This document shows positions 1-64,000 of a DNA stretch of 64,000 bases, in pieces. The translations under genes and the position numbers were made by a program. Each line of letters begins with the position of its first letter. Within the stretch, counting starts at the first letter, position 1. This DNA comes from Desulfitobacterium metallireducens DSM 15288 (lineage in GTDB: Bacteria > Bacillota > Desulfitobacteriia > Desulfitobacteriales > Desulfitobacteriaceae): positions 2,666,001-2,730,000 of the forward strand of contig NZ_CP007032.1 in the NCBI RefSeq assembly GCF_000231405.2, written 5' to 3'. The notes under the pieces were generated by a model. It did not search any database. It saw only the letters and a program-made list of their open reading frames with translations, and was not told where the DNA came from.

Positions 1-703
1 GTGCTTTTCCTTGAACTGATTTCGGATCGATAACTTGACCCCCTACCCGAGATCCCTGACCCATTTGGACCTCAATCATATCCGCCTGAGCTATCGCCTG
101 TGGGTTTCTTCCATAAGGGCTCCGGCTCACTTGCCATATGTACTTCCCTGCCTCCTGCCTCTCCTCCGCTAAAAAAGGGCCTTCGCCTGAATTGAGTGCC
201 GTTCCGACTTGTTTTGCACCACGCGCTAAGGCGATTCTCGCCTCTTCACTAAGCGCTTCTCCATAGGCCATACCCGAAATGATCAAGGGCATCTCTAATA
301 TTAAAGGCTTATTCGCTTTAGGCCCAAGAGTGACCTTCATCGGAATATTCTCCGTGATCTCTATTGGCAGACGCGCCATTTGGGCAGGAACAAACAGTAA
401 GTTATCATAATGCGGAAATTTTCTGGGCGAACCAAGGGGTCGCTTAATGATTTTACCAAACTGAGCCCGCTGACTGATCTCAAGAATATTGATAATTGAA
501 GTACGCTGAGTTGCACTCCACAATTCCATTAGATTTTCGGAATAGTCATCTTCGAAAAGTCGTCCCAGGACTAGGCTAAATAACCGTTGGACAATCGTCC
601 GAAAATAGCGCTTCCCCAGCCAGAAAATGATCAGACCCAGAAAAGCGAATCCAAATATACTCATAAAAACACTGAACAATACAAGAACAAGGGTATTCTC
701 CAC
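1..703 (-). CDS. Glutamate synthase-related FMN-binding protein (partial, N-terminal part)
   Basis: The C-terminal end lies outside the window, and about 234 residues are visible. It begins with a GTG at 703 preceded by a GAGAGGG ribosome binding site. Residues about 3-27 form one hydrophobic helix. The rest reads as the start of the GltB-type FMN/ferredoxin-dependent glutamate synthase barrel: RPLGSPRKFPHYDNL, a GMAYGEALSEEA segment and GTALNSGEGPF are typical of the stand-alone 'FMN-binding glutamate synthase family'. Members with a membrane-anchored N-terminus are usually annotated as GltS-like proteins of uncertain substrate. Catalytic cysteines of the iron-sulfur site would lie beyond the window edge, so true glutamate synthase activity cannot be judged. 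Confidence 0.85.
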   Translation of the reverse strand, partial: MENTLVLVLFSVFMSIFGFAFLGLIIFWLGKRYFRTIVQRLFSLVLGRLFEDDYSENLMELWSATQRTSIINILEISQRAQFGKIIKRPLGSPRKFPHYDNLLFVPAQMARLPIEITENIPMKVTLGPKANKPLILEMPLIISGMAYGEALSEEARIALARGAKQVGTALNSGEGPFLAEERQEAGKYIWQVSRSPYGRNPQAIAQADMIEVQMGQGSRVGGQVIDPKSVQGKA

Positions 704-771
704 TGAGCTTTCCCTCTCTTCGCCCAAAGTTGTCTATTATCTCTTAGTCTGTTACCCTTGCCCGATAATAT

Positions 772-1413
772 TCAGTAAACATCCTCTTCCCACCACACAT
801 TTTTTTCAGCTCTCATCCGCAGATTTTCATTTTTTCCGGTCTCTTGATACGGCTTATAGGATCTACCTTCATCTATCGCTGCTGATCTTAAATCCTCACT
901 CATCCATTCCTCCCATTCCCCTTCTTGATTTATACCCGAATCATGGACTTCCTCACGATCTGAAGGGGTATCCCCATTATTCCATCTATCCCATGGATTG
1001 CTCTCCTCTCCCCAATGGGATGCTCGCGAAGGAAACGATCGGTCCCTTCCCGCTCTTAGTGACCCCTTCCCCGAAGCTTTTCCTGATCCAAAGGCTCCCG
1101 CGAGAATACCGATAAGACCCCCTTCAGCTAAGATCTGAATCGTACCCCATGCGCTAATGGGTAAAAAAAGGGCCGCTAATATAATACTCAAACTTACATA
1201 GCCAAGAGCAGCTACTCCTCCCCATAACCATATTCCACTCTCTTTCCCACTTCGATAACCTGCCGTAACACAACTCGCAACAAGCCCAATATCCACTAGG
1301 CTTGAGGGATCAAGTCCACCATATCCCATTGAACTCCAAAAAATTCCGGCAAGAAGGGTTATAACCGTGACCAGTAATGCTGAACTAACCCCCCGTAGAA
1401 TAGTATTTCCCAT
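772..1413 (-). CDS. TIGR04086-like small membrane protein
   Basis: 213 residues. The first about 120 residues hold four predicted membrane helices with glycine-rich turns, in the manner of the TIGR04086 (YrzE-like) family of Firmicutes. The remaining about 95 residues are hydrophilic and rich in Gly, Ser, Arg, Trp and Glu, a tail longer than usual for this family. The start is supported by an AAAGGAG site eight bases upstream. It lies 68 bp upstream of the FMN protein gene on the same strand, so the two may be cotranscribed. Function is unknown. The family assignment rests on the helix pattern only. Confidence 0.6.
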   Translation of the reverse strand: MGNTILRGVSSALLVTVITLLAGIFWSSMGYGGLDPSSLVDIGLVASCVTAGYRSGKESGIWLWGGVAALGYVSLSIILAALFLPISAWGTIQILAEGGLIGILAGAFGSGKASGKGSLRAGRDRSFPSRASHWGEESNPWDRWNNGDTPSDREEVHDSGINQEGEWEEWMSEDLRSAAIDEGRSYKPYQETGKNENLRMRAEKNVWWEEDVY

Positions 1414-1621
1414 AGAACGCGCTCCTTTCTTATATAATTTCTAATTCACCATTTCTAGGTTTCTATCTCATCTTTACGTACAACCTGTCCCTTTCATGCT
1501 AAAAGCCAATCCTTTTTTAAAGAAAATTGGGTTAGCACCAAGCATTAACGCGGGCGGTCGACTCACCTTTAAGCACTTTAGGAATATAGTAAAGAGAAAC
1601 TGAGAAAGGAGGGTATTCGCT

Positions 1622-2386
1622 ATGGATTATGCGCGTTACGTTGTCCAACCAGGAGATACAATTTATAAAATTGCCAAAGCGTATAATGTCGAGATGTCTG
1701 AAATTATCCAACTCAATCATCTCAAACATCCAGATCGCATCTACCCCGGGCAAGTTCTTTTGATACCCACTGTAGATACAACCCAACCTGTCCCCGGAGA
1801 AATTCCTGAACCCAATTTCACCTACGCAATGTGGCTCTATGAGGTTTATGCTGGAAAAGATTCTGAGCTTTCCGCCGTAACTACCTACTTATATCAAGCA
1901 GTCGTTCTCGATCGTCCAGAATTTGATGAACTTCTTCGCCCCATTGCCTATGATGAATTACGTCATCTTGAACAGTTCGGCTGGGCATTACGTTTCCTCG
2001 GAGTAGATCCCCGTTATGGCTCCTTTAATAAAGGACACTGGGTTGATTGGCGTGCACGTTCCTTAAACTATACGACCGAACTTTGTGCTATCCTCGACTA
2101 CAACATGGAAGATGAAGCAAAAGCTGTTCAGCACTATTGTGAACTCGCGCAAAAAATCCCGATTCCAGAAATTCAAGCTATTCTTACTCAGATTGCCGCA
2201 GACGAAGAACGTCATTATCATTGCTTCGCGCAAGCTAAACATCAGTTCTGTGGTGCCGAAATCGCGCCTTTGCCTACTCAAGGGCTGATGATGGGCTCAC
2301 CCCCGATGTCGGATATGGGAAGTGCTCCAATGATGCCTGAGATGCCTATTTCCCCAGAGACAAGGCCTGAGGGCGGAAAAGGGTGA
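1622..2386 (+). CDS. LysM domain fused to a ferritin-like di-iron domain
   Basis: 254 residues. Residues about 6-49 are a LysM peptidoglycan-binding domain (YVVQPGDTIYKIAKAYNV, then PGQVLLIP). Residues about 65-210 are a ferritin-like four-helix bundle with two iron-ligand motifs, DELRHLEQ and DEERHYHCF, and a central EDEAKAVQHY helix. The tail is rich in Met and Pro and looks disordered. There is no signal peptide, so the LysM domain probably acts on spore cortex or coat made inside the mother cell rather than on exported wall; that is inference. Start chosen by the GAAAGGAGGG site. It is a single-gene unit with a terminator downstream. Related spore-coat or rubrerythrin-like functions (peroxide or iron handling) are possible. 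Confidence 0.8.
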   Translation: MDYARYVVQPGDTIYKIAKAYNVEMSEIIQLNHLKHPDRIYPGQVLLIPTVDTTQPVPGEIPEPNFTYAMWLYEVYAGKDSELSAVTTYLYQAVVLDRPEFDELLRPIAYDELRHLEQFGWALRFLGVDPRYGSFNKGHWVDWRARSLNYTTELCAILDYNMEDEAKAVQHYCELAQKIPIPEIQAILTQIAADEERHYHCFAQAKHQFCGAEIAPLPTQGLMMGSPPMSDMGSAPMMPEMPISPETRPEGGKG

Positions 2387-2506
2387 TCCAAACAAAACTA
2401 AGTAAAATTGGGTCTTTTTTCTATTCTGCGTTTAAGCTATACTAGAAAAAGCGGTGTTCTCGTCCAGCCAATCCTTTAAGGAATGAGTTTAAAGCAAATC
2501 TACCAA

Positions 2507-2550
2507 TAAAGCCGTTACCTATACGTAACGGCTTTACTTTCGCTATTTTT
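2507..2550 (+). terminator. Intrinsic terminator after the LysM-ferritin gene
   Basis: A perfect 12-bp stem (2507-2518 with 2525-2536), loop CTATAC, followed by a T-rich stretch on the plus strand. Confidence 0.75.
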
Positions 2551-2587
2551 ATTAAGTTTATCTGACCAAAAGGAGAAGTGTATCGAA

Positions 2588-3475
2588 TTGATTCAACGTC
2601 GTTGGGCTAATTTATCCCTGCTTGCCGTTACTGCCGTCTGGGGAGCTACCTTTATTGTCGTCAAACGCGCGACCGAAGATCTCGCGCCTTTTCCCTTTCT
2701 GGCCATTCGCTTCGCGATCGCCTTTATAACCTTACTTCCTTTTGTCTGGGTCGGACGTCATCATTTAACCAAAACAGGAATCTGGAAAGGGCTCGCTTTA
2801 GGATGTTTCCTTTTTGGCGGCTATGCCACTCAAACGATTGGGATGCAATATACCACCGCTTCTAACGCGGGTTTCATCACGGGTTTAAGCGTCGTTCTCG
2901 TTCCAGCCCTTGTTACCTCAACCACTCACAAGCTCCCCCATCCCACACTTGTCCTCGGAATCATCAGCGCGACACTGGGTTTAGCCTTACTCTCCTTGGG
3001 TGATAATCTGCGCTTCAATCAAGGAGATCTGCTCGTTTTAATCTGCGCTTTCTTTTTTGCCCTTCATATTTTCTTTGTAGGCCGTTATGCGCCTACCGAG
3101 AATGCGACAGTGCTTGCTGCTGGACAAATTCTTGCTGTTAGCATTTTGAGTACCCTCTTTTCGCTCATTTTTCCACAAGGGTCCCTTCAATTTACCTCGT
3201 ATGCTTGGTTTGGTATCCTTTTGACAGCCATACCCGCGACTTCACTGGCCTTTTATATTCAAACCAAGATGCAACAATTTACAACGCCAACACAAACAGC
3301 ACTCATCTGTTCAGCTGAACCGGTTTTTTCCGCTCTTTTTGCCTTCCTCCTCGCCGGAGAGATTTTGCCTCTCCGCGGCTTAACCGGTGCAGCTCTTGTT
3401 CTCGCCGGGATGCTTACTGCCGAATTGAGTGGATCTCAAGAAGATTTAGAATCTAAAGAAGGGTTAAGACCGTAA
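2588..3475 (+). CDS. EamA/DMT-family transporter
   Basis: 295 residues with ten predicted membrane helices arranged as two EamA repeats, the usual drug/metabolite transporter length. It opens with the typical VWGATFIVVK segment in helix 1 and has a second-repeat ALICSAEPVFSALFAFLLAGE signature. Such proteins export amino acids or other small metabolites across the cytoplasmic membrane; the substrate cannot be read from sequence. The start codon is TTG at 2588, supported by AGGAG ten bases upstream. Its 3' end overlaps the convergent antiporter gene by 23 bp. Confidence 0.85.
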   Translation: MIQRRWANLSLLAVTAVWGATFIVVKRATEDLAPFPFLAIRFAIAFITLLPFVWVGRHHLTKTGIWKGLALGCFLFGGYATQTIGMQYTTASNAGFITGLSVVLVPALVTSTTHKLPHPTLVLGIISATLGLALLSLGDNLRFNQGDLLVLICAFFFALHIFFVGRYAPTENATVLAAGQILAVSILSTLFSLIFPQGSLQFTSYAWFGILLTAIPATSLAFYIQTKMQQFTTPTQTALICSAEPVFSALFAFLLAGEILPLRGLTGAALVLAGMLTAELSGSQEDLESKEGLRP

Positions 3476-4445
3476 AAATGAACAAGAGATAGAATCCTCC
3501 ACCGACCATAAGCGTACTCGGATAAACTACTCCTCGACGTTTGAGATTCATCAATAACATCAAGCCTGACGCAATTGCCAAAATTCCGCTCCACAAGGCA
3601 AGAGGCTCTAATTTCCAAGGAGTTAAGGCAAGCCCAATTGCTGGTATGACGGAGCTCTGAAAAACCATAGCTCCTGTAATATTTCCTAAAGCTAACGTAT
3701 CTTTCCCTCGGCTCAACCAAATCACACTATTAAACTTTTCAGGGAGCTCTGTAGCAATCGGAGTAATAATCAGAGATAGAACGAGTGCTGGAATTCCCGT
3801 CGTCAGAGCCACCGATTGAACTGCATCGACAAAACCATGTGCCCCAGCGACAATTCCCAAAAGGGCCAGTGTTATTTGTCCAAGAATCGATATTAGCTCA
3901 GGTTCCTGGACTTGTCGTGTAATATAAAGGGGAGGCAACTGCCCCTGTTCTTCAGCCCCCTTACTCTTTTTCACGGTGATAATGACATAGACAACATAGA
4001 TTAAGGGGAGGATCCCTGCCACACCTAATTTCAGGGAAGGTGAAGGCAAGAAGGAAGAGAAAATGGCTAACGTATACGTGGTAAGAAAGAACGTAATATC
4101 CCTCTGAATTACTCCCCCCTGAATGCGTAAAGGCTGATTAGCCCTTCGAAAAATCAAGGCAGCCAATCCAGAAATCAAAAAAGCCAACGTTGCTAACATA
4201 AATGGAGCACCTAGAATAGCCCCGATTCCCACCTCGGTGATGCTTTCCTCTCCTTGAGTCCCGAGAAAAGCAATGAGCGGAACCATTGTTTCGGGTAAAG
4301 CCGTCCCGACTGCAGCTAAAATGCTTCCAACTGCTCCCGCGCCCAATTTCAATCGTCTACCTAGCCATTCAACCCCATTCGTAAACGCTTCTGCGGAGGC
4401 TAGGATAAGTCCCAAACTCAAGAGCATAATTACAACATCTTTCAA
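3453..4445 (-). CDS. Sodium/calcium exchanger family protein (CaCA superfamily)
   Basis: 330 residues, about ten membrane helices. Both CaCA alpha repeats are visible: VGTALPETMVPLIAFL in the N-terminal half and TPIATELPEKFNS in the C-terminal half, each with the P-E pair that binds cation. This predicts a Ca2+ (or other cation)/Na+ or H+ antiporter in the cytoplasmic membrane, of the YrbG-like bacterial group. The start is TTG at 4445 behind GGAGGGG; no ATG fits the ribosome binding site. Upstream lies the transposon boundary, so the insertion sits between this gene and its former neighbour, the diguanylate cyclase. Confidence 0.82.
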   Translation of the reverse strand: MKDVVIMLLSLGLILASAEAFTNGVEWLGRRLKLGAGAVGSILAAVGTALPETMVPLIAFLGTQGEESITEVGIGAILGAPFMLATLAFLISGLAALIFRRANQPLRIQGGVIQRDITFFLTTYTLAIFSSFLPSPSLKLGVAGILPLIYVVYVIITVKKSKGAEEQGQLPPLYITRQVQEPELISILGQITLALLGIVAGAHGFVDAVQSVALTTGIPALVLSLIITPIATELPEKFNSVIWLSRGKDTLALGNITGAMVFQSSVIPAIGLALTPWKLEPLALWSGILAIASGLMLLMNLKRRGVVYPSTLMVGGGFYLLFIFTVLTLL

Positions 4446-4550
4446 CGCCCCTGCCCCTCCAATCTTTAATCTAACCTTCCGTAATTTATATTCTGAATGT
4501 CCTCTTAACAGAATACAGAGCTCAAGATGTACTTATACTTTTAACAAATC

Positions 4551-4575
4551 AAAATGGCAACCCCACTCTTAAAAA
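4551..4575 (-). terminator. Distal half of the split terminator hairpin of the diguanylate cyclase gene
   Basis: AAAATGGCAACC (4551-4562), CCAC, then TCTTAAAAA (4567-4575). The matching arm lies 3.6 kb away at 8155-8171. Without the transposon and one copy of TCTTAAAAA, the two halves form a 12-bp stem plus a CAC/GTG extension whose loop is exactly the 9-base target duplication. Confidence 0.75.
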
Positions 4576-4602
4576 TAACGGGTTCCGTTCAGGGGTGCAA
4601 AA
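4576..4602 (+). repeat. Left terminal inverted repeat
   Basis: 27 bp starting TAACGGGTTCCGTT and ending GGGGTGCAAAA. One mismatch (C for G at the fifteenth base) against the right end. It abuts the TCTTAAAAA target duplication at 4567-4575. Confidence 0.88.
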
Positions 4603-4603
4603 T

Positions 4604-4674
4604 AAAAAATCACATGGATTTCCACAAGGACTTTCGCATAAATTTTCGTAACTAAAATATGAAAAATCACATGG
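4604..4674 (+). repeat. Left subterminal AATCACATGG sites
   Basis: Two copies of AATCACATGG (4608-4617 and 4665-4674) preceded by A-runs, pointing inward. They match sites at the other end of the element and are probably transposase or accessory-protein binding sites (inference). Confidence 0.6.
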
Positions 4675-4683
4675 TTTTCAGTT

Positions 4684-4718
4684 AAAAAAAGGTGACCATA
4701 GCTTTGGGCTTGGTCACC
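4684..4718 (-). terminator. Terminator inside the transposon, left end
   Basis: On the minus strand, GGTGACCA (4718-4711), a 12-base loop, TGGTCACC (4698-4691), then seven T. It would stop the transposon's leftward transcript, that is transposase plus SUKH gene. Confidence 0.8.
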
Positions 4719-4748
4719 GATTATATTTTATTCCCCTTTATGAAATGT

Positions 4749-4778
4749 CTACTTTCGTTAAATCTACTTTCGTTAAAT
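4749..4778 (+). repeat. Perfect 15-bp tandem duplication
   Basis: The unit CTACTTTCGTTAAAT occurs twice without spacer (4749-4763 and 4764-4778), inside the transposon between its terminator and the attC-like fold. Confidence 0.9.
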
Positions 4779-4787
4779 AAGAAAATG

Positions 4788-4863
4788 CGTATAACGTTTT
4801 CGCATTCCCGTAGCGCCATACCGCTTTCATATTGGCAAAGTTACGGGAATGCTGTGTTATACC
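4788..4863 (-). other. attC-like folded recombination site (candidate)
   Basis: Nested inverted repeats: GTATAAC (4789-4795) pairs with GTTATAC (4856-4862), and GCATTCCCGTA (4802-4812) pairs with TACGGGAATGC (4842-4852). Unpaired spacers of unequal length lie between, and the apical part is imperfectly paired. It lies 60 bp downstream of the SUKH gene, where an integron cassette would carry its attC. The outer boxes only loosely match the attC core consensus and no integrase is present in the window, so this stays a candidate. Confidence 0.35.
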
Positions 4864-4922
4864 GATGGACTGTGGGCCCCAGATAAATTCTAAAATCTTA
4901 AGAAGTATCTTAAGGTGCTAAA

Positions 4923-5366
4923 TTAGCTATTGGTTAAACCAACACAATAAATATAATGATATAGATTTTTGTAGGTTGTTGGTTTGACACCTTTTTCTTC
5001 ATGGTCCCAAACAGATATGGAGGATTCACATATGCCATCAACTACCTTGAAACCATAATAATCTCCTGCCCCATTATTGGAAACAGCAAGAAAATTATAA
5101 GAAGTGACGACTCCAGCTTCTTTATTCTTTGAAACTATGAACCATTCACTTTCTTTTATTCCAGAAAAGATTACTGTAAAAGCGAAGTAGCCTCCACCAT
5201 ACTCTTTTATGAATTCTTTATATTCCTTAGGAAGCCGTAACATTAAATTAGTTTCAATAAACGTTATATCTTCATCACTGCTCTTTAGATCGGATTCCAG
5301 TCCAAACCATACCGGATGGCAGATTCTTGTTTCGTTGACAACTTTAGAAAACATCGTGAAATCCAT
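4923..5366 (-). CDS. SMI1/KNR4 (SUKH) family protein, probable immunity protein
   Basis: 147 residues from the ATG at 5366, chosen because TTGAGGGG precedes it; a longer reading from 5387 lacks a site. The sequence has the SUKH pattern: an N-terminal helix, then IETNLMLRLPKEYKEFIKEYGGGYF, a beta-rich middle, and a C-terminal SISVWDHEEKG segment. SUKH proteins are commonly immunity partners of polymorphic or contact-dependent toxins and act in the cytoplasm. Here no toxin gene is adjacent: the protein is transposon cargo, downstream of the transposase on the same strand. It could protect against a toxin encoded elsewhere or one delivered by a competitor. Confidence 0.78.
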   Translation of the reverse strand: MDFTMFSKVVNETRICHPVWFGLESDLKSSDEDITFIETNLMLRLPKEYKEFIKEYGGGYFAFTVIFSGIKESEWFIVSKNKEAGVVTSYNFLAVSNNGAGDYYGFKVVDGICESSISVWDHEEKGVKPTTYKNLYHYIYCVGLTNS

Positions 5367-5499
5367 TGTTATTCCCCTCAACCTCACATTTCACATTCTT
5401 AACATAAGGCTTTACGTCTATAATAGACCGTATTTCTCATCCTTTTCCAAATTTATCATGACAATTAATCCCCAAGAAACCATAAAATCCACAGTCTAT

Positions 5500-5588
5500 C
5501 GTATAACGTTGGATTAACAAAGTGCGCAATAATTCCGATATAGGTATTATTTACGAAATAGGTTCGCAAATATAATTCTATACCGGAA
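5500..5588. repeat. Direct repeat CGTATAACGTT plus hairpin at the upstream edge of the SUKH segment
   Basis: CGTATAACGTT at 5500-5510 is identical and in the same orientation as 4788-4798, so the SUKH gene lies between two copies. Beside it, TTCCGATATAG (5533-5543) pairs with CTATACCGGAA (5578-5588), with a further AT-rich stem inside. The fold lies just after the transposase stop codon and may also act as its terminator. Confidence 0.5.
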
Positions 5589-5628
5589 CCTCTTGACTTA
5601 CTGCACGAATGCGTCATTGCCTAAAATT

Positions 5629-7566
5629 CTAGCAAAAGTAAATGATGTCTTTTATCGTAAATTGCTTATCTGTGATTCCAAGGCGTTGGGCAGGCGTTTG
5701 TAGTTGTCCATTTACCTTTGTTACCCAACAGAAGTTGTAAAATGTTCTTAATATGGTTGTAATATACTGGGCGTACTTCGGGTTATAGTTTGCGTAAATA
5801 TAGCTTTTACCTTCGCCCCTGGCAGTAACCAATGGTCTTTCAAGTATTGAAACACGTCGTCTTATAACTTGAAAGAAGTTATTGATGGTTCGACTATTTA
5901 CCTGAAAAATTAGATCAGCTAAATCATCTGTTCTAAGATGTCTCAAATCAGTGATGCAATCCACCCGTCTATGTCCTTCATCTTTATCGGGCAAAGTGTG
6001 CATTATTGGATTGTGTCCACGGATTGGATACTCACGATCTCTTTGGCTCACCATCTTATAAAAATCATGACCGATTAAATCTTCTTTGAGTTTTTTCAAC
6101 CCTAGAGACTCGTATGATTCTTCTTCTGAATAGCCATTTGCTTTACCCCATTTTCTTAAAGCTATTCTACCTTTGTAAAACACTTTTCCGGCCTCTTCCA
6201 AATCTAGCGACTTATCAGTTTGACAGACAAAATAATTGGCATATCCATCTAAGAAGTTCTTTGAGAAGACACGAAAAATCGCATTTTGAAGGTTTGAATC
6301 ATCATCAGATACAAAAAACCATTCTTTAACGTTTAACATCCTACGAATCAACCAGTAGTGCGCAAGAGCGGTATAGATTGTCTTGGTATGAGAACCTTCT
6401 ACATATTGTTTTCTAAGTTCAAACTCTTGGAGTTCAAAATAGTATTCGGCTTCTGTTTGTTCATCCTTCTTAGTTGGGGGCTGGGGGCAGTAAGGGTATT
6501 TTAGCCTTTCATTCTTTCTTAAAAAGCTATAAGTGTGGTCACAGTGGTATTGAATGGTGTCTGATTCGACTTCATCCAGTGTTCTTGTAAAGTCATAAGC
6601 AATATCAGCTCGGAAAATATAACCCGTTTTCAAATCACCACTTGAAATCAGGGAGGTTTGCAGTTTCCTATCTAAACCCTCATCGCCCAAACGCTTTCCT
6701 TTTCCTCTTTGCCGAATGTTATTAAGGTTATAAATTAGGAAATCCGTATTCAGCCATAACTGATCAAAGTCCAACTTCTTAAGCGCCTGTGTTTCGTGTC
6801 GATCCAAAAACTCAAGGCATTTCTTATAAAGCCATTCAAGTTTTTCATAATATGTTTGTGATCCAATCTCAAGCTGCTCACAGACTCTTTTAACAGGAGT
6901 TCTTGAAGTGATTGCTTTTGCAAATCTTAGTAAAATATCGTTTCGTTTTTGGTTGTAGCTAAAGTTTTCGTTTTGTTTAGGCAATACGTTCGTTATCTTC
7001 TTACATACTTTGCATTGATATTTTGTTGCGTTGCCTGTGCTTTTCCCCCTGTTATAGAACCCTGTCCTATGGGTAAAAGGAGTCTGCCCTTCGGCGGCGC
7101 AATCTGGCCTATGAAAGTTGTACTCCTTTTCAAAAGGTACAACGGTATTTATCGTAATAAGTCGCTTAATTTCTTCTGCCACAGACCAATTAGAAACCGT
7201 TTCCGTCCTATTACCCAATACAACTCCATAAGACATATCTTCAGGTATCTCATTACATTTAATTCTTGTGCCCCCATCATCAAGCTTATAGCGTGAGGGT
7301 TTGTATTTAAAAAACGAATAACGAATCTGAGGCTGACCGTACCACTTGCAAAATGGATTATTACAAAAATTAAACTGTAATTCAGATTCATCATCCTCGA
7401 TATATAAATGAGAGGGAGTATAGAGTAAGGGCCGCTGCTTCTTCATGAATTCAACATTAGATAGCTCTTTGTATTCTATATCGCGCGGTTCATCGGAATC
7501 TGAAAATGCACCGGCTGTAGAAATATGTAGATCATTCGAATGGGCAATCTTTTGCAGCTTCCTCAT
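5629..7566 (-). CDS. Large IS1-like DDE transposase
   Basis: 645 residues. The N-terminal part carries zinc-finger-like pairs (CNNPFC at about residue 69, HRPDC, then CKVCKK near 185). A helix-turn-helix-like stretch follows (TPVKRVCEQLEIGSQTYYE). Candidate catalytic acids are in DQLWLNTDFLIYN, FVSDDDSNLQNAIF and the NNFFQVIRRRVSILERP helix; the last resembles the C-terminal part of IS1/ISL3-type transposases, as does TPAQRLGI. It has its own GGGAGAGG site eight bases before the ATG and overlaps the upstream small gene by 35 bp, so translation is probably coupled. Classical IS1 transposase is about 230 residues, so this is a distant or unclassified group. No frameshift is needed to read it. 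Confidence 0.8.
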   Translation of the reverse strand: MRKLQKIAHSNDLHISTAGAFSDSDEPRDIEYKELSNVEFMKKQRPLLYTPSHLYIEDDESELQFNFCNNPFCKWYGQPQIRYSFFKYKPSRYKLDDGGTRIKCNEIPEDMSYGVVLGNRTETVSNWSVAEEIKRLITINTVVPFEKEYNFHRPDCAAEGQTPFTHRTGFYNRGKSTGNATKYQCKVCKKITNVLPKQNENFSYNQKRNDILLRFAKAITSRTPVKRVCEQLEIGSQTYYEKLEWLYKKCLEFLDRHETQALKKLDFDQLWLNTDFLIYNLNNIRQRGKGKRLGDEGLDRKLQTSLISSGDLKTGYIFRADIAYDFTRTLDEVESDTIQYHCDHTYSFLRKNERLKYPYCPQPPTKKDEQTEAEYYFELQEFELRKQYVEGSHTKTIYTALAHYWLIRRMLNVKEWFFVSDDDSNLQNAIFRVFSKNFLDGYANYFVCQTDKSLDLEEAGKVFYKGRIALRKWGKANGYSEEESYESLGLKKLKEDLIGHDFYKMVSQRDREYPIRGHNPIMHTLPDKDEGHRRVDCITDLRHLRTDDLADLIFQVNSRTINNFFQVIRRRVSILERPLVTARGEGKSYIYANYNPKYAQYITTILRTFYNFCWVTKVNGQLQTPAQRLGITDKQFTIKDIIYFC

Positions 7567-7840
7567 CAGAAATTACCTCTCCCAAGCTCTCAATTTCTTC
7601 TTTAGGTAGTCCCTTTAAATCCTTTAAGATTAGTTCGTTAATCTTTTGTTGATACCGTCTTGATTTTAGCCAAGCTACGAATTCTTCATCATCTAAGATT
7701 TGGGATAAGATCATATCAACAAGTTCGCTTTCATCATACTTGGTGTACTTAGAATATTGGGCAATAATTTCACGACCTCGTTTTGAAATTTTCCATTCAA
7801 CTTTAACAGAACCTTCGTATTTAGGTTTAACCGGTCTCAA
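7532..7840 (-). CDS. Small ribbon-helix-helix-like accessory protein of the transposon
   Basis: 102 residues from the TTG at 7840, chosen for the AGGAGG seven bases upstream; a TTG at 7861 would add seven residues without a site. The stretch SVKVEWKISKRGREIIAQYS, then YDESELVDMILSQIL, has the strand-helix-helix spacing of ribbon-helix-helix DNA-binding proteins. The C-terminus is acidic. It is the first gene of the transposon operon and overlaps the transposase start by 35 bp. AATCACA motifs just upstream could be its operator, making it a transposition regulator or end-binding factor. The fold is inferred from pattern only. Confidence 0.6.
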   Translation of the reverse strand: MRPVKPKYEGSVKVEWKISKRGREIIAQYSKYTKYDESELVDMILSQILDDEEFVAWLKSRRYQQKINELILKDLKGLPKEEIESLGEVISDEEAAKDCPFE

Positions 7841-7904
7841 ATCAAAACCTCCTGGAGTCAAACTAACTCTAATATTTTGCCCAGATTATACTAAGTATAG
7901 CCAA

Positions 7905-8099
7905 AAATCACAATGGTTTTCACATCAAAAATCACACCCAAATTCACATCGAATATTATTTTATATTTAGTGCGATAAACCATGTGATTTTGAGTGTGAA
8001 TTATGGGCAAATTGGCAGGGTGTATGGCCCTTAAACCCGGTAATAAAAGGATAGAGGCTAATGTGATTTTATCACTATTAGCCCCTAAATAACTCGTGA
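7905..8099. repeat. Right subterminal AATCACA sites and palindrome
   Basis: Copies in plus orientation at 7906-7916 and 7930-7938, and in minus orientation at 7980-7991 (CCATGTGATTTT), about 8061-8070 and near 8096. GGCTAATGTGAT (8056-8067) and ATCACTATTAGCC (8071-8083) form a palindrome containing the motif. These sites occupy the promoter region of the transposon operon and the right end. Confidence 0.6.
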
Positions 8100-8118
8100 T
8101 TTTCTATGAGAATTAAAG

Positions 8119-8145
8119 TTTTGCACCCCTCAACGGAACCCGTTA
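8119..8145 (-). repeat. Right terminal inverted repeat
   Basis: 27 bp, reverse complement of 4576-4602 with one mismatch. It is bounded outside by TCTTAAAAA at 8146-8154. Confidence 0.88.
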
Positions 8146-8171
8146 TCTTAAAAAGTGACGGTTGCCATTTT
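8146..8171 (-). terminator. Proximal half of the split terminator of the diguanylate cyclase gene
   Basis: On the minus strand, AAAATGGCAACC (8171-8160) and GTCAC (8159-8155) start seven bases after the cyclase stop codon. The partner arm is now at 4551-4566. The cyclase transcript therefore probably reads into the transposon. Confidence 0.75.
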
Positions 8172-8177
8172 GACTCG

Positions 8178-8915
8178 TTATGTTTCGCAATATCCAAATT
8201 TCGAATATGCAACAACTTTATTTTTCTTTTCCTTTGCGGTATACAGTGCTTCATCGGCTTGCGTTAACAGTTCGTCCAAAGTTAAATCATCGCAGGTAGA
8301 AACAATCCCTAAACTTATTGTAACTTGTAACCCAAAATCGTACTTCTCAACCGTTTTTCTTAATCTTTCCGCAAATGTTCTAGCTCCGTTTAGATCAGTT
8401 TCAGGTAAAATTATTGCAAATTCTTCGCCACCCCAACGAGCGACAATGTCAATACTTCGCATACTTTGCTTTAAAATACAACTCAGTTTTTTAAGTATTT
8501 CATCACCCATTAAATGACCATTCGTATCGTTAACTTTTTTGAAATTATCGATATCAATAAGGATCAAAGAAAATACGGATTGCGTTCTCTTAATACGTGA
8601 TATTTCGTCGTCGAGCTTATAATTAAAATATCGTCTATTGTATAACCCTGTTAGTGCATCATTATGAGCTCCAAAATATAATTTTTTGATTAAAATCCCA
8701 CAAGTCATACTGATTAGTACTAGAATTACTCCAAAGGGTAACCATAAAATAAACTTGTTAGATATCTCCGCAAATTCGTCTAGTAAGTAGGCGATAGCAC
8801 ATAAAATAGCGCTTAGAATAGGTAAAAGGATAGGAATAAACTTTATTATCCATTTTTCGAAACGAGTAGGTTTCATAGCGATTACTGAGTGAAGATTGTA
8901 AATCAATCGGTCCAC
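8178..8915 (-). CDS. Membrane-bound diguanylate cyclase (GGDEF)
   Basis: 245 residues. Two membrane helices (about residues 27-47 and 55-75), then a complete GGDEF domain from about residue 85: DALTGLYNRRYF, DIDNFKKVND, and the active site RWGGEEF. An RSID sequence sits five residues before GGEEF, the position of the RxxD product-inhibition site, so an active, feedback-inhibited cyclase making c-di-GMP is expected. There is no separate sensory domain beyond the helices. The start is GTG at 8915; an AAGGTG site lies about eleven bases upstream, so a slightly different start is possible. The gene's terminator is interrupted by the transposon. Confidence 0.9.
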   Translation of the reverse strand: MDRLIYNLHSVIAMKPTRFEKWIIKFIPILLPILSAILCAIAYLLDEFAEISNKFILWLPFGVILVLISMTCGILIKKLYFGAHNDALTGLYNRRYFNYKLDDEISRIKRTQSVFSLILIDIDNFKKVNDTNGHLMGDEILKKLSCILKQSMRSIDIVARWGGEEFAIILPETDLNGARTFAERLRKTVEKYDFGLQVTISLGIVSTCDDLTLDELLTQADEALYTAKEKKNKVVAYSKFGYCET

Positions 8916-8988
8916 AACGAATCCATCACCTTTTTAGCTTAATTCCTTCATTTTTAAGTAGATTTATACTTACAATTATATACTATTT

Positions 8989-9006
8989 TTAGGACTTTAG
9001 TCCTAA
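8989..9006. repeat. Short perfect palindrome upstream of the cyclase gene
   Basis: TTAGGACT (8989-8996) and AGTCCTAA (8999-9006) separated by two bases, with T-runs on both sides. It could be a regulator site or a small terminator. Confidence 0.45.
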
Positions 9007-9044
9007 CTTTTTACTAGGACCTATGATTTTTTATTTTCCTAAAT

Positions 9045-9100
9045 TAAATGACAAAACTCAGGTAAATTCTTTTGAGAATCTATCTGAGTTTTGTCATTTA
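9045..9100 (-). terminator. Long terminator hairpin after engB
   Basis: A 17-bp perfect stem (9045-9061 with 9084-9100) with an inner ATTCT/AGAAT pair. It lies 28 bases after the engB stop codon. Confidence 0.75.
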
Positions 9101-9127
9101 AACTACTTAATAAGGTTTAGTCTGGAC

Positions 9128-9766
9128 TCAGCCCTCCGTGTTATCTGACTCTCCCTGGAGAGTATCTTCTTCTGAAGGATCTTCAGCTAAAATTTCCTCA
9201 ACGGCTTGATGGAGTTCCTCCACTCCGGTTCCAGTCTCTGCCGAATAGGGCAGGATAAAGTGCCAATCAGGAAGTTCAAGGGCCTCAGCAATAACTTTCA
9301 AATATTTAGCCCATTGCCCCCGCGCAATCTTATCCGCCTTTGTCGCGACAACAAGAACCGGAATCCCCCGAATCCGTAAAAAACCGTGCATTTCCTGATC
9401 TTCCAAACTCGGTTTATGGCGGATATCAACGATTTGAATAACTGCCCGTAGATTCTCCCGTGTAGAAAAATAATCCTCCATCATTTTTCCCCACTGGGAA
9501 TGCACATCTTTCGAAACTTTAGCGTAGCCATACCCCGGAAGATCCACAAAATAAAACGCATCATTGATATGATAAAAATTTAGCATACGTGTTTTTCCAG
9601 GTGTGTTTCCCGTACGGGCGAGATTTTTGCGATTAATAAATTTGTTAATCAGGGAGGACTTACCTACATTGGAACGCCCGGCCAGTGCGATTTCCGGCTC
9701 GCTATGCTCCGGATATTGATTGCGGTTGACCGCTGAAGTGGTATATTCGGCTTTATGAATAATCAT
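9128..9766 (-). CDS. engB: Ribosome biogenesis GTP-binding protein YihA/YsxC/EngB
   Basis: 212 residues from the ATG at 9766, which has GAGGAG six bases upstream; an in-frame ATG at 9787 has no site. All GTPase boxes are present: G1 GRSNVGKSSLI, G2 TPGKT, G3 DLPGYGYA, G4 TKAD and a G5-like YSAETG. The family is an essential 50S subunit assembly GTPase. The C-terminus is extended by an acidic tail. It closes the protease cluster lonB-lonA-engB, the order seen in Bacillus, but here a 660 bp gap filled with structured repeats separates it from lonA. Confidence 0.96.
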   Translation of the reverse strand: MIIHKAEYTTSAVNRNQYPEHSEPEIALAGRSNVGKSSLINKFINRKNLARTGNTPGKTRMLNFYHINDAFYFVDLPGYGYAKVSKDVHSQWGKMMEDYFSTRENLRAVIQIVDIRHKPSLEDQEMHGFLRIRGIPVLVVATKADKIARGQWAKYLKVIAEALELPDWHFILPYSAETGTGVEELHQAVEEILAEDPSEEDTLQGESDNTEG

Positions 9767-9845
9767 CTTAATCTCCTCTGGAAGCATGTATAGCTTCCAT
9801 TACTTATACTGAAAAATTATACTTATTCTGAAAAATTAAGGTCAT

Positions 9846-10024
9846 GTAGCTTTTCCCGCATCCATTCACTCAGCGCTCCAGGGCTAGCATACTTGCTTCT
9901 GTAGCAACTTCGCCAAACCTCTGAGTACTACCTGAAGTAAACCAAGTGGCTACGCTACGCTACAGAAGCATCGTACGCTACAGCGCCCCTCCGCGAAATC
10001 GTTCATTCCTGCGGGAAAAGCTAC
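9846..10024. repeat. Structured repeat family A, copy 1 (179 bp)
   Basis: Ends are a 15-bp perfect inverted repeat, GTAGCTTTTCCCGCA (9846-9860) and its complement (10010-10024). A second long-range helix, GCTTCTGTAGC (9895-9905) with GCTACAGAAGC (9959-9969), lies inside. Copy 2 is at 47088-47317 in opposite orientation. Between the copies, two bases of the end helix differ on both arms in a compensating way. No open reading frame is credible here. Confidence 0.8.
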
Positions 10025-10132
10025 GCTGTCCGGTCTTCATGGATCCTTAATAATTCTTTGATGGATAACACCTATTAACATGAATTCAGGGAACACAGGC
10101 AGGCACCTACGTCCTCACTCTTGAGGAGGCGA

Positions 10133-10365
10133 GGCAGACGCACGCTGAGTGCGATTGCCAATGCCTGACCCAAAAGCAACCCCAACGACACTGCTGTCAA
10201 AATGCTTGCAAGTACTATTTTAAAATGCTCTGAATGCTCCTTCGCGTTTTCCTGACAACTGCATCAGGCGCCGCTTTGGCCAAAGGGAGTGTCTTAAAGC
10301 GAGCAGCTAACTGAACTTTAGTTCAGTCTGCCAGCGCCACAAGCGACCGTGGCCAAAGCGACGCC
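10133..10365. repeat. Structured repeat family B, copy 1 (short form)
   Basis: The core is 10267-10365: GGCGCCGCTTTGGCC (10267-10281) pairs with GGCCAAAGCGACGCC (10351-10365), and ACTGAACT pairs with AGTTCAGT at the apex (10310-10327). A 5' module at 10133-10171 contains a small hairpin and GTGCGATTGCCAATGCC, shared with copy 3. Unpaired CTTAAAGCGA and GCGCCACAAGC are kept in all copies. It fills much of the lonA-engB gap. The remainder of 9787-10426 holds nothing I recognise. Confidence 0.82.
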
Positions 10366-10425
10366 GTTGCCCTGCTCAAGCAAGAACCCTAGACATACCT
10401 ATAACGCAAAACTCACGCCCTCGTT

Positions 10426-12837
10426 TCAGGAGACTGGCCGTTCCTCAGCTTGAGGAACCGCAATCTCTCCTTGTCCCAAGATGGAAGGGAACATCGTAGT
10501 GTCTAAATACTTTTCCGACTCAGCCACAGGTAATAAAGCAAGGTTGATCACTTCTTCAATTCGACTCACAAAGTGAAACTCCAAGTCTTTCTGTACGGTT
10601 TCCGGAATTTCTTCTAGATCTTTGCGATTTTCCTCCGGTAGAAGGATGACTTTGATTCCTGCCCGATGAGCTGCCAGGACTTTTTCCTTCACCCCGCCAA
10701 TCGGTAAAACATTCCCGCGCAACGTTATTTCTCCCGTCATCGCCAGATCAGAGCGAACGGCACGTTTCGATAGCGCAGAAGCCATTGCCGTAACCATCGT
10801 AACCCCAGCTGAAGGCCCATCTTTTGGGATCGCGCCTTCTGGAACGTGAATATGTAAATCCACTTTTTCATAGAAATCCTCAGGAATTCCCAGTTGCTTC
10901 ACATGAGCTCTGACAAAGGTTAAGCCTGCATACGCGGATTCCTTCATCACATCTCCGAGTTTCCCTGTTAACGTCAAATGACCTTTACCTGGAACCGGAG
11001 TCACTTCAATGGTTAAGATGTCTCCACCCACTGTCGTATAAGCAAGTCCAGTTACAGCCCCGATCTCTGGCGCTGGCGCAGCAATCTGAAAATGGAAACG
11101 AGGGGCACCGAGCAGATCTTCCAAATCCATCTCAATCAGCGGATGGGGTTCCCATTCCTTTTTCACCCAACGCATAGCTACTTTCCGACACAGGTTAGCG
11201 ATTTCCCGTTCTAAATTTCGAACACCGGATTCTCGTGTATATCCTTGGACCAGTTTAAGGAGGACCTCATCTGGAACGGTTAAGATTTTCTCCTTTAGTC
11301 CATGAATTTTCAGTTCCTTCGGCAATAAATACTTCCGCGCAATATTCACTTTCTCGTCTTCGGTATACCCGCTCAGCGAAATCACTTCCATCCGATCCAA
11401 AAGCGGACGGGGAATTGTACTAAGCGTATTGGCTGTCAGAATAAACAAGGTTTGGGAAAGATCAAAAGGTACCTCTAAGTAATGATCCGCAAAACTATTA
11501 TTTTGTTCTGGATCCAAAACCTCAAGTAAAGCTGAAGCGGGGTCTCCCCGATAATCGGAAGCCATCTTATCAATCTCATCTAAAAGAAAAATGGGATTGC
11601 GTGTGCCTGCCGTGCGCATTCCCTGGAGAATTCGTCCCGGCAAGGCTCCGATATATGTTCGCCGGTGACCCCGAATCTCTGCTTCATCCCGAACTCCCCC
11701 TAGGGACATCCGGACAAATTTACGATCCAGCGCCCGAGACACGGATTTGGCCAGAGAGGTTTTTCCTACACCTGGCGGCCCCACGAAGCAGAGAATAGGG
11801 CTCTTCATTTTGGGAGTAAGTTTCCGAATAGCCAAAAATTCAAGAATCCGCTCTTTGACTTTTTCTAGGCCGTAATGATCCTCATTTAAAATTTTCTCAG
11901 CACGGTTGATATCCGTCTTATCCCGACTTACTTTACTCCACGGCAAAGCCAAAATCCAGTCCAAATAGGTTCGGACGACGGTGCCCTCCGCTGAGGATTG
12001 AGCCATTTTTTCTAAGCGTTCCGTTTCCTTTAACGCTTTGTCTTCAACCTCTGCGGGCAACTTCGCTTGGGAAATCTTTTCGCGATACTCATCCGCCTCC
12101 ACTTGTCGCTCATCCTTATCACCCAACTCTTTCTGAATGGCCTTCATCTGCTCGCGCAAATAATATTCCTTTTGGGCTTTTTCCATTTGCTTGCGAACAC
12201 GTAAACCAATCCGACGTTCCAGTTCGAGAATTTCGATTTCCCGCATGATAATTTCCGTCAAGCGTTCTAACCGTTCCGCAACCCCAAGAGATTCTAAGAT
12301 GGACTGTTTATCACCAATCTTAAGATTCAGATGCGAAGCAATAATATCCGCGAGTCTTCCGGGTTCCTCTATTCCAAGGATAGTCCCTAACGTGTCCTGA
12401 GGTACCTTTTTACTCAGCTTGGCATACTCCTCAAACTGATGAATCACACCATGAGTTAGAGCTTCAATCTCTGAAGTCACCGAGATTATGTCATCTTCAA
12501 CATCCTCAACTCGAACTTTAAAGTAAGGCTCTTCAGCGATAAACTCAGTAATCCGCCCCCGATTAAGTCCTTCAACCAAGACACGCATCGTACCACCGGG
12601 AAGTTTGAGAAGTTGCTTAATTTCGGCCACCGTACCTACGGTAAAAATATCCTCAGCCATAGGAGAATCGATTTCAGTTTCCTTTTGAGCGGAAAGGAGA
12701 ATCCTCCGATCCTCAAGCATCGCCTGTTCAACCGCGGCCATCGAACGCTCACGACCGACATCCAAATGAATAACCATATATGGAAAAACTAAAATTCCGC
12801 GTAACGGAAGTAACGGTAATTCTCTCTCTTTACTCAT
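10426..12837 (-). CDS. lonA: ATP-dependent protease Lon (LonA)
   Basis: 803 residues, full LonA length. N-terminal substrate-recognition domain (residues about 1-200), coiled-coil linker, AAA+ module with Walker [14 protein letters not shown] and Walker [10 protein letters not shown], then a protease domain with the catalytic serine in [11 protein letters not shown] and the lysine in [14 protein letters not shown]. It degrades misfolded and regulatory proteins in the cytoplasm. Start ATG at 12837 behind GGGGAGG. It follows lonB on the same strand by about 90 bp with a hairpin between. No CIRCE- or CtsR-type site was recognised upstream. Confidence 0.97.
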
Positions 12838-12875
12838 CTAATACCTCCCCTGGATTTAGCCTTAAACTTGGATAT

Positions 12876-12914
12876 AGAGAAAGCACACTAAACTTAAATT
12901 AGTGTGCCATTCTC
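12876..12914 (-). terminator. Hairpin between lonB and lonA
   Basis: GCACACTAA (12883-12891) and TTAGTGTGC (12899-12907), extended by AGAGA/TCTCT outside. The following T-run is weak, so it may attenuate rather than fully terminate lonB transcription. Confidence 0.55.
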
Positions 12915-12928
12915 TTTATTGAACTATT

Positions 12929-14659
12929 CTAACATGATTGCCCCCGCTCAGGCAAATTGACAGGCGGAATAGGATTGATCTCTAAACGAGCCAAAACTTC
13001 CTCCAATGGGGGCTGGATCTCGAGATTGCTTTTACCCGGTTCCGATAAAAAGGCCGCTTTTAATACTTCAGCTAAACTTTCCACAGGAATAACCTGAAAA
13101 CCATCGGCCAACGCTCGAAAACGTTCTTGCCAATTCTCTTTGGGAATAAATGCTCTTCGGCACCCTGCTTGATGGGCTGCTTCAAGCTTAGCCACAATTC
13201 CACCGACGGGTTTCACAGCTCCTCGAATAGAGAGCTCCCCCGTCATCGCTAGATAATTATCGACCCGTTGCTTACGAACCGCCGAAACAACAGCCGTCGC
13301 AATCGCCACTCCAGCTGAAGGACCATCTAAGGGGACTCCACCTGGAAAGTTAACATGGATATCATAGTTACGAAAATCAATGCTCAACTGCCGACGGAGC
13401 ACGGTCAGAACATTTTCCACAGAACTCCGGGCCATACTCTTACGCCTAATCTTTTTCGTTGAACTTCCTTGTTCCTCTTCTTCAACGATTCCCGTTACCA
13501 GTAAAGCTCCGGTTCCAGCTGACACCGGTTGAGCCGTAACTTCCAATTCTAAGAGCATCCCCATATTCGGTCCATAAACTGCTAAACCATTCACGACTCC
13601 GATTTCAGCTTCAGTCGGGACCTTCCGTTCCGGACGAGGGGCATATTGTCCGGAATTAACCACCCACTCGATCGTTGCTGCAGTAATCTCGAAGAGCTTA
13701 TCCGCTTGGGCCACCCCTGCCGCAAGCTGGACAATATTCACAGCTTCTCGGCCATTGGTCGCATAATGCTTCGCCACCTCGACTGCACCCTCAGTCATCG
13801 GGATCTCCATTTTGGCTGCGGCTCCCCGAGCAATTGCCCCAATTTCATCGGGGAGCAAAACTCGAAAATAAATCTCCATACACCGGGAACGAATTGCGGG
13901 TGGAATTTCTTCTGGACTCCGCGTCGTGGCTCCCACTAAACGAAAATCTGCGGGTAAACCGTTCTGGAAGATGTCGTGGATATGGGCTGGAATATTCGTA
14001 TCTTCAGAGCTATAATACGCACTCTCCAAAATCACCTTTCGGTCCTCCAACACCTTTAGCAGCTTATTGATCTGAATGGGGTGAAGTTCTCCAATCTCAT
14101 CGATAAAAAGAACTCCGCCATGGGCTTTCGTCACTGCTCCTGCTTTAGGCTGAGGAATTCCTGCCATACCCATGGCCCCTGCTCCCTGGTAAATCGGATC
14201 ATGAACCGAGCCTATTAAAGGATCAGCAATCCCTCGTTCATCAAAGCGAGCCGTCGCACCATCAATTTCGATGAACTTGGAAAACTCTTTAAACGGGGAA
14301 AGCGGGTTTTTCTTCGCCTCTTCTAAAACCAGCCTTGCCGCCGCCGTTTTACCGATTCCAGGTGGGCCATAAATCAGGACATGCTGAGGATTGGGACCGC
14401 ACAAGGCCGCTTGCAGAGCCTTAATCCCCTCTTTTTGCCCCACAATATCTATGAAATGTTGGGGGCGAGTTTTCTCCGCGAGGGGGGTGCTCAACTGAAT
14501 CTTACGCATCTTTTCGAGCTTCTCTAACTCCTTGCGTGATTCTTTTTCCACCGAAACCTTATTACCCTGTTGTGCTTTAAGCATTCCCCAAAAATACATG
14601 CCGATAACAACCGCAAAAATGAGTTGTACGATCATCACAACTCCACTTAATCCACTCAT
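12929..14659 (-). CDS. lonB: Sporulation-type ATP-dependent protease LonB
   Basis: 576 residues. One N-terminal membrane helix (about residues 5-25), AAA+ domain with GPPGIGKTAAARLV and GGVLFIDEIGEL, and a Lon protease domain with the catalytic serine in LDGPSAGVAIATA and a lysine near GGIVAKLEAAHQAG. It lacks the long LonA N-domain, which is typical of LonB, a membrane-linked, forespore-associated protease in Bacillus. In spore formers lonB normally sits directly downstream of clpX. Here the trp operon on the other strand lies between them, so lonB needs its own promoter in the 14.66-14.79 kb gap. Confidence 0.95.
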   Translation of the reverse strand: MSGLSGVVMIVQLIFAVVIGMYFWGMLKAQQGNKVSVEKESRKELEKLEKMRKIQLSTPLAEKTRPQHFIDIVGQKEGIKALQAALCGPNPQHVLIYGPPGIGKTAAARLVLEEAKKNPLSPFKEFSKFIEIDGATARFDERGIADPLIGSVHDPIYQGAGAMGMAGIPQPKAGAVTKAHGGVLFIDEIGELHPIQINKLLKVLEDRKVILESAYYSSEDTNIPAHIHDIFQNGLPADFRLVGATTRSPEEIPPAIRSRCMEIYFRVLLPDEIGAIARGAAAKMEIPMTEGAVEVAKHYATNGREAVNIVQLAAGVAQADKLFEITAATIEWVVNSGQYAPRPERKVPTEAEIGVVNGLAVYGPNMGMLLELEVTAQPVSAGTGALLVTGIVEEEEQGSSTKKIRRKSMARSSVENVLTVLRRQLSIDFRNYDIHVNFPGGVPLDGPSAGVAIATAVVSAVRKQRVDNYLAMTGELSIRGAVKPVGGIVAKLEAAHQAGCRRAFIPKENWQERFRALADGFQVIPVESLAEVLKAAFLSEPGKSNLEIQPPLEEVLARLEINPIPPVNLPERGQSC

Positions 14660-14790
14660 CTATCCAATCTTCCCTCCTGCAGGCAACTTCTGCTTAATTT
14701 CGCTTTTTCTAGTATTGCCCAAGAAAGGAATCCGGAAACAACTAAAATCACATAAAATAACTTGCGGAGGCAATATTTTTTAAAAAAGCT

Positions 14791-14819
14791 TTGACATAGA
14801 TTACCAATCCGCATATAAT
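14791..14819 (+). promoter_or_regulatory. Sigma-A promoter of the trp operon
   Basis: TTGACA at 14791-14796 and TATAAT at 14814-14819 with a 17-base spacer, both perfect consensus, just upstream of the T-box leader. Confidence 0.88.
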
Positions 14820-14835
14820 GTGTTTAATATAAATC

Positions 14836-15110
14836 GCGAAAGCCAATGATGAGAAAGAGTACACCTTAAAGCAATGTCCTAGAGAGTCAGTGTTGGTGGG
14901 AACTGATACAGAACTTGAGGTGGAATGGGTCTCTGAGGCGCGATCCGAAAGGCGTCAAGCTAAGTAGATGAGCCGGGGGTTTCCCGTTACAGAAACACGG
15001 ATATCGAGAGCACATTTTTAATTCTCTCCGCATCCGATTGAAGTAAAATTAAGGTGGCACCACGGAAGTTAAACTTTCTGTCCTTTGCGGGATGGAAGGT
15101 TTTTTTATTT
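14836..15110 (+). promoter_or_regulatory. T-box riboswitch of the trp operon (first unit)
   Basis: A complete T-box leader: an AGAGAG bulge motif (about 14881), GTTGGTG, a specifier region around GAATGGGTCTC that offers a TGG (Trp) codon, then the T-box AAGGTGGCACCACGG (15051-15065), followed by a terminator stem and T-run (15073-15108). Uncharged tRNA-Trp is expected to stabilise the antiterminator and allow transcription. The specifier is assigned from gene context plus the visible TGG. Confidence 0.88.
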
Positions 15111-15310
15111 CAAGCCTTTCACCGTGAAAGCGCCTTACTTCAGAGAGAGAAGAAAATCAGGGTTCTCCGTATCTGGTAGAGGTACTTAGATTAAGTCTAG
15201 GGTCAATCTATTGAACGTTTAAAACGACTTAGACTGAGATCAAAGTATGAATAAGGTGGCACCACAGAAGCTTTCTGTCCTTTTTAGGATAGAGAGCTTT
15301 TTTTATTTTC
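15111..15310 (+). promoter_or_regulatory. Second, tandem T-box module
   Basis: A second T-box sequence AAGGTGGCACCAC (15253-15265) is followed by its own terminator (AAGCTTTCTGTCC, GGATAGAGAGCTT, T7; 15268-15308). Upstream, AGAGAGAG near 15141 and an AGTCTA/TAGACT pair suggest a reduced Stem I rather than a full copy of the first unit. Two terminators in series would tighten tryptophan control. Confidence 0.75.
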
Positions 15311-15339
15311 CAATTTGCGGATGGAGGTGGCTTAATTCA

Positions 15340-16200
15340 ATGAATATCTTAGAAAAAATTCTCGTTGAGAAAAGCAAACGGCTCGATCAGCTCCAGGAGG
15401 CCGTACCGTTTTCTCGACTAGTGACGCAGTATGAAGATGCACAAACAAAGTCCAAGAAAGAAAATGACTCTAGTAAAACGGGCTTCGACAAACCGATTTT
15501 CACGCAGAATACTTTTCAAGTCATCGCTGAGATTAAACGGGCTTCCCCTAGCAAAGGGAAGATTCCCTGGGCTCTCTCCCTAGAAGACCTGCTCAAGCAA
15601 TATGAAAGCGGCGGGGCATCCTTGATTTCTGTGCTAACAGAAGAAGATTTTTTTCTCGGCAGCAACACCCTCTTTCAAACAGTCCGTCAACTCACGTTAC
15701 TCCCCCTCCTTCGCAAAGACTTTATCTTCACAAAATACCAGGTTTATGAAAGTGCTCTACTGGGTGCCAATGTCATCCTTCTCATCACTTCTATCCTCGA
15801 TCAACAAAAGCTCCATGCTTTAATCATTTTAGCCGAGCAACTGGGGCTCATCCCTCTAGTGGAATGCAGAGATGAAGAAGAAATTGCTAAGGCCCTTGCT
15901 GCCGGAGCAACTCTACTTGGCATCAATAACCGAGACTTGAGAACGTTCGAGATTAACTTAAATCGCACAGCGGAACTCAGCCAACTTATTCCTAAGGACT
16001 GTTTTCTCGTGAGCGAAAGCGGGATTCTTGAGCCTAAGGATGCTGCCCTCGTCTCCCATTTCGGAGCAGATGCCATCTTAGTTGGCGAGTCCTGCGTCCG
16101 TTCCAACCACCCTGGTGAGCATATCCGTGCTTTGCTCGAAGCGGGTCAGGAACAAAAGCTGTTGTCGTCAGCGAAAACTAAAAGGAGGGATATTTTATGA
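15340..16200 (+). CDS. trpC: Indole-3-glycerol phosphate synthase TrpC
   Basis: 286 residues from the ATG at 15340 behind GGAGGTGG. A longer in-frame reading from 15247 would run through the T-box terminator and is not used. It has the (beta-alpha)8 barrel signatures FQVIAEIKRASPSKG (catalytic lysine), SVLTEEDFF, LLRKDFIF, GINNRDL and VSESGI. It converts CdRP to indole-3-glycerol phosphate. About 30 residues between 30 and 60 are charged and look like an insertion relative to shorter homologues. First gene of trpCFDEG, overlapping trpF by 4 bp (ATGA). Confidence 0.96.
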   Translation: MNILEKILVEKSKRLDQLQEAVPFSRLVTQYEDAQTKSKKENDSSKTGFDKPIFTQNTFQVIAEIKRASPSKGKIPWALSLEDLLKQYESGGASLISVLTEEDFFLGSNTLFQTVRQLTLLPLLRKDFIFTKYQVYESALLGANVILLITSILDQQKLHALIILAEQLGLIPLVECRDEEEIAKALAAGATLLGINNRDLRTFEINLNRTAELSQLIPKDCFLVSESGILEPKDAALVSHFGADAILVGESCVRSNHPGEHIRALLEAGQEQKLLSSAKTKRRDIL

Positions 16201-16865
16201 CCCAAGTAAAAATCTGCGGAATTCGCTCCTTAGAAGAAGCCCGCTGGGCTGTTGAGGCCGGAGCCGATGCGCTGGGTTTCATCCTGATCCCCAAGAGCAA
16301 ACGCTATATTGAACCGAAAGAACTCCAATACATCATCGCCCATCTCCCCCCCTCTATTCGCAAGGTCGGGGTCTTTGCTGATGAACCTCCAGACCACGTC
16401 GCTTCAATTACCCTGCAGTGCGCTTTAGATATCATCCAGCTTCATGGACAAGAGGATGCCAAACTTTATCACAAGGTTCCTGCCGTAAAAATTAAAGCCT
16501 ATTCCTTTAGAGAAAATAATTTGCAAACGCTACATTCCGAAATTGAGCAAGGATTGATTCAAGGCATCCTCCTCGATTCCAAAATCGAAGGGCAATTTGG
16601 AGGAACTGGAGTCTCTCTTCCCTGGAGAGATTTGGATTTTCAAGCTATCCTCACGCGCATTAAGAAAACGAAGCTTCCTGTAATTCTTGCAGGAGGACTC
16701 AATCCCCAAAATATTGAGGAAGCGATTCAATTGACCCACCCCTTTGCTGTTGACGTGAGTTCGGGAGTTGAGCAAGAGGGCCGTAAAGACCGAGAGCTTA
16801 TTTTTCAGTTCATTCAAAAGGTTAAAAATTTAAAAACCAATAACCATAATAGCCCAAAACCATAA
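16197..16865 (+). CDS. trpF: Phosphoribosylanthranilate isomerase TrpF
   Basis: 222 residues with the barrel motifs of TrpF: VKICGIRSLEEA (catalytic cysteine), GFILIPKSKRYI, VGVFADEP, IIQLHGQED, the phosphate-binding AGGLNPQN and AVDVSSGVEQEGRKD (catalytic aspartate). It isomerises phosphoribosylanthranilate to CdRP for TrpC. The start overlaps the trpC stop, indicating translational coupling. It is followed by trpD after a 28 bp gap with AAGGAG. Confidence 0.96.
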   Translation: MTQVKICGIRSLEEARWAVEAGADALGFILIPKSKRYIEPKELQYIIAHLPPSIRKVGVFADEPPDHVASITLQCALDIIQLHGQEDAKLYHKVPAVKIKAYSFRENNLQTLHSEIEQGLIQGILLDSKIEGQFGGTGVSLPWRDLDFQAILTRIKKTKLPVILAGGLNPQNIEEAIQLTHPFAVDVSSGVEQEGRKDRELIFQFIQKVKNLKTNNHNSPKP

Positions 16866-16893
16866 AACGCCCAATAAGGAAAGGAGTAAACAA

Positions 16894-17925
16894 ATGAGTC
16901 ACATTCTTCAAGCGTTAGACCTCTTAACCCAAAATCAGGATTTACCTGGCGAATTAGCCTCTGCCGTCATCCAAGACCTGCTTGCGGGCGAATTAACCCC
17001 AACCCAGATCGGGGGCCTACTTTTTGGTTTACGCGTCAAAGGTGAAAGTGCTGAAGAGCTTGCCTCTTTTGCCCGTACCCTGCGTGAAGCGGGTCAGCAT
17101 ATAGAAGCCCCTGAAGGGGCTGTCGATACCTGTGGAACGGGTGGCGATCGAGCTGGAACCTTTAACATTTCCACAACAGCAGCCTTTATCGTTGCAGGAG
17201 CAGGTGTCCCCGTCGCCAAACATGGAGGCCGCTTTGCTTCTGGACACTGCGGAAGTGCTGATGTTCTGGAATATCTGGGTATTCCGCTCTCCGCAAAACC
17301 CGAACAAAGTGAGCAAGCGTTAAAAAAGGTGGGCATTACCTTTCTCTTCGCCCAACTCTATCATCCCGCCATGGCCAAGGTTGCAAGTCAACGTCGTGAA
17401 CTCGGCATCCGCACCATTTTCAATCTACTCGGGCCTTTGCTCAATCCAGCAAACGCACCTTATCAACTTCTTGGGGTCTCAGCACTCTCCGTTTTACCCA
17501 CAATGGCTAAAGCGTTACAACTTCTTGGAATTCAAAGAGCGATCGTGATGGTTGGAGAAGACGGGCTAGATGAGGTGAGTCTTTCCGGACCTACCCAAGC
17601 CATTTTGGTTAACGGAGACGAACTAATCGATTTTGTCATTACTCCGGAGGAATTTGGATTCAAACGCTGTTCCATCAACGAAATCAAAGGCGGTTCACCT
17701 GAAGAAAATGCTCATATTACGCTCAGCATACTTCAGGGTGAAAAAGGTCCCAAGCGGGATATCGTTCTTCTTAATGCCGGAACAGCACTTTTTGCAACGC
17801 ATAAAGCAAAGAGCATTGCTGAAGGAATCGCTCTCGCTACTGAAAGTCTCGATTCCGGGCGTGCTCTGGAAAAGCTTGAACAACTCCGTCAATCTCTACA
17901 GCCGGAACTCACCGCCTGCAACTAA
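16894..17925 (+). CDS. trpD: Anthranilate phosphoribosyltransferase TrpD
   Basis: 343 residues, usual length. The PRPP-binding motif GTGGDRAGTFNIST, the KHGGRFASGHCGSADVLE anthranilate pocket and NLLGPLLNPA are all present. It transfers phosphoribose to anthranilate. An AAGGAG site precedes the ATG. Stand-alone, not fused to TrpG. Third gene of the operon. Confidence 0.97.
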   Translation: MSHILQALDLLTQNQDLPGELASAVIQDLLAGELTPTQIGGLLFGLRVKGESAEELASFARTLREAGQHIEAPEGAVDTCGTGGDRAGTFNISTTAAFIVAGAGVPVAKHGGRFASGHCGSADVLEYLGIPLSAKPEQSEQALKKVGITFLFAQLYHPAMAKVASQRRELGIRTIFNLLGPLLNPANAPYQLLGVSALSVLPTMAKALQLLGIQRAIVMVGEDGLDEVSLSGPTQAILVNGDELIDFVITPEEFGFKRCSINEIKGGSPEENAHITLSILQGEKGPKRDIVLLNAGTALFATHKAKSIAEGIALATESLDSGRALEKLEQLRQSLQPELTACN

Positions 17926-17952
17926 TCATCTTCAAAAGAAAGGAGCTACCCA

Positions 17953-19503
17953 ATGTATGTTGCTCAAAAAGAATGGCAACTTGATCCCTATCCCAGCGAT
18001 CCCTCTAACTGGATTAGCGATTTAGTTCGATTAGGAGAGAACTTGGGCGAAAAATGCTTTGCCTTGCTTGAAGGTAAAGAAGGGGATCATCAACGGACCT
18101 ATCTAGGCTTTGGCCAAGGCATAACCCTTTCCCGCCAGACCTTTTCTAAAACCGGACTTACAGAAACCCCAGATCCGCTCACCCATTTAAGATGGTTTCA
18201 CCAAACTCATTGTCTGGACTCGGAAAAAGAGTTAGAAAGCGGTCTCCTCGGCTACTTGGACTATGAATGGGGTTTAGCTTGGCATAAGCCCTCGTCTAGC
18301 ACTGCAACTCCTGATTATTTTTTCAGGTTCTGCCCTATTAACCTTATTCTCTTACCCCTCGCACAAAAACTGACACTTGAGGTTTTTGCGGATGATAAAA
18401 AAACTTTGGAATTTCTCTTACAGACGTGGTGTACCAAACTCAATTCCTACCTTACTCCTTTTTCCTCTTGTTCAGACTTTAGATTTTCAAACCCCTCCGC
18501 TAGTTCCGAGGTATCTTCCACTGTCTCTCCCGTCACTTCACTTTGTCCTATTTCTCCTACATCAGTAACTTTGCCTGTTTCTGCCCCTTCTGCTTCCACA
18601 GCACTTTCTCCATTCCTGACCGTGAGTCCCGAAGCCCCTTCCTCTCAAACCATCCCACAGAAAGAGCTTGCTGCTTGGCACTCCAATCTAAGTCGCGATG
18701 AATTTGTAAAACGTGTTGAGCGAATCAAAGCTTATGTCCAGGATGGAGATATTTTTCAAGCCGTTCCCTCACAACGATTTATTAAAAATGTAAAAATTGA
18801 TCCCTGGGCCGTTTATCAGCAACTCCGGGTTCTTAACCCCTCCCCTTACCTCTTCTGCTTTTTCGCCGAAAAGGAAACGTTGGTAGGAAGTTCACCTGAA
18901 CTTCTGCTTTCCTCAAGGGGTCCCTTAATCCAGACCCGGCCGATTGCTGGAACCCGACCCCGTGGGAAAACTCCAAGCGAAGATTTTTCACGCGAACAAG
19001 AACTCCTGGATGATGCTAAAGAGCGGGCAGAACATGCTATGCTGGTTGACCTTGGGCGTAACGATTTAGGCCGGGTCTCCCAGTACGGCTCGGTAAAAGT
19101 GAGCCAATATGCGAAGATTGAGCGATTCTCTCATGTTATGCATCTCGTTTCGACCGTAGAAGGTGAGATTGATCCCGCCTATGATTCACTTGATGCACTT
19201 AAAGCCGTTTTTCCAGCAGGCACGTTAAGCGGCGCGCCCAAGGTGAGAGCCTTAGAAATTCTGCAGGAACTCGAGCCAGAACCTCGCGGAGCCTATGGCG
19301 GTGCGCTCGGTATTGTTCGCTGGAATGGAGATCTAGATTTTTGCATCACCATCCGAACCTTAGTCATAACCGACAAGCAGGTCCAGGTTCAAGCCGGAGC
19401 CGGAATTGTCTTTGATTCGGTGCCCGAACAGGAATTTGAAGAGACTGTACACAAAGCACAGGCCCTTCTAAAGGTGGTGGACGACTGTGTTAGCTGTTCT
19501 TGA
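17953..19503 (+). CDS. trpE: Anthranilate synthase component I TrpE
   Basis: 516 residues. N-terminal domain from about residue 20, chorismate-binding domain from about residue 245 (RDEFVKRVERIKAYVQDGDIFQ, SPELLLS, RPIAGTRPRG, ERAEHAMLVDLGRNDLGRV, GTLSGAPKVRA, YGGALG, AGAGIVFDSVPE). It makes anthranilate from chorismate with TrpG. Between the two domains lies a stretch of about 65 residues (around 165-235) very rich in Ser, Pro, Thr and Val, unlike normal TrpE and probably a disordered linker. No clear LLES-type tryptophan feedback motif was found, so feedback control is uncertain. It overlaps trpG by 17 bp. Confidence 0.95.
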   Translation: MYVAQKEWQLDPYPSDPSNWISDLVRLGENLGEKCFALLEGKEGDHQRTYLGFGQGITLSRQTFSKTGLTETPDPLTHLRWFHQTHCLDSEKELESGLLGYLDYEWGLAWHKPSSSTATPDYFFRFCPINLILLPLAQKLTLEVFADDKKTLEFLLQTWCTKLNSYLTPFSSCSDFRFSNPSASSEVSSTVSPVTSLCPISPTSVTLPVSAPSASTALSPFLTVSPEAPSSQTIPQKELAAWHSNLSRDEFVKRVERIKAYVQDGDIFQAVPSQRFIKNVKIDPWAVYQQLRVLNPSPYLFCFFAEKETLVGSSPELLLSSRGPLIQTRPIAGTRPRGKTPSEDFSREQELLDDAKERAEHAMLVDLGRNDLGRVSQYGSVKVSQYAKIERFSHVMHLVSTVEGEIDPAYDSLDALKAVFPAGTLSGAPKVRALEILQELEPEPRGAYGGALGIVRWNGDLDFCITIRTLVITDKQVQVQAGAGIVFDSVPEQEFEETVHKAQALLKVVDDCVSCS

Positions 19504-20086
19504 TAACTATGATTCCTTTACCTATAACCTCGTTCAAGCATTTGGTGATTTAGGAGAACCCCTCCAAGTCTATCGTAACGACGAATGCAGAGCCTCCGAT
19601 TTTCTTGCCTCCAACCCTGATGGTGTCATTATTTCTCCCGGGCCTTGCACCCCAAACGAAGCCGGAATCTCTCTTGATGTTATCCGCCAACTCAAAGCAC
19701 AAGCGGAAAGGGGAACGATGATCCCGATCCTGGGGGTCTGTCTAGGACACCAAGCCCTGGCTCAGATCTTTGGTTCAGCCATCACGCAAGCGCCTGAAAT
19801 TGTTCATGGTAAACAATCCTTAATTTTCCATAATGGAGGAGGTCTATTTTCAGGCTTAGAACAAGGTTTTCCTGCGGGAAGATATCATTCCTTGATTGTT
19901 GATTCACAGCATTTAAGCGCCGATTGCAAAATAACCGCTTGGACAAAAACTGGACTCATTATGGGCATCCAGCATAAGGCTTATCCCTTCTACGGAGTTC
20001 AGTTTCACCCTGAAAGCATCTTAACTCCAGAGGGCGCAAAAATTCTTCAAGCGTTTCTCCATATCGTAAGAACCACTCCTAAATGA
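19487..20086 (+). CDS. trpG: Anthranilate synthase component II TrpG (glutamine amidotransferase)
   Basis: 199 residues starting at a GTG (19487) inside the end of trpE. Class I amidotransferase: LDNYDSFTYNLVQ, ISPGPCTPNEAG, the nucleophile cysteine in GVCLGHQA, and the His-Glu pair in YGVQFHPESI. It supplies ammonia to TrpE; in related bacteria such a subunit may also serve PabB. It is the last gene of the operon: a strong terminator follows and trpB/trpA are absent. Confidence 0.95.
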   Translation: MLAVLDNYDSFTYNLVQAFGDLGEPLQVYRNDECRASDFLASNPDGVIISPGPCTPNEAGISLDVIRQLKAQAERGTMIPILGVCLGHQALAQIFGSAITQAPEIVHGKQSLIFHNGGGLFSGLEQGFPAGRYHSLIVDSQHLSADCKITAWTKTGLIMGIQHKAYPFYGVQFHPESILTPEGAKILQAFLHIVRTTPK

Positions 20087-20121
20087 ACTGACACTGTGCC
20101 CTAAGGGGGGCTGCAAAGCAA

Positions 20122-20154
20122 AAAAGCTGTTATCCAATTTGGATAACAGCTTTT
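20122..20154. terminator. Bidirectional terminator between trpG and clpX
   Basis: A 14-bp perfect stem (20122-20135 and 20141-20154) with A-runs on the left and T-runs on the right. It serves both converging genes. Confidence 0.88.
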
Positions 20155-20165
20155 AACTTTTCGAC

Positions 20166-21431
20166 TTACGCCGTTTCTTCTTTTTTACTCTTTTTCGCTT
20201 TATCCGTGGTGACTAAGAACGGTTCCTCTTTCTTCAGAACCACGTCCTGAGTGATCACACACTTGGTCACATCGGTACGGGAAGGAATATCGTACATCAC
20301 GTTAAGCATAATCTCTTCCACGATAGCACGCAGACCGCGGGCTCCTGTATTTCTGCGAATCGCTTCTTCAGCGATCGATGTAAGGGCCTCATTCTTGAAC
20401 TCTAAGGCAACTCCATCAAGTTCAAGCAGCTTCTCATATTGCTTAACTAGAGCATTTTTAGGCTCCGTCAAAATTCGAACAAGTGCTTCTTCATCAAGGG
20501 CATCCAGAGTCACAATGATCGGTAACCGTCCTACGAATTCAGGAATCAAGCCAAATTTCAAAAGATCAGAGGGCAAGATCTCTTTTAAGGTCTCTCCAAT
20601 TTTTAATTCACTTTTCTTTTGAATTTCGGCACCAAAGCCCATTGTTTTCTTACCAATCCGGCTTTGGATGAGTTTCTCAATCCCGTCGAAAGCCCCACCC
20701 ACAATGAACAAGATATTCGTGGTATCAAGCTGGATAAATTCTTGATGGGGATGTTTGCGACCCCCTTGCGGTGGAACACTTGCCACAGTCCCTTCAAGGA
20801 TTTTCAAGAGAGCTTGTTGCACTCCCTCTCCAGAGACGTCACGGGTAATCGAAGGATTTTCTGACTTACGGGCAATTTTATCGATTTCATCGATATAGAC
20901 AATTCCTTTTTCCGCTTTTTCGACATCATAATCGGCAGCTTGAATCAGTTTTAAAAGGATATTTTCAACGTCCTCACCCACATATCCAGCTTCCGTTAAG
21001 GATGTCGCATCCGCAATTGCAAAGGGAACATTCAGAACTTTGGCTAGAGTGGAGGCAAGCAAGGTTTTACCCGAGCCCGTCGGTCCCATCAAAATTATAT
21101 TGGACTTTTGGAGTTCAACATCATCAATTTTCATCCCTAAGTTGATCCGCTTATAGTGGTTATAAACAGCAACTGCAAGGGCCTTTTTAGCTTCATCCTG
21201 CCCAATGACATATTGATCGAGTATTGCTCGGATTTCCTTTGGTTTTGGAATATCTCCGATTTCAACTCCCAAATCTTCATTAAGTTCTTCCTCAATAATT
21301 TCATTGCAGAGCTCAATACACTCGTCACAAATATATACACCAGGACCAGCAACTAGCTTTTTAACTTGATCTTGAGTTTTTCCACAGAACGAGCACTTGA
21401 GTTGATTTTTCTCGTCGTTGTACTTTGCCAT
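20166..21431 (-). CDS. clpX: ATP-dependent Clp protease ATP-binding subunit ClpX
   Basis: 421 residues. N-terminal C4 zinc-binding domain (CSFCG, then CDECIELC), Walker [14 protein letters not shown], Walker [10 protein letters not shown], the [10 protein letters not shown] ClpP-binding loop region, and a complete sensor-2 C-domain. It unfolds ssrA-tagged and other substrates for ClpP. The gene follows tig by only 40 bp; the clpP gene usually found between them is absent, so ClpP must come from another locus. Confidence 0.97.
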
Positions 21432-21471
21432 CCTCTCACCTCTCTACCGCAGAATTCCCCTTACACGTCGG

Positions 21472-22758
21472 TTAAGCGTTTTGCTCAACCAAGAAGTCAA
21501 TTGTTTTCTCAGAGATTAAACTTTGAGCGTACAGATTGTATTCTCCACGAGCAACGAGAGCCTGCTTTAAGTTTTCAGCTTGGGTTTGATAACGCTCAGC
21601 GAGTTTCGCCAACTCTGCATTTACTTCGTCTTCTGTAACCTGAATTCCTTCTGCCTTACTAATCGCTTCCAAAACAAGTTCAGTTTTGACATTTTCCATC
21701 GCTTGAGGACGGAATCTCTCTCTCATTTCTTGCTCTGAAGTGCCAAGGAAATGGAAATATGTCTCCAAATCCAACCCTTGATTAGAAAGATTTTGTTGAA
21801 GGTCTTGAACCATAGCGTCAATCCGAGTATTAAGCATCGCATCTGGGATTTCAACGCTCGCATTTTCAACAGCCTTAGCAATGATCGAATTGCGATACTC
21901 GTTTTCAGCAGTTTGCTCTGCTGCTTTCATCAGTTTGTCTCTAACATCGGCTTTCAATTCATCCAACGTCTCAAAATCGCTAACATCTTTTACAAACTCA
22001 TCATCGATAGCCGCAAGCTCTTTCCTTTTTATTTTATGCACAGTTACTTTAAATAAAGCATCTTTTTCTTTAAGATCTGCTACATGATATTCTTCAGGGA
22101 AAGTTACGTTAACATCAATTTCTTGACCCAATTGGGCTCCAACGAGTTGTTCTTCAAAACCAGGAATAAACGTTCCTGAACCCACCGTTAACTCGTAACC
22201 TTCAGCAGTGCCCCCGTCAAAAGGAACTCCGTCCACAGACCCTGCAAAGTCCATCGTGACTGAATCTTTATTCTCAACAGTACCCTCTTCTTCAAGGGTC
22301 ACAACTTTTGCATATTGTTCCTGTTTACGCTTAAGATCCGCTTCTACATCCTCATCACTTACAGTAGCCGCATTTTTCTCAATTTTTAAGCCTTTATATT
22401 CCCCAAGTTCAACTTCCGGTTTAACGGTTACTTTCGCTTTGAAAACAAGGTCTTTCCCCTCTTCCATTTGGACGAGGTCCACCTCTGGACGGTCAACAGG
22501 CTCGATCCCTGTCTCGGTAACTGCTTTAGTATAAGCTGGTCCGATGACATCATCTACAGCTTCACTATAGAGCGTCTGGGTTCCTACATAATGCTCAATG
22601 ATTGACCGAGGTGCCTTCCCTTTACGAAACCCTGGGACATTAACTTTCTTAGCTAGCACTTTCGCTTGCTTAGTCACAGCAGCGCTGAATTCTTTAGAAT
22701 CTACGGTGATTTCAAGTTCAACCGTATTTTTCTCTATTTTCTCCATCTTGACTGACAT
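21472..22758 (-). CDS. tig: Trigger factor (ribosome-associated chaperone, PPIase)
   Basis: 428 residues, full length: ribosome-binding tail with the GFRKGKAPRS signature near residue 43, FKBP-like domain (about 150-245: KDSVTMDFAGSVDGVPFDGG), and a helical C-terminal chaperone domain. Start ATG at 22758 behind GGGGGAG. It heads the tig-clpX unit. The 297 bp upstream hold no gene I can see. Confidence 0.97.
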   Translation of the reverse strand: MSVKMEKIEKNTVELEITVDSKEFSAAVTKQAKVLAKKVNVPGFRKGKAPRSIIEHYVGTQTLYSEAVDDVIGPAYTKAVTETGIEPVDRPEVDLVQMEEGKDLVFKAKVTVKPEVELGEYKGLKIEKNAATVSDEDVEADLKRKQEQYAKVVTLEEEGTVENKDSVTMDFAGSVDGVPFDGGTAEGYELTVGSGTFIPGFEEQLVGAQLGQEIDVNVTFPEEYHVADLKEKDALFKVTVHKIKRKELAAIDDEFVKDVSDFETLDELKADVRDKLMKAAEQTAENEYRNSIIAKAVENASVEIPDAMLNTRIDAMVQDLQQNLSNQGLDLETYFHFLGTSEQEMRERFRPQAMENVKTELVLEAISKAEGIQVTEDEVNAELAKLAERYQTQAENLKQALVARGEYNLYAQSLISEKTIDFLVEQNA

Positions 22759-23054
22759 GCATGCTCCCCCTTAAAACTTCCTTTAAAAATATATGTAAGC
22801 CGCCTTTGTCCGGTGTCCGGCGAAGAGCAGTTACATCAATCATAATTAAAACAGATTCCTTGGATCCTAGCAACTCTCCATAGTCTTTCCGGAATTACCC
22901 AAGAACAAACTCGACATTTTTCGTCAAAATCGCTCTCAATCCTTCCGTGAAAAGCAGATTTTTAGTGACAATTTTACCTGACTATTCTACCAAACAACCT
23001 CAGGAAAATCAAGGGATTACGCTCGATAGGGAGGTCTTGTGCGGGATCTTGAGC

Positions 23055-24185
23055 CTATTTATCGTTAATAAGTTCAAAAATATAGTGTGTTGCTCGTTCA
23101 GCCGCTTTGCCTGGCAAAGCTTTCGCTGTCGCTTGACGCATGAGTTCTATCTCCTGAGGATTATGGAGAAGTCGATGCACTGTTTCTCCCAATTCCTCCT
23201 CAGTCTGCACCACTAACCCTGCTCCAATCCGTTGGATAAAGTGTGCATTTTCTTCTTCTTGCCCCGGAATTGGCTTATAGATTAACAAGGGAAGATGTCG
23301 AGTCAAGGCTTCCGATACCGTCAATCCTCCGGCCTTAGTAATAATGATATCGGATACCGCCATTAACTCCTCAACATTACGAACAAATCCGAATCGGTGC
23401 ATTGGATTTTTAGCCTCAGCCACAATTCCATCCATGGACCTATATAGTTTTTCATCCCGTCCGCAAACGATCAAGGATTGAACAGGAACCTCGGAATCCG
23501 CCAAAAGCTGGCATACTTTTTTAATTCCGCCCAGCACTCCATAGGCCCCACCCATAATCAAGAAAACAGGCCGATCGGGATAAATATGAAGTTGCTGACT
23601 AATTTCTTGTCGATCTAATGCGTGTTCAAAACGAGGATTCACAGGAATACCTGTAATTTGAATGGTCCGCGGGGCAATTCCTCGACTCACTAAACCCTCA
23701 AAGACATCATTATTCCCCACAATATAGAGATCTACTCCTTGATGAATCCATTGACTATGTACGGCATAATCCGTAACGACTGTGACAACAGGAACCTTCA
23801 GTACACCCCGCAAACGAAGTTGCGCTAGAACGCCAGCAATCACAGGATAGGTACAAATAATCACATCGGGTTGAAGCTTCTCAATATAGCTCAGGAACTC
23901 GCGTCGCCCTAAAATATTCAAAAGCTTTTGTAAAACGGAATGCGGCGGGATTTTAGAGGTTCGATAGTAGAACTTTCCCCATAAACGAGGGCTGTGCTTG
24001 ATCAGTTCGATATATGTACTCTTGATGACTTTATTTAAGGGCTTACTTAAAAAAGCCATTGAATCCACGTGGGTAATTTCAGCTGAAGGAGCTTTCGTCC
24101 GTATCTCGTCGATGAGCGCCTCGGCAGCGCGCACGTGACCTGCTCCATAAGATGCCGAAAAGACGATAATGCGTAAATCGCCCAC
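23055..24185 (-). CDS. Diacylglycerol glycosyltransferase (MGDG synthase/UgtP-like, GT28)
   Basis: 376 residues. The N-terminal MGDG-synthase domain shows SASYGAGHVRAAEAL and the VDSMAF segment; the C-terminal donor-binding half has VFLIMGGAYGVLGG and the KAGGLTVSEAL motif typical of GT28/MurG-like enzymes. It probably adds glucose or galactose to diacylglycerol on the inner membrane face, giving glycolipids. The start is GTG at 24185 behind AAAGGAGG. Single gene between tig and the small spore protein gene. Confidence 0.85.
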   Translation of the reverse strand: MGDLRIIVFSASYGAGHVRAAEALIDEIRTKAPSAEITHVDSMAFLSKPLNKVIKSTYIELIKHSPRLWGKFYYRTSKIPPHSVLQKLLNILGRREFLSYIEKLQPDVIICTYPVIAGVLAQLRLRGVLKVPVVTVVTDYAVHSQWIHQGVDLYIVGNNDVFEGLVSRGIAPRTIQITGIPVNPRFEHALDRQEISQQLHIYPDRPVFLIMGGAYGVLGGIKKVCQLLADSEVPVQSLIVCGRDEKLYRSMDGIVAEAKNPMHRFGFVRNVEELMAVSDIIITKAGGLTVSEALTRHLPLLIYKPIPGQEEENAHFIQRIGAGLVVQTEEELGETVHRLLHNPQEIELMRQATAKALPGKAAERATHYIFELINDK

Positions 24186-24311
24186 TTAGAAATCCTCCTT
24201 TGATTCTTTACCTAAAAAACAAAAACGCCTTCTCTCATTTTACCCTTAAATAAGGAAATAGCAAACTGATCTAGGTTAAACTATACGATATTATACAGAT
24301 TCAGGAGCAAA

Positions 24312-24346
24312 GAAAAAGGAGCTGTTGCAATAACAGCTCCTTTTTC
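24312..24346 (-). terminator. Terminator after the small spore protein gene
   Basis: A 15-bp perfect stem (24312-24326 and 24332-24346) with loop GCAAT, four bases after the stop codon on the minus strand. Confidence 0.88.
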
Positions 24347-24349
24347 TCA

Positions 24350-24523
24350 TTAGGATAAAGAATTTGTATCCACCCAATCCTTAGCTTCAATAACCGATTC
24401 TTCTGTTGGAATAGGGACATTGGATTCAGGTTTAGTGCTTTCAATATGCCCCCGCCAAGCTGCCGTATCATGCCGTTCAATCGGATTAGCTAAGAACTTT
24501 TCTTTCGACTTATTTTCATCCAT
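24350..24523 (-). CDS. DUF3787 (CDIF630_02480-type) small spore surface protein
   Basis: 57 residues, ATG at 24523 behind TAGGAGG. The sequence holds NPIERHDTAAW near the start and AKDWVDTN near the end, the two conserved blocks of this short clostridial family, described as a spore surface protein in Clostridioides. It has no signal peptide or membrane helix. It lies just downstream of nothing else on its strand except PFOR (26 bp gap in the other direction), and has its own terminator. Confidence 0.8.
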   Translation of the reverse strand: MDENKSKEKFLANPIERHDTAAWRGHIESTKPESNVPIPTEESVIEAKDWVDTNSLS

Positions 24524-24549
24524 AACTTATTCCTCCTATCAATGCTTCA

Positions 24550-27500
24550 TTAATACTGCATGTCTGCGAAACGTTTTAACGTCTGATATTTTTCTTGGGC
24601 ATATTTTTCAGCCGTAGTAAACAGTTCCTCTGCCCGTTCAGGGAACACCGTTATAAGGGATGAGTAGCGAATTTCGCCCTTCAAGAAGTCTTTGAAGGGA
24701 GCTGTCGGCTCTTTAGAGTCGAGGATGAAGGGATTCTTCCCTTGTTCTTTCAAACGGGGGTCATGGCGCCACAGATGCCAGTATCCCGAATCAACCGCTT
24801 TCTTCATCTCTAGCATACTTGTTCCCATACCGGATTTGATCCCATGGTTAATACATGACGCATAGGCAATGATGATGGACGGCCCTTTATAGCTTTCTGC
24901 TTCTGCAATCGCTTTAATCGTTTGATTCATATTCGCCCCCATCGCGATTTGGGCGACATAAACATAACCATAAGTTGAGGCGATTAACCCGAGATCCTTT
25001 TTACGTATCCTTTTTCCACCCGCCGCGAACTTCGCAATCGCTGCCGTTTGTGTCGCTTTCGAAGATTGTCCACCCGTGTTCGAGTAAACTTCTGTGTCAA
25101 CAATAAAGATGTTGATATCTTCCCCACTCGCGATAACATGATCCAGCCCATTATAGCCGATATCATAAGCAAAGCCATCACCTCCGAAAATCCAGACGGA
25201 AGGCTTAACGAGGTAATCTTTTTTCGCCAGAATCTCCGAAAGAATAGGGTTGCCCGAACCATTTTCTGTTTTCATAACTTCAAGCACCCGTGCTGAGGCC
25301 TTCTTCGACCCTTCTCCATCATCCATGTTATCGAGCCATTCCTGGAAGGCTTGTTTTAGATTCTCTGAGATGGAGCTAGCTAACCCTTGGCGCATAAGAT
25401 CGGCTATTTTCTCACGGATTTGTTTCGAACCGATATACATCCCAAATCCAAACTCAGAATTATCTTCAAAGAGGGGATTCATCCAAGCTGGCCCTTTACC
25501 CTCCGCATTCGTGGTATAAGGGATCGAAGGAGAACTGCCGCCCCAGATTGACGAACACCCTGTCGCATTCGCGATCAGCATACGGTCACCAAACAATTGC
25601 GTAAGCAGCTTCGCATAAGGAGTCTCGCCACAGCCAGGGCATGCACCATTGAATTCGAGAAGGGGCGTTGCAAACTGGCTCCCGACAAGCGTTTTTACAT
25701 CCAATAAATTGCGTTTTTCGGAAACCGTCAACGCGAACTCCCAGTTTTCTGATTCCATCTCGATTTCATGATCTGCAGGCTTCATCACGAGCGCTTTGCC
25801 TGGAGCCGGGCAAATATCAGCACAATTGCCACATCCCGTGCAATCGAGCGGAGAAATTTGAATTCGGTAATGATAACTCTCTAGCTTCTTATTTATTGGC
25901 TTCTTCGTCTTAAAGGTATCCGGTGCTTTCGTGAGTTCATTCTCATCCAAGAGGTAAGGACGAATCGTGGCATGCGGACAGACATATGAGCATTGGTTAC
26001 ATTGGATGCATTTATCAATTTGCCATTCCGGGAGATAAACCGCAATCCCTCGTTTTTCATAGGCGGACGTACCCAGCGGATGCGTTCCATCCTCTATCCC
26101 CACAAAAGCGCTGGTCGGAAGATCATCTCCATCGTGACGTGCCATGGGGCGCTGAATGTTTTTAATAAAGTCAGGCTCCTCCTTAATGGGCATCATCTCA
26201 TCAGGGATATCAGCCCAGGACGCTGGAACTTCAACTTTATGTAAAGCTTCAATCCCTTTATCCACAGCCTTTTGGTTCATTTCGACAATATTGGCACCCT
26301 TTTTACCGTATACCTTCTGAATTGAATCCTTCAGATAGCGAATTGCGTCATCAACCGGAATAACGTTAGCTAATTTGAAGAAAGCCGCTTGCATGACCAT
26401 GTTAATCCGGCCACCCAAGCCAATTTCTCCCGCAATGGAGATCGCATCAATAATATAGAAATTGATATCGTTTTTCGCAATATAACGTTTGAATAAAGCA
26501 GGTAAGTGGTCTTCTACTTCCTCAGGCTTCCAAGAGCAGTTCAGGACAAACGTACCCTTCTTTTTTAGCCCCTTTAACAGGTCGTAATTATAGAGGAACG
26601 ACTTGTTGTGGCAAGCAATATAATCTGCATCAAAGACAAAGTAAGAAGATTTGATGGGTTTTTTACCGAAGCGCAGATGAGAAATCGTGGTTCCCCCGGA
26701 CTTCTTACTGTCATATTCAAAATATCCTTGCACATGAAGATCCGTATTGTCCCCAATGATTTTGATCGCACTCTTATTCGCGCCAACTGTTCCATCTGAT
26801 CCAAGTCCCCAGAATTTACAACTGATTGTACCCTCGGGCATGGTATCAACGATTTCTTTCAGCGGTAAAGACGTATGGCTAACATCGTCGACGATGCCAA
26901 TCGTGAACCGATCCTTCGGCTGATCTTGCTTGAGATTTTCATACACAGCAAGGATTTGCGAAGGCGTGGTATCTTTAGAGCCCAATCCATAGCGTCCTCC
27001 GATGATAAAGGGCTTTTGAGTCTCATGATTAAACATTTGTACAACATCGAGGTAAAGTGGCTCGCCCGTTGAGCCCGGTTCCTTCGTACGATCCAAGACC
27101 GCAATTTTCTGTACGGATTGAGGAAGAGCATCAAAGAAATACTTTTTCGAAAATGGACGATAAAGATGGACTTTAAGCAGTCCCACTTTTTCGCCTTTGC
27201 CTCGAAGATAATCAATTGTCTCTTCTGTCGTGTTGCAGACCGAGCCCATAGCTATAATAATATTTTCGGCCTCCGGGTCTCCATAATATTCGAAGGGATG
27301 ATATTCACGCCCACTGATTTTCTTGAATTCCTTAAAATAATTCTCAACAATATCCGGGACAGCTTCAACAAAAGGATTAGATACCTCGCGTCCTTGGAAA
27401 TAAATATCTGGATTCTCCGCACTTCCTCTCAAAACAGGGTGTTCAGGATTCAGCGCACGATCTCTAAATTCCTGAATCGCTTGATAATCGACAAGCTTAG

Positions 27501-28074
27501 AGATCTCTTCATAAGGGGTAACCTCAATCTTCTGAATCTCATGGGACGTTCTAAACCCATCAAAGAAGTGCAAAAACGGAATCCTGGATTTTATCGCTGA
27601 TAAATGAGATATAAAACCGAGATCCATGGCTTCTTGAACATCATTCGAGCAGAGCATTGCAAAACCCGTCTGGCGACACGCATTAATGTCCTGGTGATCG
27701 CCAAAAATGGACAGCGATTGCGTGGCTAAAGCACGCGCACTGACATGAAATACAGCTGGCACCAGATTGCCCGCCATCTTATACATTTCTGGAATCATCA
27801 GAAGTAACCCTTGAGAAGCCGTATATGTCGTCGTGAGAGCTCCCGCCTGGAGTGAACCGTGAACCGCTCCAGCAGCTCCCCCTTCCGATTGCATCTCCAC
27901 GACTCTTACGGGTTGGTCAAACACGTTTTTCTTCCCATGAGCCGCCCATTCATCAACACTTTCAGCCATTGGTGATGAAGGTGTAATTGGGAAGATAGCG
28001 GCAACCTCAGTCAAGGCATATGATGCCTCAGCTGCAGCCTGGTTAGCATCCATAGTTTTCATCTTTTTCGCCAC
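24550..28074 (-). CDS. nifJ: Pyruvate:ferredoxin (flavodoxin) oxidoreductase, homodimeric
   Basis: 1174 residues, the single-chain PFOR. Domains in order: pyruvate-binding domain I (ALTEVAAIFPITPSSPMAE), transketolase-like domain II, gamma domain, a ferredoxin domain with two 4Fe-4S motifs (CIQCNQCSYVCP and CTGCGNCADICP), and the TPP domain with NGACPGCGETPYAKL and GDGFAYDIGYNGLDH. It oxidises pyruvate to acetyl-CoA and reduces ferredoxin in the cytoplasm. Start GTG at 28074 behind AAGGGGG. It stands alone, with no ferredoxin gene adjacent. It would use pyruvate from the lactate and glutamate pathways elsewhere in the window. Confidence 0.97.
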   Translation of the reverse strand: MAKKMKTMDANQAAAEASYALTEVAAIFPITPSSPMAESVDEWAAHGKKNVFDQPVRVVEMQSEGGAAGAVHGSLQAGALTTTYTASQGLLLMIPEMYKMAGNLVPAVFHVSARALATQSLSIFGDHQDINACRQTGFAMLCSNDVQEAMDLGFISHLSAIKSRIPFLHFFDGFRTSHEIQKIEVTPYEEISKLVDYQAIQEFRDRALNPEHPVLRGSAENPDIYFQGREVSNPFVEAVPDIVENYFKEFKKISGREYHPFEYYGDPEAENIIIAMGSVCNTTEETIDYLRGKGEKVGLLKVHLYRPFSKKYFFDALPQSVQKIAVLDRTKEPGSTGEPLYLDVVQMFNHETQKPFIIGGRYGLGSKDTTPSQILAVYENLKQDQPKDRFTIGIVDDVSHTSLPLKEIVDTMPEGTISCKFWGLGSDGTVGANKSAIKIIGDNTDLHVQGYFEYDSKKSGGTTISHLRFGKKPIKSSYFVFDADYIACHNKSFLYNYDLLKGLKKKGTFVLNCSWKPEEVEDHLPALFKRYIAKNDINFYIIDAISIAGEIGLGGRINMVMQAAFFKLANVIPVDDAIRYLKDSIQKVYGKKGANIVEMNQKAVDKGIEALHKVEVPASWADIPDEMMPIKEEPDFIKNIQRPMARHDGDDLPTSAFVGIEDGTHPLGTSAYEKRGIAVYLPEWQIDKCIQCNQCSYVCPHATIRPYLLDENELTKAPDTFKTKKPINKKLESYHYRIQISPLDCTGCGNCADICPAPGKALVMKPADHEIEMESENWEFALTVSEKRNLLDVKTLVGSQFATPLLEFNGACPGCGETPYAKLLTQLFGDRMLIANATGCSSIWGGSSPSIPYTTNAEGKGPAWMNPLFEDNSEFGFGMYIGSKQIREKIADLMRQGLASSISENLKQAFQEWLDNMDDGEGSKKASARVLEVMKTENGSGNPILSEILAKKDYLVKPSVWIFGGDGFAYDIGYNGLDHVIASGEDINIFIVDTEVYSNTGGQSSKATQTAAIAKFAAGGKRIRKKDLGLIASTYGYVYVAQIAMGANMNQTIKAIAEAESYKGPSIIIAYASCINHGIKSGMGTSMLEMKKAVDSGYWHLWRHDPRLKEQGKNPFILDSKEPTAPFKDFLKGEIRYSSLITVFPERAEELFTTAEKYAQEKYQTLKRFADMQY

Positions 28075-28286
28075 GTTAAGGAACCCCCTTCGAATACAAG
28101 GATAATTTTCCTGTTTAGTATTCGAAATTCTCAGAGTCTCATACCTAGAAAATATATTTTCTTCAGATATTCCTAAAATCTATTAAATTTTGATTTATTT
28201 TGGCATCATACTCGTGAATTCTTGTACGAGAATTAGCAAAGTGATAAGATATTAATGACAGTAAGATGACAGGATGTGTTGATAAA

Positions 28287-30038
28287 ATGAAAAAAAGACT
28301 TTATCAAACATTGCTTTTGGTCATTATTGGCTTAGCGACTTTTAGTTTATCAAAATATAATTATTTGCTTTATCATATCATTATTGAACTCGGTATTTCT
28401 GTTATCGGTATTTTGATTTTTAGTAGTTCTTTTATTGCTCGAACACTTGTGAAAAAGAATCCATTCACCTTAGTGGGGCCCGCATTCTTGACGACTTCAC
28501 TCATGGGGATCCTACATACGCTTACTTTTAAAGGGATGAATCTTATCCCCGGATATAGTGCAAATTTACCTACCCAGCTTTGGCTTGCATTAAGCTATAT
28601 ATTGGTTTTTGCTTTTTTATTTTCGATATTGTTTTTTGATAAAAGCATCAATTATTCTGCTGTTTTAGTTTCAACTCTCGTTATTTCACTAGGCTTATCT
28701 GTATTGTGTTTCACTCATTTTTTCCCTAACTGCTATATCGAGGGTCAAGGGCTTACCCTTTTTAAAAAAGTCAGTGAATATGTTATTATCTTTCTCTATC
28801 TTTTATGCTTATTGGCCTTATCAAGAACAAAAAAATTGGAGGTTCCCTTCTATAGGCGAATGATTGCAGTCATCTGTTTATTCATCTTATCCGATTACTG
28901 TTTTACGCTCTATAATGATGTATATGGTATCTATAATTTCTTCGGCCATTATATTAGAGCTATCGCTTTTATTATTATCTACATTTCTTTACTCAATGAT
29001 TTAATTCTGCTTCCGTATAAGGAAATATTATATGATAGTACTCATGATAAACTGACTGGACTATATAATCGCAATTTCTTTTTTCAAGCGATGAAAGAAC
29101 AAAAATGGACCTCTCCCGGAATGATGGTCTTTGATATTAATGGACTAAAGTTGATTAATGATACCTTTGGTTATATCGAGGGAGATAAACTGATCTTAAA
29201 ATCTGCTGAGATCATTAGCACTTGCATCTCTAAAGAAAGCCTTGTTGCCTATACGAGTGGAGGAGAATTCTCCGTCATTGTCAATAACGCAGATGCTAAA
29301 CGTCTCGATCGAGTCTTAAAACAGTTCAACGAATGTAAGAACTCTTATAATAGGGAAAATCCAGATTTACCGCTTAGCTTTTCGCATGGATTTTACATTA
29401 ACCCTAATTCAGAAACTGAAACAGATATGCTTAATATTTATCATAAAGCCTTCGATAATATGCACCTTCAAAAATTACTCAACAGCAATAGTAAGTGCAG
29501 TACAATCGTAAAAACACTTCTGAAGACTTTGGAAACAAAAGATATAACGACCAAGAAACATGTGGAAAGAACGGCTAACCTTGCTGCTGTTTTAGCGATA
29601 AAAAGCGGTATACCCGAAAATAGATTAAACCAAATTGTTTTGCTTGCTGAGTTTCATGATATAGGCAAGATTGGAATTTCTGATAAAATTCTTTTAAAGC
29701 AAGGGCCCTTAACTCATGAAGAAAGACTTGCGATTCAACAACACTCCAAACTAGGATATGAGATTGCCATTGCTTCTATAGAGCTTGCACCAATTTCTGA
29801 TTTCATCTTAAAGCATCATGAACAATGGGATGGCAGTGGTTACCCCTTCGGTTTAAAAGGTGACCAGATACCCCTTGAATGCCGTATTATAGCTATAATT
29901 GACGCTTATGATGCGATGATCAACGATCGGCCTTATCGGAAGGCTTTAAGTAAAGATAAGGTCATTGCTGAAATTACTCGATGTTCTGGAAGCCAATTTG
30001 ATCCTACGCTTGCAAAACTATTTCTAGAAATAGTTTAG
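28287..30038 (+). CDS. MASE3-type sensor with degenerate GGDEF and HD-GYP phosphodiesterase domains
   Basis: 583 residues from the ATG at 28287; an ATG seven codons earlier (28266) has a weaker site. Residues about 1-240 hold seven to eight membrane helices with HTLTFKGMN and TQLWLALSY, as in the MASE3 sensor. A GGDEF domain follows, but its active site reads SGGEF, so it is probably inactive or GTP-binding only. The C-terminal HD-GYP domain is complete (FHDIGKIGIS, HHEQWDGSGYPFGLKG), predicting c-di-GMP hydrolysis. It stands just left of the tRNA-Leu-flanked segment. Confidence 0.88.
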   Translation: MKKRLYQTLLLVIIGLATFSLSKYNYLLYHIIIELGISVIGILIFSSSFIARTLVKKNPFTLVGPAFLTTSLMGILHTLTFKGMNLIPGYSANLPTQLWLALSYILVFAFLFSILFFDKSINYSAVLVSTLVISLGLSVLCFTHFFPNCYIEGQGLTLFKKVSEYVIIFLYLLCLLALSRTKKLEVPFYRRMIAVICLFILSDYCFTLYNDVYGIYNFFGHYIRAIAFIIIYISLLNDLILLPYKEILYDSTHDKLTGLYNRNFFFQAMKEQKWTSPGMMVFDINGLKLINDTFGYIEGDKLILKSAEIISTCISKESLVAYTSGGEFSVIVNNADAKRLDRVLKQFNECKNSYNRENPDLPLSFSHGFYINPNSETETDMLNIYHKAFDNMHLQKLLNSNSKCSTIVKTLLKTLETKDITTKKHVERTANLAAVLAIKSGIPENRLNQIVLLAEFHDIGKIGISDKILLKQGPLTHEERLAIQQHSKLGYEIAIASIELAPISDFILKHHEQWDGSGYPFGLKGDQIPLECRIIAIIDAYDAMINDRPYRKALSKDKVIAEITRCSGSQFDPTLAKLFLEIV

Positions 30039-30059
30039 TTGCTGCCAAAGGGAACGATA

Positions 30060-30146
30060 AAAAAATCCTCCTTTTCCGTTCATCATTCAAACGGTTAAAG
30101 GAGGATTTTATCATATACGATACAAGTGGTGCGGGAGACAGGACTT
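30060..30146. repeat. Direct repeat 1: terminator plus truncated tRNA-Leu 3' end
   Basis: 87 bp nearly identical to 33090-33177 (two substitutions and one indel). It contains a hairpin (AATCCTCCTTT, AAAGGAGGATT) and the last 20 bases of tRNA-Leu (GGTGCGGGAGACAGGACTT). The copy stops abruptly inside the tRNA, and the next bases form the stop codon of the CWB2 gene. On the plus strand the hairpin also terminates the HD-GYP gene at 30038. Confidence 0.9.
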
Positions 30147-31581
30147 ACATATTGATGTAGAATGTTACGCCTACATTTCTATCATATTTAATTCTTACGA
30201 TTTTACCATCTAGAGTATAATCCTTATTTACATTACTCGTATCTTCCCAAGCAAGAGGAAGAATTAGTGAAGCCAAATAATCAGATTGTCCCGGAAGGAA
30301 GAATTCCCAAAGATGTTTCGCTGTGTTTTGCATAGACTCATTTTCTAAATCTTTAACAAGCATTGTTCCTTTGTCTGAATCTCCTGTAGGTGAGCTAACA
30401 TAGATAGCATCCATGGATTCACCAAATTTTGTTGTTCCGTAAAAGATATATTCACCGTTAGTTTGTTTAATCATACCTAATTGAGTTGCTAATTTATCTA
30501 AAGGCTTATCTGAACTGATAACAGTTTGTCCTTGTAAATATTTTGCTGTATCACTAACAGCTAAATCGGAAACCACAGCGGGTCCACCAAAGGATACAAT
30601 ATCAGGAGTGACATTTGCCGTATGCAGTTGTTTAAAATAATCGGCAATTGCAGGAGGGAGTGAAGAAGAAGTACTGTTCACTAAAACAATCGGGTCTCCT
30701 GTAAGGGAGGCTAAAGCACTTCCTGCAAGAGCATCAGGGAAATTATTGCCCGAGGCAAGGTATAAATTTTCGGGATTTAAGGAAAAGGTTTTAAGAATTT
30801 GTCCTGCAGTCTCGTAACGGTCAGCACCCGAGAGACGAGTAATTGAGGTACTAGGAACAAGAGACTGAACTTGAGCCTTGATACTCTCAGGAACAGCTCC
30901 AATCCCTCCTATAATGTAAACCTGGGAAGGTTGGTCACTGGTCAAGAAATCTTTTACTCCTTGAGGCATTCCTTCTGACCCAACTAAAAGAATGGGGTAT
31001 CCTTTACTACTGGCAATACTCGAAATGCTCAAAGCATCTGGAAAATTTTCTCCAGAAGCAATGACGACGGGTGTATTTTTAGGGGCATTGATTTTTTGAG
31101 TAATTAAGTTGTTTGTATCGAATCGGTCTTGACCGCCAATTCGTTCAATATTCGAGAACCCTGCTTGATTGAGTTGGTCGATAAAGTCTCGTCCGAGAAC
31201 CCCCGCTCCCCCGATAATGTGAACTGTTCCCGACTTGTTAAGATGTTGTTTGATATAGTCCATAGCTTCGGTTGAACTCTGAGCCGTACTATCGGCAAGA
31301 AGAATGGGAGCATTCAGTTTCTTGGCTAATACACTAGCGGATAGAGCATCGGGAAAGTTATTCCCTGAAGTCAAAATGACATCATTAGCTGTGCCGTTAT
31401 TCAGTTGTTCTGAAATCGCTTTAGCGGTCTGGAATCGGGATGTACCAAACAGGCGTTGAACAGCAGCCCCTTGTACTCTAACGGCTTGGGCTGTCTCAGC
31501 CTGGACAGGAATGCTTCCAAGGGTCATGGAAGTAAGGAAAATCGGAAGTGCAAGCCCCAATATTATTTTCTTTTTCATCAA
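30145..31581 (-). CDS. Secreted protein with three cell wall-binding repeats (CWB2)
   Basis: 478 residues. Signal peptide about 1-28 (MMKKKIILGLALPIFLTSM, cleavage near QAETA). Residues about 38-330 are three CWB2 (PF04122) repeats, each with an RLFGTSRFQTA- or RIGGQDRFDTN-like opening, SGNNFPDALS and IIGGAGVL blocks. These anchor S-layer proteins of clostridia to wall polymers. The C-terminal about 130 residues match nothing I recognise and may be the functional part. The stop codon lies at the boundary of the truncated tRNA repeat. A c-di-GMP-I riboswitch precedes the gene. Confidence 0.88.
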   Translation of the reverse strand: MMKKKIILGLALPIFLTSMTLGSIPVQAETAQAVRVQGAAVQRLFGTSRFQTAKAISEQLNNGTANDVILTSGNNFPDALSASVLAKKLNAPILLADSTAQSSTEAMDYIKQHLNKSGTVHIIGGAGVLGRDFIDQLNQAGFSNIERIGGQDRFDTNNLITQKINAPKNTPVVIASGENFPDALSISSIASSKGYPILLVGSEGMPQGVKDFLTSDQPSQVYIIGGIGAVPESIKAQVQSLVPSTSITRLSGADRYETAGQILKTFSLNPENLYLASGNNFPDALAGSALASLTGDPIVLVNSTSSSLPPAIADYFKQLHTANVTPDIVSFGGPAVVSDLAVSDTAKYLQGQTVISSDKPLDKLATQLGMIKQTNGEYIFYGTTKFGESMDAIYVSSPTGDSDKGTMLVKDLENESMQNTAKHLWEFFLPGQSDYLASLILPLAWEDTSNVNKDYTLDGKIVRIKYDRNVGVTFYINM

Positions 31582-31639
31582 TTACTCCTCCGCTTCTTTA
31601 AAATCATTTATTTCTTTTTTCCATCATGACGGCAATCTT

Positions 31640-31735
31640 TCTCATTACACAATTAGCGACCTGGCAATCGTCAGCCACACTGGACGACCCATAGCTTTGC
31701 GTCCCTGACTTTCGCCAGGTTTGCCTTTGTCATTG
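31640..31735 (-). promoter_or_regulatory. c-di-GMP-I (GEMM) riboswitch
   Basis: On the minus strand the aptamer reads GGCAAACC, a GCGAAAGT tetraloop arm, GGGACGCAAAGC, TATGGGTC and, after the second arm, GCCAGGTCGC. This matches the class I c-di-GMP aptamer (core 31656-31732). It lies about 60 bases before the CWB2 start codon. No clear terminator follows, so control may act on translation or on an alternative pairing with GATTGCCGTC. Confidence 0.92.
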
Positions 31736-31751
31736 TTTTTATATGATTTTC

Positions 31752-32843
31752 TCATTCTTCAAACTCCACCCGTTCTATAAAGCGCGTCGAATCTTGCATT
31801 AAGTTTACATAAGTATCCTGATGGAGACATCTTCCTTCCCTATCAAACAGCAAGTGAATAAGAGGTCGGATTGGCTTTTGGATAGGTACAGCTATTACCA
31901 CCCCAACTTCACCTGTGTTTAGGGAAATTCTTGTGTTTTCGGGATAGAGGGTTAACGATTCTTTTAAAGCTTGAACCACTTTCGGATTAAAGTCTTTCCC
32001 TGATTCAGCAATAATCATTTCCAATGCATGATAAGGAGGCAACCCTTTTCGGTACGGTCTGTCCGCGGTCAAGGCTTCAAAAACATCAGCGACTGCTACA
32101 ATTTGGGCATTCCTGTGAATATCATTTCCTTTCAATCCATAAGGATATCCCAATCCATTCCATCGTTCATGATGTTCTTTAATTATTGCCACAACACCCG
32201 GTAATAATGGGGTGTTTATTAACAATCCTTCGCCTATTAACGGATGTCGTTTCATGATTGCAAATTCTTCTTCTGTTAAACCTGCAGGTTTGTTAAGAAT
32301 CGCCCTGGGTATTCTTAGTTTCCCTAAATCATGAAGGAATGCTCCCAAGGTTAAATCTCTAAGTTCTTTCTCTTCATACCCTAAACGCGTTCCTATGAGT
32401 GCAGAAAGCAATGCGACGTTAATGACATGTTTAAAAAGCTCATAATCATTTTTCTTAAATAAACTATAATTTAGTCTACCCGAATAAAAATCCATATGAA
32501 TATCTTGTACCGAGAATTTATTGAGAATTTCTTCTACAAATTCTACTGTCTTTTCAATCTGTTCAGCTTCAATCATCCTTGCTTCATGATAAATACTCCA
32601 TAAAGAACCAACGAGATTGACGTAGCCATCTTTCGGAATCTTTTTGATATTCTTTGTTCGGTGTATCAAAGAATTGTGGTTTTGTAGCACATAAACTTCA
32701 TGATTTTTGATGCGTTTACGTATGCTTTCATTAATGAAAAGACCTTTTTTTAGTAACAAATTCCCTTTTGGATCAAATAAGTCTGCACATGCTGTCTCAT
32801 TCAAAAATGAACTTGGACTTAACCTTTTCTTCACCAAATCCAT
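31752..32843 (-). CDS. HD-GYP c-di-GMP phosphodiesterase
   Basis: 363 residues from the ATG at 32843 (AAGGAAGGG upstream). The N-terminal about 130 residues are a region with no recognised sensor. The HD-GYP domain follows: AFLHDLGKLRIP, HPLIGEGLL, HHERWNGLGYPYGLKGND, ADVFEALTADRPYRKG. All metal-binding histidines and aspartates are visible, so c-di-GMP hydrolysis is likely. It lies directly upstream of the c-di-GMP riboswitch and CWB2 gene on the same strand, so it could lower the signal that its neighbour senses. Confidence 0.9.
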   Translation of the reverse strand: MDLVKKRLSPSSFLNETACADLFDPKGNLLLKKGLFINESIRKRIKNHEVYVLQNHNSLIHRTKNIKKIPKDGYVNLVGSLWSIYHEARMIEAEQIEKTVEFVEEILNKFSVQDIHMDFYSGRLNYSLFKKNDYELFKHVINVALLSALIGTRLGYEEKELRDLTLGAFLHDLGKLRIPRAILNKPAGLTEEEFAIMKRHPLIGEGLLINTPLLPGVVAIIKEHHERWNGLGYPYGLKGNDIHRNAQIVAVADVFEALTADRPYRKGLPPYHALEMIIAESGKDFNPKVVQALKESLTLYPENTRISLNTGEVGVVIAVPIQKPIRPLIHLLFDREGRCLHQDTYVNLMQDSTRFIERVEFEE

Positions 32844-32966
32844 TAAAAATATCCCTTCCTTGTTCAATCTCAAACATTTTACTTTAAAATAATCTTAAAG
32901 TAGTAGGATTTACATCGATTTCTACTATATCACAATATTCCCCATATTTTTTACTTTTTTTTCGAA

Positions 32967-33089
32967 TTATTCCGACATATTTCTTACTATAAACAGCTTA
33001 CGCATTGCTAATAAATTCCCCTCTGGGGAAATATTCAATATCTCATCCCACTGAAACTCTTTGTTGATTTTCCTTATTCTTTTCGACAT
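32967..33089 (-). CDS. Possible 40-residue peptide gene
   Basis: An ATG at 33087-33089 begins a 40-codon frame: a basic start (MSKRIRKINKEF), then DEILNISPEGNLL and MRKLFIVRN, ending in TAA. The ribosome binding site AAGGAGG is ideal but is the 3' arm of the tRNA-Leu terminator hairpin. No homologue is recalled. It may be chance or a decayed fragment of the inserted segment. Confidence 0.3.
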   Translation of the reverse strand: MSKRIRKINKEFQWDEILNISPEGNLLAMRKLFIVRNMSE

Positions 33090-33177
33090 AAAAAATCCTC
33101 CTTTTCCGTTCATCATTCAAACGGTTAAAGGAGGATTTTATTATATACGTATATAAGTGGTGCGGGAGACAGGACTT
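33090..33177 (-). repeat. Direct repeat 2: terminator and 3' part of tRNA-Leu
   Basis: The intact-side copy of the 88-bp repeat: tRNA-Leu 3' end (from 33177 down to 33158), short spacer, and an intrinsic terminator (33092-33140). With 30060-30146 it bounds a 3031 bp segment. Confidence 0.88.
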
Positions 33178-33240
33178 GAACCTGCACGGTTACCCGCTGG
33201 TACCTAAAACCAGTGCGTCTGCCAGTTCCGCCACTCCCGC
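33158..33240 (-). tRNA. tRNA-Leu (anticodon UAG), CCA encoded
   Basis: 83 bases: acceptor GCGGGAG/CTCCCGC, anticodon loop TTTTAGG with anticodon TAG, a long variable arm as in class II tRNAs, GGTTCAAGTCC T-arm, and encoded CCA at 33158-33160. Confidence 0.95.
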
Positions 33241-33330
33241 ATCTTTGTCCAAGCCCGTAGAAGAGCCGAACAAATAATATTGTAACGTATTTCTCTCAGA
33301 TTGACAAGACTTTAATATTGTTATTTTTTG

Positions 33331-34350
33331 TTAATCTTTGTTTTGATTATTTTTGTTTTTATTATCTTGATCCCCGTGTTCCTTCTCAGTAGAAATCTTT
33401 TCAGATTGATTTAATTGAGTTTGTTGTGTTGGCTGTGCTTGTAGAGTTTGTTGTTGCTCCATATTTAAATCTTCTTGATCTTCTTTATCTTGCTCCTCTT
33501 TATTAGATTCGTTACCATTTGTAATATGCTCAGCTTTCTTTAACCCAAGATCCACTTGGAATTGCTCGAGAGCTTGCTTTTCTTGTTTTTTCAATTGCGC
33601 TTGATTCTGAGTTTCGGTCATATTTGTTGTGTTATCTACGTTAGAAGTTTGTACAGTGGTTGTAGTTGTAGAATCGGCTGTATTGTCACGATCATCAGTA
33701 CGGCCGTCCATTTTTTCAGCTTTGGTCACGGCCTTTTCAACTGAGCGAACAATATTCAGTGCAAGTTTTTGAGCCGCTTGAGGTGGGAGCTTTTCTAACA
33801 GGTTTCCTAGAACCACCATGTTATTGCTGTTGACTTGGGTCAAAGCAGCTTGAACCTTTTGGGCCGTTTCAGAATTAGGATCCTTAACTTGATCTAAGAA
33901 CATTTGAGCCTGCTCAATCTTTTCGTTGTATACAGTGAGTGTCTTCTCGGCTTTATCCATATCGCCCTTCTCAATCATGACTTTCGCTTCTGCTAAATTT
34001 TCTACAGCCTGTTGTTCGACAACTTCAGCTTTTTTCACGGGATCAAAGGTTAGCGCAACTTGAAGTTTGCCGATCAACGTTTCGAACCAATACAAAGGAG
34101 AATCCGGTAAAGTTCCAGGGTCAACTGTTTCACCATTCTGATCCTGCACCGTTGTCGCAGCAGGGTCTTCTGTCGTTACTGTAGCATCAGTTTGAGTTGA
34201 AGAGGTTACCGTAGAAGGATCGCTAGATTGAGTGGTTGTCAAGGTAACAGTTGATGTCCCTGTCGGCAATGTCTCAGCCATTACCAGGCCAGGAGCAACT
34301 GGGAATGATAAAAGAGCAGCTGTTAAAGCAAGAGCAATGTGTTTCTTCAA
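33331..34350 (-). CDS. Secreted DUF5667-domain protein
   Basis: 339 residues. Signal peptide about 1-25 (MKKHIALALTAALLSFPVAPG, cleavage near VMAET). A Thr/Ser-rich linker follows, then the DUF5667 domain from about residue 80 (LPDSPLYWFETLIGKLQVALTFDPVKKAEV, then EQQAVENLAEAKVMIEKGD) with long amphipathic helices. The last about 110 residues are Gln, Asn, Lys and Glu rich and surely disordered. Function unknown; related proteins are envelope-associated. A single gene right upstream of tRNA-Leu. Confidence 0.78.
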   Translation of the reverse strand: MKKHIALALTAALLSFPVAPGLVMAETLPTGTSTVTLTTTQSSDPSTVTSSTQTDATVTTEDPAATTVQDQNGETVDPGTLPDSPLYWFETLIGKLQVALTFDPVKKAEVVEQQAVENLAEAKVMIEKGDMDKAEKTLTVYNEKIEQAQMFLDQVKDPNSETAQKVQAALTQVNSNNMVVLGNLLEKLPPQAAQKLALNIVRSVEKAVTKAEKMDGRTDDRDNTADSTTTTTVQTSNVDNTTNMTETQNQAQLKKQEKQALEQFQVDLGLKKAEHITNGNESNKEEQDKEDQEDLNMEQQQTLQAQPTQQTQLNQSEKISTEKEHGDQDNKNKNNQNKD

Positions 34351-34507
34351 AATAATTCCTCCTTATACTTAGGTAAATTTACTTCTTGGGGCATCGCATT
34401 TCTCCCATACATTTACCAATACGACAAGCCTCTCACGATTTGAGGGGGTAAACTAAAGGATAAGAAACAAAGGGCATAAATGGAAATTAAAGATCTGCAT
34501 AAAAAGA

Positions 34508-34537
34508 ACGAGAGATTACTTGCAAGTAACCTCTCGT
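34508..34537 (-). terminator. Terminator of the lactate cluster after the cupin gene
   Basis: ACGAGAGATTACTT with AAGTAACCTCTCGT (one mismatch), two-base loop, followed by CTTTTT on the minus strand. Confidence 0.78.
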
Positions 34538-34557
34538 CCTTAACTATCGCGTATAAC

Positions 34558-34908
34558 TTAGAGCTTCACCGTTTCCACAGGAACAGGCCCACAAATACCA
34601 ATGAATACGAAGCGATCCTTACCTGTGTTACGCATTCCGTGGGTCTGACCCGCTTTCGCCAGGATAGCCATTCCTTTTTTAATCTGAACTTCTTGCCCAT
34701 CCCCTGCAAAATAGAGTCCTGACTCCCCTTCCAGGCAGACCCACACATCATCAGCATTCGGGTGAGCATGCAAGAATACTTCTTGACCCGGCTCGAGGCA
34801 CCACATAGCCCCTAACGTTTTGTCGGACTGATAAACCGCTATTTTTTGAGGCGCATTTTCATCAAAGTGGGCAAGTCCTTCTGTTAAATTAAATACTCTG
34901 TCTTCCAT
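34558..34908 (-). CDS. Small cupin-domain protein
   Basis: 116 residues, a single beta-barrel cupin: CLEPGQEVFLHAHPNADDVWVCLEGE gives the metal-binding His-His-Glu set of motif 1, and AGQTHGMRNTG gives the second-motif histidine. AGGAG precedes the ATG. It is the last gene of the lactate cluster, 49 bp after lctP. It could be an isomerase, sensor or auxiliary protein; the substrate is unknown. Confidence 0.82.
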   Translation of the reverse strand: MEDRVFNLTEGLAHFDENAPQKIAVYQSDKTLGAMWCLEPGQEVFLHAHPNADDVWVCLEGESGLYFAGDGQEVQIKKGMAILAKAGQTHGMRNTGKDRFVFIGICGPVPVETVKL

Positions 34909-34957
34909 TCTTCTTACACTCCTATTTTGTTATGTTTTGTACTTAAAGCTATCGCAA

Positions 34958-36631
34958 TTACGGATTAGCCGCTACCGGTATTTGCGGAACAATTCCTGGA
35001 ACGATATATGCTTGTAACAAAACGAGTACAATAACGATTCCTAGTAAGATAACGGAATATTTCGCAGTTTTACGGAAAATTTGATTTTCTTTACCGACCA
35101 GACCAGTTGCAGCACAAGCAATTGCAATCGATTGAGGGGAAATAAGTTTACCCACTGATCCCCCGACAAGGTTTGCTGAAACTGTTAATATGGGGTTCAA
35201 TCCAAGTTGTCCGGCTGTAACTTGTTGTAATTTCCCAAACAAAGCTGCTGATGAAGTCACAGACCCCGTCAAGAATACCCCTAACCAACCCAAAACAGGT
35301 GAGAAGATGGGGAAAAGCACGCCTGTCGAAGCAAATGCTAAGCCCAAGGAGAAGGACATTCCTGAGTAATTGGCTAAATAAGCAAGTCCCAAAACCGACA
35401 TAATCGTGACCAGCGAAAAACTCAATTGTTTTAGGGTATCACCCAAAACGCGAACGGCTGTCTTGGGCTTAATACCCAAGATGAAGATAACGATAATGGA
35501 TGCGATCAGCACCGCAGTTCCAGCATATCCAAAGAAATCCCACTTGAAGTTAGCTGCATAAACGGTTGGTTTGGAAACGATGGGTGCTGCCTGCATGACT
35601 AAACCATCAAGACCTGGCCAGTGCTTAATATTGACAAACCATTGAAGATCATTAGCGACCCACTTTTTGAAAGCAGGGCTTCCCCAAACGCCCATGAAAA
35701 CCATCAGAATCAAGAAGGGAGACCAAGCTTTAAAGATTTGCCCACCTGAATATTTTATATCGTTTACTTTCACCCCTTCTTCGTCAGGAAAACGCCAAAT
35801 GGTCTTAGGCTTCCATACCATTAAGAAGAGGGCCGTACAAATCAAGGATGTAATAGAGCCGACAACAGCAGGAAGCGTAACTCCTAAGGTGCTTGCCATA
35901 AAATAAGAAGGGATAGCATAACTTAATCCTGTCACTAAAGCAGCCGGTAACACTTCTTTAGTTTTTTGCCAGCCGCAAAGGACGATCAACATAGCAATCG
36001 GAATAATAATCGCCATGATGGCTTCATTAAGGCCTACACTTAACGAGAGAATCGAATCACTTATTCCTGTTACTTTGCCCATCGTAATCGTCGGGGTTCC
36101 CACCGGGCCAAACGGAACGGGAGGAACGTTAGCCACTAAGCAAATGATTGCAGCAGGCAGTGGAGGAAATCCTAGCCCGATCAGCATTGCTGCAGCGATA
36201 GCGACCGGAGCTCCCTGACCCGCCGCACCTTCCATAAAGGCTGAAAAGGCAAAGGCGATAAGCAAGGCTTGTAATCTTCGATCACTAGAGAGCGTAGCAA
36301 TTGAATTTTTCATAATTTCAAATTGTCCTGCTTCAACAGTAAGATTATAGAAAAAGACAGCGGTAATAATAATCCAACCAATTGGGAAAAGACCGTTAAG
36401 AACCCCTAAAGCTGTAGCGGAAAGGGCTATACTCACTGGCATATTATAAACAAGGACGACATCAATAAAGGCTATTAACAGAGTAAGTACACCTGCCACA
36501 TGGCCCTTCATTTTTTTAATCGCCAGGGCCCAGAAAAGGAAGAAGATAGGTATGGCTACGACTAAAGCTGTTAAACCGATACTATCACCGATCGTAGAAT
36601 AGTTTTGATACCATTGCATATACTTTTCCAC
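34958..36631 (-). CDS. lctP: L-lactate permease (LctP family)
   Basis: 557 residues and about 13-14 membrane helices, the usual length of LctP. It carries the EGAAGQGAPVAIAAAMLIGLGFPP and NVPPVPFGPVGTPT signatures and the C-terminal VGGSVGKLISPQSIAIA block. It takes up lactate (or glycolate) with protons. The GTG at 36631 has poor spacing to GGAAGG; the ATG four codons later (36619) may be the real start. It has a terminator upstream and an IclR-type palindrome at 36650, so it is probably separately transcribed. Confidence 0.93.
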   Translation of the reverse strand: MEKYMQWYQNYSTIGDSIGLTALVVAIPIFFLFWALAIKKMKGHVAGVLTLLIAFIDVVLVYNMPVSIALSATALGVLNGLFPIGWIIITAVFFYNLTVEAGQFEIMKNSIATLSSDRRLQALLIAFAFSAFMEGAAGQGAPVAIAAAMLIGLGFPPLPAAIICLVANVPPVPFGPVGTPTITMGKVTGISDSILSLSVGLNEAIMAIIIPIAMLIVLCGWQKTKEVLPAALVTGLSYAIPSYFMASTLGVTLPAVVGSITSLICTALFLMVWKPKTIWRFPDEEGVKVNDIKYSGGQIFKAWSPFLILMVFMGVWGSPAFKKWVANDLQWFVNIKHWPGLDGLVMQAAPIVSKPTVYAANFKWDFFGYAGTAVLIASIIVIFILGIKPKTAVRVLGDTLKQLSFSLVTIMSVLGLAYLANYSGMSFSLGLAFASTGVLFPIFSPVLGWLGVFLTGSVTSSAALFGKLQQVTAGQLGLNPILTVSANLVGGSVGKLISPQSIAIACAATGLVGKENQIFRKTAKYSVILLGIVIVLVLLQAYIVPGIVPQIPVAANP

Positions 36632-36649
36632 CCTTCCATTTTAAATTTC

Positions 36650-36662
36650 AAAACACTGTTTT
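36650..36662. promoter_or_regulatory. Putative IclR operator before lctP
   Basis: AAAACACTGTTTT, an imperfect palindrome matching AAAACNNNGTTTY, also found before the oxidase operon (41055) and iclR (41968). It lies about 20 bases from the start codon. Confidence 0.5.
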
Positions 36663-36827
36663 ATAATTTAACAATGTTTTAACCTAGTGATAACTTTCAC
36701 ACCCCTTTCGTCACAATTGGTTAGATTAAAGATCTTTCGCATCCTCCCCATATTCTCTATGTAGGATGGTCAGACCTTATTACTACCATTATTATCCGTT
36801 ATCGCCCTATTGTCAATATTCGTACAA

Positions 36828-36858
36828 AGAAAGCCGCCAACAAATATGGTCAGCGGCC
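36828..36858 (-). terminator. Terminator after the FAD subunit gene
   Basis: GCCGC arm (36857-36853) and GCGGC arm (36837-36833) with extra CCA/TGG pairs, then TTTCTTTG on the minus strand. Confidence 0.65.
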
Positions 36859-36878
36859 TCTTAAATGTACGGTTCAAT

Positions 36879-38258
36879 TTACATATTAACAATCTTACCC
36901 GGATTAACGCGATTTTGTGGGTCAAACGTCTTTTTGATCCTTCTGAAAGCTTCCATCGCAGCGGGTGTGAACTCCGAATCAAGATACTTTTTCTTAACGA
37001 GCCCGATTCCGTGCTCACCACTTATGGTACCGCCGAGACCAAGAGCCATCTTACAGAGTGCCTGTTCTGCGGCATGAACGGTTTCAACTTCCTCTTTATT
37101 CCGTTGATCGAAAAGAATTAACGGATGAAGATTCCCGTCACCAGCATGGGCTACGACTCCGATCGTCACGCCAAAATCTTTGGCGACTTTAAGGATTCCC
37201 TCAATCGCTTGCGGGAAATTACTCCTCGGAACTGTAATATCATTAACACCATATGACGGTCTAACACGAGAAACTGATCCGAAAGCACAACGCCGGGAAG
37301 TCCAAATTTGATTGACTTCAGCTGCCGTTTGCGCAACTCTGAATTCTCTCGCATTCGCTTTCTTGGTGATTTCACCGATCATTTCGACTTGCTCGTCCAT
37401 ATCTTCCGGATAACCGTCAATCTCGATAATAAGAACAGCTCCAGCGTCACGGTCAAGCCCGGCATGACTGAAGTCCTCAGTCGTATTGATAAGGAGGTGG
37501 TCCATGAATTCGAGAGTGGTTGGGATAATACCGGCTGCAACGATATCGGCAACCGTTTGCGAAGCATCTTCAACTTTTTCATAGGTAGCTAGCATTGTTC
37601 TCGTGGTTATAGGTTTCGGAATGACACGGACGATAATTTTCGTGACGAATCCCAAGATTCCCTCCGAGCCACAGAAGATCCGAGTTAAGTCATAACCAGG
37701 CTCACTTTTAAAGTTACGCCCCCCTGTGTTAATGACTTTACCATTCGGGAGAACAACTTCTATACCCAAAATATAATCGCGAGTGACCCCATATTTAAAG
37801 CACTTAGGTCCACCTGAGCACTCAGCGAGATTTCCACCCAATGTTGAGGCTTTATAAGAAGATGGATCCGGGGGATAATAGAAGCCTTTCTTTTCAAGTT
37901 CGAGTTGGAGATCGAAATTGATAACTCCAGGTTGAACGACTGCAACAAAATTTTCCGTGTCTATTTCAATGATTTTATTCATACGGGCAAAGTTAACAAC
38001 CACAGAATTTTCAACAGGAATGGATCCACCACTCTCATTCGTTCCAGCACCTCTGGGAATAAGTTTAATATTTTGCTCGTTCAAGTATTTAACGAGTTCA
38101 ACCACTTGTTCCGTGGTTTGCGGTGAAACAACGCCTAACGGTTCACCCGATAATAACGTACCATCATAACTATAGGAGAACAAACCTGTTTTGTCTGTTA
38201 CCACGTTTTTCTCCCCAACTATCTCTTTTAAGCGATTTATAACGGTTTGGGATAACAT
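36879..38258 (-). CDS. FAD-linked 2-hydroxyacid oxidase, GlcD type
   Basis: 459 residues. A FAD_binding_4 domain with PRGAGTNESGGSIP and PPDPSSYKASTLGGNLAE, and a FAD-oxidase C-terminal domain with THAGDGNLHP-like VVAHAGDGNLHPLI and the end block GEHGIGLVKKKYL. This matches glycolate/D-lactate dehydrogenase GlcD. With the following two subunits and lactate permease, lactate is the likely substrate, with electrons passing to the Fe-S subunit. AAGGAGGG precedes the ATG. The gene follows its partner by 19 bp. Confidence 0.92.
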   Translation of the reverse strand: MLSQTVINRLKEIVGEKNVVTDKTGLFSYSYDGTLLSGEPLGVVSPQTTEQVVELVKYLNEQNIKLIPRGAGTNESGGSIPVENSVVVNFARMNKIIEIDTENFVAVVQPGVINFDLQLELEKKGFYYPPDPSSYKASTLGGNLAECSGGPKCFKYGVTRDYILGIEVVLPNGKVINTGGRNFKSEPGYDLTRIFCGSEGILGFVTKIIVRVIPKPITTRTMLATYEKVEDASQTVADIVAAGIIPTTLEFMDHLLINTTEDFSHAGLDRDAGAVLIIEIDGYPEDMDEQVEMIGEITKKANAREFRVAQTAAEVNQIWTSRRCAFGSVSRVRPSYGVNDITVPRSNFPQAIEGILKVAKDFGVTIGVVAHAGDGNLHPLILFDQRNKEEVETVHAAEQALCKMALGLGGTISGEHGIGLVKKKYLDSEFTPAAMEAFRRIKKTFDPQNRVNPGKIVNM

Positions 38259-38277
38259 GTTCAGCCCTCCTTATCTT

Positions 38278-39579
38278 TTATGCCTGCAGGTTTACTCCAG
38301 GATTCATAATCCCTTTAGGGTCAAATTGTCTGCGAAGTCCATTGATGATTTCTGTGGTAGCAGACCACATTTCCGCGTCATTATATTCTTCGCACATCAG
38401 TTTGTGTCCAAAAAGTCCAGTCACATTGCCACCCAAGGACATCGCCATTTTATTGACTTTTTTGGCCAAAGCCATCATATCCGCATTCTCCGGCAGAAGG
38501 ATTTGAGCGCATCCTAATAGTCCTTCAACGACAACTCCAGGATAAGCTCCCAGTTCTCCAACAATTCCTTCTAATTGAGCAAGCGCTTTTGGCATTTTCA
38601 TCGGTCCTACAGCAAACTCGATAACTTGCTCAGGCTTATTATTCATAGCCTGACGAACCTTGAGCCATGCGTTAATGACGTTCTCATAGGTTGCTGCATC
38701 TTCGATAATTTGGACATCCGTTCCCCCACCCAAGGTAAAAACGGCCGCAATTTCATTGGCCACGTTTTGAGAAGACTGAACGTATCCTTCCAAATCGATC
38801 AAAGCAAGGTGCCCTTGACCGGGAAGAACGTCTTTCACCAAGTTTTCGCTGATCAGATTGATCCGATCCGGTTGAATGTTTCGTTTAATAAACGTATTGA
38901 AAGTTGCATTGGCTTTATGCAAGGATGCAAAACGTGCGACAACGGCCTTCTTTACTCCAGGCAAGGGTAAGAGTTTCACTAAAAGTTTGGTAAATATCCC
39001 AAACGTTCCTTGACTCCCCACTGCAAGGTGGATGAAGTCTAATCCGGAAACGTTCTTAATACATTTGTTTCCGATCTCCATAATCTCACCCGTAGGCTGA
39101 ACCATGTCAAAGCCTAAGAGGAACGTCCGTGTCGGGCCATACTTAAAGGTCTTCGAATCCGAATCACCGATTGCAAAGCAGCCGCCGATGGAGCTAGTAT
39201 CCACGGCATAGGGTTCTGGAGGGAAATACAGCCCTGCTTCCTCCACTTGCTTAACAAACTCTTGATGAGTCATTCCTGGCTCGACTACAGCAACAAGGTT
39301 CTGATGATCAATTTCGATGATTTTATTCATACGAGCCATGATCATGACGATACCCTCACCTAAATCTTGAGTATCAGCCACTTGTCCACCGACCGAGATT
39401 TTAATATTTTGCTCATTTGCCAATGTAACAACACTGGATACTTCGGAAGCATTTCCAGGAAGGACTACCACTGCTGGTTTTCCAGTTCCTTTCAGATAGT
39501 TAGCCATTTCCGATGGGTTGTCAATAACGTATTGGTCGCCAACAATCCCTTTTAAATTACTTACGATTGCGTTGCTCAT
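38278..39579 (-). CDS. FAD-binding oxidoreductase subunit (GlcE/GlcD-like)
   Basis: 433 residues. FAD_binding_4 domain at the N-terminus (KPAVVVLPGNASEVSSVVTLANEQNIKISVGG, FPPEPYAVDTSSIGGCFAIGDSD) and a shorter C-terminal domain ending FDPKGIMNPGVNLQA. The C-terminal histidine motif of GlcD is altered (GLFGHKLMCEEY), so this may be a structural or electron-transfer partner like GlcE rather than a second catalytic chain. It sits between the Fe-S subunit and GlcD-like genes in one operon. Confidence 0.85.
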   Translation of the reverse strand: MSNAIVSNLKGIVGDQYVIDNPSEMANYLKGTGKPAVVVLPGNASEVSSVVTLANEQNIKISVGGQVADTQDLGEGIVMIMARMNKIIEIDHQNLVAVVEPGMTHQEFVKQVEEAGLYFPPEPYAVDTSSIGGCFAIGDSDSKTFKYGPTRTFLLGFDMVQPTGEIMEIGNKCIKNVSGLDFIHLAVGSQGTFGIFTKLLVKLLPLPGVKKAVVARFASLHKANATFNTFIKRNIQPDRINLISENLVKDVLPGQGHLALIDLEGYVQSSQNVANEIAAVFTLGGGTDVQIIEDAATYENVINAWLKVRQAMNNKPEQVIEFAVGPMKMPKALAQLEGIVGELGAYPGVVVEGLLGCAQILLPENADMMALAKKVNKMAMSLGGNVTGLFGHKLMCEEYNDAEMWSATTEIINGLRRQFDPKGIMNPGVNLQA

Positions 39580-39648
39580 GACTACCCGCCCTTCATTATT
39601 TAATCGAACTCGCGGCGCGAGAATTTTACTTTTTGCAATTTTACAATT

Positions 39649-40902
39649 TTAATCTTGATAAGCTTGTGCCATTAGATCAGCTACATGCATTACTTTTTGA
39701 TCCTGACCTGCCAAACTGATTCCGCTCTGTAGCCGCAGCATACATGCTGGACAAGTTGTGGCCACAACATCTGCCTCGGTATCTTTGATATTACTCGTTT
39801 TCTCACGAGTAATCTTAGTCGATATCTCGTGGTAGAAGGCTTGAACAAGACCAGAAGCACCACAGCAACGGTTTGCTTCATTCATTTCAACAAATTCAAC
39901 CCTTGGAAGAATTTTCAGCATTTGACGAGGTTGTTCTGTGATATGAAGGCCACGAACCATATGGCAAGGGTCATGATAAGTCACTTTTGTTGGAATACTG
40001 TTATGGAGTTGTGATTTATCAACACCGATTTGTGCCATATATTGCGAGAATTCAACGACTTTGTCACTAAATTCTTTTACTTTAGGGAGGAAGGCGGGCT
40101 CATCGGCAAAGAGTTTTAGATATTCTTCTTTGAGCATCGAAGCACAGGAACCACATGCCGTCAAAACCACTTCTGCATCGCGATTATTATCCAAGAATGT
40201 TTTAATCGTCTTGCGCGCATTCACTTTAGCCGTTTCATAATCACCATAAGCATATTGAGGCAAGCCGCAACAAACTTGATCCTTAGGGATTATTACATCA
40301 CTATCATTTTTGGTTAAAACCTTAACAACAGAATGAGCCGTTCCATCTAAGGATTGATTCAAGAAACAACCCACATAGAAAGCGACTTTATGTTTCGGAT
40401 GGGCAACTGTAATCCGCTCCGGAACTTGCTCCAGGAAAGCCTTCTTAGCAACAGGCATATTTTTGATATCAATACCACGGAAGAACTCCATGCCATCGAT
40501 CTTTTCAAGTGTACTTTTTCCCATTCCTCTGAAAAGTTTAAAACCACGATCGAGTTTTTGGGGATCTGCTAAAGTCTTCAAGGCAAACGATTTAGCAAAA
40601 GGATGAATTCCTTTTCTTAATTTTAGATCGCGTCTTGCCACCATAACCAGTTCATTTGCATGAACCCCACTCGGACATGCAAGAGCACATTCTCCACATA
40701 CGAGACAGCTCATGATCGCATCTTCATACACTGGATCGTTTGGATCTAGATTCCCATCAGCAACTGCCTTGATCAATTGCACTCTACCCCGTGCAACTCG
40801 AGTCTCTGCTCCATCCACCTTGTATGTTTTACAAGCTGTATGGCATGACCCACATTTGTTGCACGTGTTGAGCATTTCATAAACATCTGCCAAAAGCCCC
40901 AC
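39649..40902 (-). CDS. Iron-sulfur subunit of the lactate/glycolate oxidase (GlcF type)
   Basis: 417 residues. Two 4Fe-4S ferredoxin motifs at the N-terminus (CNKCGSCHTACKTY and CLVCGECALACPSG) and two cysteine-rich CCG domains (GCFLNQS...CCGLPQYAYG and YHDPCHMVRG...CCGASG). These relay electrons from the flavin subunit to quinone or other carriers. Start GTG at 40902 behind GGAGGAG. First gene of the operon; an IclR-type palindrome lies 150 bp upstream. Confidence 0.93.
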   Translation of the reverse strand: MGLLADVYEMLNTCNKCGSCHTACKTYKVDGAETRVARGRVQLIKAVADGNLDPNDPVYEDAIMSCLVCGECALACPSGVHANELVMVARRDLKLRKGIHPFAKSFALKTLADPQKLDRGFKLFRGMGKSTLEKIDGMEFFRGIDIKNMPVAKKAFLEQVPERITVAHPKHKVAFYVGCFLNQSLDGTAHSVVKVLTKNDSDVIIPKDQVCCGLPQYAYGDYETAKVNARKTIKTFLDNNRDAEVVLTACGSCASMLKEEYLKLFADEPAFLPKVKEFSDKVVEFSQYMAQIGVDKSQLHNSIPTKVTYHDPCHMVRGLHITEQPRQMLKILPRVEFVEMNEANRCCGASGLVQAFYHEISTKITREKTSNIKDTEADVVATTCPACMLRLQSGISLAGQDQKVMHVADLMAQAYQD

Positions 40903-41054
40903 TGAAATCTCCTCCTTTTCCCCATGTCAGATGGTTAGACCACCTAGGCTTATAATTAAAGATTAAAATTGAATTAACTAATGAATATTATAACTCAAAT
41001 TTTTCTGAATTCAAGAACAATATGTGAAAAATGAATAAAATTGTTTTAACATTT

Positions 41055-41067
41055 AAAACTTAGTTTC
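41055..41067. promoter_or_regulatory. Putative IclR operator before the oxidase operon
   Basis: AAAACTTAGTTTC followed by AATAT, nearly identical to the site before iclR. It lies in the 237 bp gap between iclR and the Fe-S subunit gene. Confidence 0.55.
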
Positions 41068-41100
41068 AATATATTTCTTTATTTCTGCCTAAATAAAACA

Positions 41101-41124
41101 AGGCACCTCTATCAGGAGGTGCCT
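41101..41124 (-). terminator. Terminator after iclR
   Basis: AGGCACCTC (41101-41109) and GAGGTGCCT (41116-41124), followed on the minus strand by TTGTTTTATTT. Confidence 0.82.
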
Positions 41125-41138
41125 AAAATGCTTATGAA

Positions 41139-41927
41139 TCACGAGTCGTAACGATGTTTCATCATTGAAGAAAAACCGAGATTTCTCGAAATTTCTTCTC
41201 CCACCTGTTTTAAGGCTTCTCCAATTTTTTGAACCCCTTTTTCTTCCATGCGGCTTGCCGGACCAGAAACGCTTACCGCACCAATCGCGCGCCCCGAATA
41301 ATCAAAAACAGGAGTCCCCAGACAAATAATGCCGATCTCATTTTCTTCTTGCTCTACGGCTATTTTGTTTCCCCTAATTTCGCGAAGATTTTCCAACAGT
41401 TTTTCCGGCTCTGTGATGGTATTAAGGGTTTGTCGTGGCATTCCCTTGACATCAAGAATCCGAAGCACCTCATCTTCTGGAAGAGTTGAAAGAATAGCCT
41501 TTCCAACCGCAGTACAATGCATGGGCGCTCTTCGTCCCACCTTCGATTGCATACTCACAACATGAGAACTCTCCGTTTTATCAATATAAACAATTTCTCC
41601 ATCGTCGTGTAAAACAAGATTAACAACCTCATCCAGTGATTTTGCAAGCTCTGATAAATAAGGTGATGCAACTTTCCGTATTTCCAAGTCATTAAAGAAG
41701 CGGATTCCCAATTCTACAATTTTGATTCCTAGATGATAGCGTTCACTTTCCTTTTCCTTGTCCACATAACCTCGGTAACATAACGTTTGTAAAATACGAT
41801 GAACCGTACTCTTATGAAGGCTAATACGATTCCCAATTTCAGTTACGCCTAAAGGTTCTTCGGCCTGAGCCAAGACCTCAAGGATGTCTAAGGAACGCTC
41901 AAGGGTTTGTACATATTTCTCTGCCAC
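41139..41927 (-). CDS. IclR-family transcriptional regulator
   Basis: 262 residues. N-terminal winged helix (PLGVTEIGNRISLHKSTVHRILQTL), C-terminal effector domain with the MHCTAVGKAILSTLP block and ISVSGPASRM-like AVSVSGPASRMEE. The start is GTG at 41927 behind GGAGG. It heads the lactate cluster, oriented the same way. Matching palindromes upstream of itself, of the oxidase operon and of lctP suggest that it regulates all three. Confidence 0.92.
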   Translation of the reverse strand: MAEKYVQTLERSLDILEVLAQAEEPLGVTEIGNRISLHKSTVHRILQTLCYRGYVDKEKESERYHLGIKIVELGIRFFNDLEIRKVASPYLSELAKSLDEVVNLVLHDDGEIVYIDKTESSHVVSMQSKVGRRAPMHCTAVGKAILSTLPEDEVLRILDVKGMPRQTLNTITEPEKLLENLREIRGNKIAVEQEENEIGIICLGTPVFDYSGRAIGAVSVSGPASRMEEKGVQKIGEALKQVGEEISRNLGFSSMMKHRYDS

Positions 41928-41967
41928 AAAAAAGCCTCCATTTCTTAGTATAATAGTTCCAATATCT

Positions 41968-41980
41968 AAAACTCTGTTTC
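41968..41980. promoter_or_regulatory. Putative IclR autoregulatory operator
   Basis: AAAACTCTGTTTC followed by AATAT, 41 bases upstream of the iclR start codon. Confidence 0.55.
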
Positions 41981-42078
41981 AATATTATCACACAAATAGT
42001 ATGACTTTTTTAAATTATTTAGTCAAGATAAATTTAAGTTCAATTTTAAATTAAGAAAGTCTGCTTAATATAAAAAAA

Positions 42079-42100
42079 CATCGAAAACTCAGTTTCGATG
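42079..42100 (-). terminator. Terminator after the tRNA cluster
   Basis: CATCGAAA (42079-42086) and TTTCGATG (42093-42100), followed on the minus strand by TTTTTTTA. Confidence 0.78.
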
Positions 42101-42115
42101 CCATTTTTAGAGGTA

Positions 42116-42192
42116 TGGGGTGGATGATGGGTATCGAACCCACGAATGCCGGAGCCACAACCCGGTGCGTTAACCACTTCGCCACATCCACC
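42116..42192 (-). tRNA. tRNA-His (anticodon GUG), CCA encoded
   Basis: Anticodon loop TTGTGGC. The 5' extra G pairs with the C before CCA, as in tRNA-His. T-arm GGGTTCGATACCC. Confidence 0.93.
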
Positions 42193-42224
42193 ATGATGAG
42201 ATGATTTGATTTTATTAGATTAAA

Positions 42225-42301
42225 TGGTGCGCCTGGAGAGATTCGAACTCACGACAACCTGCTTAGAAGGCAGATGCTCTATCCAACTGAGCTACAGGCG
42301 C
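42225..42301 (-). tRNA. tRNA-Arg (anticodon UCU), CCA encoded
   Basis: Acceptor GCGCCTG/CAGGCGC, anticodon stem CTGCC/GGCAG-like with loop containing TCT, T-arm GAGTTCGAATCTC. Confidence 0.93.
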
Positions 42302-42340
42302 AGAGGTATCTCCTGAACCCAAACGAACCTTAAAAAAACA

Positions 42341-42418
42341 TGGTCGGGGCAGAGGGATTTGAACCCCCGGCCTCCTGCTCCCAAGGCAGGCGCGCTAGCC
42401 AAACTGCGCTATGCCCCG
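42341..42418 (-). tRNA. tRNA-Pro (anticodon UGG), CCA encoded
   Basis: Acceptor CGGGGCA/TGCCCCG, anticodon loop with TGG, T-arm GGGTTCAAATCCC. First of the three tRNAs in the transcript. Confidence 0.93.
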
Positions 42419-42493
42419 TTCAGTGACAATGATTATTTTATCTAATTGTTGTCCTATAGTCAAGTCAAAAAGTAAAAAAAACTAAAATATTTA

Positions 42494-43090
42494 TTACGGG
42501 TGAACTAAATCCTTTAAAATAGGAATCGCTTTTTGCATTGCTTGAGCACGATGACTCACTTTATTTTTTTGAATCATCGTTAACTCCGCCATTGTACGTC
42601 CAAAATCCGGGATGAAGAAGAGCGGATCATAGCCAAACCCTTCCTGTCCACGCCGAACGCGCAGAATGCGTCCTTCCACTGTTCCTTCAGTCAAAAACTC
42701 TTGCCCTTCTGGCGTCGCAATCACCAAAGCACAACGAAACCGTCCTGTTCTTTCTTCATCTGGAATCTCCTGCAATCTTTCGAGTAGTTTATCATTATTC
42801 CGCTCATCATCTTTAGGTTCCCCGGCATAACGTGCGGAAAAAACTCCAGGCGCACCCCCAAGTGCATCCACTTCTAAGCCTGAATCATCCGCTAAAACAA
42901 TATATCCCGTCCGCTCTGCTGCAGCATGCGCTTTAATCGCTGCGTTTTCAGCAAACGTCGAACCCGTTTCCTCAACTTCTTCCCAATCCGGTATGTCTCT
43001 CAAGGACAGCACCTCAATTGAAGCATCAGACAGCATCTCTTGGAGTTCCTTCACCTTACCCTGATTCTGAGTAGCAAGCAAAATCTTCAT
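42494..43090 (-). CDS. rdgB: XTP/dITP diphosphatase (RdgB/HAM1)
   Basis: 198 residues, full length. LATQNQGKVKELQEML at the N-terminus, LADDSGLEVDALGGAPGVFSARYAG active-site block, GFGYDPLFFIP and the C-terminal VSHRAQAM. It hydrolyses non-canonical purine nucleotides such as XTP and ITP. It follows rph by 19 bp, a common Firmicute pairing. Confidence 0.96.
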   Translation of the reverse strand: MKILLATQNQGKVKELQEMLSDASIEVLSLRDIPDWEEVEETGSTFAENAAIKAHAAAERTGYIVLADDSGLEVDALGGAPGVFSARYAGEPKDDERNNDKLLERLQEIPDEERTGRFRCALVIATPEGQEFLTEGTVEGRILRVRRGQEGFGYDPLFFIPDFGRTMAELTMIQKNKVSHRAQAMQKAIPILKDLVHP

Positions 43091-43109
43091 CGCTGGATAA
43101 CCTGCTTTC

Positions 43110-43832
43110 TTAAACTAACTTTAAAGCGGCTTTTTGCTCGCTCATCAATTCACGGATCCCTTTTTCAGCAAGCGCTAAAAATTGGTCAAGTTCACTCCGA
43201 TCAAACGGAACTTCTTCAGCTGTCCCTTGAATTTCTACAAACTTACCTGCACCCGTCATGACAACATTCATATCCACTTCAGCACGAGAGTCTTCAGGAT
43301 AAGCCAGATCTAAAATAGGAACACCTTCCACTTTTCCTACAGACACTGCTGCTAAAGTATCTTGAAGCGGACTTTCTTTTAAGCTTCCCTTCTGAATCAG
43401 GTATTGAATCGCGTCGACCAGGGCTACATATGCCCCCGTGATTGAAGCTGTACGCGTGCCTCCATCCGCTTGTAATACATCGCAGTCAATCCAAATTGTG
43501 CGTTCACCCAGTTTTTTGAAATCCACGACTGAGCGCAGGGCCCGCCCGATTAAACGCTGAATTTCCATGGTTCTCCCCGTTAGTTTTCCTCTCGATGCTT
43601 CTCGTGGCGTCCGTGTTTGCGTCGCTCTAGGCAACATGGAGTATTCAGCAGTGACCCAACCCAGACCCGACCCTTTTTGAAAAGAAGGAACCTTCTCCTC
43701 CACCGAGGCTGTACAAAGCACTCGTGTCATCCCCACTTCAATGAGTACAGATCCTTCTGGATTCTGTGTAAACCCTCTCGTAATTTTAACCGAACGTAAT
43801 TGATCTGCTTCTCGTCCATCATATCGTTTCAT
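43110..43832 (-). CDS. rph: Ribonuclease PH
   Basis: 240 residues. RNase PH signatures: [59 protein letters not shown], and the [19 protein letters not shown] active site. It trims tRNA 3' ends by phosphorolysis. AAGGA precedes the ATG. It is upstream of rdgB and downstream of the P-loop protein gene, probably one transcript reading toward the tRNAs. Confidence 0.96.
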
Positions 43833-43895
43833 ATTTTAATGTCCTTCTTTCTAGCGAACTTCTTATCGCTTAGCGTCAATCCTAATTATACTTCA

Positions 43896-44837
43896 TTACA
43901 CTTCCACATCGCGTTTTCCCACCAAAGCCACTGACCGTGACGGAACTTCATCCCCCACGACTCCAGCAATGGTGTAAAGCTTTTGAATGGGATCAAAGCG
44001 AAATTCTTTGAGGAGTCGAAAATTCCTAATCTCTGAGGTTCTCTTCATATGTATGCGGGGACCGGTACACGGATAAAGGCTTTCACCCAATCGAATGTGA
44101 TCCTCATCGCAAAAGCCGATCGGCAAATCAGCCTGAATAATTTGTCTAACCCGTTCCTCTACGAGATCAAGATCAATATCCGGTTTTCCTGGAAGCTCTA
44201 AGACAAAACCGTGTTTAATATCACTATGGACCTCAGGCTTCTCAAGTCCCATCTCTTCGAGAATCATGGACGTAATATCTTCAGCCGAATGAGCCATCCT
44301 CCGATATTTAATGGACTCAAAAACAATGTCCCCAATGGCTTGCGGTTCTGGGCCGAAAACCGTTGGACGGGTTACAATGACTTCTTCACCTACACCAATC
44401 AGGACCTCTGCATTGAGTCCTAAAAGCGGATAGATAAGATCGAAATGTTCGATGACCACGCGCCGTTCTTTACTCAAGGCTTTTTTAATGGCCTCTGCTA
44501 TCCTCCAAGGCTGGGTAAACGCCGTTTCAAAGCGCACATCAAGGTGATAGGTGTGACAACGGAAATGATCGCGTTCCGCATCTTCGATTAACGGAAGGGG
44601 ACGAACATTGATCCCATTATCATCATTGGTTAGTTCTAGCCCCGGAAACATACCCCGAATTAAAAGAGATTTTCCGGCACCTGCATCTCCTATAAAACCA
44701 ATTAACTTATCCTCAGGGTTTAAATAGCGCTGTTGCAGATTGCTCCCTAAAAAAAGCAAACGTTTCTTCCCCCGGGGCGCAAAATAGACGGCTTGCATGA
44801 GATGATCGTGCACAAAGAATGTAGAAATCATCGCCAT
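43896..44837 (-). CDS. P-loop protein, 'alanine-tRNA synthetase second additional domain' family
   Basis: 313 residues. STFFVHDHLMQAVYFAPRGKKRLLFLG opens the protein; a P-loop follows at about residue 50 (GFIGDAGAGKSLLIRGMFPGLELTNDD). The C-terminal half contains IKHGFVLELPGKPDIDLDLVEERV and a HIRLGESLYPCTGPRIHM block recalling the AlaRS/AlaX additional domain. I know this architecture as a clostridial family with that name and no established function. Start ATG at 44837 or, better spaced from GAGAGGGG, at 44831. It lies upstream of rph-rdgB. Confidence 0.72.
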   Translation of the reverse strand: MAMISTFFVHDHLMQAVYFAPRGKKRLLFLGSNLQQRYLNPEDKLIGFIGDAGAGKSLLIRGMFPGLELTNDDNGINVRPLPLIEDAERDHFRCHTYHLDVRFETAFTQPWRIAEAIKKALSKERRVVIEHFDLIYPLLGLNAEVLIGVGEEVIVTRPTVFGPEPQAIGDIVFESIKYRRMAHSAEDITSMILEEMGLEKPEVHSDIKHGFVLELPGKPDIDLDLVEERVRQIIQADLPIGFCDEDHIRLGESLYPCTGPRIHMKRTSEIRNFRLLKEFRFDPIQKLYTIAGVVGDEVPSRSVALVGKRDVEV

Positions 44838-44896
44838 CCCCTCTCTACTATGCTTATTGTAGACAAAAGCTATACTTAAAGCAATTCAATCCTAAT

Positions 44897-45541
44897 CTAG
44901 CGCTTCCGAATGCTGACCGATACCCCATCGCCTAACGGAAGCACACTCGTCTGAAAATCAGGATTTCGGGTTAGATTAGTTAAAAACTCGCGTAGATGAC
45001 TAATCAACCGGTTATATTTTGGAGCAAATTCTGACCCCGGAACCACCCAGCCTCGAAATAATACATTATCAACGACCAACATTCCTCCAGGGGCAATCCG
45101 TGGCAAAACCAAGTTTAAATAGTCCAAATACTCACCCTTAGCGGCATCGACAAACACAAAGTCAAAATCGCCCTCTAACGTCGGTATGATTTTGCGGGCA
45201 TCTCCAAAAAGAACCTCAACATGTTCCTCAATCCCGGCCCGTTTAAAATATTCAATTGCCCGCCTGGCTCGATCCACATTGAGATCGATCGTCGTAATCT
45301 GTCCCTTGCGCCCCTCGAACCCTTGAGCTAGCCATAAGGTTGAATAGCCAATTGCCGTTCCAATCTCTAAAATTCGTGACGCTTGACTTGTCTTCACTAA
45401 AAAGGCGAGAAAATTACCCACAGGCGGAGTTACGACTGGGATCGTCTCTTGCAAAGCCTGGGACTCCATTTCCTTAAGAAGTTCCTCTCGTTCAGGCAAC
45501 AGTTCTCCTAGATATTGTTCCAACTCAAAAGAATAAAACAC
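44897..45541 (-). CDS. SAM-dependent O-methyltransferase (COMT-like)
   Basis: 214 residues from the GTG at 45541 (AAAGGGAGAG upstream); the longer frame to 45586 overlaps the divergent gene's signals. Class I methyltransferase: ILEIGTAIGYSTLWLAQ (SAM loop), ITTIDLNVDRARRAIEYFKRAG, DFVFVDAAKGEYLDYL (metal-binding aspartate), MLVVDNVLFRGWV. This is the O-methyltransferase family 3 pattern acting on catechol-like or other hydroxyl groups; in Firmicutes some members methylate tRNA (TrmR). Divergent from rsmF with only about 65 bp between starts. Confidence 0.88.
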   Translation of the reverse strand: MFYSFELEQYLGELLPEREELLKEMESQALQETIPVVTPPVGNFLAFLVKTSQASRILEIGTAIGYSTLWLAQGFEGRKGQITTIDLNVDRARRAIEYFKRAGIEEHVEVLFGDARKIIPTLEGDFDFVFVDAAKGEYLDYLNLVLPRIAPGGMLVVDNVLFRGWVVPGSEFAPKYNRLISHLREFLTNLTRNPDFQTSVLPLGDGVSVSIRKR

Positions 45542-45606
45542 AGTCTCTCCCTTTCTTTTTTCAATTTGATATAATATCAGAAGCATCAGTACAAGGAGGA
45601 TTTACA

Positions 45607-47049
45607 TTGCTCTCATCAAAACTTCCGCAGCTCTTTAATGAGCGCATGGCTCAAGACCTCAAGGATGAATTTTCGGCGTTTATCGCCTCATATGATTCTC
45701 CACGCCTTAATGGCTTAAGAGTAAATACCCTGAAGTTAAGTGCCGAAGCTTTTCTTAAGCGCTGGCCCTTTGAACTCGAACCCATTTCCTGGGCCAAGGA
45801 TGGCTTTTACTATCATTATACCACTCAACCAGGGCAACATCCCTATCATGCTGCTGGAGTGTATTATTTGCAGGAACCTTCAGCCATGGCCGTTCTTCAT
45901 TATTTAGATCCTCAGCCCGGTGAACGGGTTCTCGATCTGGCTGCAGCCCCTGGCGGCAAATCCACAGGAATTGCTGCTCGTTTAAACCGAAAAGGACTTC
46001 TCTGGTCCAATGAAATTCATCCCACTCGTGCCAGAATTCTCGCTCAAAATATGGATCGTTGGGGAGCACCTAATGTCATTGTATCGAACGAAAACCCTGA
46101 TCACCTTGCGAATCATTTCCGTGGTTTCTTTGATAAAGTGCTGCTTGACGCACCGTGTTCTGGAGAAGGTATGTTTCGCAAAGACCCGGAAGTTATGGAA
46201 GAATGGTCCTTAGAACATGTTCAATCTTGTGCCCATCGTCAAGCATTAATTATAGAATCAGCTGCAGCACTTGTTCGCCCCGGAGGACGTCTCGTATATT
46301 CTACCTGCACGTTTGCACCCCAAGAGAATGAAGAGGTCATTCTGCGTTTTCTCGAGTCTCATCCCGAGTTTAGCCCGCTTTCCCTTCCTGACCCTGCCCC
46401 AGATTTTGTCCATCCCTCGACACTTCCTGAAGGTGTTCGACTTTATCCCCATCGCATTCGCGGCGAAGGGCATTTTATCGTAGCACTCCTTAAAGCAGAG
46501 AAAATGTCTGATTCGAGTAGCCCCTCTGTGAGCACCGCCAAAAAAGCAAAAAAGCAAAAACGTCTAGCTGCCTCAGCAAATGCATCTTACCGCTCTCCGC
46601 AAAACTCTCTCAATCCTGAACTTGATGGATTTATTAAAGAAACCTTATCCTCATCCTCATTAAACCCTGATCTCCTCGGAGCTCAACGGTTCTCATCGGA
46701 GAATATTCTCGCCTTTGGAGATCATCTTTATTCCGTTCCCGAACCTCATCTTGATTTTCAGGGATTATCGATTCTTCGGCCAGGTCTCTATTTGGGCGAG
46801 AAAAAACCCGGTCGTTTCCAACCGGGTCAATCCCTAGCCCTAGCCTTAACTCCAGACTCTGTTTCTTCCTACCTGGCCTTGTCACGTGAAGATCCTCTAC
46901 TCGAGCGTTATCTCCACGGTGAAGCGATCCCCAATGAAGGTCCTAATGGCTGGGTCCTCGTCGGCGTCGAAGAATTTCCACTCGGCTGGGGAAAACGCGT
47001 CCAAGGGTTGCTCAAAAATCACTACCCTAAGGAGCTCCGAAATCGCTAG
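45607..47049 (+). CDS. rRNA cytosine-C5 methyltransferase, RsmF-like
   Basis: 480 residues. Starts at TTG 45607 behind AAGGAGG. RsmB/F catalytic core: DLAAAPGGKSTGIAARL (SAM), NEIHPTRARILAQN, LLDAPCSGEGMFRKDP (first cysteine), YSTCTFAPQENEEV (catalytic cysteine). After a Ser/Lys-rich linker (about 298-340) comes an RNA-binding C-terminal region typical of RsmF/YebU. It is predicted to make m5C in 16S rRNA. It is followed by structured repeat A copy 2. Confidence 0.92.
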   Translation: MLSSKLPQLFNERMAQDLKDEFSAFIASYDSPRLNGLRVNTLKLSAEAFLKRWPFELEPISWAKDGFYYHYTTQPGQHPYHAAGVYYLQEPSAMAVLHYLDPQPGERVLDLAAAPGGKSTGIAARLNRKGLLWSNEIHPTRARILAQNMDRWGAPNVIVSNENPDHLANHFRGFFDKVLLDAPCSGEGMFRKDPEVMEEWSLEHVQSCAHRQALIIESAAALVRPGGRLVYSTCTFAPQENEEVILRFLESHPEFSPLSLPDPAPDFVHPSTLPEGVRLYPHRIRGEGHFIVALLKAEKMSDSSSPSVSTAKKAKKQKRLAASANASYRSPQNSLNPELDGFIKETLSSSSLNPDLLGAQRFSSENILAFGDHLYSVPEPHLDFQGLSILRPGLYLGEKKPGRFQPGQSLALALTPDSVSSYLALSREDPLLERYLHGEAIPNEGPNGWVLVGVEEFPLGWGKRVQGLLKNHYPKELRNR

Positions 47050-47087
47050 GGTTATATCCTCCAAAAATACTTAAATAACGTAGAAGC

Positions 47088-47317
47088 GTAGCTTCTCGCC
47101 CAGAAGTGAACGATTTCGCGGAAGGGCGGTCAGGCAAACAAAGCTTCTGTAGCTTAGCGTAGCCACCCGGACTTGTCCATGGATGGACTGATGTCGCGGG
47201 TGCATGGACGCACAGGAGCGACGCACTTCAGGTATTACCCTGAGGTTTGGCGAAGCTGCTACCGAAGCGAGTGTGCCAGCCCCGGAGCGCTGAGTGAACG
47301 GATGGGCGAAAAGCTAC
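47088..47317. repeat. Structured repeat family A, copy 2 (230 bp)
   Basis: The end repeats GTAGCTTCTCGCCCA (47088-47102) and TGGGCGAAAAGCTAC (47303-47317) pair with one mismatch. The inner helix GCTTCTGTAGC (47143-47153) pairs with GCTACCGAAGC (47258-47268). Compared with copy 1 (reverse orientation) it has an extra about 50 bp with its own small hairpins. Shared blocks include CACTCAGCGCTCC and CGCGAAATCGTTCA on the minus strand. It fills the gap between two converging genes. Confidence 0.8.
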
Positions 47318-47345
47318 ACGACCCAGACTATTTTACCTATTAAGA

Positions 47346-48575
47346 CTAGCCCAGCGCTTTCCAAGCGACTTTCATCAACTCTGGATCTACCTGTATACCC
47401 GACCCTTTTTCAAGAATATCTAAAGCGACTCCCTCACTTAGGGCCTTTCGATAAGGACGTTCCTCCGTAAGCGCGGCAAATATATCGGCAATCGTCATCA
47501 AACGAGATCCCGTATCTAGTTCACTTGAAGTCAGTGCAAAAGGATAACCGGTGCCATCAAGCCGCTCATGATGGTAAGCTGCCCAACGCACAACCTGCAT
47601 AGGGAAACCTGCTTCATCCAGTAAACGGTATGTAAAGTACGTATGGGTCCGAATCACCTCAATCTCATCTGGATCTAAGTGTCCGGGCTTATCGAGAATC
47701 CTTCGAGGAATGGAGAGCTTACCTAGATCATGTAAAAGTCCCGCTACCCGTATTTCTTCTACCGCTTTCTCATTCCATCCTACCGCTTTCGCCAATCTCT
47801 CTACCGTTTCCGATACGGAGTGAGAATGCCGAGCTGTAAATGAACTTTTTTGGTCAATTAAATCAGCAAAGGTTATCGCTAGCATAGACGTAAATTGGGA
47901 TCCTAAATTGCCATGGGCTAACATATCACAACTCATTCCTAGCATTTGAAAAGCAATCTGCATTAAGTTGGGTTGCTCTAAATCAAGCCAAAACGCTTCT
48001 TGCTGTGCAAGTCCTAGAAAGGCAGGCACAATCTCAGGAAAGAAGAAAATGCCCTCATGTTCTATTACCCAACGAATCAGCTTATCCTTCTCCGACTTTG
48101 TCAGCACTTTCCTGCTGCTCAGAGCAACATCAATTCTGTCTGCAAGTCCTAATATTTTCGCAAGCAAAGGAACCTTTTCAGGATCCTCTTTTAGGGCACT
48201 ATAGTTAACATCCGGAGCTTCATGATGAAACCGGATCGCCGGAGCAAGAATATCCCCCTCGGGAAAAAGAATGACTATTTCCGAACCTAAAATGCAATGT
48301 TCCCTGATTAGACGGCTATCCCCATGAAACTTTCGAAACCCGCCAACTGCCCCGATATCATGGAGTAACCCCGCCACCATAACATTGATTAAATCTTCTT
48401 CAGGTCGTTTTAGCTTTTGAGCAAGACTTAACGCAATATATGCAACTCGTTCCCCATGACGTTGACCAATATGAGTATGAAATCCCTTTTCGATCTCTTC
48501 ATCCACCAAAGCAAGGTCAAGCGCTTTAGAGAAACTCCACATCCTCCGAATAAGGGATGCATATTCTGGCCTCAT
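47346..48575 (-). CDS. Double HD-domain protein with C-terminal HD-GYP
   Basis: 409 residues. The N-terminal half is an HD domain (TSGLLHDIGA-like MVAGLLHDIGAVGGF, FHHEAPDVNYSA) without the GYP signature. The C-terminal half is a full HD-GYP domain (HSHSVSETVERLAKA, AGLLHDLGKLSIPR, HHERLDGTGYPFAL). Predicted c-di-GMP phosphodiesterase with an unusual second HD domain as regulatory partner. AGGGGAGG precedes the ATG. It lies 17 bp after the chemoreceptor gene, so the two form an operon. Confidence 0.86.
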   Translation of the reverse strand: MRPEYASLIRRMWSFSKALDLALVDEEIEKGFHTHIGQRHGERVAYIALSLAQKLKRPEEDLINVMVAGLLHDIGAVGGFRKFHGDSRLIREHCILGSEIVILFPEGDILAPAIRFHHEAPDVNYSALKEDPEKVPLLAKILGLADRIDVALSSRKVLTKSEKDKLIRWVIEHEGIFFFPEIVPAFLGLAQQEAFWLDLEQPNLMQIAFQMLGMSCDMLAHGNLGSQFTSMLAITFADLIDQKSSFTARHSHSVSETVERLAKAVGWNEKAVEEIRVAGLLHDLGKLSIPRRILDKPGHLDPDEIEVIRTHTYFTYRLLDEAGFPMQVVRWAAYHHERLDGTGYPFALTSSELDTGSRLMTIADIFAALTEERPYRKALSEGVALDILEKGSGIQVDPELMKVAWKALG

Positions 48576-48591
48576 GATTTACTTTCCTCCC

Positions 48592-49839
48592 CTATTCTCG
48601 AAGACCCATCTGAGCCAAAGATGTTGCTGAGTTCGCTACATCTTCAGAAGCCGCTCCGATTTGCCCTGCCGTTTGTGTAAGGGCATCAATCTGACTAGCA
48701 ATTTCTTGAACTTGCTGAATGCTTGCGTTAATCGCTGACATGATATCTGCAAACCGATTCACCACTTCACGCGCTTCCGTAGCTGCCCCTTGCATCTCCC
48801 GCGTTGTCTCTACAATCGCTTTATTAACAGCTGCCGTGTTTTGTTTCGTTAGAGTGATCATTGCACTGATCTCTTTTACGGATTGTTCGGAATTGCTAGC
48901 GAGCTTTTTAACTTCCTCAGCCACAACCCCGAAGCCCCGACCACTCTCCCCAGCACGAGCTGCTTCAATTGCAGCATTTAAGGCTAAAAGGTTCGTTTGC
49001 GAAGCAATTTCTTTAATCACATCTGTAATACTGGCGATTCGAGCTGAGCTTTCATCAAGTTCAATCATTCTGTCCTGCATTTTAGCAGTCATATCGGCTA
49101 ATCCCAGAATACGCTCAGAAATCTTTTGGATCTTTTGTGACCCTTCTTGGGCTAAGCTATCAACCTTCCGTGAAAATTGTGCCGCTTCACCCGCATTTTG
49201 AGAGATCATTTCTGTGGCTTCATGCATTTGTGACGCGGAAGCTGCCGTTTCTTCCGAAGTCGCCGCCAAAGCTTGACTCGCCTCACTGACACGGCGTTGC
49301 AGACTATCAATCTCTACATATGCATGTTCAAGCTCTTCTTTTTTATCGATAGCTTGCATATAGGACTGGATATAACTAGCCATAACCACCTGTTGGTCGA
49401 AACTTAAAATTCTAAGCAGGGCAAGACTCAAACGAAAAGCCTGCTCCGGCTTTTTTCGATACTGTTGCTGTATACGCGGCAAAATATCATCATAGAGCAC
49501 CTGATAAGAGCTTAAATAGTAAAAGGGCGGTAAATTGATCCGCTTATGTACATTTCCAATAGTGACTCGCCAAGTCATATACTCCTCATCGACCTTATCC
49601 GTGAAAATCGAAAGGATATACTTTTTCATTGTGACATAAAGTCGATCAGTGGAAGAATGTTGATCAATAATCGCTTTGAGTGCAGGTACGGTTAAAACAT
49701 GACTATAGAAGTTACGAACAATATCATCGATATCATGTTCAATCAATGGACGTAATTCCTTCAGCAACGTTAACTGCTGTCCATCTATCCGAAGTAATTG
49801 TAACGATTCCTTGAGATCAAATTGATGAAGTTGAATCAT
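48592..49839 (-). CDS. Globin-coupled chemotaxis transducer (HemAT-like)
   Basis: 415 residues from the ATG at 49839 (AAAGGAG). Residues about 1-170 are a sensor globin: [22 protein letters not shown] carries the proximal histidine and the HxxIxL-type F helix. There is no membrane helix. A methyl-accepting signalling domain follows, with [40 protein letters not shown] as the CheA/CheW tip. It is expected to bind O2 at heme and steer aerotaxis, here avoidance, in an anaerobe. Cotranscribed with the HD/HD-GYP gene. Confidence 0.88.
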
Positions 49840-49985
49840 AACATGTTCTCCTTTCAATAATATGACTTTACTTCGCCATAAAAAGATTACAAACAGGGGT
49901 TCAATGAACCACTGATACCCTCATCCCCCACAATCTAAATTAAAATAAATTCAATTACTAGTTTAATAGTTCTTTATTTTGACAG

Positions 49986-50023
49986 AAAAATCCTGCCATC
50001 TTTCTTTAACGGCAGGATTTTTT
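49986..50023 (-). terminator. Terminator after the zinc-ribbon gene
   Basis: AAAAATCCTGCC (49986-49997) and GGCAGGATTTTTT (50011-50023). It could act on both strands. Confidence 0.85.
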
Positions 50024-50044
50024 TACATGTTTTCTTCAATTATT

Positions 50045-50281
50045 TCAGCTGACGTTTCGAGTAGGATAGCGGGAACTCATTTTCGTGCTCATAGCAGCTC
50101 CTCTTCCCATCCCTCTACTTCTTAAACGCACCGCACTCCCATCCGAGGCAATTTGATAAATCGCGATTTCTCCTTTATCCACAGTCCACTCATTACAGCA
50201 GTCTCCACAAAAATAGCGTTCTCGGCTAATCTTACCAATTTCCCTCGAACCGCAAATTGGACAAGTCCACACAATCTTCAT
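50045..50281 (-). CDS. Small zinc-ribbon protein
   Basis: 78 residues. CPICGSREIGKISRERYFCGDCCNEW is a C4-type zinc ribbon occupying residues 7-32; the rest has basic patches (RLRSRGMGRGAA). AAGGAG directly abuts the ATG, so a GTG three codons in (50272) may be the real start. Stand-alone; function unknown, possibly nucleic-acid binding. A terminator lies 21 bases after the stop. Confidence 0.7.
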   Translation of the reverse strand: MKIVWTCPICGSREIGKISRERYFCGDCCNEWTVDKGEIAIYQIASDGSAVRLRSRGMGRGAAMSTKMSSRYPTRNVS

Positions 50282-50500
50282 CTCCTTATCTTTTCAAGAC
50301 ATCAGTTATTCATCTTTCTTCAGTTCTTATTTTTAATTTCATTTAAGCTCAACCTGAATTGCTTTTTTATACTCTATCTTCTCATTCTTAAGATGTAAGT
50401 TAGTATATCAGAAAAATATGAAAGGAAACTTAAAAATTTGTGAACTTATTGTGAAGAATTCTAAGCAAAAGCTTTGATAAGTTAATTTTGAACTAAAATC

Positions 50501-50533
50501 AAAACAGCAGATTGCTAGATATCTGCTGTTTTT
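50501..50533 (-). terminator. Terminator after the beta-helix CWB2 gene
   Basis: AAAACAGCAGAT (50501-50512) and ATCTGCTGTTTTT (50521-50533), 22 bases after the stop codon. Confidence 0.82.
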
Positions 50534-50554
50534 GTACTGGAAAACTATGCGATT

Positions 50555-52615
50555 TTATTTCATAAGTTGATTCTTCAAACTATCTCCAATAACTCCTGAA
50601 CCTCCAAAAATAATCTGATTTGTATACTGACTTCTATCAGCAAAGCGTTTGGCCTCTAACCAATTATCCTGACTAATCAGCACGATTGGAGCATCGAGCT
50701 TCGCAGCTAATACGCTCCCTGCCAAAGCATCCGGAAAGTTCTCCCCATAAGCAAAGGTCACGGTATCTCCACTGAATTCAAAAGCCTGAGCAATACTGAG
50801 AGAAGTGGCATAGCGACTGTTACCCCAGATACGAGGAACATTATCACTACTTAGTCCAGTCAGACTCTGTAATTGTGCTCGAACTGATTCAGTAACAGCC
50901 CCTGTTCCTCCCACGACGAAAACCTTCGACGGCTGAATATCTTCCAAGGTCATTATCGTTTCTTCGGGGAGTTCATTTTGCATCGTTAAAAGAATGGGAT
51001 ACCCCTTGGCTGCAGCAATACTGGAAATACTCAGCGCATCAGCAAAGCCTTCCCCTGAGGCTATAACGACAGGCGTTCCTTTAGCGGCTGAGATCTCGCC
51101 GTTGATAGCCTGATTTGTACCATATCTCGTATCTCCAGATAAACGTTTTATTTGATTTTCTGAGTAACCCATTTCTTTAAAAGAATCTCGAAAGGAATCT
51201 GCTACGGCACCGACGCCACCCAGCAGATAGATCGTACCGCTTGGGCTCAAGTGGTTTTTTACATATTCTAAAGTGTCCTGGCTTTCAGCCGGAGTCGGGC
51301 CCGCTAAAAGAATAGGTGCCTTCTTTTGATAAGCAAGCACACTTCCACTTAACGCATCCGGAAAATTAAGAGCTGAAGCGATAAGCACTTGATCAACAGT
51401 TCCATTATTTATTTCTTGGGCAATACTTGTCGCCGTAGAATACCTAGACAGTCCGCTTAATCGTTTACTGGTATAATCTTTGCCGCTGGCTTTAAGAATT
51501 ATCTTTTCCTCCTCAGAAAGCGGTGCATTAATATACTGACCCTGAGGCTCTTGTGAATTTCCTTGCCATTCACTAAAGGTAATGTTATCCGTTACTTGAA
51601 AAACAACGCGATCATTACTTTTGCGATAGGTATTAGCGTCAAAGGAATTCACAGTTGAACCATTATCTGAAATTGCCACACTAAATTTCGCATCATAAGA
51701 TCCAAAAATATTGTTTCTAAACGTGTTCCCATTAGCATTGTATAGTAGATAGACATCCGAATCATAATTACCAAAGAACGTGTTGTTTTCTACATCGTTT
51801 CCTGTTGCATGGGACCCCATAACCAGACCCCACTGCAGATTATCATAAAGATAATTGTTGGTTACTGTACAATTACTCGCACCATTGGGTTCTCCGATCA
51901 TTTGAATAGCAGCACCTGAATTATTGTGAATGATATTACCGTCAAAAGTCCAGTGATGGGCACCATACCCGACATATATACCATGATCCGTCTGTTTTTT
52001 CTGGGCAAGTCCAACATTATAGATTTCTGAATTTCTTACCGTAATATAACTTGCCTTTTCACCCATGATCCCTTCTGTACCAGCATTTGTACCCACCGGG
52101 CCATTCAAATCATGAATGAGGAGGTTATTTAAATCGAAATGATTACACTGATCCTTGATATAGAGCGCCGCTCCCGTGTACCCCGTGAATTCAATCCCCT
52201 CGATTCGCCAATAAGAACTCGTGTTAAAAATAATTCCTTCTTCCAGTTTATTTTGACCATCCAGAACAACTTTCTCCCCAGGATAAGCCTTTACCGTAAA
52301 CCAAGCATCGGGTGAACCCTTTTTACTATACAAGTCAATCAGTTCGTTATAAGTCCCACCCCGGATTATTAACGTGTCTCCTGGTTTCATATAATCCATT
52401 GCACGTCCAATTGAAGGGTAGGGATCCTCAATCGTTCCGCTTCCATAGGGAAACTGATTTGGATCATTCCCCCTCTGAGCTACATAATAGGTGTTCCCGC
52501 CAGCAGCTTGAGCAAACCTTGGCATACCTGTTAAGCCTACTCCGAACGCAAGCATGAAAACTAAAATACACGATAAACTTCTTAAGATTAGGGAATTTTC
52601 TCTTAACCGCCTCAA
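50555..52615 (-). CDS. Secreted beta-helix protein with cell wall-binding repeats
   Basis: 686 residues from a TTG at 52615 behind GGAGGAAG. Signal peptide about 1-37 ending FAQAAGG. Residues about 40-370 are a right-handed parallel beta-helix of the pectate-lyase or DUF1565 type: YYVAQRGNDPNQ, GSGTIEDPYPSIGRAMDYMKPGDTLIIRGGTY and many N-rich turns such as NNTFFGN and NNYLYDN. Residues about 390-686 are three CWB2 repeats (RLSGLSRYSTA, RLSGDTRYGTN, RIWGNSRYATS). It predicts a wall-anchored glycan-binding or glycan-cleaving protein. A small hairpin (52641-52663) sits just before the ribosome binding site. Confidence 0.88.
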   Translation of the reverse strand: MRRLRENSLILRSLSCILVFMLAFGVGLTGMPRFAQAAGGNTYYVAQRGNDPNQFPYGSGTIEDPYPSIGRAMDYMKPGDTLIIRGGTYNELIDLYSKKGSPDAWFTVKAYPGEKVVLDGQNKLEEGIIFNTSSYWRIEGIEFTGYTGAALYIKDQCNHFDLNNLLIHDLNGPVGTNAGTEGIMGEKASYITVRNSEIYNVGLAQKKQTDHGIYVGYGAHHWTFDGNIIHNNSGAAIQMIGEPNGASNCTVTNNYLYDNLQWGLVMGSHATGNDVENNTFFGNYDSDVYLLYNANGNTFRNNIFGSYDAKFSVAISDNGSTVNSFDANTYRKSNDRVVFQVTDNITFSEWQGNSQEPQGQYINAPLSEEEKIILKASGKDYTSKRLSGLSRYSTATSIAQEINNGTVDQVLIASALNFPDALSGSVLAYQKKAPILLAGPTPAESQDTLEYVKNHLSPSGTIYLLGGVGAVADSFRDSFKEMGYSENQIKRLSGDTRYGTNQAINGEISAAKGTPVVIASGEGFADALSISSIAAAKGYPILLTMQNELPEETIMTLEDIQPSKVFVVGGTGAVTESVRAQLQSLTGLSSDNVPRIWGNSRYATSLSIAQAFEFSGDTVTFAYGENFPDALAGSVLAAKLDAPIVLISQDNWLEAKRFADRSQYTNQIIFGGSGVIGDSLKNQLMK

Positions 52616-52743
52616 CTACCTCTTCCTCCTTCAAACATTGGCGTATATTTTCACTTACGCCTCTCTTCTTTTATTTCTCTCTTTTTGAAAGATTTCCCTG
52701 CCCTTTTTCCTTATTTTTTAGGCATGACCGGGAAATTCCCACA

Positions 52744-52778
52744 AAAAAATCCGATTCTCTTAAAGAGCCGGATTTTTT
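52744..52778 (-). terminator. Terminator of the glutamate/mesaconate operon
   Basis: AAAAAATCCG (52744-52753) and CGGATTTTTT (52769-52778) with an inner CTCTT/AAGAG pair, six bases after the stop codon of the last gene. Confidence 0.83.
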
Positions 52779-52783
52779 GTGTA

Positions 52784-53341
52784 TTAGATCATGCGATACT
52801 GAGCCTTCCCCGTTTCATAGAGATTATTCCCCTCTTGGTCAATAATCACCATCACCGGAAAATCCTTGACTTCAAGCCGTCGCACGGCTTCTGGACCGAG
52901 TTCAGGATAGGCGATCACTTCAGCGACCACAATTCGTTTCGCCAAAAGTGCGCCCGAACCCCCAATGGCCCCAAAATAAACAGCCCCATACTTTTTCATC
53001 GCAGCAATGACTTCCTCTGAACGCAACCCTTTACCAATCATTCCCGTTAAGCCCCGCTCGATCAGTGTTGGAGAATACGCGTCCATCCGATAGCTTGTCG
53101 TCGGTCCTGAGGAACCAATCACCTGTCCTGGTTTTGGCGGAGTGGGTCCTACGAAAAAAATGACCTGGTCTTTCACATCAAAGGGAAGCTCCTCCCCACG
53201 ATCCAAAGCTTCAACCATTTTTTTATGGGCAGCATCCCGACCAGTATAGATCACACCGCTAATCAGGACATTATCCCCGGTTTTTAATTGAGCTAATTTT
53301 TCATGAGTGAGTGGTGTTTCAATTCGAATCGCCTCAGCCAT
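52784..53341 (-). CDS. Class I fumarase/mesaconase beta subunit
   Basis: 185 residues, matching the FumA/TtdB C-terminal (swivelling) subunit: GDNVLISGVIYTGRDAAHKK, VGPTPPKPGQVIGSSGPTTSYRMD, KYGAVYFGAIGGSGALLAKRI. Overlaps the alpha subunit gene by 1 bp. Class I heterodimeric enzymes hydrate fumarate and often mesaconate. Next to methylaspartate ammonia-lyase, mesaconate to (S)-citramalate is the likely reaction (inference). Last gene of the operon. Confidence 0.92.
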   Translation of the reverse strand: MAEAIRIETPLTHEKLAQLKTGDNVLISGVIYTGRDAAHKKMVEALDRGEELPFDVKDQVIFFVGPTPPKPGQVIGSSGPTTSYRMDAYSPTLIERGLTGMIGKGLRSEEVIAAMKKYGAVYFGAIGGSGALLAKRIVVAEVIAYPELGPEAVRRLEVKDFPVMVIIDQEGNNLYETGKAQYRMI

Positions 53342-54198
53342 TATTCACCCCTCCCCTTAAGCGTAATCTCTTTATGACGCGCTGCATGACAGTTAATATT
53401 AACGGCCACAGGAAGCATCGCAATATGAGTCGGATAAACTTCTAAGTTAACCGCTAAAGCCGTGTTTTCTCCACCAAAACCTTGCGGTCCAATCCCCAGC
53501 TTATTGATCCGCTCCAGCAATTCCTCTTCGATCTTCGCGAGACGTTCTTCTTTATTATGTACACCCACATCACGCGTAAGCGATTTCTTCGCCAAATAAG
53601 TGGCTTTCTCCATATTGCCGCCTACTCCTACGCCAACAATAATCGGCGGGCATGGGTTTCCTCCCGCCTTATCGACAGTATCCACCACAAACTGCATAAC
53701 CCCTTCCAAACCATCAGAAGGTTTACACATTTTTATAGCTCCCATGTTTTCACTGCCCGCACCTTTCGGAGCAACCGTGATATGAAGCTCATCCCCAGGA
53801 ACAAGATCATAATGGATAATGGCCGGCGTATTATCTTTCGTGTTCTCCCGATCAAACGGATCTTTCACTACAGATTTACGAAGATATCCTTTTTCATACC
53901 CTCGACGCACCCCTTCATTCAGGGCCTCCGTTAACAATCCGCCCTCAATATAAAGCTCCTGCCCCAGCTCCACAAAAATTACCGTCATCCCTGTGTCCTG
54001 ACACATCGGCACCCGCTCTTCATGAGCAATCGTGGCATTTTCAATGAGACGTTCAAACACTTCCCGACCCAAAGGAGATTTTTCAGTGGTTAATGCTGTT
54101 TTAAAGCTTAGCATCACATCTTCCCCTAAGTCATAGTTCGCTTCAATACATAATTTTTCTACCGCATCAATGATCGAGTTAATATGAATGCTTTTCAT
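53341..54198 (-). CDS. Class I fumarase/mesaconase alpha subunit (Fe-S)
   Basis: 285 residues, the N-terminal catalytic part of class I fumarase, split as in thermophiles and clostridia. Cluster cysteines are in [25 protein letters not shown]-like [11 protein letters not shown] and GGNPCPP. It holds the [4Fe-4S] cluster and forms a heterodimer with the following subunit. Separated from the mal gene by 380 bp containing structured repeat B copy 2. Its expression may therefore depend on how that repeat behaves in the transcript. Confidence 0.93.
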
Positions 54199-54270
54199 TC
54201 TCGTCCTCTCTCCCTCTATTCTTGCATTTAATATCTACCTTTTCAATTTCTAATTAGGACGTGAGGCGAA

Positions 54271-54294
54271 GTACTGCACCACAGGTGCAAGTAC
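54271..54294. repeat. Small hairpin before the fumarase/mesaconase genes
   Basis: GTACTGCACC, a three-base loop, GGTGCAAGTAC with one bulged A. It lies 72 bp from the alpha subunit start codon. The rest of 54294-54366 holds nothing I recognise. Confidence 0.5.
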
Positions 54295-54365
54295 AAATAC
54301 CATCCCATGCAAGACCCCAAAACATTATCTATCCACTCCAAAACACTACCCTGGCAAAAGCCCCA

Positions 54366-54574
54366 GGTACGGCTTGGGCAAAAGAGAGCGGCTTAAAGCG
54401 AGTAGCTCACCGAACTTAGCGAAGAAGTCGGGCGAAGGCGGGACCGCGCACACGACGTGCGTGGCCGACCGTGAGCCATGGACGGCGAATTGGGAGGGTA
54501 TCCCTCCGTAGCCCAACTTTTGAGCTCTAGTTCGGTCTACAAGCGCCACAAGCAAACGTTGCCCAAGCCGTACC
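54366..54574. repeat. Structured repeat family B, copy 2 (209 bp)
   Basis: The outer helix is GGTACGGCTTGGGCA (54366-54380) with its exact complement at 54560-54574. It differs from copy 3 at five positions, all compensated on the other arm. The second helix ACCGAACT/AGTTCGGT is shared with copy 3. Inside, a branched part includes a hairpin with loop ACGAC and a conserved TGAGCCATGGA. The repeat begins at the base directly after the mal stop codon. Reading frames across it are artefacts. Confidence 0.85.
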
Positions 54575-55855
54575 CTAACCGTTCCAGAACGCCTCCGTCG
54601 CATGCGTCTTCGCCTTCTCTTTATACCGTAAAATCTCAAGCGTCCGATTCATTTCATTATGAACGATCATATATCCTTCATCGACACCCATCCCTGGCTT
54701 AGCCAACATTTGAATTGGCCGCGTCGCCAAAGCTACATGCACAGCAGTCCGTCCACCACAATCCGTCTCGTTACAGGAGCCACCGACATAAGCCCCTACT
54801 CCATACTTCTTCGCATAAAGCACCGCTTCAATCGTATTCTGAATTCCACCTAAATCCGGAGTCTTAATCTGCACCATATCTGCCGCCTGAGTATCCACAA
54901 ATTCAACAATATCCTCATACGTATTACACCACTCATCGGCAACGACTTCTACCTTAACTCCCCGTGCTTTCAGCGCATCGCGCAGAGCTTTAATTTGTTC
55001 AATCTGCCCTTGCTTGTTCCCCGCATCCATCGGCCCTTCAATCCGCAGATGAAGCGGACTTGCTGCCTTTTCCAACGCTGCAAAATAATCCACCATGCGC
55101 TCGATATTATCCTCAAACGCCAATCCGATCGTTCCATACACATCAATATGCAAAGTCGGCCGATAATTTCGATCACCCAACTCTAAAACCCGATTTTCCA
55201 ACCACTTAACATAGTCTAAAAGGAGTTCCCCGTTGGAGCCCAACTTCGTCTCCACATTATTGATCAGCGCATGCGGTAAAACGCCCGCCCGTTTGAGAAT
55301 CGCTTTATCTGCGTTATCATAGCGATCATCCCCTGTCTGCGCAAAGATTGGGACTGGCTCAAGCACAAGCGGCAAACTATACTCCTCTAGAATCACTTCC
55401 GTCATCGTAACCTTCTTCGCCTTCGCTACCGCATCAAGAATCGCCTGACTCACCCCATAACGAATCGCCGTATGATAGCGCTCACCATTCGGGCGAACCG
55501 AATGCTCCACCCCATCCGCAAGCCGCCGGAAGGAATCCAATTCCTGACCCACTAGCTTGGGCCGAATCTCCTCAAGAATAATCGAAATGAAATCTTGAGC
55601 CAAAAAGAGCGGATCTCTACCCCCAGCCCCAGAATACTGGACCGCGGCACAGTCCCCATAAGCCACTTGCCCATCCTCAAGCATAAAGATGACTGAAATC
55701 GACTCTCCACGCTGACGAACAGCCGTAAACCCCGAAGTTTGCGGCTCACCTGAATAAGCGAAACCCTCATGAGCAGCCCCGGCCTTAATCGCGGCCTGGT
55801 CGTCAAAATAAAACCCCGTTAACCCCGGAGATGCCAGAACCTCTACAATTTTCAT
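54575..55855 (-). CDS. mal: Methylaspartate ammonia-lyase
   Basis: 426 residues from the second of two ATGs (55855) which has AGGAGG seven bases upstream; the longer frame to 55951 has no site. Enolase-superfamily fold: N-terminal domain with GFYFDDQAAIKAGAAHEGFAYSG, then the barrel with PVPIFAQTGDDRYDNADKAILKRAG, HIDVYGTIG (Mg ligand), RIEGPMD (Glu ligand), VADEWCNT (Asp ligand) and the catalytic lysine in VQIKTPDLGG. It removes ammonia from L-threo-3-methylaspartate to give mesaconate. It follows glmE in the operon, separated by a family B repeat. Confidence 0.96.
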   Translation of the reverse strand: MKIVEVLASPGLTGFYFDDQAAIKAGAAHEGFAYSGEPQTSGFTAVRQRGESISVIFMLEDGQVAYGDCAAVQYSGAGGRDPLFLAQDFISIILEEIRPKLVGQELDSFRRLADGVEHSVRPNGERYHTAIRYGVSQAILDAVAKAKKVTMTEVILEEYSLPLVLEPVPIFAQTGDDRYDNADKAILKRAGVLPHALINNVETKLGSNGELLLDYVKWLENRVLELGDRNYRPTLHIDVYGTIGLAFEDNIERMVDYFAALEKAASPLHLRIEGPMDAGNKQGQIEQIKALRDALKARGVKVEVVADEWCNTYEDIVEFVDTQAADMVQIKTPDLGGIQNTIEAVLYAKKYGVGAYVGGSCNETDCGGRTAVHVALATRPIQMLAKPGMGVDEGYMIVHNEMNRTLEILRYKEKAKTHATEAFWNG

Positions 55856-55959
55856 CATAAACCCTCCTTTAGGCGTATTCAATCCACTTCTACCATCTAT
55901 AATTTCAAAGGCCACCGCCTCGTAAAGAGGCGGGGCTATGCATGCACCCACCTACTAAG

Positions 55960-56293
55960 AAGGCTCGGCAAGCGGACACTAAAGTGCGATTGCCAATGCC
56001 CGACCCGAGCAGCGACTAAAGACACGCTAAATGCATGCAGTGCTACTTTCAAGTGCTCCTTGCCGTTTCCTAGAAATGACCCCAGGCGCCGCTTTGGCCT
56101 AAGGGAGCGGCATAAAGCGAACAGCTCACCGAACTTAGCGAAGAAAGCAGTCGTAGGCAGGGCTGCGCACACGACGTGCGCAGCTGGCAACTGAGCCATG
56201 GAAGGCGATTTTGCCAGGGACCCTGCCGGAGACTGCTTCTGAGCTCTAGTTCGGTCTGCGAGCGCCACAAGCAACCGTGGCCAAAGCGGCGCC
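55960..56293. repeat. Structured repeat family B, copy 3 (long form with 5' module)
   Basis: The outer helix is GGCGCCGCTTTGGCC (56085-56099) with exact complement 56279-56293; the second helix ACCGAACT (56128-56135) pairs with AGTTCGGT (56248-56255). Further stems are AGCAGTC/GACTGCT and GGCAGGG/CCCTGCC (56146-56162 with 56221-56237) with a 3x3 internal loop, then a branch with two hairpins. The 5' module (55966-56006) shares GTGCGATTGCCAATGCC with copy 1. It lies between glmE and mal. No gene is credible in 55860-56353. Confidence 0.85.
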
Positions 56294-56353
56294 AGTGCCC
56301 TACCTAAGCAAGACCTAAAACTCACTTCTATGGATGCTGCTATTATACCAGGG

Positions 56354-57883
56354 CTACTTGATTTCACACTGGCTAATCCCACTCATCGCGCCCCGCTCTT
56401 CGAAGGCGCTCCAACGCAGCCCCGCCTCTTTCGACCGAGGCCGCCCCACCAGCATCCCCTTACCGATCGCATAAATATCATCAATCACCATCTGAAACGA
56501 GGGATCCCTGCCCTCATCACGCCCTCGCAGAGCAATCCGTTCCTGATGAAACGCCTTAATCTCTGTGTCAAACGGTAGATTCCCAAAATCCAGCATTCTC
56601 ACTGCCCCTTGCGAATCCCGAGCGGGAAGTATCTTTCCTGCATTAAAACGACTGGGCGCAAACGGCACATCAATCACTCCCGCTTGAAAAGCTCGAACTG
56701 CTCCGACGGCGATATCTCCTTCACCCAGTTCCAACACTTTATCCAGAATCGCTCGTGTCTCCCTGAGAATCATCTGCTCCTCAAGTGCTAGTTCCTTCGT
56801 CATGGGCAGAGTTTGATCCTTAAGCATATTAAGAATCTGCTTGGTCGTCCGAATCCCTGCCGCATTGGCTTCCTTCGTCGGAATCCCTAAAGCTTCATGC
56901 GGAGTCTTCACAATCACCTTTGTTGCTTTTCCCAGTGCGGCTACCGTTGCCCCCCAAGAAATAACCCCGTAAGCTTTCGCTTCATCTTGTGGAAAACCAC
57001 CCATCCATTGATGAAATACAGTGGTTAGGTCAAAATTCGAATACCCCAGTTTTTTCAAATATTCTTCTGCAACGACAGGCAGCGTATGCAATGCAGCCAC
57101 ATCTTGAAGTAAGTTTCCACACTGACCATACCCTAATGTCAAACTTCGAACACCTTGCGCAACCGCTAACACACCTTCGATTACGGCTACAGCATGAGAT
57201 ATAGCTGGTGGAACTAATGTCCCCGTTAAAGGGCCAAACGGCTCCCGGTTAATACTTACGCCTCTTTCTTCATAGAGACCCACCAAACGATCCACATACT
57301 GCCAGTATTTAATTGTACTTTCTATAGATACATCTTTAGCATACGGAATATTATAAGAAATCCCCCCGCCCTCATAGGCTGTAAAACCACCTGCAAGAGT
57401 TATTTCTGCCAGCAAACGAGCATCTGGAGTCCCATGACGAACTTGGACTGGCACTTGCATTTTTTCCACAACCTGGCGACAAGCGGCGACCCCATGATTA
57501 ACCGCAGGAAAACCATTCAGCATGGATCGCCCTACCGCCCGACTTTCTTCGATCCCCGCCTGAGCCTCTGTATAACGATTTTGTCGAGTGTAGGAATCGA
57601 TTGTGGTCGGCAAAAAGTCAGCGCCACCTTCATCTTGCAGATACTGCAAGAGCTCTAAATGTTCATGAAGCAGAGCCACTCCTGCACGCGGTTGAGCAAA
57701 CGTAATCCCTTGACGTTTCCCCTCTTCGAGTTTATGTGCGAAGACCTTACTGAGCGGTATATTTTTATGGTATACAACAGCTTCCTCAAAATCGACATCT
57801 TTTCCCGTGATCCATTGAGCCAAAACCTCTTGGCGTTGACGCGTGAATTCTTCAGGATCCATCTGCTTAACCGTCAATTCCAT
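56354..57883 (-). CDS. glmE: Glutamate mutase epsilon subunit (methylaspartate mutase E)
   Basis: 509 residues; the family is usually about 483. TIM-barrel catalytic subunit: [93 protein letters not shown]-like REPFGPLTG. With GlmS and B12 it rearranges L-glutamate to threo-3-methylaspartate by a radical mechanism. AGGAGG precedes the ATG. It follows glmL by 20 bp. Confidence 0.95.
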
Positions 57884-57902
57884 GAACTCAACCTCCTGAT
57901 TC

Positions 57903-59282
57903 CTATAGCTTGAGCAAATATTTTTTCATCATACGCAAGGCCTTCAAGGGCTCAATTTCCCGTAGCAGCCCCATTGCTGCCAAAATGTATTTCTGATCCA
58001 AATAGAACGTTGGATTCTGAGGCTTCAGTACAGTCGCTTCTGATGAATCAAACAACACTCCCTGTAAAATCTCGATCGGCCGAGAATGATGAAGCAAAAC
58101 CCCTCCCGTGCCAATCACCACCGGAAGTTGAGTGAGATCTTTCCCTTGCTGAACATACGAGACCCCAAAGGGTGTATACACAACCTCCAACATTCCAGCA
58201 TGACGCTTCACCGCAAGCTCAACGGCCACCCGACCTAAAGCTGTATCAAACTGATACTCCCGTTCATTTTTCGGGATCCACCAAGGTTCTAGCTTACACA
58301 TGTTGAGTTGCGCCTTCACTTCTTCTGCACTCCAGCCTAAATACTGAATTAACCGTCGGTCGGAGGATACCACTAAAGATTCAGCGCTATAACGCATCCC
58401 CAAATCTCCTTCAACCGTCCGTTTAGCATAAGGCTCCGGCAAGCCTCTAAGCATTACTCCGGGCTTGCTGGGATCCCCCGACGCAAGGGAATGCACATCC
58501 GTTGTCGCTCCACCGACATCGATAATCAAAAGTTCTCCTAAACCTGCTTCCTCTTCATACCCTTTCGCTAAAAGTTCGGCCGCTGAAAGAACGGCGGCAG
58601 GCGTAGGCATTAACACCCTTTCAAGAAAAGCTTCCGCTTTATCTAAGCCTTTGGCCTGAATAATTTGAGATAAAAATAAATCCCGAATCGCCTTACGAGC
58701 CGAATCAACGTCCAAAACATTAAGTTCGGGCATCACGTTATCAGCTAAGACGACGGGAAAATGACGCCTTTTTAAAAGCTCGACAGCTTGCGTTGAGACG
58801 ACTTTATTTCCAGCGACCACGACAGGTACGCTCATCGGTAACTCACACAAGCGCTCAGCGTTTTTCAGAAGGATCTCTTTATTGCCCCCATCCGTCCCTC
58901 CCGCGAGTAGCAGAATATCCGGTTGGGCTGATACGATTTTCTCGAGATCCTGTGCAGTTAATTCATAGCTAAACACTTCTAAAACACGAGCCCCAGCCCC
59001 TAAAGCTGCCCGCCGAGCTGCTTCAGCAGTCAACTCCTTGACTAGGCCGATAGCAATCATTTTAAGCCCACCTGCCGCACTCGAGCAGGCCAGCTTGCGC
59101 ACAAAGTTCCACCCCCCCTTCGGCTCCGGAATTTGCGCTAAAGCCTGATTCATCCCCTCCATAATGTTGGTATCAATCGTCGTTCCTGCCGCGGCCGTCC
59201 CTATAATCTCTTCCTGCTTAAGCTCGACAACCGTTACTTTTGTATAAGTACTCCCAAAATCGATCAGAAGGACGTGTTGCAT
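57903..59282 (-). CDS. glmL: GlmL/MutL protein of glutamate mutase operon
   Basis: 459 residues, an ASKHA-fold protein: [15 protein letters not shown] (phosphate 1), [29 protein letters not shown] (phosphate 2), [11 protein letters not shown] (adenosine). GlmL proteins accompany glutamate mutase and are thought to act as reactivating or chaperone factors for the B12 enzyme. It sits between glmS (31 bp upstream) and glmE, the classical order. Confidence 0.93.
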
Positions 59283-59313
59283 ACTACCCCTTCCTCTCCA
59301 ATAGAACTTCAGA

Positions 59314-59730
59314 TTAGAACTTCAGATCCTTATGCAAATCCGCAACCGCGACCTCAGGCATGGTTCCTGGCGGGTAAACCCGATCAAAACCCATATCCTT
59401 AAAACGTTTTTCCACCTCAGAAAAATCTTGCTTGCCAATGACAAGATTTCCTCCAATATAAAGGAGGATATCACCAATTCCCGCTTCCTGGCACTTCTCA
59501 CGAAGTCCACGGCAATCGATTTCTCCATGTCCATAAAGCGAAGAGACTAAAATAACCTCAGCAGCTGTCTCAATTGCCGCACGAATAAACTCCTCTTGAG
59601 ATGCAAGCACCCCAATATTAATGACTTTAAATCCGGCCTGGGAAAACGCATAGTCCAAGATTCGATTTCCCACAGCATGGACATCTGCGCCAATCACACC
59701 CAGAACCAATGTTTTCTGTTCCACTGTCAT
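59314..59730 (-). CDS. glmS: Glutamate mutase sigma subunit (B12-binding)
   Basis: 138 residues. B12-binding Rossmann domain with the DVHAVGNRI loop (Asp-x-His-x-x-Gly; the histidine replaces dimethylbenzimidazole), [13 protein letters not shown] and [15 protein letters not shown]. It binds adenosylcobalamin and pairs with GlmE. The ATG at 59730 is only one base from GGAGGG; the GTG two codons later has better spacing. It follows murI by 25 bp. Confidence 0.95.
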
Positions 59731-59755
59731 CCCTCCAGTCTAACCTGCTTCGCTT

Positions 59756-60640
59756 TCAATCTCCCCAGATGACTTGCCGAACCTCCTGAATAAGTCCAGG
59801 AAGCAACGTATTTCCGACACTTTGAAATAGTTCGGGATCGCCACTGACATAAAATCGAAGTTTCCACGTTTCCTTGACTGTGCTCTTTGCCTTCATTTCT
59901 TGAACTTCATCTAGTTTGTCCAAAACAGACTTAAGCTCATCCACCATCGCCTGCGCTGGATCAATCAAGGCCGTTTGTTCTCCCAAAATATCTCGAATGA
60001 CCGGCGCAAGGAAGGGGTAATGAGTACATCCAAGAATCAGTGCATCCACTCCAGCAGTATCAAAGCCAGAGAGATAAGTGCGTGCAATACCTCGAGCTTC
60101 AGGCGTTTTAGAAAGTCCAGCTTCAACCAAAGGAACAAACAGAGGACAAGCCTGAGATTTCACTAACGCTATCGATTGCTCTCCCTGCTGCCAACTTTCC
60201 CTTAACCCTTGATCCTCAGGGAGCACTCCTTTCGACAAGACCCGACTAATGGCTGAACTATACGCTTTACTTCGGACCGTTGCCTCTGTGGCAATGAGAC
60301 CAATTTTCCCGCCTGAGGTTTTACTTACAGCCAGACGGGCTCCTGGCTCAATCGTGCCAATAAGAGGAATATCAAAACTTTTTTTAAGATCAGGCAACGC
60401 ATTAGCAGAACTCGTATTACATGCGACAACAACAGCTTCTGCGCCTTGACTGATTAAAAAGGTAATAATTTCTTCGCCAAAATCAATCAGTTCTTCCTTA
60501 CTTCGGTTTCCATAAGGAACTCGTGCTGTATCTCCCAAATAAATGATTCGAAGCTCCGGAATCTGCTCAAGGATCTCTTTCATCACCGTGAGCCCACCGA
60601 CTCCTGAATCAAACATACCAATAACGTGTTGACGTTTCAC
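59756..60640 (-). CDS. murI: Glutamate racemase
   Basis: 294 residues, full length. IGMFDSGVGGLTVMKEI, YLGDTARVPYGNRS, the first catalytic cysteine in VVACNTSSANALP, and the second in LILGCTHYPFLAP. It interconverts L- and D-glutamate for peptidoglycan. Its place directly before glmS-glmL-glmE suggests it is either a housekeeping gene sharing the promoter or a supplier of L-glutamate from D-glutamate to the fermentation. Confidence 0.95.
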   Translation of the reverse strand: MKRQHVIGMFDSGVGGLTVMKEILEQIPELRIIYLGDTARVPYGNRSKEELIDFGEEIITFLISQGAEAVVVACNTSSANALPDLKKSFDIPLIGTIEPGARLAVSKTSGGKIGLIATEATVRSKAYSSAISRVLSKGVLPEDQGLRESWQQGEQSIALVKSQACPLFVPLVEAGLSKTPEARGIARTYLSGFDTAGVDALILGCTHYPFLAPVIRDILGEQTALIDPAQAMVDELKSVLDKLDEVQEMKAKSTVKETWKLRFYVSGDPELFQSVGNTLLPGLIQEVRQVIWGD

Positions 60641-60855
60641 AAGGCACCTCCATTATTTATTAGACCACTTCGATATTAATATTAATTAAACCCTATCTTA
60701 CTTCTTCTTGAAGTAATGTATGCATGAGTTTAATATATTGGCTTAATTATTCAGTCGTATCGTATTGTCCAATTAAGATTAACTGCTATTTCGACAAAGC
60801 AAATCTTATTCCTGCTTTGAGATATTTCCCGCAAAAAGAGAACCCCTTTAAAAAA

Positions 60856-60900
60856 CCAAGAAGAGACCCGGCTTAAAATTTAAAGCAAGTCTCTTCTTGG
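60856..60900 (-). terminator. Terminator after the ABC-associated CWB2 gene
   Basis: CCAAGAAGAGAC (60856-60867) and GTCTCTTCTTGG (60889-60900), 12-bp stem with a 21-base loop. The T-run on the minus strand is TTTTTTAAAGG. The rest of the gap 60640-60943 holds no recognisable gene. Confidence 0.7.
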
Positions 60901-60942
60901 GATTTTCTACTTTATAAAGTTATTCATTTACGTCCATAATCC

Positions 60943-62586
60943 TTACCTCGCTAAAAGCTGATTCAGTTTTGCTTCTACTGAATAGCTAATAGCTGAACCA
61001 TTCCCCACGACCGTACTCGAAGGAATATAGACCTTATTATAAAGAAGGAAAGTACTAATGGATGAAGGAACATTATCGGGAGGAAGGGCAATGACAAACC
61101 CCTGATTTTTAGCAGCCAGTGCTGCTGTAAATAAAGCATCACCATAAGGCGTGCCACCGCCTACATCACTCGACAAAACTGAAGAAGATGTAAAATAGAC
61201 AGGAAAACTATTGGCCGCTTTTTGATCGGCAAAGTAATTCTGAAAAATAGCTTGCTGGGTCGCATAACGGTCTACTCCGCCCCAACGTTCAACCATATAA
61301 CTTTGGTTCAAGGACTGTTCCAAGTCTGCACTGATTACACCCGTACCTCCGAGCAATTTAACGTTCTGGGGAGCTAAAGAGGCTAACGCTTTCGCAGTAC
61401 TCTCCGGTAAAGCACCCGAATCCGTCAGCAAGATCGGTATTCCCTGCTCCGCGGCGAGGGCACTTGCTGCTAAAGCATCAGGTTCTCCGTAGCCATAGGC
61501 TAAATAAACCGTTCTTGAAGAACCAACCCAATACGCAATTTGGGCAGCTGTTTCATAGCGGTCAGTTCCAGCAATCCGACTCGTATGGATTCCATTACTG
61601 ATGAGTTGATTCTGTACCGAACTCGAAACTGCACCTTCCCCGCCAATGATAAGAACAGTCTCAACGCCTAACTGCTTAAGCTCTGTTAAAACACTGCTAT
61701 TTAACTGGTTCGTCGATGTCATGAATATTGGGGCATCATATTTCTTCGCTAAAGGGACCGCAACCATCGCATCAGCAACACCGTCATCGCGGGTAAGGAC
61801 TGCATACTTTGAACTCGTCCAGCCCGCTTGAGCGACAAGCACGGAACGTGTCGCATTATCTGAAGCATTGGCCCCGATGCGGTCCATCTCTGTATAGGCT
61901 GGAGTCACATTGATACTTCCAATAATATGCCCACCCACGGTTATATTGACCGTGCCCATTTTGGTAGGGGTCATCGTAAAACTAAATGTACCATCATAGA
62001 GCGTTGTATAGCTTGAGACATTACCCCCGATAGCTGTAGCGTCAACATTGACGGTTTTGCGGGGGAGGATATTGCCCGCTCCATCCATCAGTTTAACGGA
62101 TACCGTGCTGCTATAATTTTGAGATAGTTTTCCCGTTATCGCTGTTTTGGCATCGGTTACGGTGATTGTGCCACTCGCAGTATTATTCGATGAATCGGAT
62201 ACGTAAAGATAATAGGTTCCCGCCTTGTCCAGGGTCACATTACTGATAGAAGACCCACTCGTAGGATAGTAGGTTACTTTACCATCTGGATCGGTAATGT
62301 AAGCTGTATATGACCCAGATTTAAGCAGAGTGTTTGGAGTACTTACACTTTGTGGAGTTGCTGAAGGATCCGTAGTCGTAATCGTCCCATAGAGTGTAAA
62401 ATTGATGGTACTTGTAACCCCAGTAATCAGGTTATTATCAGCATCCGAGCCGAAAACCAGATAATCTAAGGTCGTTGTTGTTGTCATTGCCGCATCTGCT
62501 ACCCTCGGATATATCCCTATAACTAACATCATCGCAATAATCAAAAATGCTAAATATTTATCTCTCGGCCTATTCTTGTTTTTCAT
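60943..62586 (-). CDS. Secreted CWB2-repeat protein linked to an ABC exporter
   Basis: 547 residues. Signal peptide about 1-33 (LAFLIIAMMLVIGIYPRVADA). Residues about 34-230 are Thr/Ser-rich, beta-strand repeats of the Ig-like type (VSTPNTLLKSGSYTAYITDPDGKVTYYP; DKAGTYYLYVSD). Residues about 235-547 are CWB2 repeats (RIGANASDNATRS, RIAGTDRYETA, RWGGVDRYATQ), the first and last diverged. It follows the ABC permease gene by 18 bp, so it may be secreted, assembled or handled by that system. Confidence 0.87.
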   Translation of the reverse strand: MKNKNRPRDKYLAFLIIAMMLVIGIYPRVADAAMTTTTTLDYLVFGSDADNNLITGVTSTINFTLYGTITTTDPSATPQSVSTPNTLLKSGSYTAYITDPDGKVTYYPTSGSSISNVTLDKAGTYYLYVSDSSNNTASGTITVTDAKTAITGKLSQNYSSTVSVKLMDGAGNILPRKTVNVDATAIGGNVSSYTTLYDGTFSFTMTPTKMGTVNITVGGHIIGSINVTPAYTEMDRIGANASDNATRSVLVAQAGWTSSKYAVLTRDDGVADAMVAVPLAKKYDAPIFMTSTNQLNSSVLTELKQLGVETVLIIGGEGAVSSSVQNQLISNGIHTSRIAGTDRYETAAQIAYWVGSSRTVYLAYGYGEPDALAASALAAEQGIPILLTDSGALPESTAKALASLAPQNVKLLGGTGVISADLEQSLNQSYMVERWGGVDRYATQQAIFQNYFADQKAANSFPVYFTSSSVLSSDVGGGTPYGDALFTAALAAKNQGFVIALPPDNVPSSISTFLLYNKVYIPSSTVVGNGSAISYSVEAKLNQLLAR

Positions 62587-62604
62587 CTTCTATTCCTCAC
62601 TCCC

Positions 62605-63825
62605 TTACTCATACCTCAACGCATCAATTGGATCCATATTCGCTGCCTTTTTCGCGGGAAAAACCCCAAACACAATTCCAATACCGGCAGAGAATCCAAA
62701 AGCGAGGAGTACCGAGGTCATACTCACACTTGTAGCCATACTCATGAGTTTTCCCACTAAAATCGAGCCACCCCAGCCCAGCAGAATTCCAATTCCTCCT
62801 CCTACGATGCTCAAAACAACCGCTTCAATGAGGAACTGAACGAGGATATCTCTTCCCTTTGCGCCAATCGCCTTACGGATTCCGATTTCCCGGGTTCTTT
62901 CGGTCACAGAAACCAGCATGATGTTCATGATTCCTATCCCGCCGACTAAGAGGGAGATAGCGGCTATTCCCCCAAGAAGCATGGTTAACGTCTTGGTTAC
63001 CCCTTCCATCGTCTGCAACACATCAGCCTGATTCGTAATTGTAAAATCATCTGCTTGACTGTCTTGGAGTTTGTGCGCACTCCTTAAAACATAGGTGACT
63101 TGATTCTGCGCTGTTGCCATCATTTGTGGACTTGAAGCTTCAATAAAGATTTGCCTTAAATACTTATTCCCGATAAGACGATCCTGAGCAGTTGTAATCG
63201 GGATATAAACCACATCATCATTGTTAGTAAATCCAGAGGACCCTTGACTCGCAGTTACCCCCACAACCAAAAAGGGAATGTTCTTAAGTTTAATGGTTTT
63301 ACCTATTATCTGGGCATTCTCATCCCCCATTAAATTTTTCACAACCGTTGGACCCACAACCGCCACACGAGTAAAAGCTGTCACATCCTCTTGCGTAAGA
63401 AAACGTCCCTGAGCGATTTGTAAATTTCTAACTTCAGCATAAGCTGCTGTTGTCCCGGCAACGCTTGTCGAGGCATTTCCGCTTCCGTATACCGCCTGAA
63501 CATTTGAACTCACAAAAGGAGCAACCCCTTTGACTGCAGAACCTGCTGCTTCAATCTTAGCAATATCCGTCATCACTAACGTGTTGGAACTCCCGGCTGC
63601 ACCTTTTACTCCGCCGCTGCTGCTTTGACCCGGTGAAACGATCAACAAATTGGATCCCAATCCCTGAATTTGCGAAGTAATAGAAGCTGTCGCTCCATTT
63701 CCAATTCCAACCATAGCGATAACTGCAGCCACCCCGATAATGATGCCTAACATCGTCAGCATCGAGCGTAGCTTATTTGCTCGCAAAGCCCTCAAGGATA
63801 CCCGGAGTAATTCGAGAAATTTCAT
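62605..63825 (-). CDS. MacB-like ABC transporter permease (FtsX family)
   Basis: 406 residues. MacB_PCD plus FtsX architecture: helix 1 (LRSMLTMLGIIIGVAAVIAMVGIGNGATASI), a periplasm-side domain of about 220 residues rich in Ser, Gly and Thr, then three helices with ERTREIGIRKAIGAKGRDILVQFLIEA. Such permeases work in mechanotransmission or efflux with a separate ATPase. The ATPase gene ends at 63915, 90 bp upstream on the same strand. Confidence 0.92.
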   Translation of the reverse strand: MKFLELLRVSLRALRANKLRSMLTMLGIIIGVAAVIAMVGIGNGATASITSQIQGLGSNLLIVSPGQSSSGGVKGAAGSSNTLVMTDIAKIEAAGSAVKGVAPFVSSNVQAVYGSGNASTSVAGTTAAYAEVRNLQIAQGRFLTQEDVTAFTRVAVVGPTVVKNLMGDENAQIIGKTIKLKNIPFLVVGVTASQGSSGFTNNDDVVYIPITTAQDRLIGNKYLRQIFIEASSPQMMATAQNQVTYVLRSAHKLQDSQADDFTITNQADVLQTMEGVTKTLTMLLGGIAAISLLVGGIGIMNIMLVSVTERTREIGIRKAIGAKGRDILVQFLIEAVVLSIVGGGIGILLGWGGSILVGKLMSMATSVSMTSVLLAFGFSAGIGIVFGVFPAKKAANMDPIDALRYE

Positions 63826-63914
63826 TAGATGTACCTCCCTTCTTCTCGTTTTCTCTAACTTAATTCCTTTTTTCTCAAATAAAACTCAATGATACAAGAA
63901 ACTTTGGGGCTTGC

Positions 63915-64000
63915 TTATTTTTGCCCTGCATCTTGTTCTTGGAGTTCAAGCGCGGCAACCTTAAAATCTTTGACCTGCTCATCCCCCTCAATATGTCCAT
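63915..64000 (-). CDS. C-terminal end of the ABC transporter ATP-binding protein (partial)
   Basis: Only the last 28 codons are in the window: a DGHIEGDEQVKDFKVAAL stretch and a Gln-rich end before TAA at 63915. The DG-x-I pattern is where MacB/LolD-type ATPases end, and the permease follows directly, so an ATPase is likely. A membrane-fusion protein is the alternative. Confidence 0.6.
   Translation of the reverse strand, partial: GHIEGDEQVKDFKVAALELQEQDAGQK

Follow-up and report, generated by a model that had tools for sequence, protein, structure and literature searches.

We identified a transposon in Desulfitobacterium metallireducens DSM 15288 that is inserted in the loop of a terminator hairpin, and found that this placement is a property of the wider, poorly known transposon family to which it belongs. 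Of 28 distinct insertion events that we resolved across this widespread family, about 19 have the target site duplication (TSD) centred, within 1 nt, on a strong hairpin, whereas nearby control positions do so 3% of the time. The preference is therefore strong but not absolute. The family includes Tn7491, the transposon that spreads the trimethoprim-resistance gene dfrG in enterococci, staphylococci and Listeria, and its members also carry terminator-like hairpins of their own near their ends.

The window analysed here is a 64,000-nucleotide stretch of contig NZ_CP007032.1 (positions 2,666,001 to 2,730,000), and positions below refer to it (Table 1). The ends of the element, TAACGGGTTCCGTT(C/G)AGGGGTGCAAAA, are near-perfect 27-bp inverted repeats. 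Joining the flanks after removal of the element and one duplication gives, on the minus strand, AAAATGGCAACCGTCAC-TTTTTAAGA-GTGGGGTTGCCATTTT, a hairpin of predicted energy -31 to -37 kcal/mol that starts 6 nt after the stop codon of the diguanylate cyclase gene. These observations confirm the first-pass annotation, which had described a transposon in a terminator loop that separates the cyclase gene from its terminator. However, its statement that the duplication equals the loop holds for the window but not in general, as in five other events (designated by L numbers throughout), L011, L029, L050, L060 and L062, the stem continues into the 9 bp. The constant is thus the dyad axis and not a 9-nt single-stranded loop.

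Table 1. Features of the transposon and its insertion site in the window.
Feature	Position	Strand	Details
Transposon	4576..8145	-	3,570 bp; terminal inverted repeats plus 9-bp TSD; single copy in this genome
Left terminal inverted repeat	4576..4602	+	TAACGGGTTCCGTTCAGGGGTGCAAAA
Right terminal inverted repeat	8119..8145	-	TAACGGGTTCCGTTGAGGGGTGCAAAA
Target duplication, left copy	4567..4575	.	TCTTAAAAA
Target duplication, right copy	8146..8154	.	TCTTAAAAA
Left arm of the split terminator hairpin	4551..4566	+	
Right arm of the split terminator hairpin	8155..8171	+	
Diguanylate cyclase gene whose terminator was split	8178..8915	-	ORF; domain named from the first-pass annotation and the GGEEF motif visible in the translation
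Transposase	5629..7566	-	645 aa; zinc-ribbon and HTH N-terminus related to IS1 InsA; invariant acidic residues D275, D421/D423, E576 as DDE candidates
Small accessory ORF	7532..7861	-	109 aa; conserved, just upstream of the transposase; ribbon-helix-helix-like by eye; no family hit
Cargo gene, SUKH (SMI1/KNR4) immunity-type protein	4923..5387	-	Pfam SUKH_6, E 1.4e-23
Internal terminator-like hairpin near left end	4691..4718	+	Faces inward; -16.4 kcal/mol
Internal terminator-like hairpin near right end	8052..8087	-	Faces inward, the correct direction for cyclase read-through; -18.8 kcal/mol

The transposase matched no NCBIfam model and no Pfam family above cut-off. Its relatives are 20-61% identical, and the best known is Tn7491, a dfrG transposon first seen inside Tn6198 of Listeria, whose ends and 9-bp duplication are published (PMC10763498). 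The transposase is 42-43% identical to the Tn7491 protein over 644 aa, and the two elements share terminal repeats of the form TAA(C/G)(G/T)(G/A)GTTC..., a 9-bp TSD and the same kind of small ORF directly before the transposase, which exhibits 36-39% identity between three members. Tn7491 carries dfrG in place of a SUKH gene. That paper reports a second copy between convergent csbB and saeS, but does not mention terminators, hairpins, palindromes or stem-loops. Two S. aureus phages carry the element, and distant forms occur in Pseudomonas, Polaromonas, Rhizobium and Marinobacter plasmids. Viral contigs yielded only one further Tn7491 record and a fragment.

A 12-member alignment of the transposases revealed cysteine motifs and invariant D275, D421, D423 and E576, which we take as DDE candidates. 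As structure prediction with AlphaFold was unsuccessful (pLDDT 36), the catalytic fold is inferred from these residues only. The N-terminal segment aligns to InsA of IS1 (hhalign E 6.6e-7), and Pfam Zn_ribbon_InsA was detected in 5 of 12 members (best 3e-4). No alignment to the single InsB sequence examined was obtained, nor was there a Pfam DDE_Tnp_IS1 hit. While a 9-bp TSD appears to be usual for IS1, the family does not have the architecture of an approximately 770-bp insertion sequence with an InsA/InsB frameshift. Its elements in Bacillota are 3.2-6.6 kb, many with passengers, and have a single transposase ORF of 640-670 aa, about three times larger than the IS1 transposase.

Next, we wanted to determine whether other copies also occupy hairpins. 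Ends were located by terminal repeats and duplications, and exact boundaries with 9-bp TSDs were found in unrelated relatives. L059 and L061, which lack matching TSDs and are rearranged, were left out of the counts, and the ends of the Polaromonas (L032) and Acidovorax (L064) relatives were not found. Strong hairpins (-11 kcal/mol or better) with the axis within 1 nt of the TSD centre occur in the window, L010, L011, L050, L029, L047 and L065, and in the Tn7491 copies L030, L046, L056, L058, L060, L062, L076, L077, L079, L089, L090 and L091. Six of six canonical Bacillota relatives and 12 of 16 Tn7491 events follow this pattern. Interestingly, a proteobacterial relative at about 24% identity (L065) also sits in a centred hairpin, and another (L033) lies in a perfect palindrome 3.5 nt off centre. 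L031, L049, L057 and L063 are weak or off-axis, L048, L051 and L075 show no convincing hairpin, and L034 passes the threshold with an untidy structure (-13.5 kcal/mol) and was not counted among the 19.

For the first 25 events, 17 (L034 included) have a centred hairpin at -11 kcal/mol, against 3.2% of 5,911 control positions in the same flanks (binomial p about 3e-20), and at -18 kcal/mol 13 of 25 do so against 0.5%. The three later events were all perfectly centred at -19 to -23 kcal/mol. These energies are RNA-model predictions and not measurements of DNA cruciforms, and some events share homologous terminators (L060, L062 and L090), so they are independent insertions but not independent targets. 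Independently of folding, the mean number of Watson-Crick pairs peaks sharply at axis offset 0 (6.75 of 12, against 3.15 in controls). Sites with annotated surroundings mostly lie at or near gene ends, which might suggest that insertion is random and that purifying selection leaves copies only at harmless sites between genes. We consider this highly improbable, as controls taken 15 nt or more away in the same flanks carry centred hairpins only 3% of the time, selection cannot centre a 9-bp duplication to within 1 nt, and the axis profile contradicts it. IS1 copies of E. coli K-12 were considered as a control set but were uninformative, as no direct repeats could be found around the three examined.

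To establish the order of events, we searched public records for uninterrupted sites. The joined flanks of five occupied hairpin sites were found at 99.3-100% identity over 269 nt in S. aureus phages, NC_008445, pN315, CP137474 and CP096052, demonstrating that the palindrome precedes insertion. No empty site was found for the window itself, as relatives do not keep this gene order. The non-hairpin site L075 is also found empty, and so is a real exception. Notably, L062 and L090 occupy the same terminator with the same 9 bp in opposite orientations.

The arms of the centred sites are unrelated in sequence apart from homologous terminators, so a structure or dyad, and not a sequence motif, is the common factor. 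A weak preference exists within the TSD for C/A at position 1, T at positions 2-5 and A at position 6, but we consider it very unlikely that the transposase reads a specific target sequence that happens to occur in terminators. Pairing is about 60-90% from 5 to 17 nt outside the centre, against a background of 27%, and is highest at 11-15 nt, where A/T tracts often lie. Together with a weak AT-rich preference inside the 9 bp, this could reflect recognition of symmetric bent duplex DNA, with an A-tract on one side, a T-tract on the other and an incidental GC stem. This also seems improbable, given that the distance of the tracts from the TSD varies from 4 to 13 nt while the axis stays fixed, and that GC-stem pairing at 5-10 nt is far above background.

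The main rival is that the transposase is brought to terminators by the transcription machinery, through paused RNA polymerase, the RNA hairpin or an R-loop, or supercoiling at gene ends. Most sites look like real terminators with A- and T-tracts, and the L046 and L058 stems rely on G-U pairs, which are mismatches in DNA and which only RNA tolerates well. However, recruitment alone does not explain centring on the axis within 1 nt or the use of both orientations at one hairpin, and L065 has no A-tract by the measure used, so we regard this explanation as unlikely.

Collectively, the data are best explained by a cut-and-paste or copy-type, probably DDE, transposon of a family distantly related to IS1 that targets intrinsic-terminator hairpins, a reading we consider probable in the absence of biochemical or genetic evidence. 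We infer that the transposase, perhaps with the small accessory protein, docks symmetrically on a hairpin-forming dyad, most likely when it is extruded as a cruciform or transiently single-stranded in negatively supercoiled DNA at gene ends. It would then join the two transposon 3' ends to the 5' edge of the central 9 nt on each strand, with repair duplicating those 9 bp. The proposal in the first-pass annotation that hairpins, cruciforms or the single-stranded loop are recognised rather than a sequence is supported, although the single-stranded-loop version is the least likely because stems often extend into the duplication. A broader reading, which we offer only tentatively, is that the family recognises extruded cruciforms of any sequence, duplicates the 9 nt at the tip and has co-evolved replacement terminators inside its ends, forming a general structure-guided system that spreads resistance genes without disturbing neighbours.

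Transposition into hairpins and palindromes is known. IS1272 of the IS1182 family targets stem-loops of differing sequence, including sites just after genes, but replaces the stem-loop and makes no TSD (PMC5678879), whereas here the hairpin arms are kept and 9-10 bp are duplicated in all intact events. Loop-only duplication was drawn in that paper merely as a hypothetical pathway, which this family appears to realise. IS1397, ISPpu9, ISPpu10, ISPa11 and other insertion sequences target specific repeated palindromic REP sequences (PMC1525189), while the arms here are arbitrary. Group IIC introns also appear to insert at intrinsic terminator hairpins, but are unrelated retroelements with an RNA mechanism that insert beside the hairpin without a TSD. 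The combination of arbitrary-sequence terminator targeting, a 9-bp duplication at the dyad and carried terminators in an IS1-related resistance transposon family was not found in the open-licence literature searched. These findings predict that Tn7491, a clinically common resistance transposon, can land in terminator hairpins at gene ends on plasmids, phages and chromosomes, and provide a clear case of target choice by DNA shape or symmetry rather than sequence. If hairpin recognition is direct, the transposase could serve as a probe of DNA cruciforms in living cells and as a tool for neutral insertion at gene ends.

Finally, the data point to an adaptation not described in the papers we read, namely that terminator-like hairpins are carried inside the element ends. 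Of 20 ends from ten elements, 19 carry a hairpin of -12 kcal/mol or better followed by a T-run within 227 bp, against 14 of 129 interior windows (Mann-Whitney p 8e-11). We infer that these hairpins take over from the terminator that was split, which would make the insertion nearly neutral and insulate the element. The left ones face inward in 10 of 10 elements, commonly at +44 to +57, and the right ones face inward in 6 of 10.

Nearly every element end in the family carries its own terminator-like hairpin, mostly facing inward, with such hairpins identified at 19 of 20 ends as compared to 14 of 129 interior windows. These ends are those of the window element and of the family members designated L010, L011, L029, L030, L033, L047, L050, L051, and L065. 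Sub-terminal AAAATCACA-type repeats, which are possible transposase binding sites, were also seen by eye near the ends of several relatives, including L048 and L079.

Interestingly, the window element contains a palindromic attC-like repeat that recurs at nine or so other chromosomal places, which cluster into two groups, one of which lies beside a tyrosine integrase. As inverted copies of CCACAGTC(C/T)ATCG(G)TATAAC flank the SUKH cargo gene, the cargo may be cassette-derived.

Internal features of the window element and locations of the related chromosomal repeats
Feature	Window coordinates	Location on G000:C1
Internal terminator-like hairpins at the element ends	4691-4718 and 8052-8087	
Palindromic attC-like repeat, and inverted copies of CCACAGTC(C/T)ATCG(G)TATAAC flanking the SUKH cargo gene	4788-4866 and 5489-5600	411-447 kb and 621-676 kb
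Sub-terminal AAAATCACA-type repeats	4600-4700 and 7900-8030	

A 6.6-kb member is present in one genome in two identical copies with 10-bp duplications (L048 and L049), one of which lies just after a 5S rRNA-like sequence in its terminator region, while the other lies at no hairpin. In the S. aureus phages phiSa2wa-st1420 and phiSa2wa-st1633 (copies L058 and L078), the dfrG transposon sits in two different terminator-like hairpins of phiSa2-type phages, and thus phages can carry it. Lastly, short degraded transposase fragments (L016, L017-L024, and L081) are common in the bacterial family to which the window belongs, suggesting long residence of this transposon family there.
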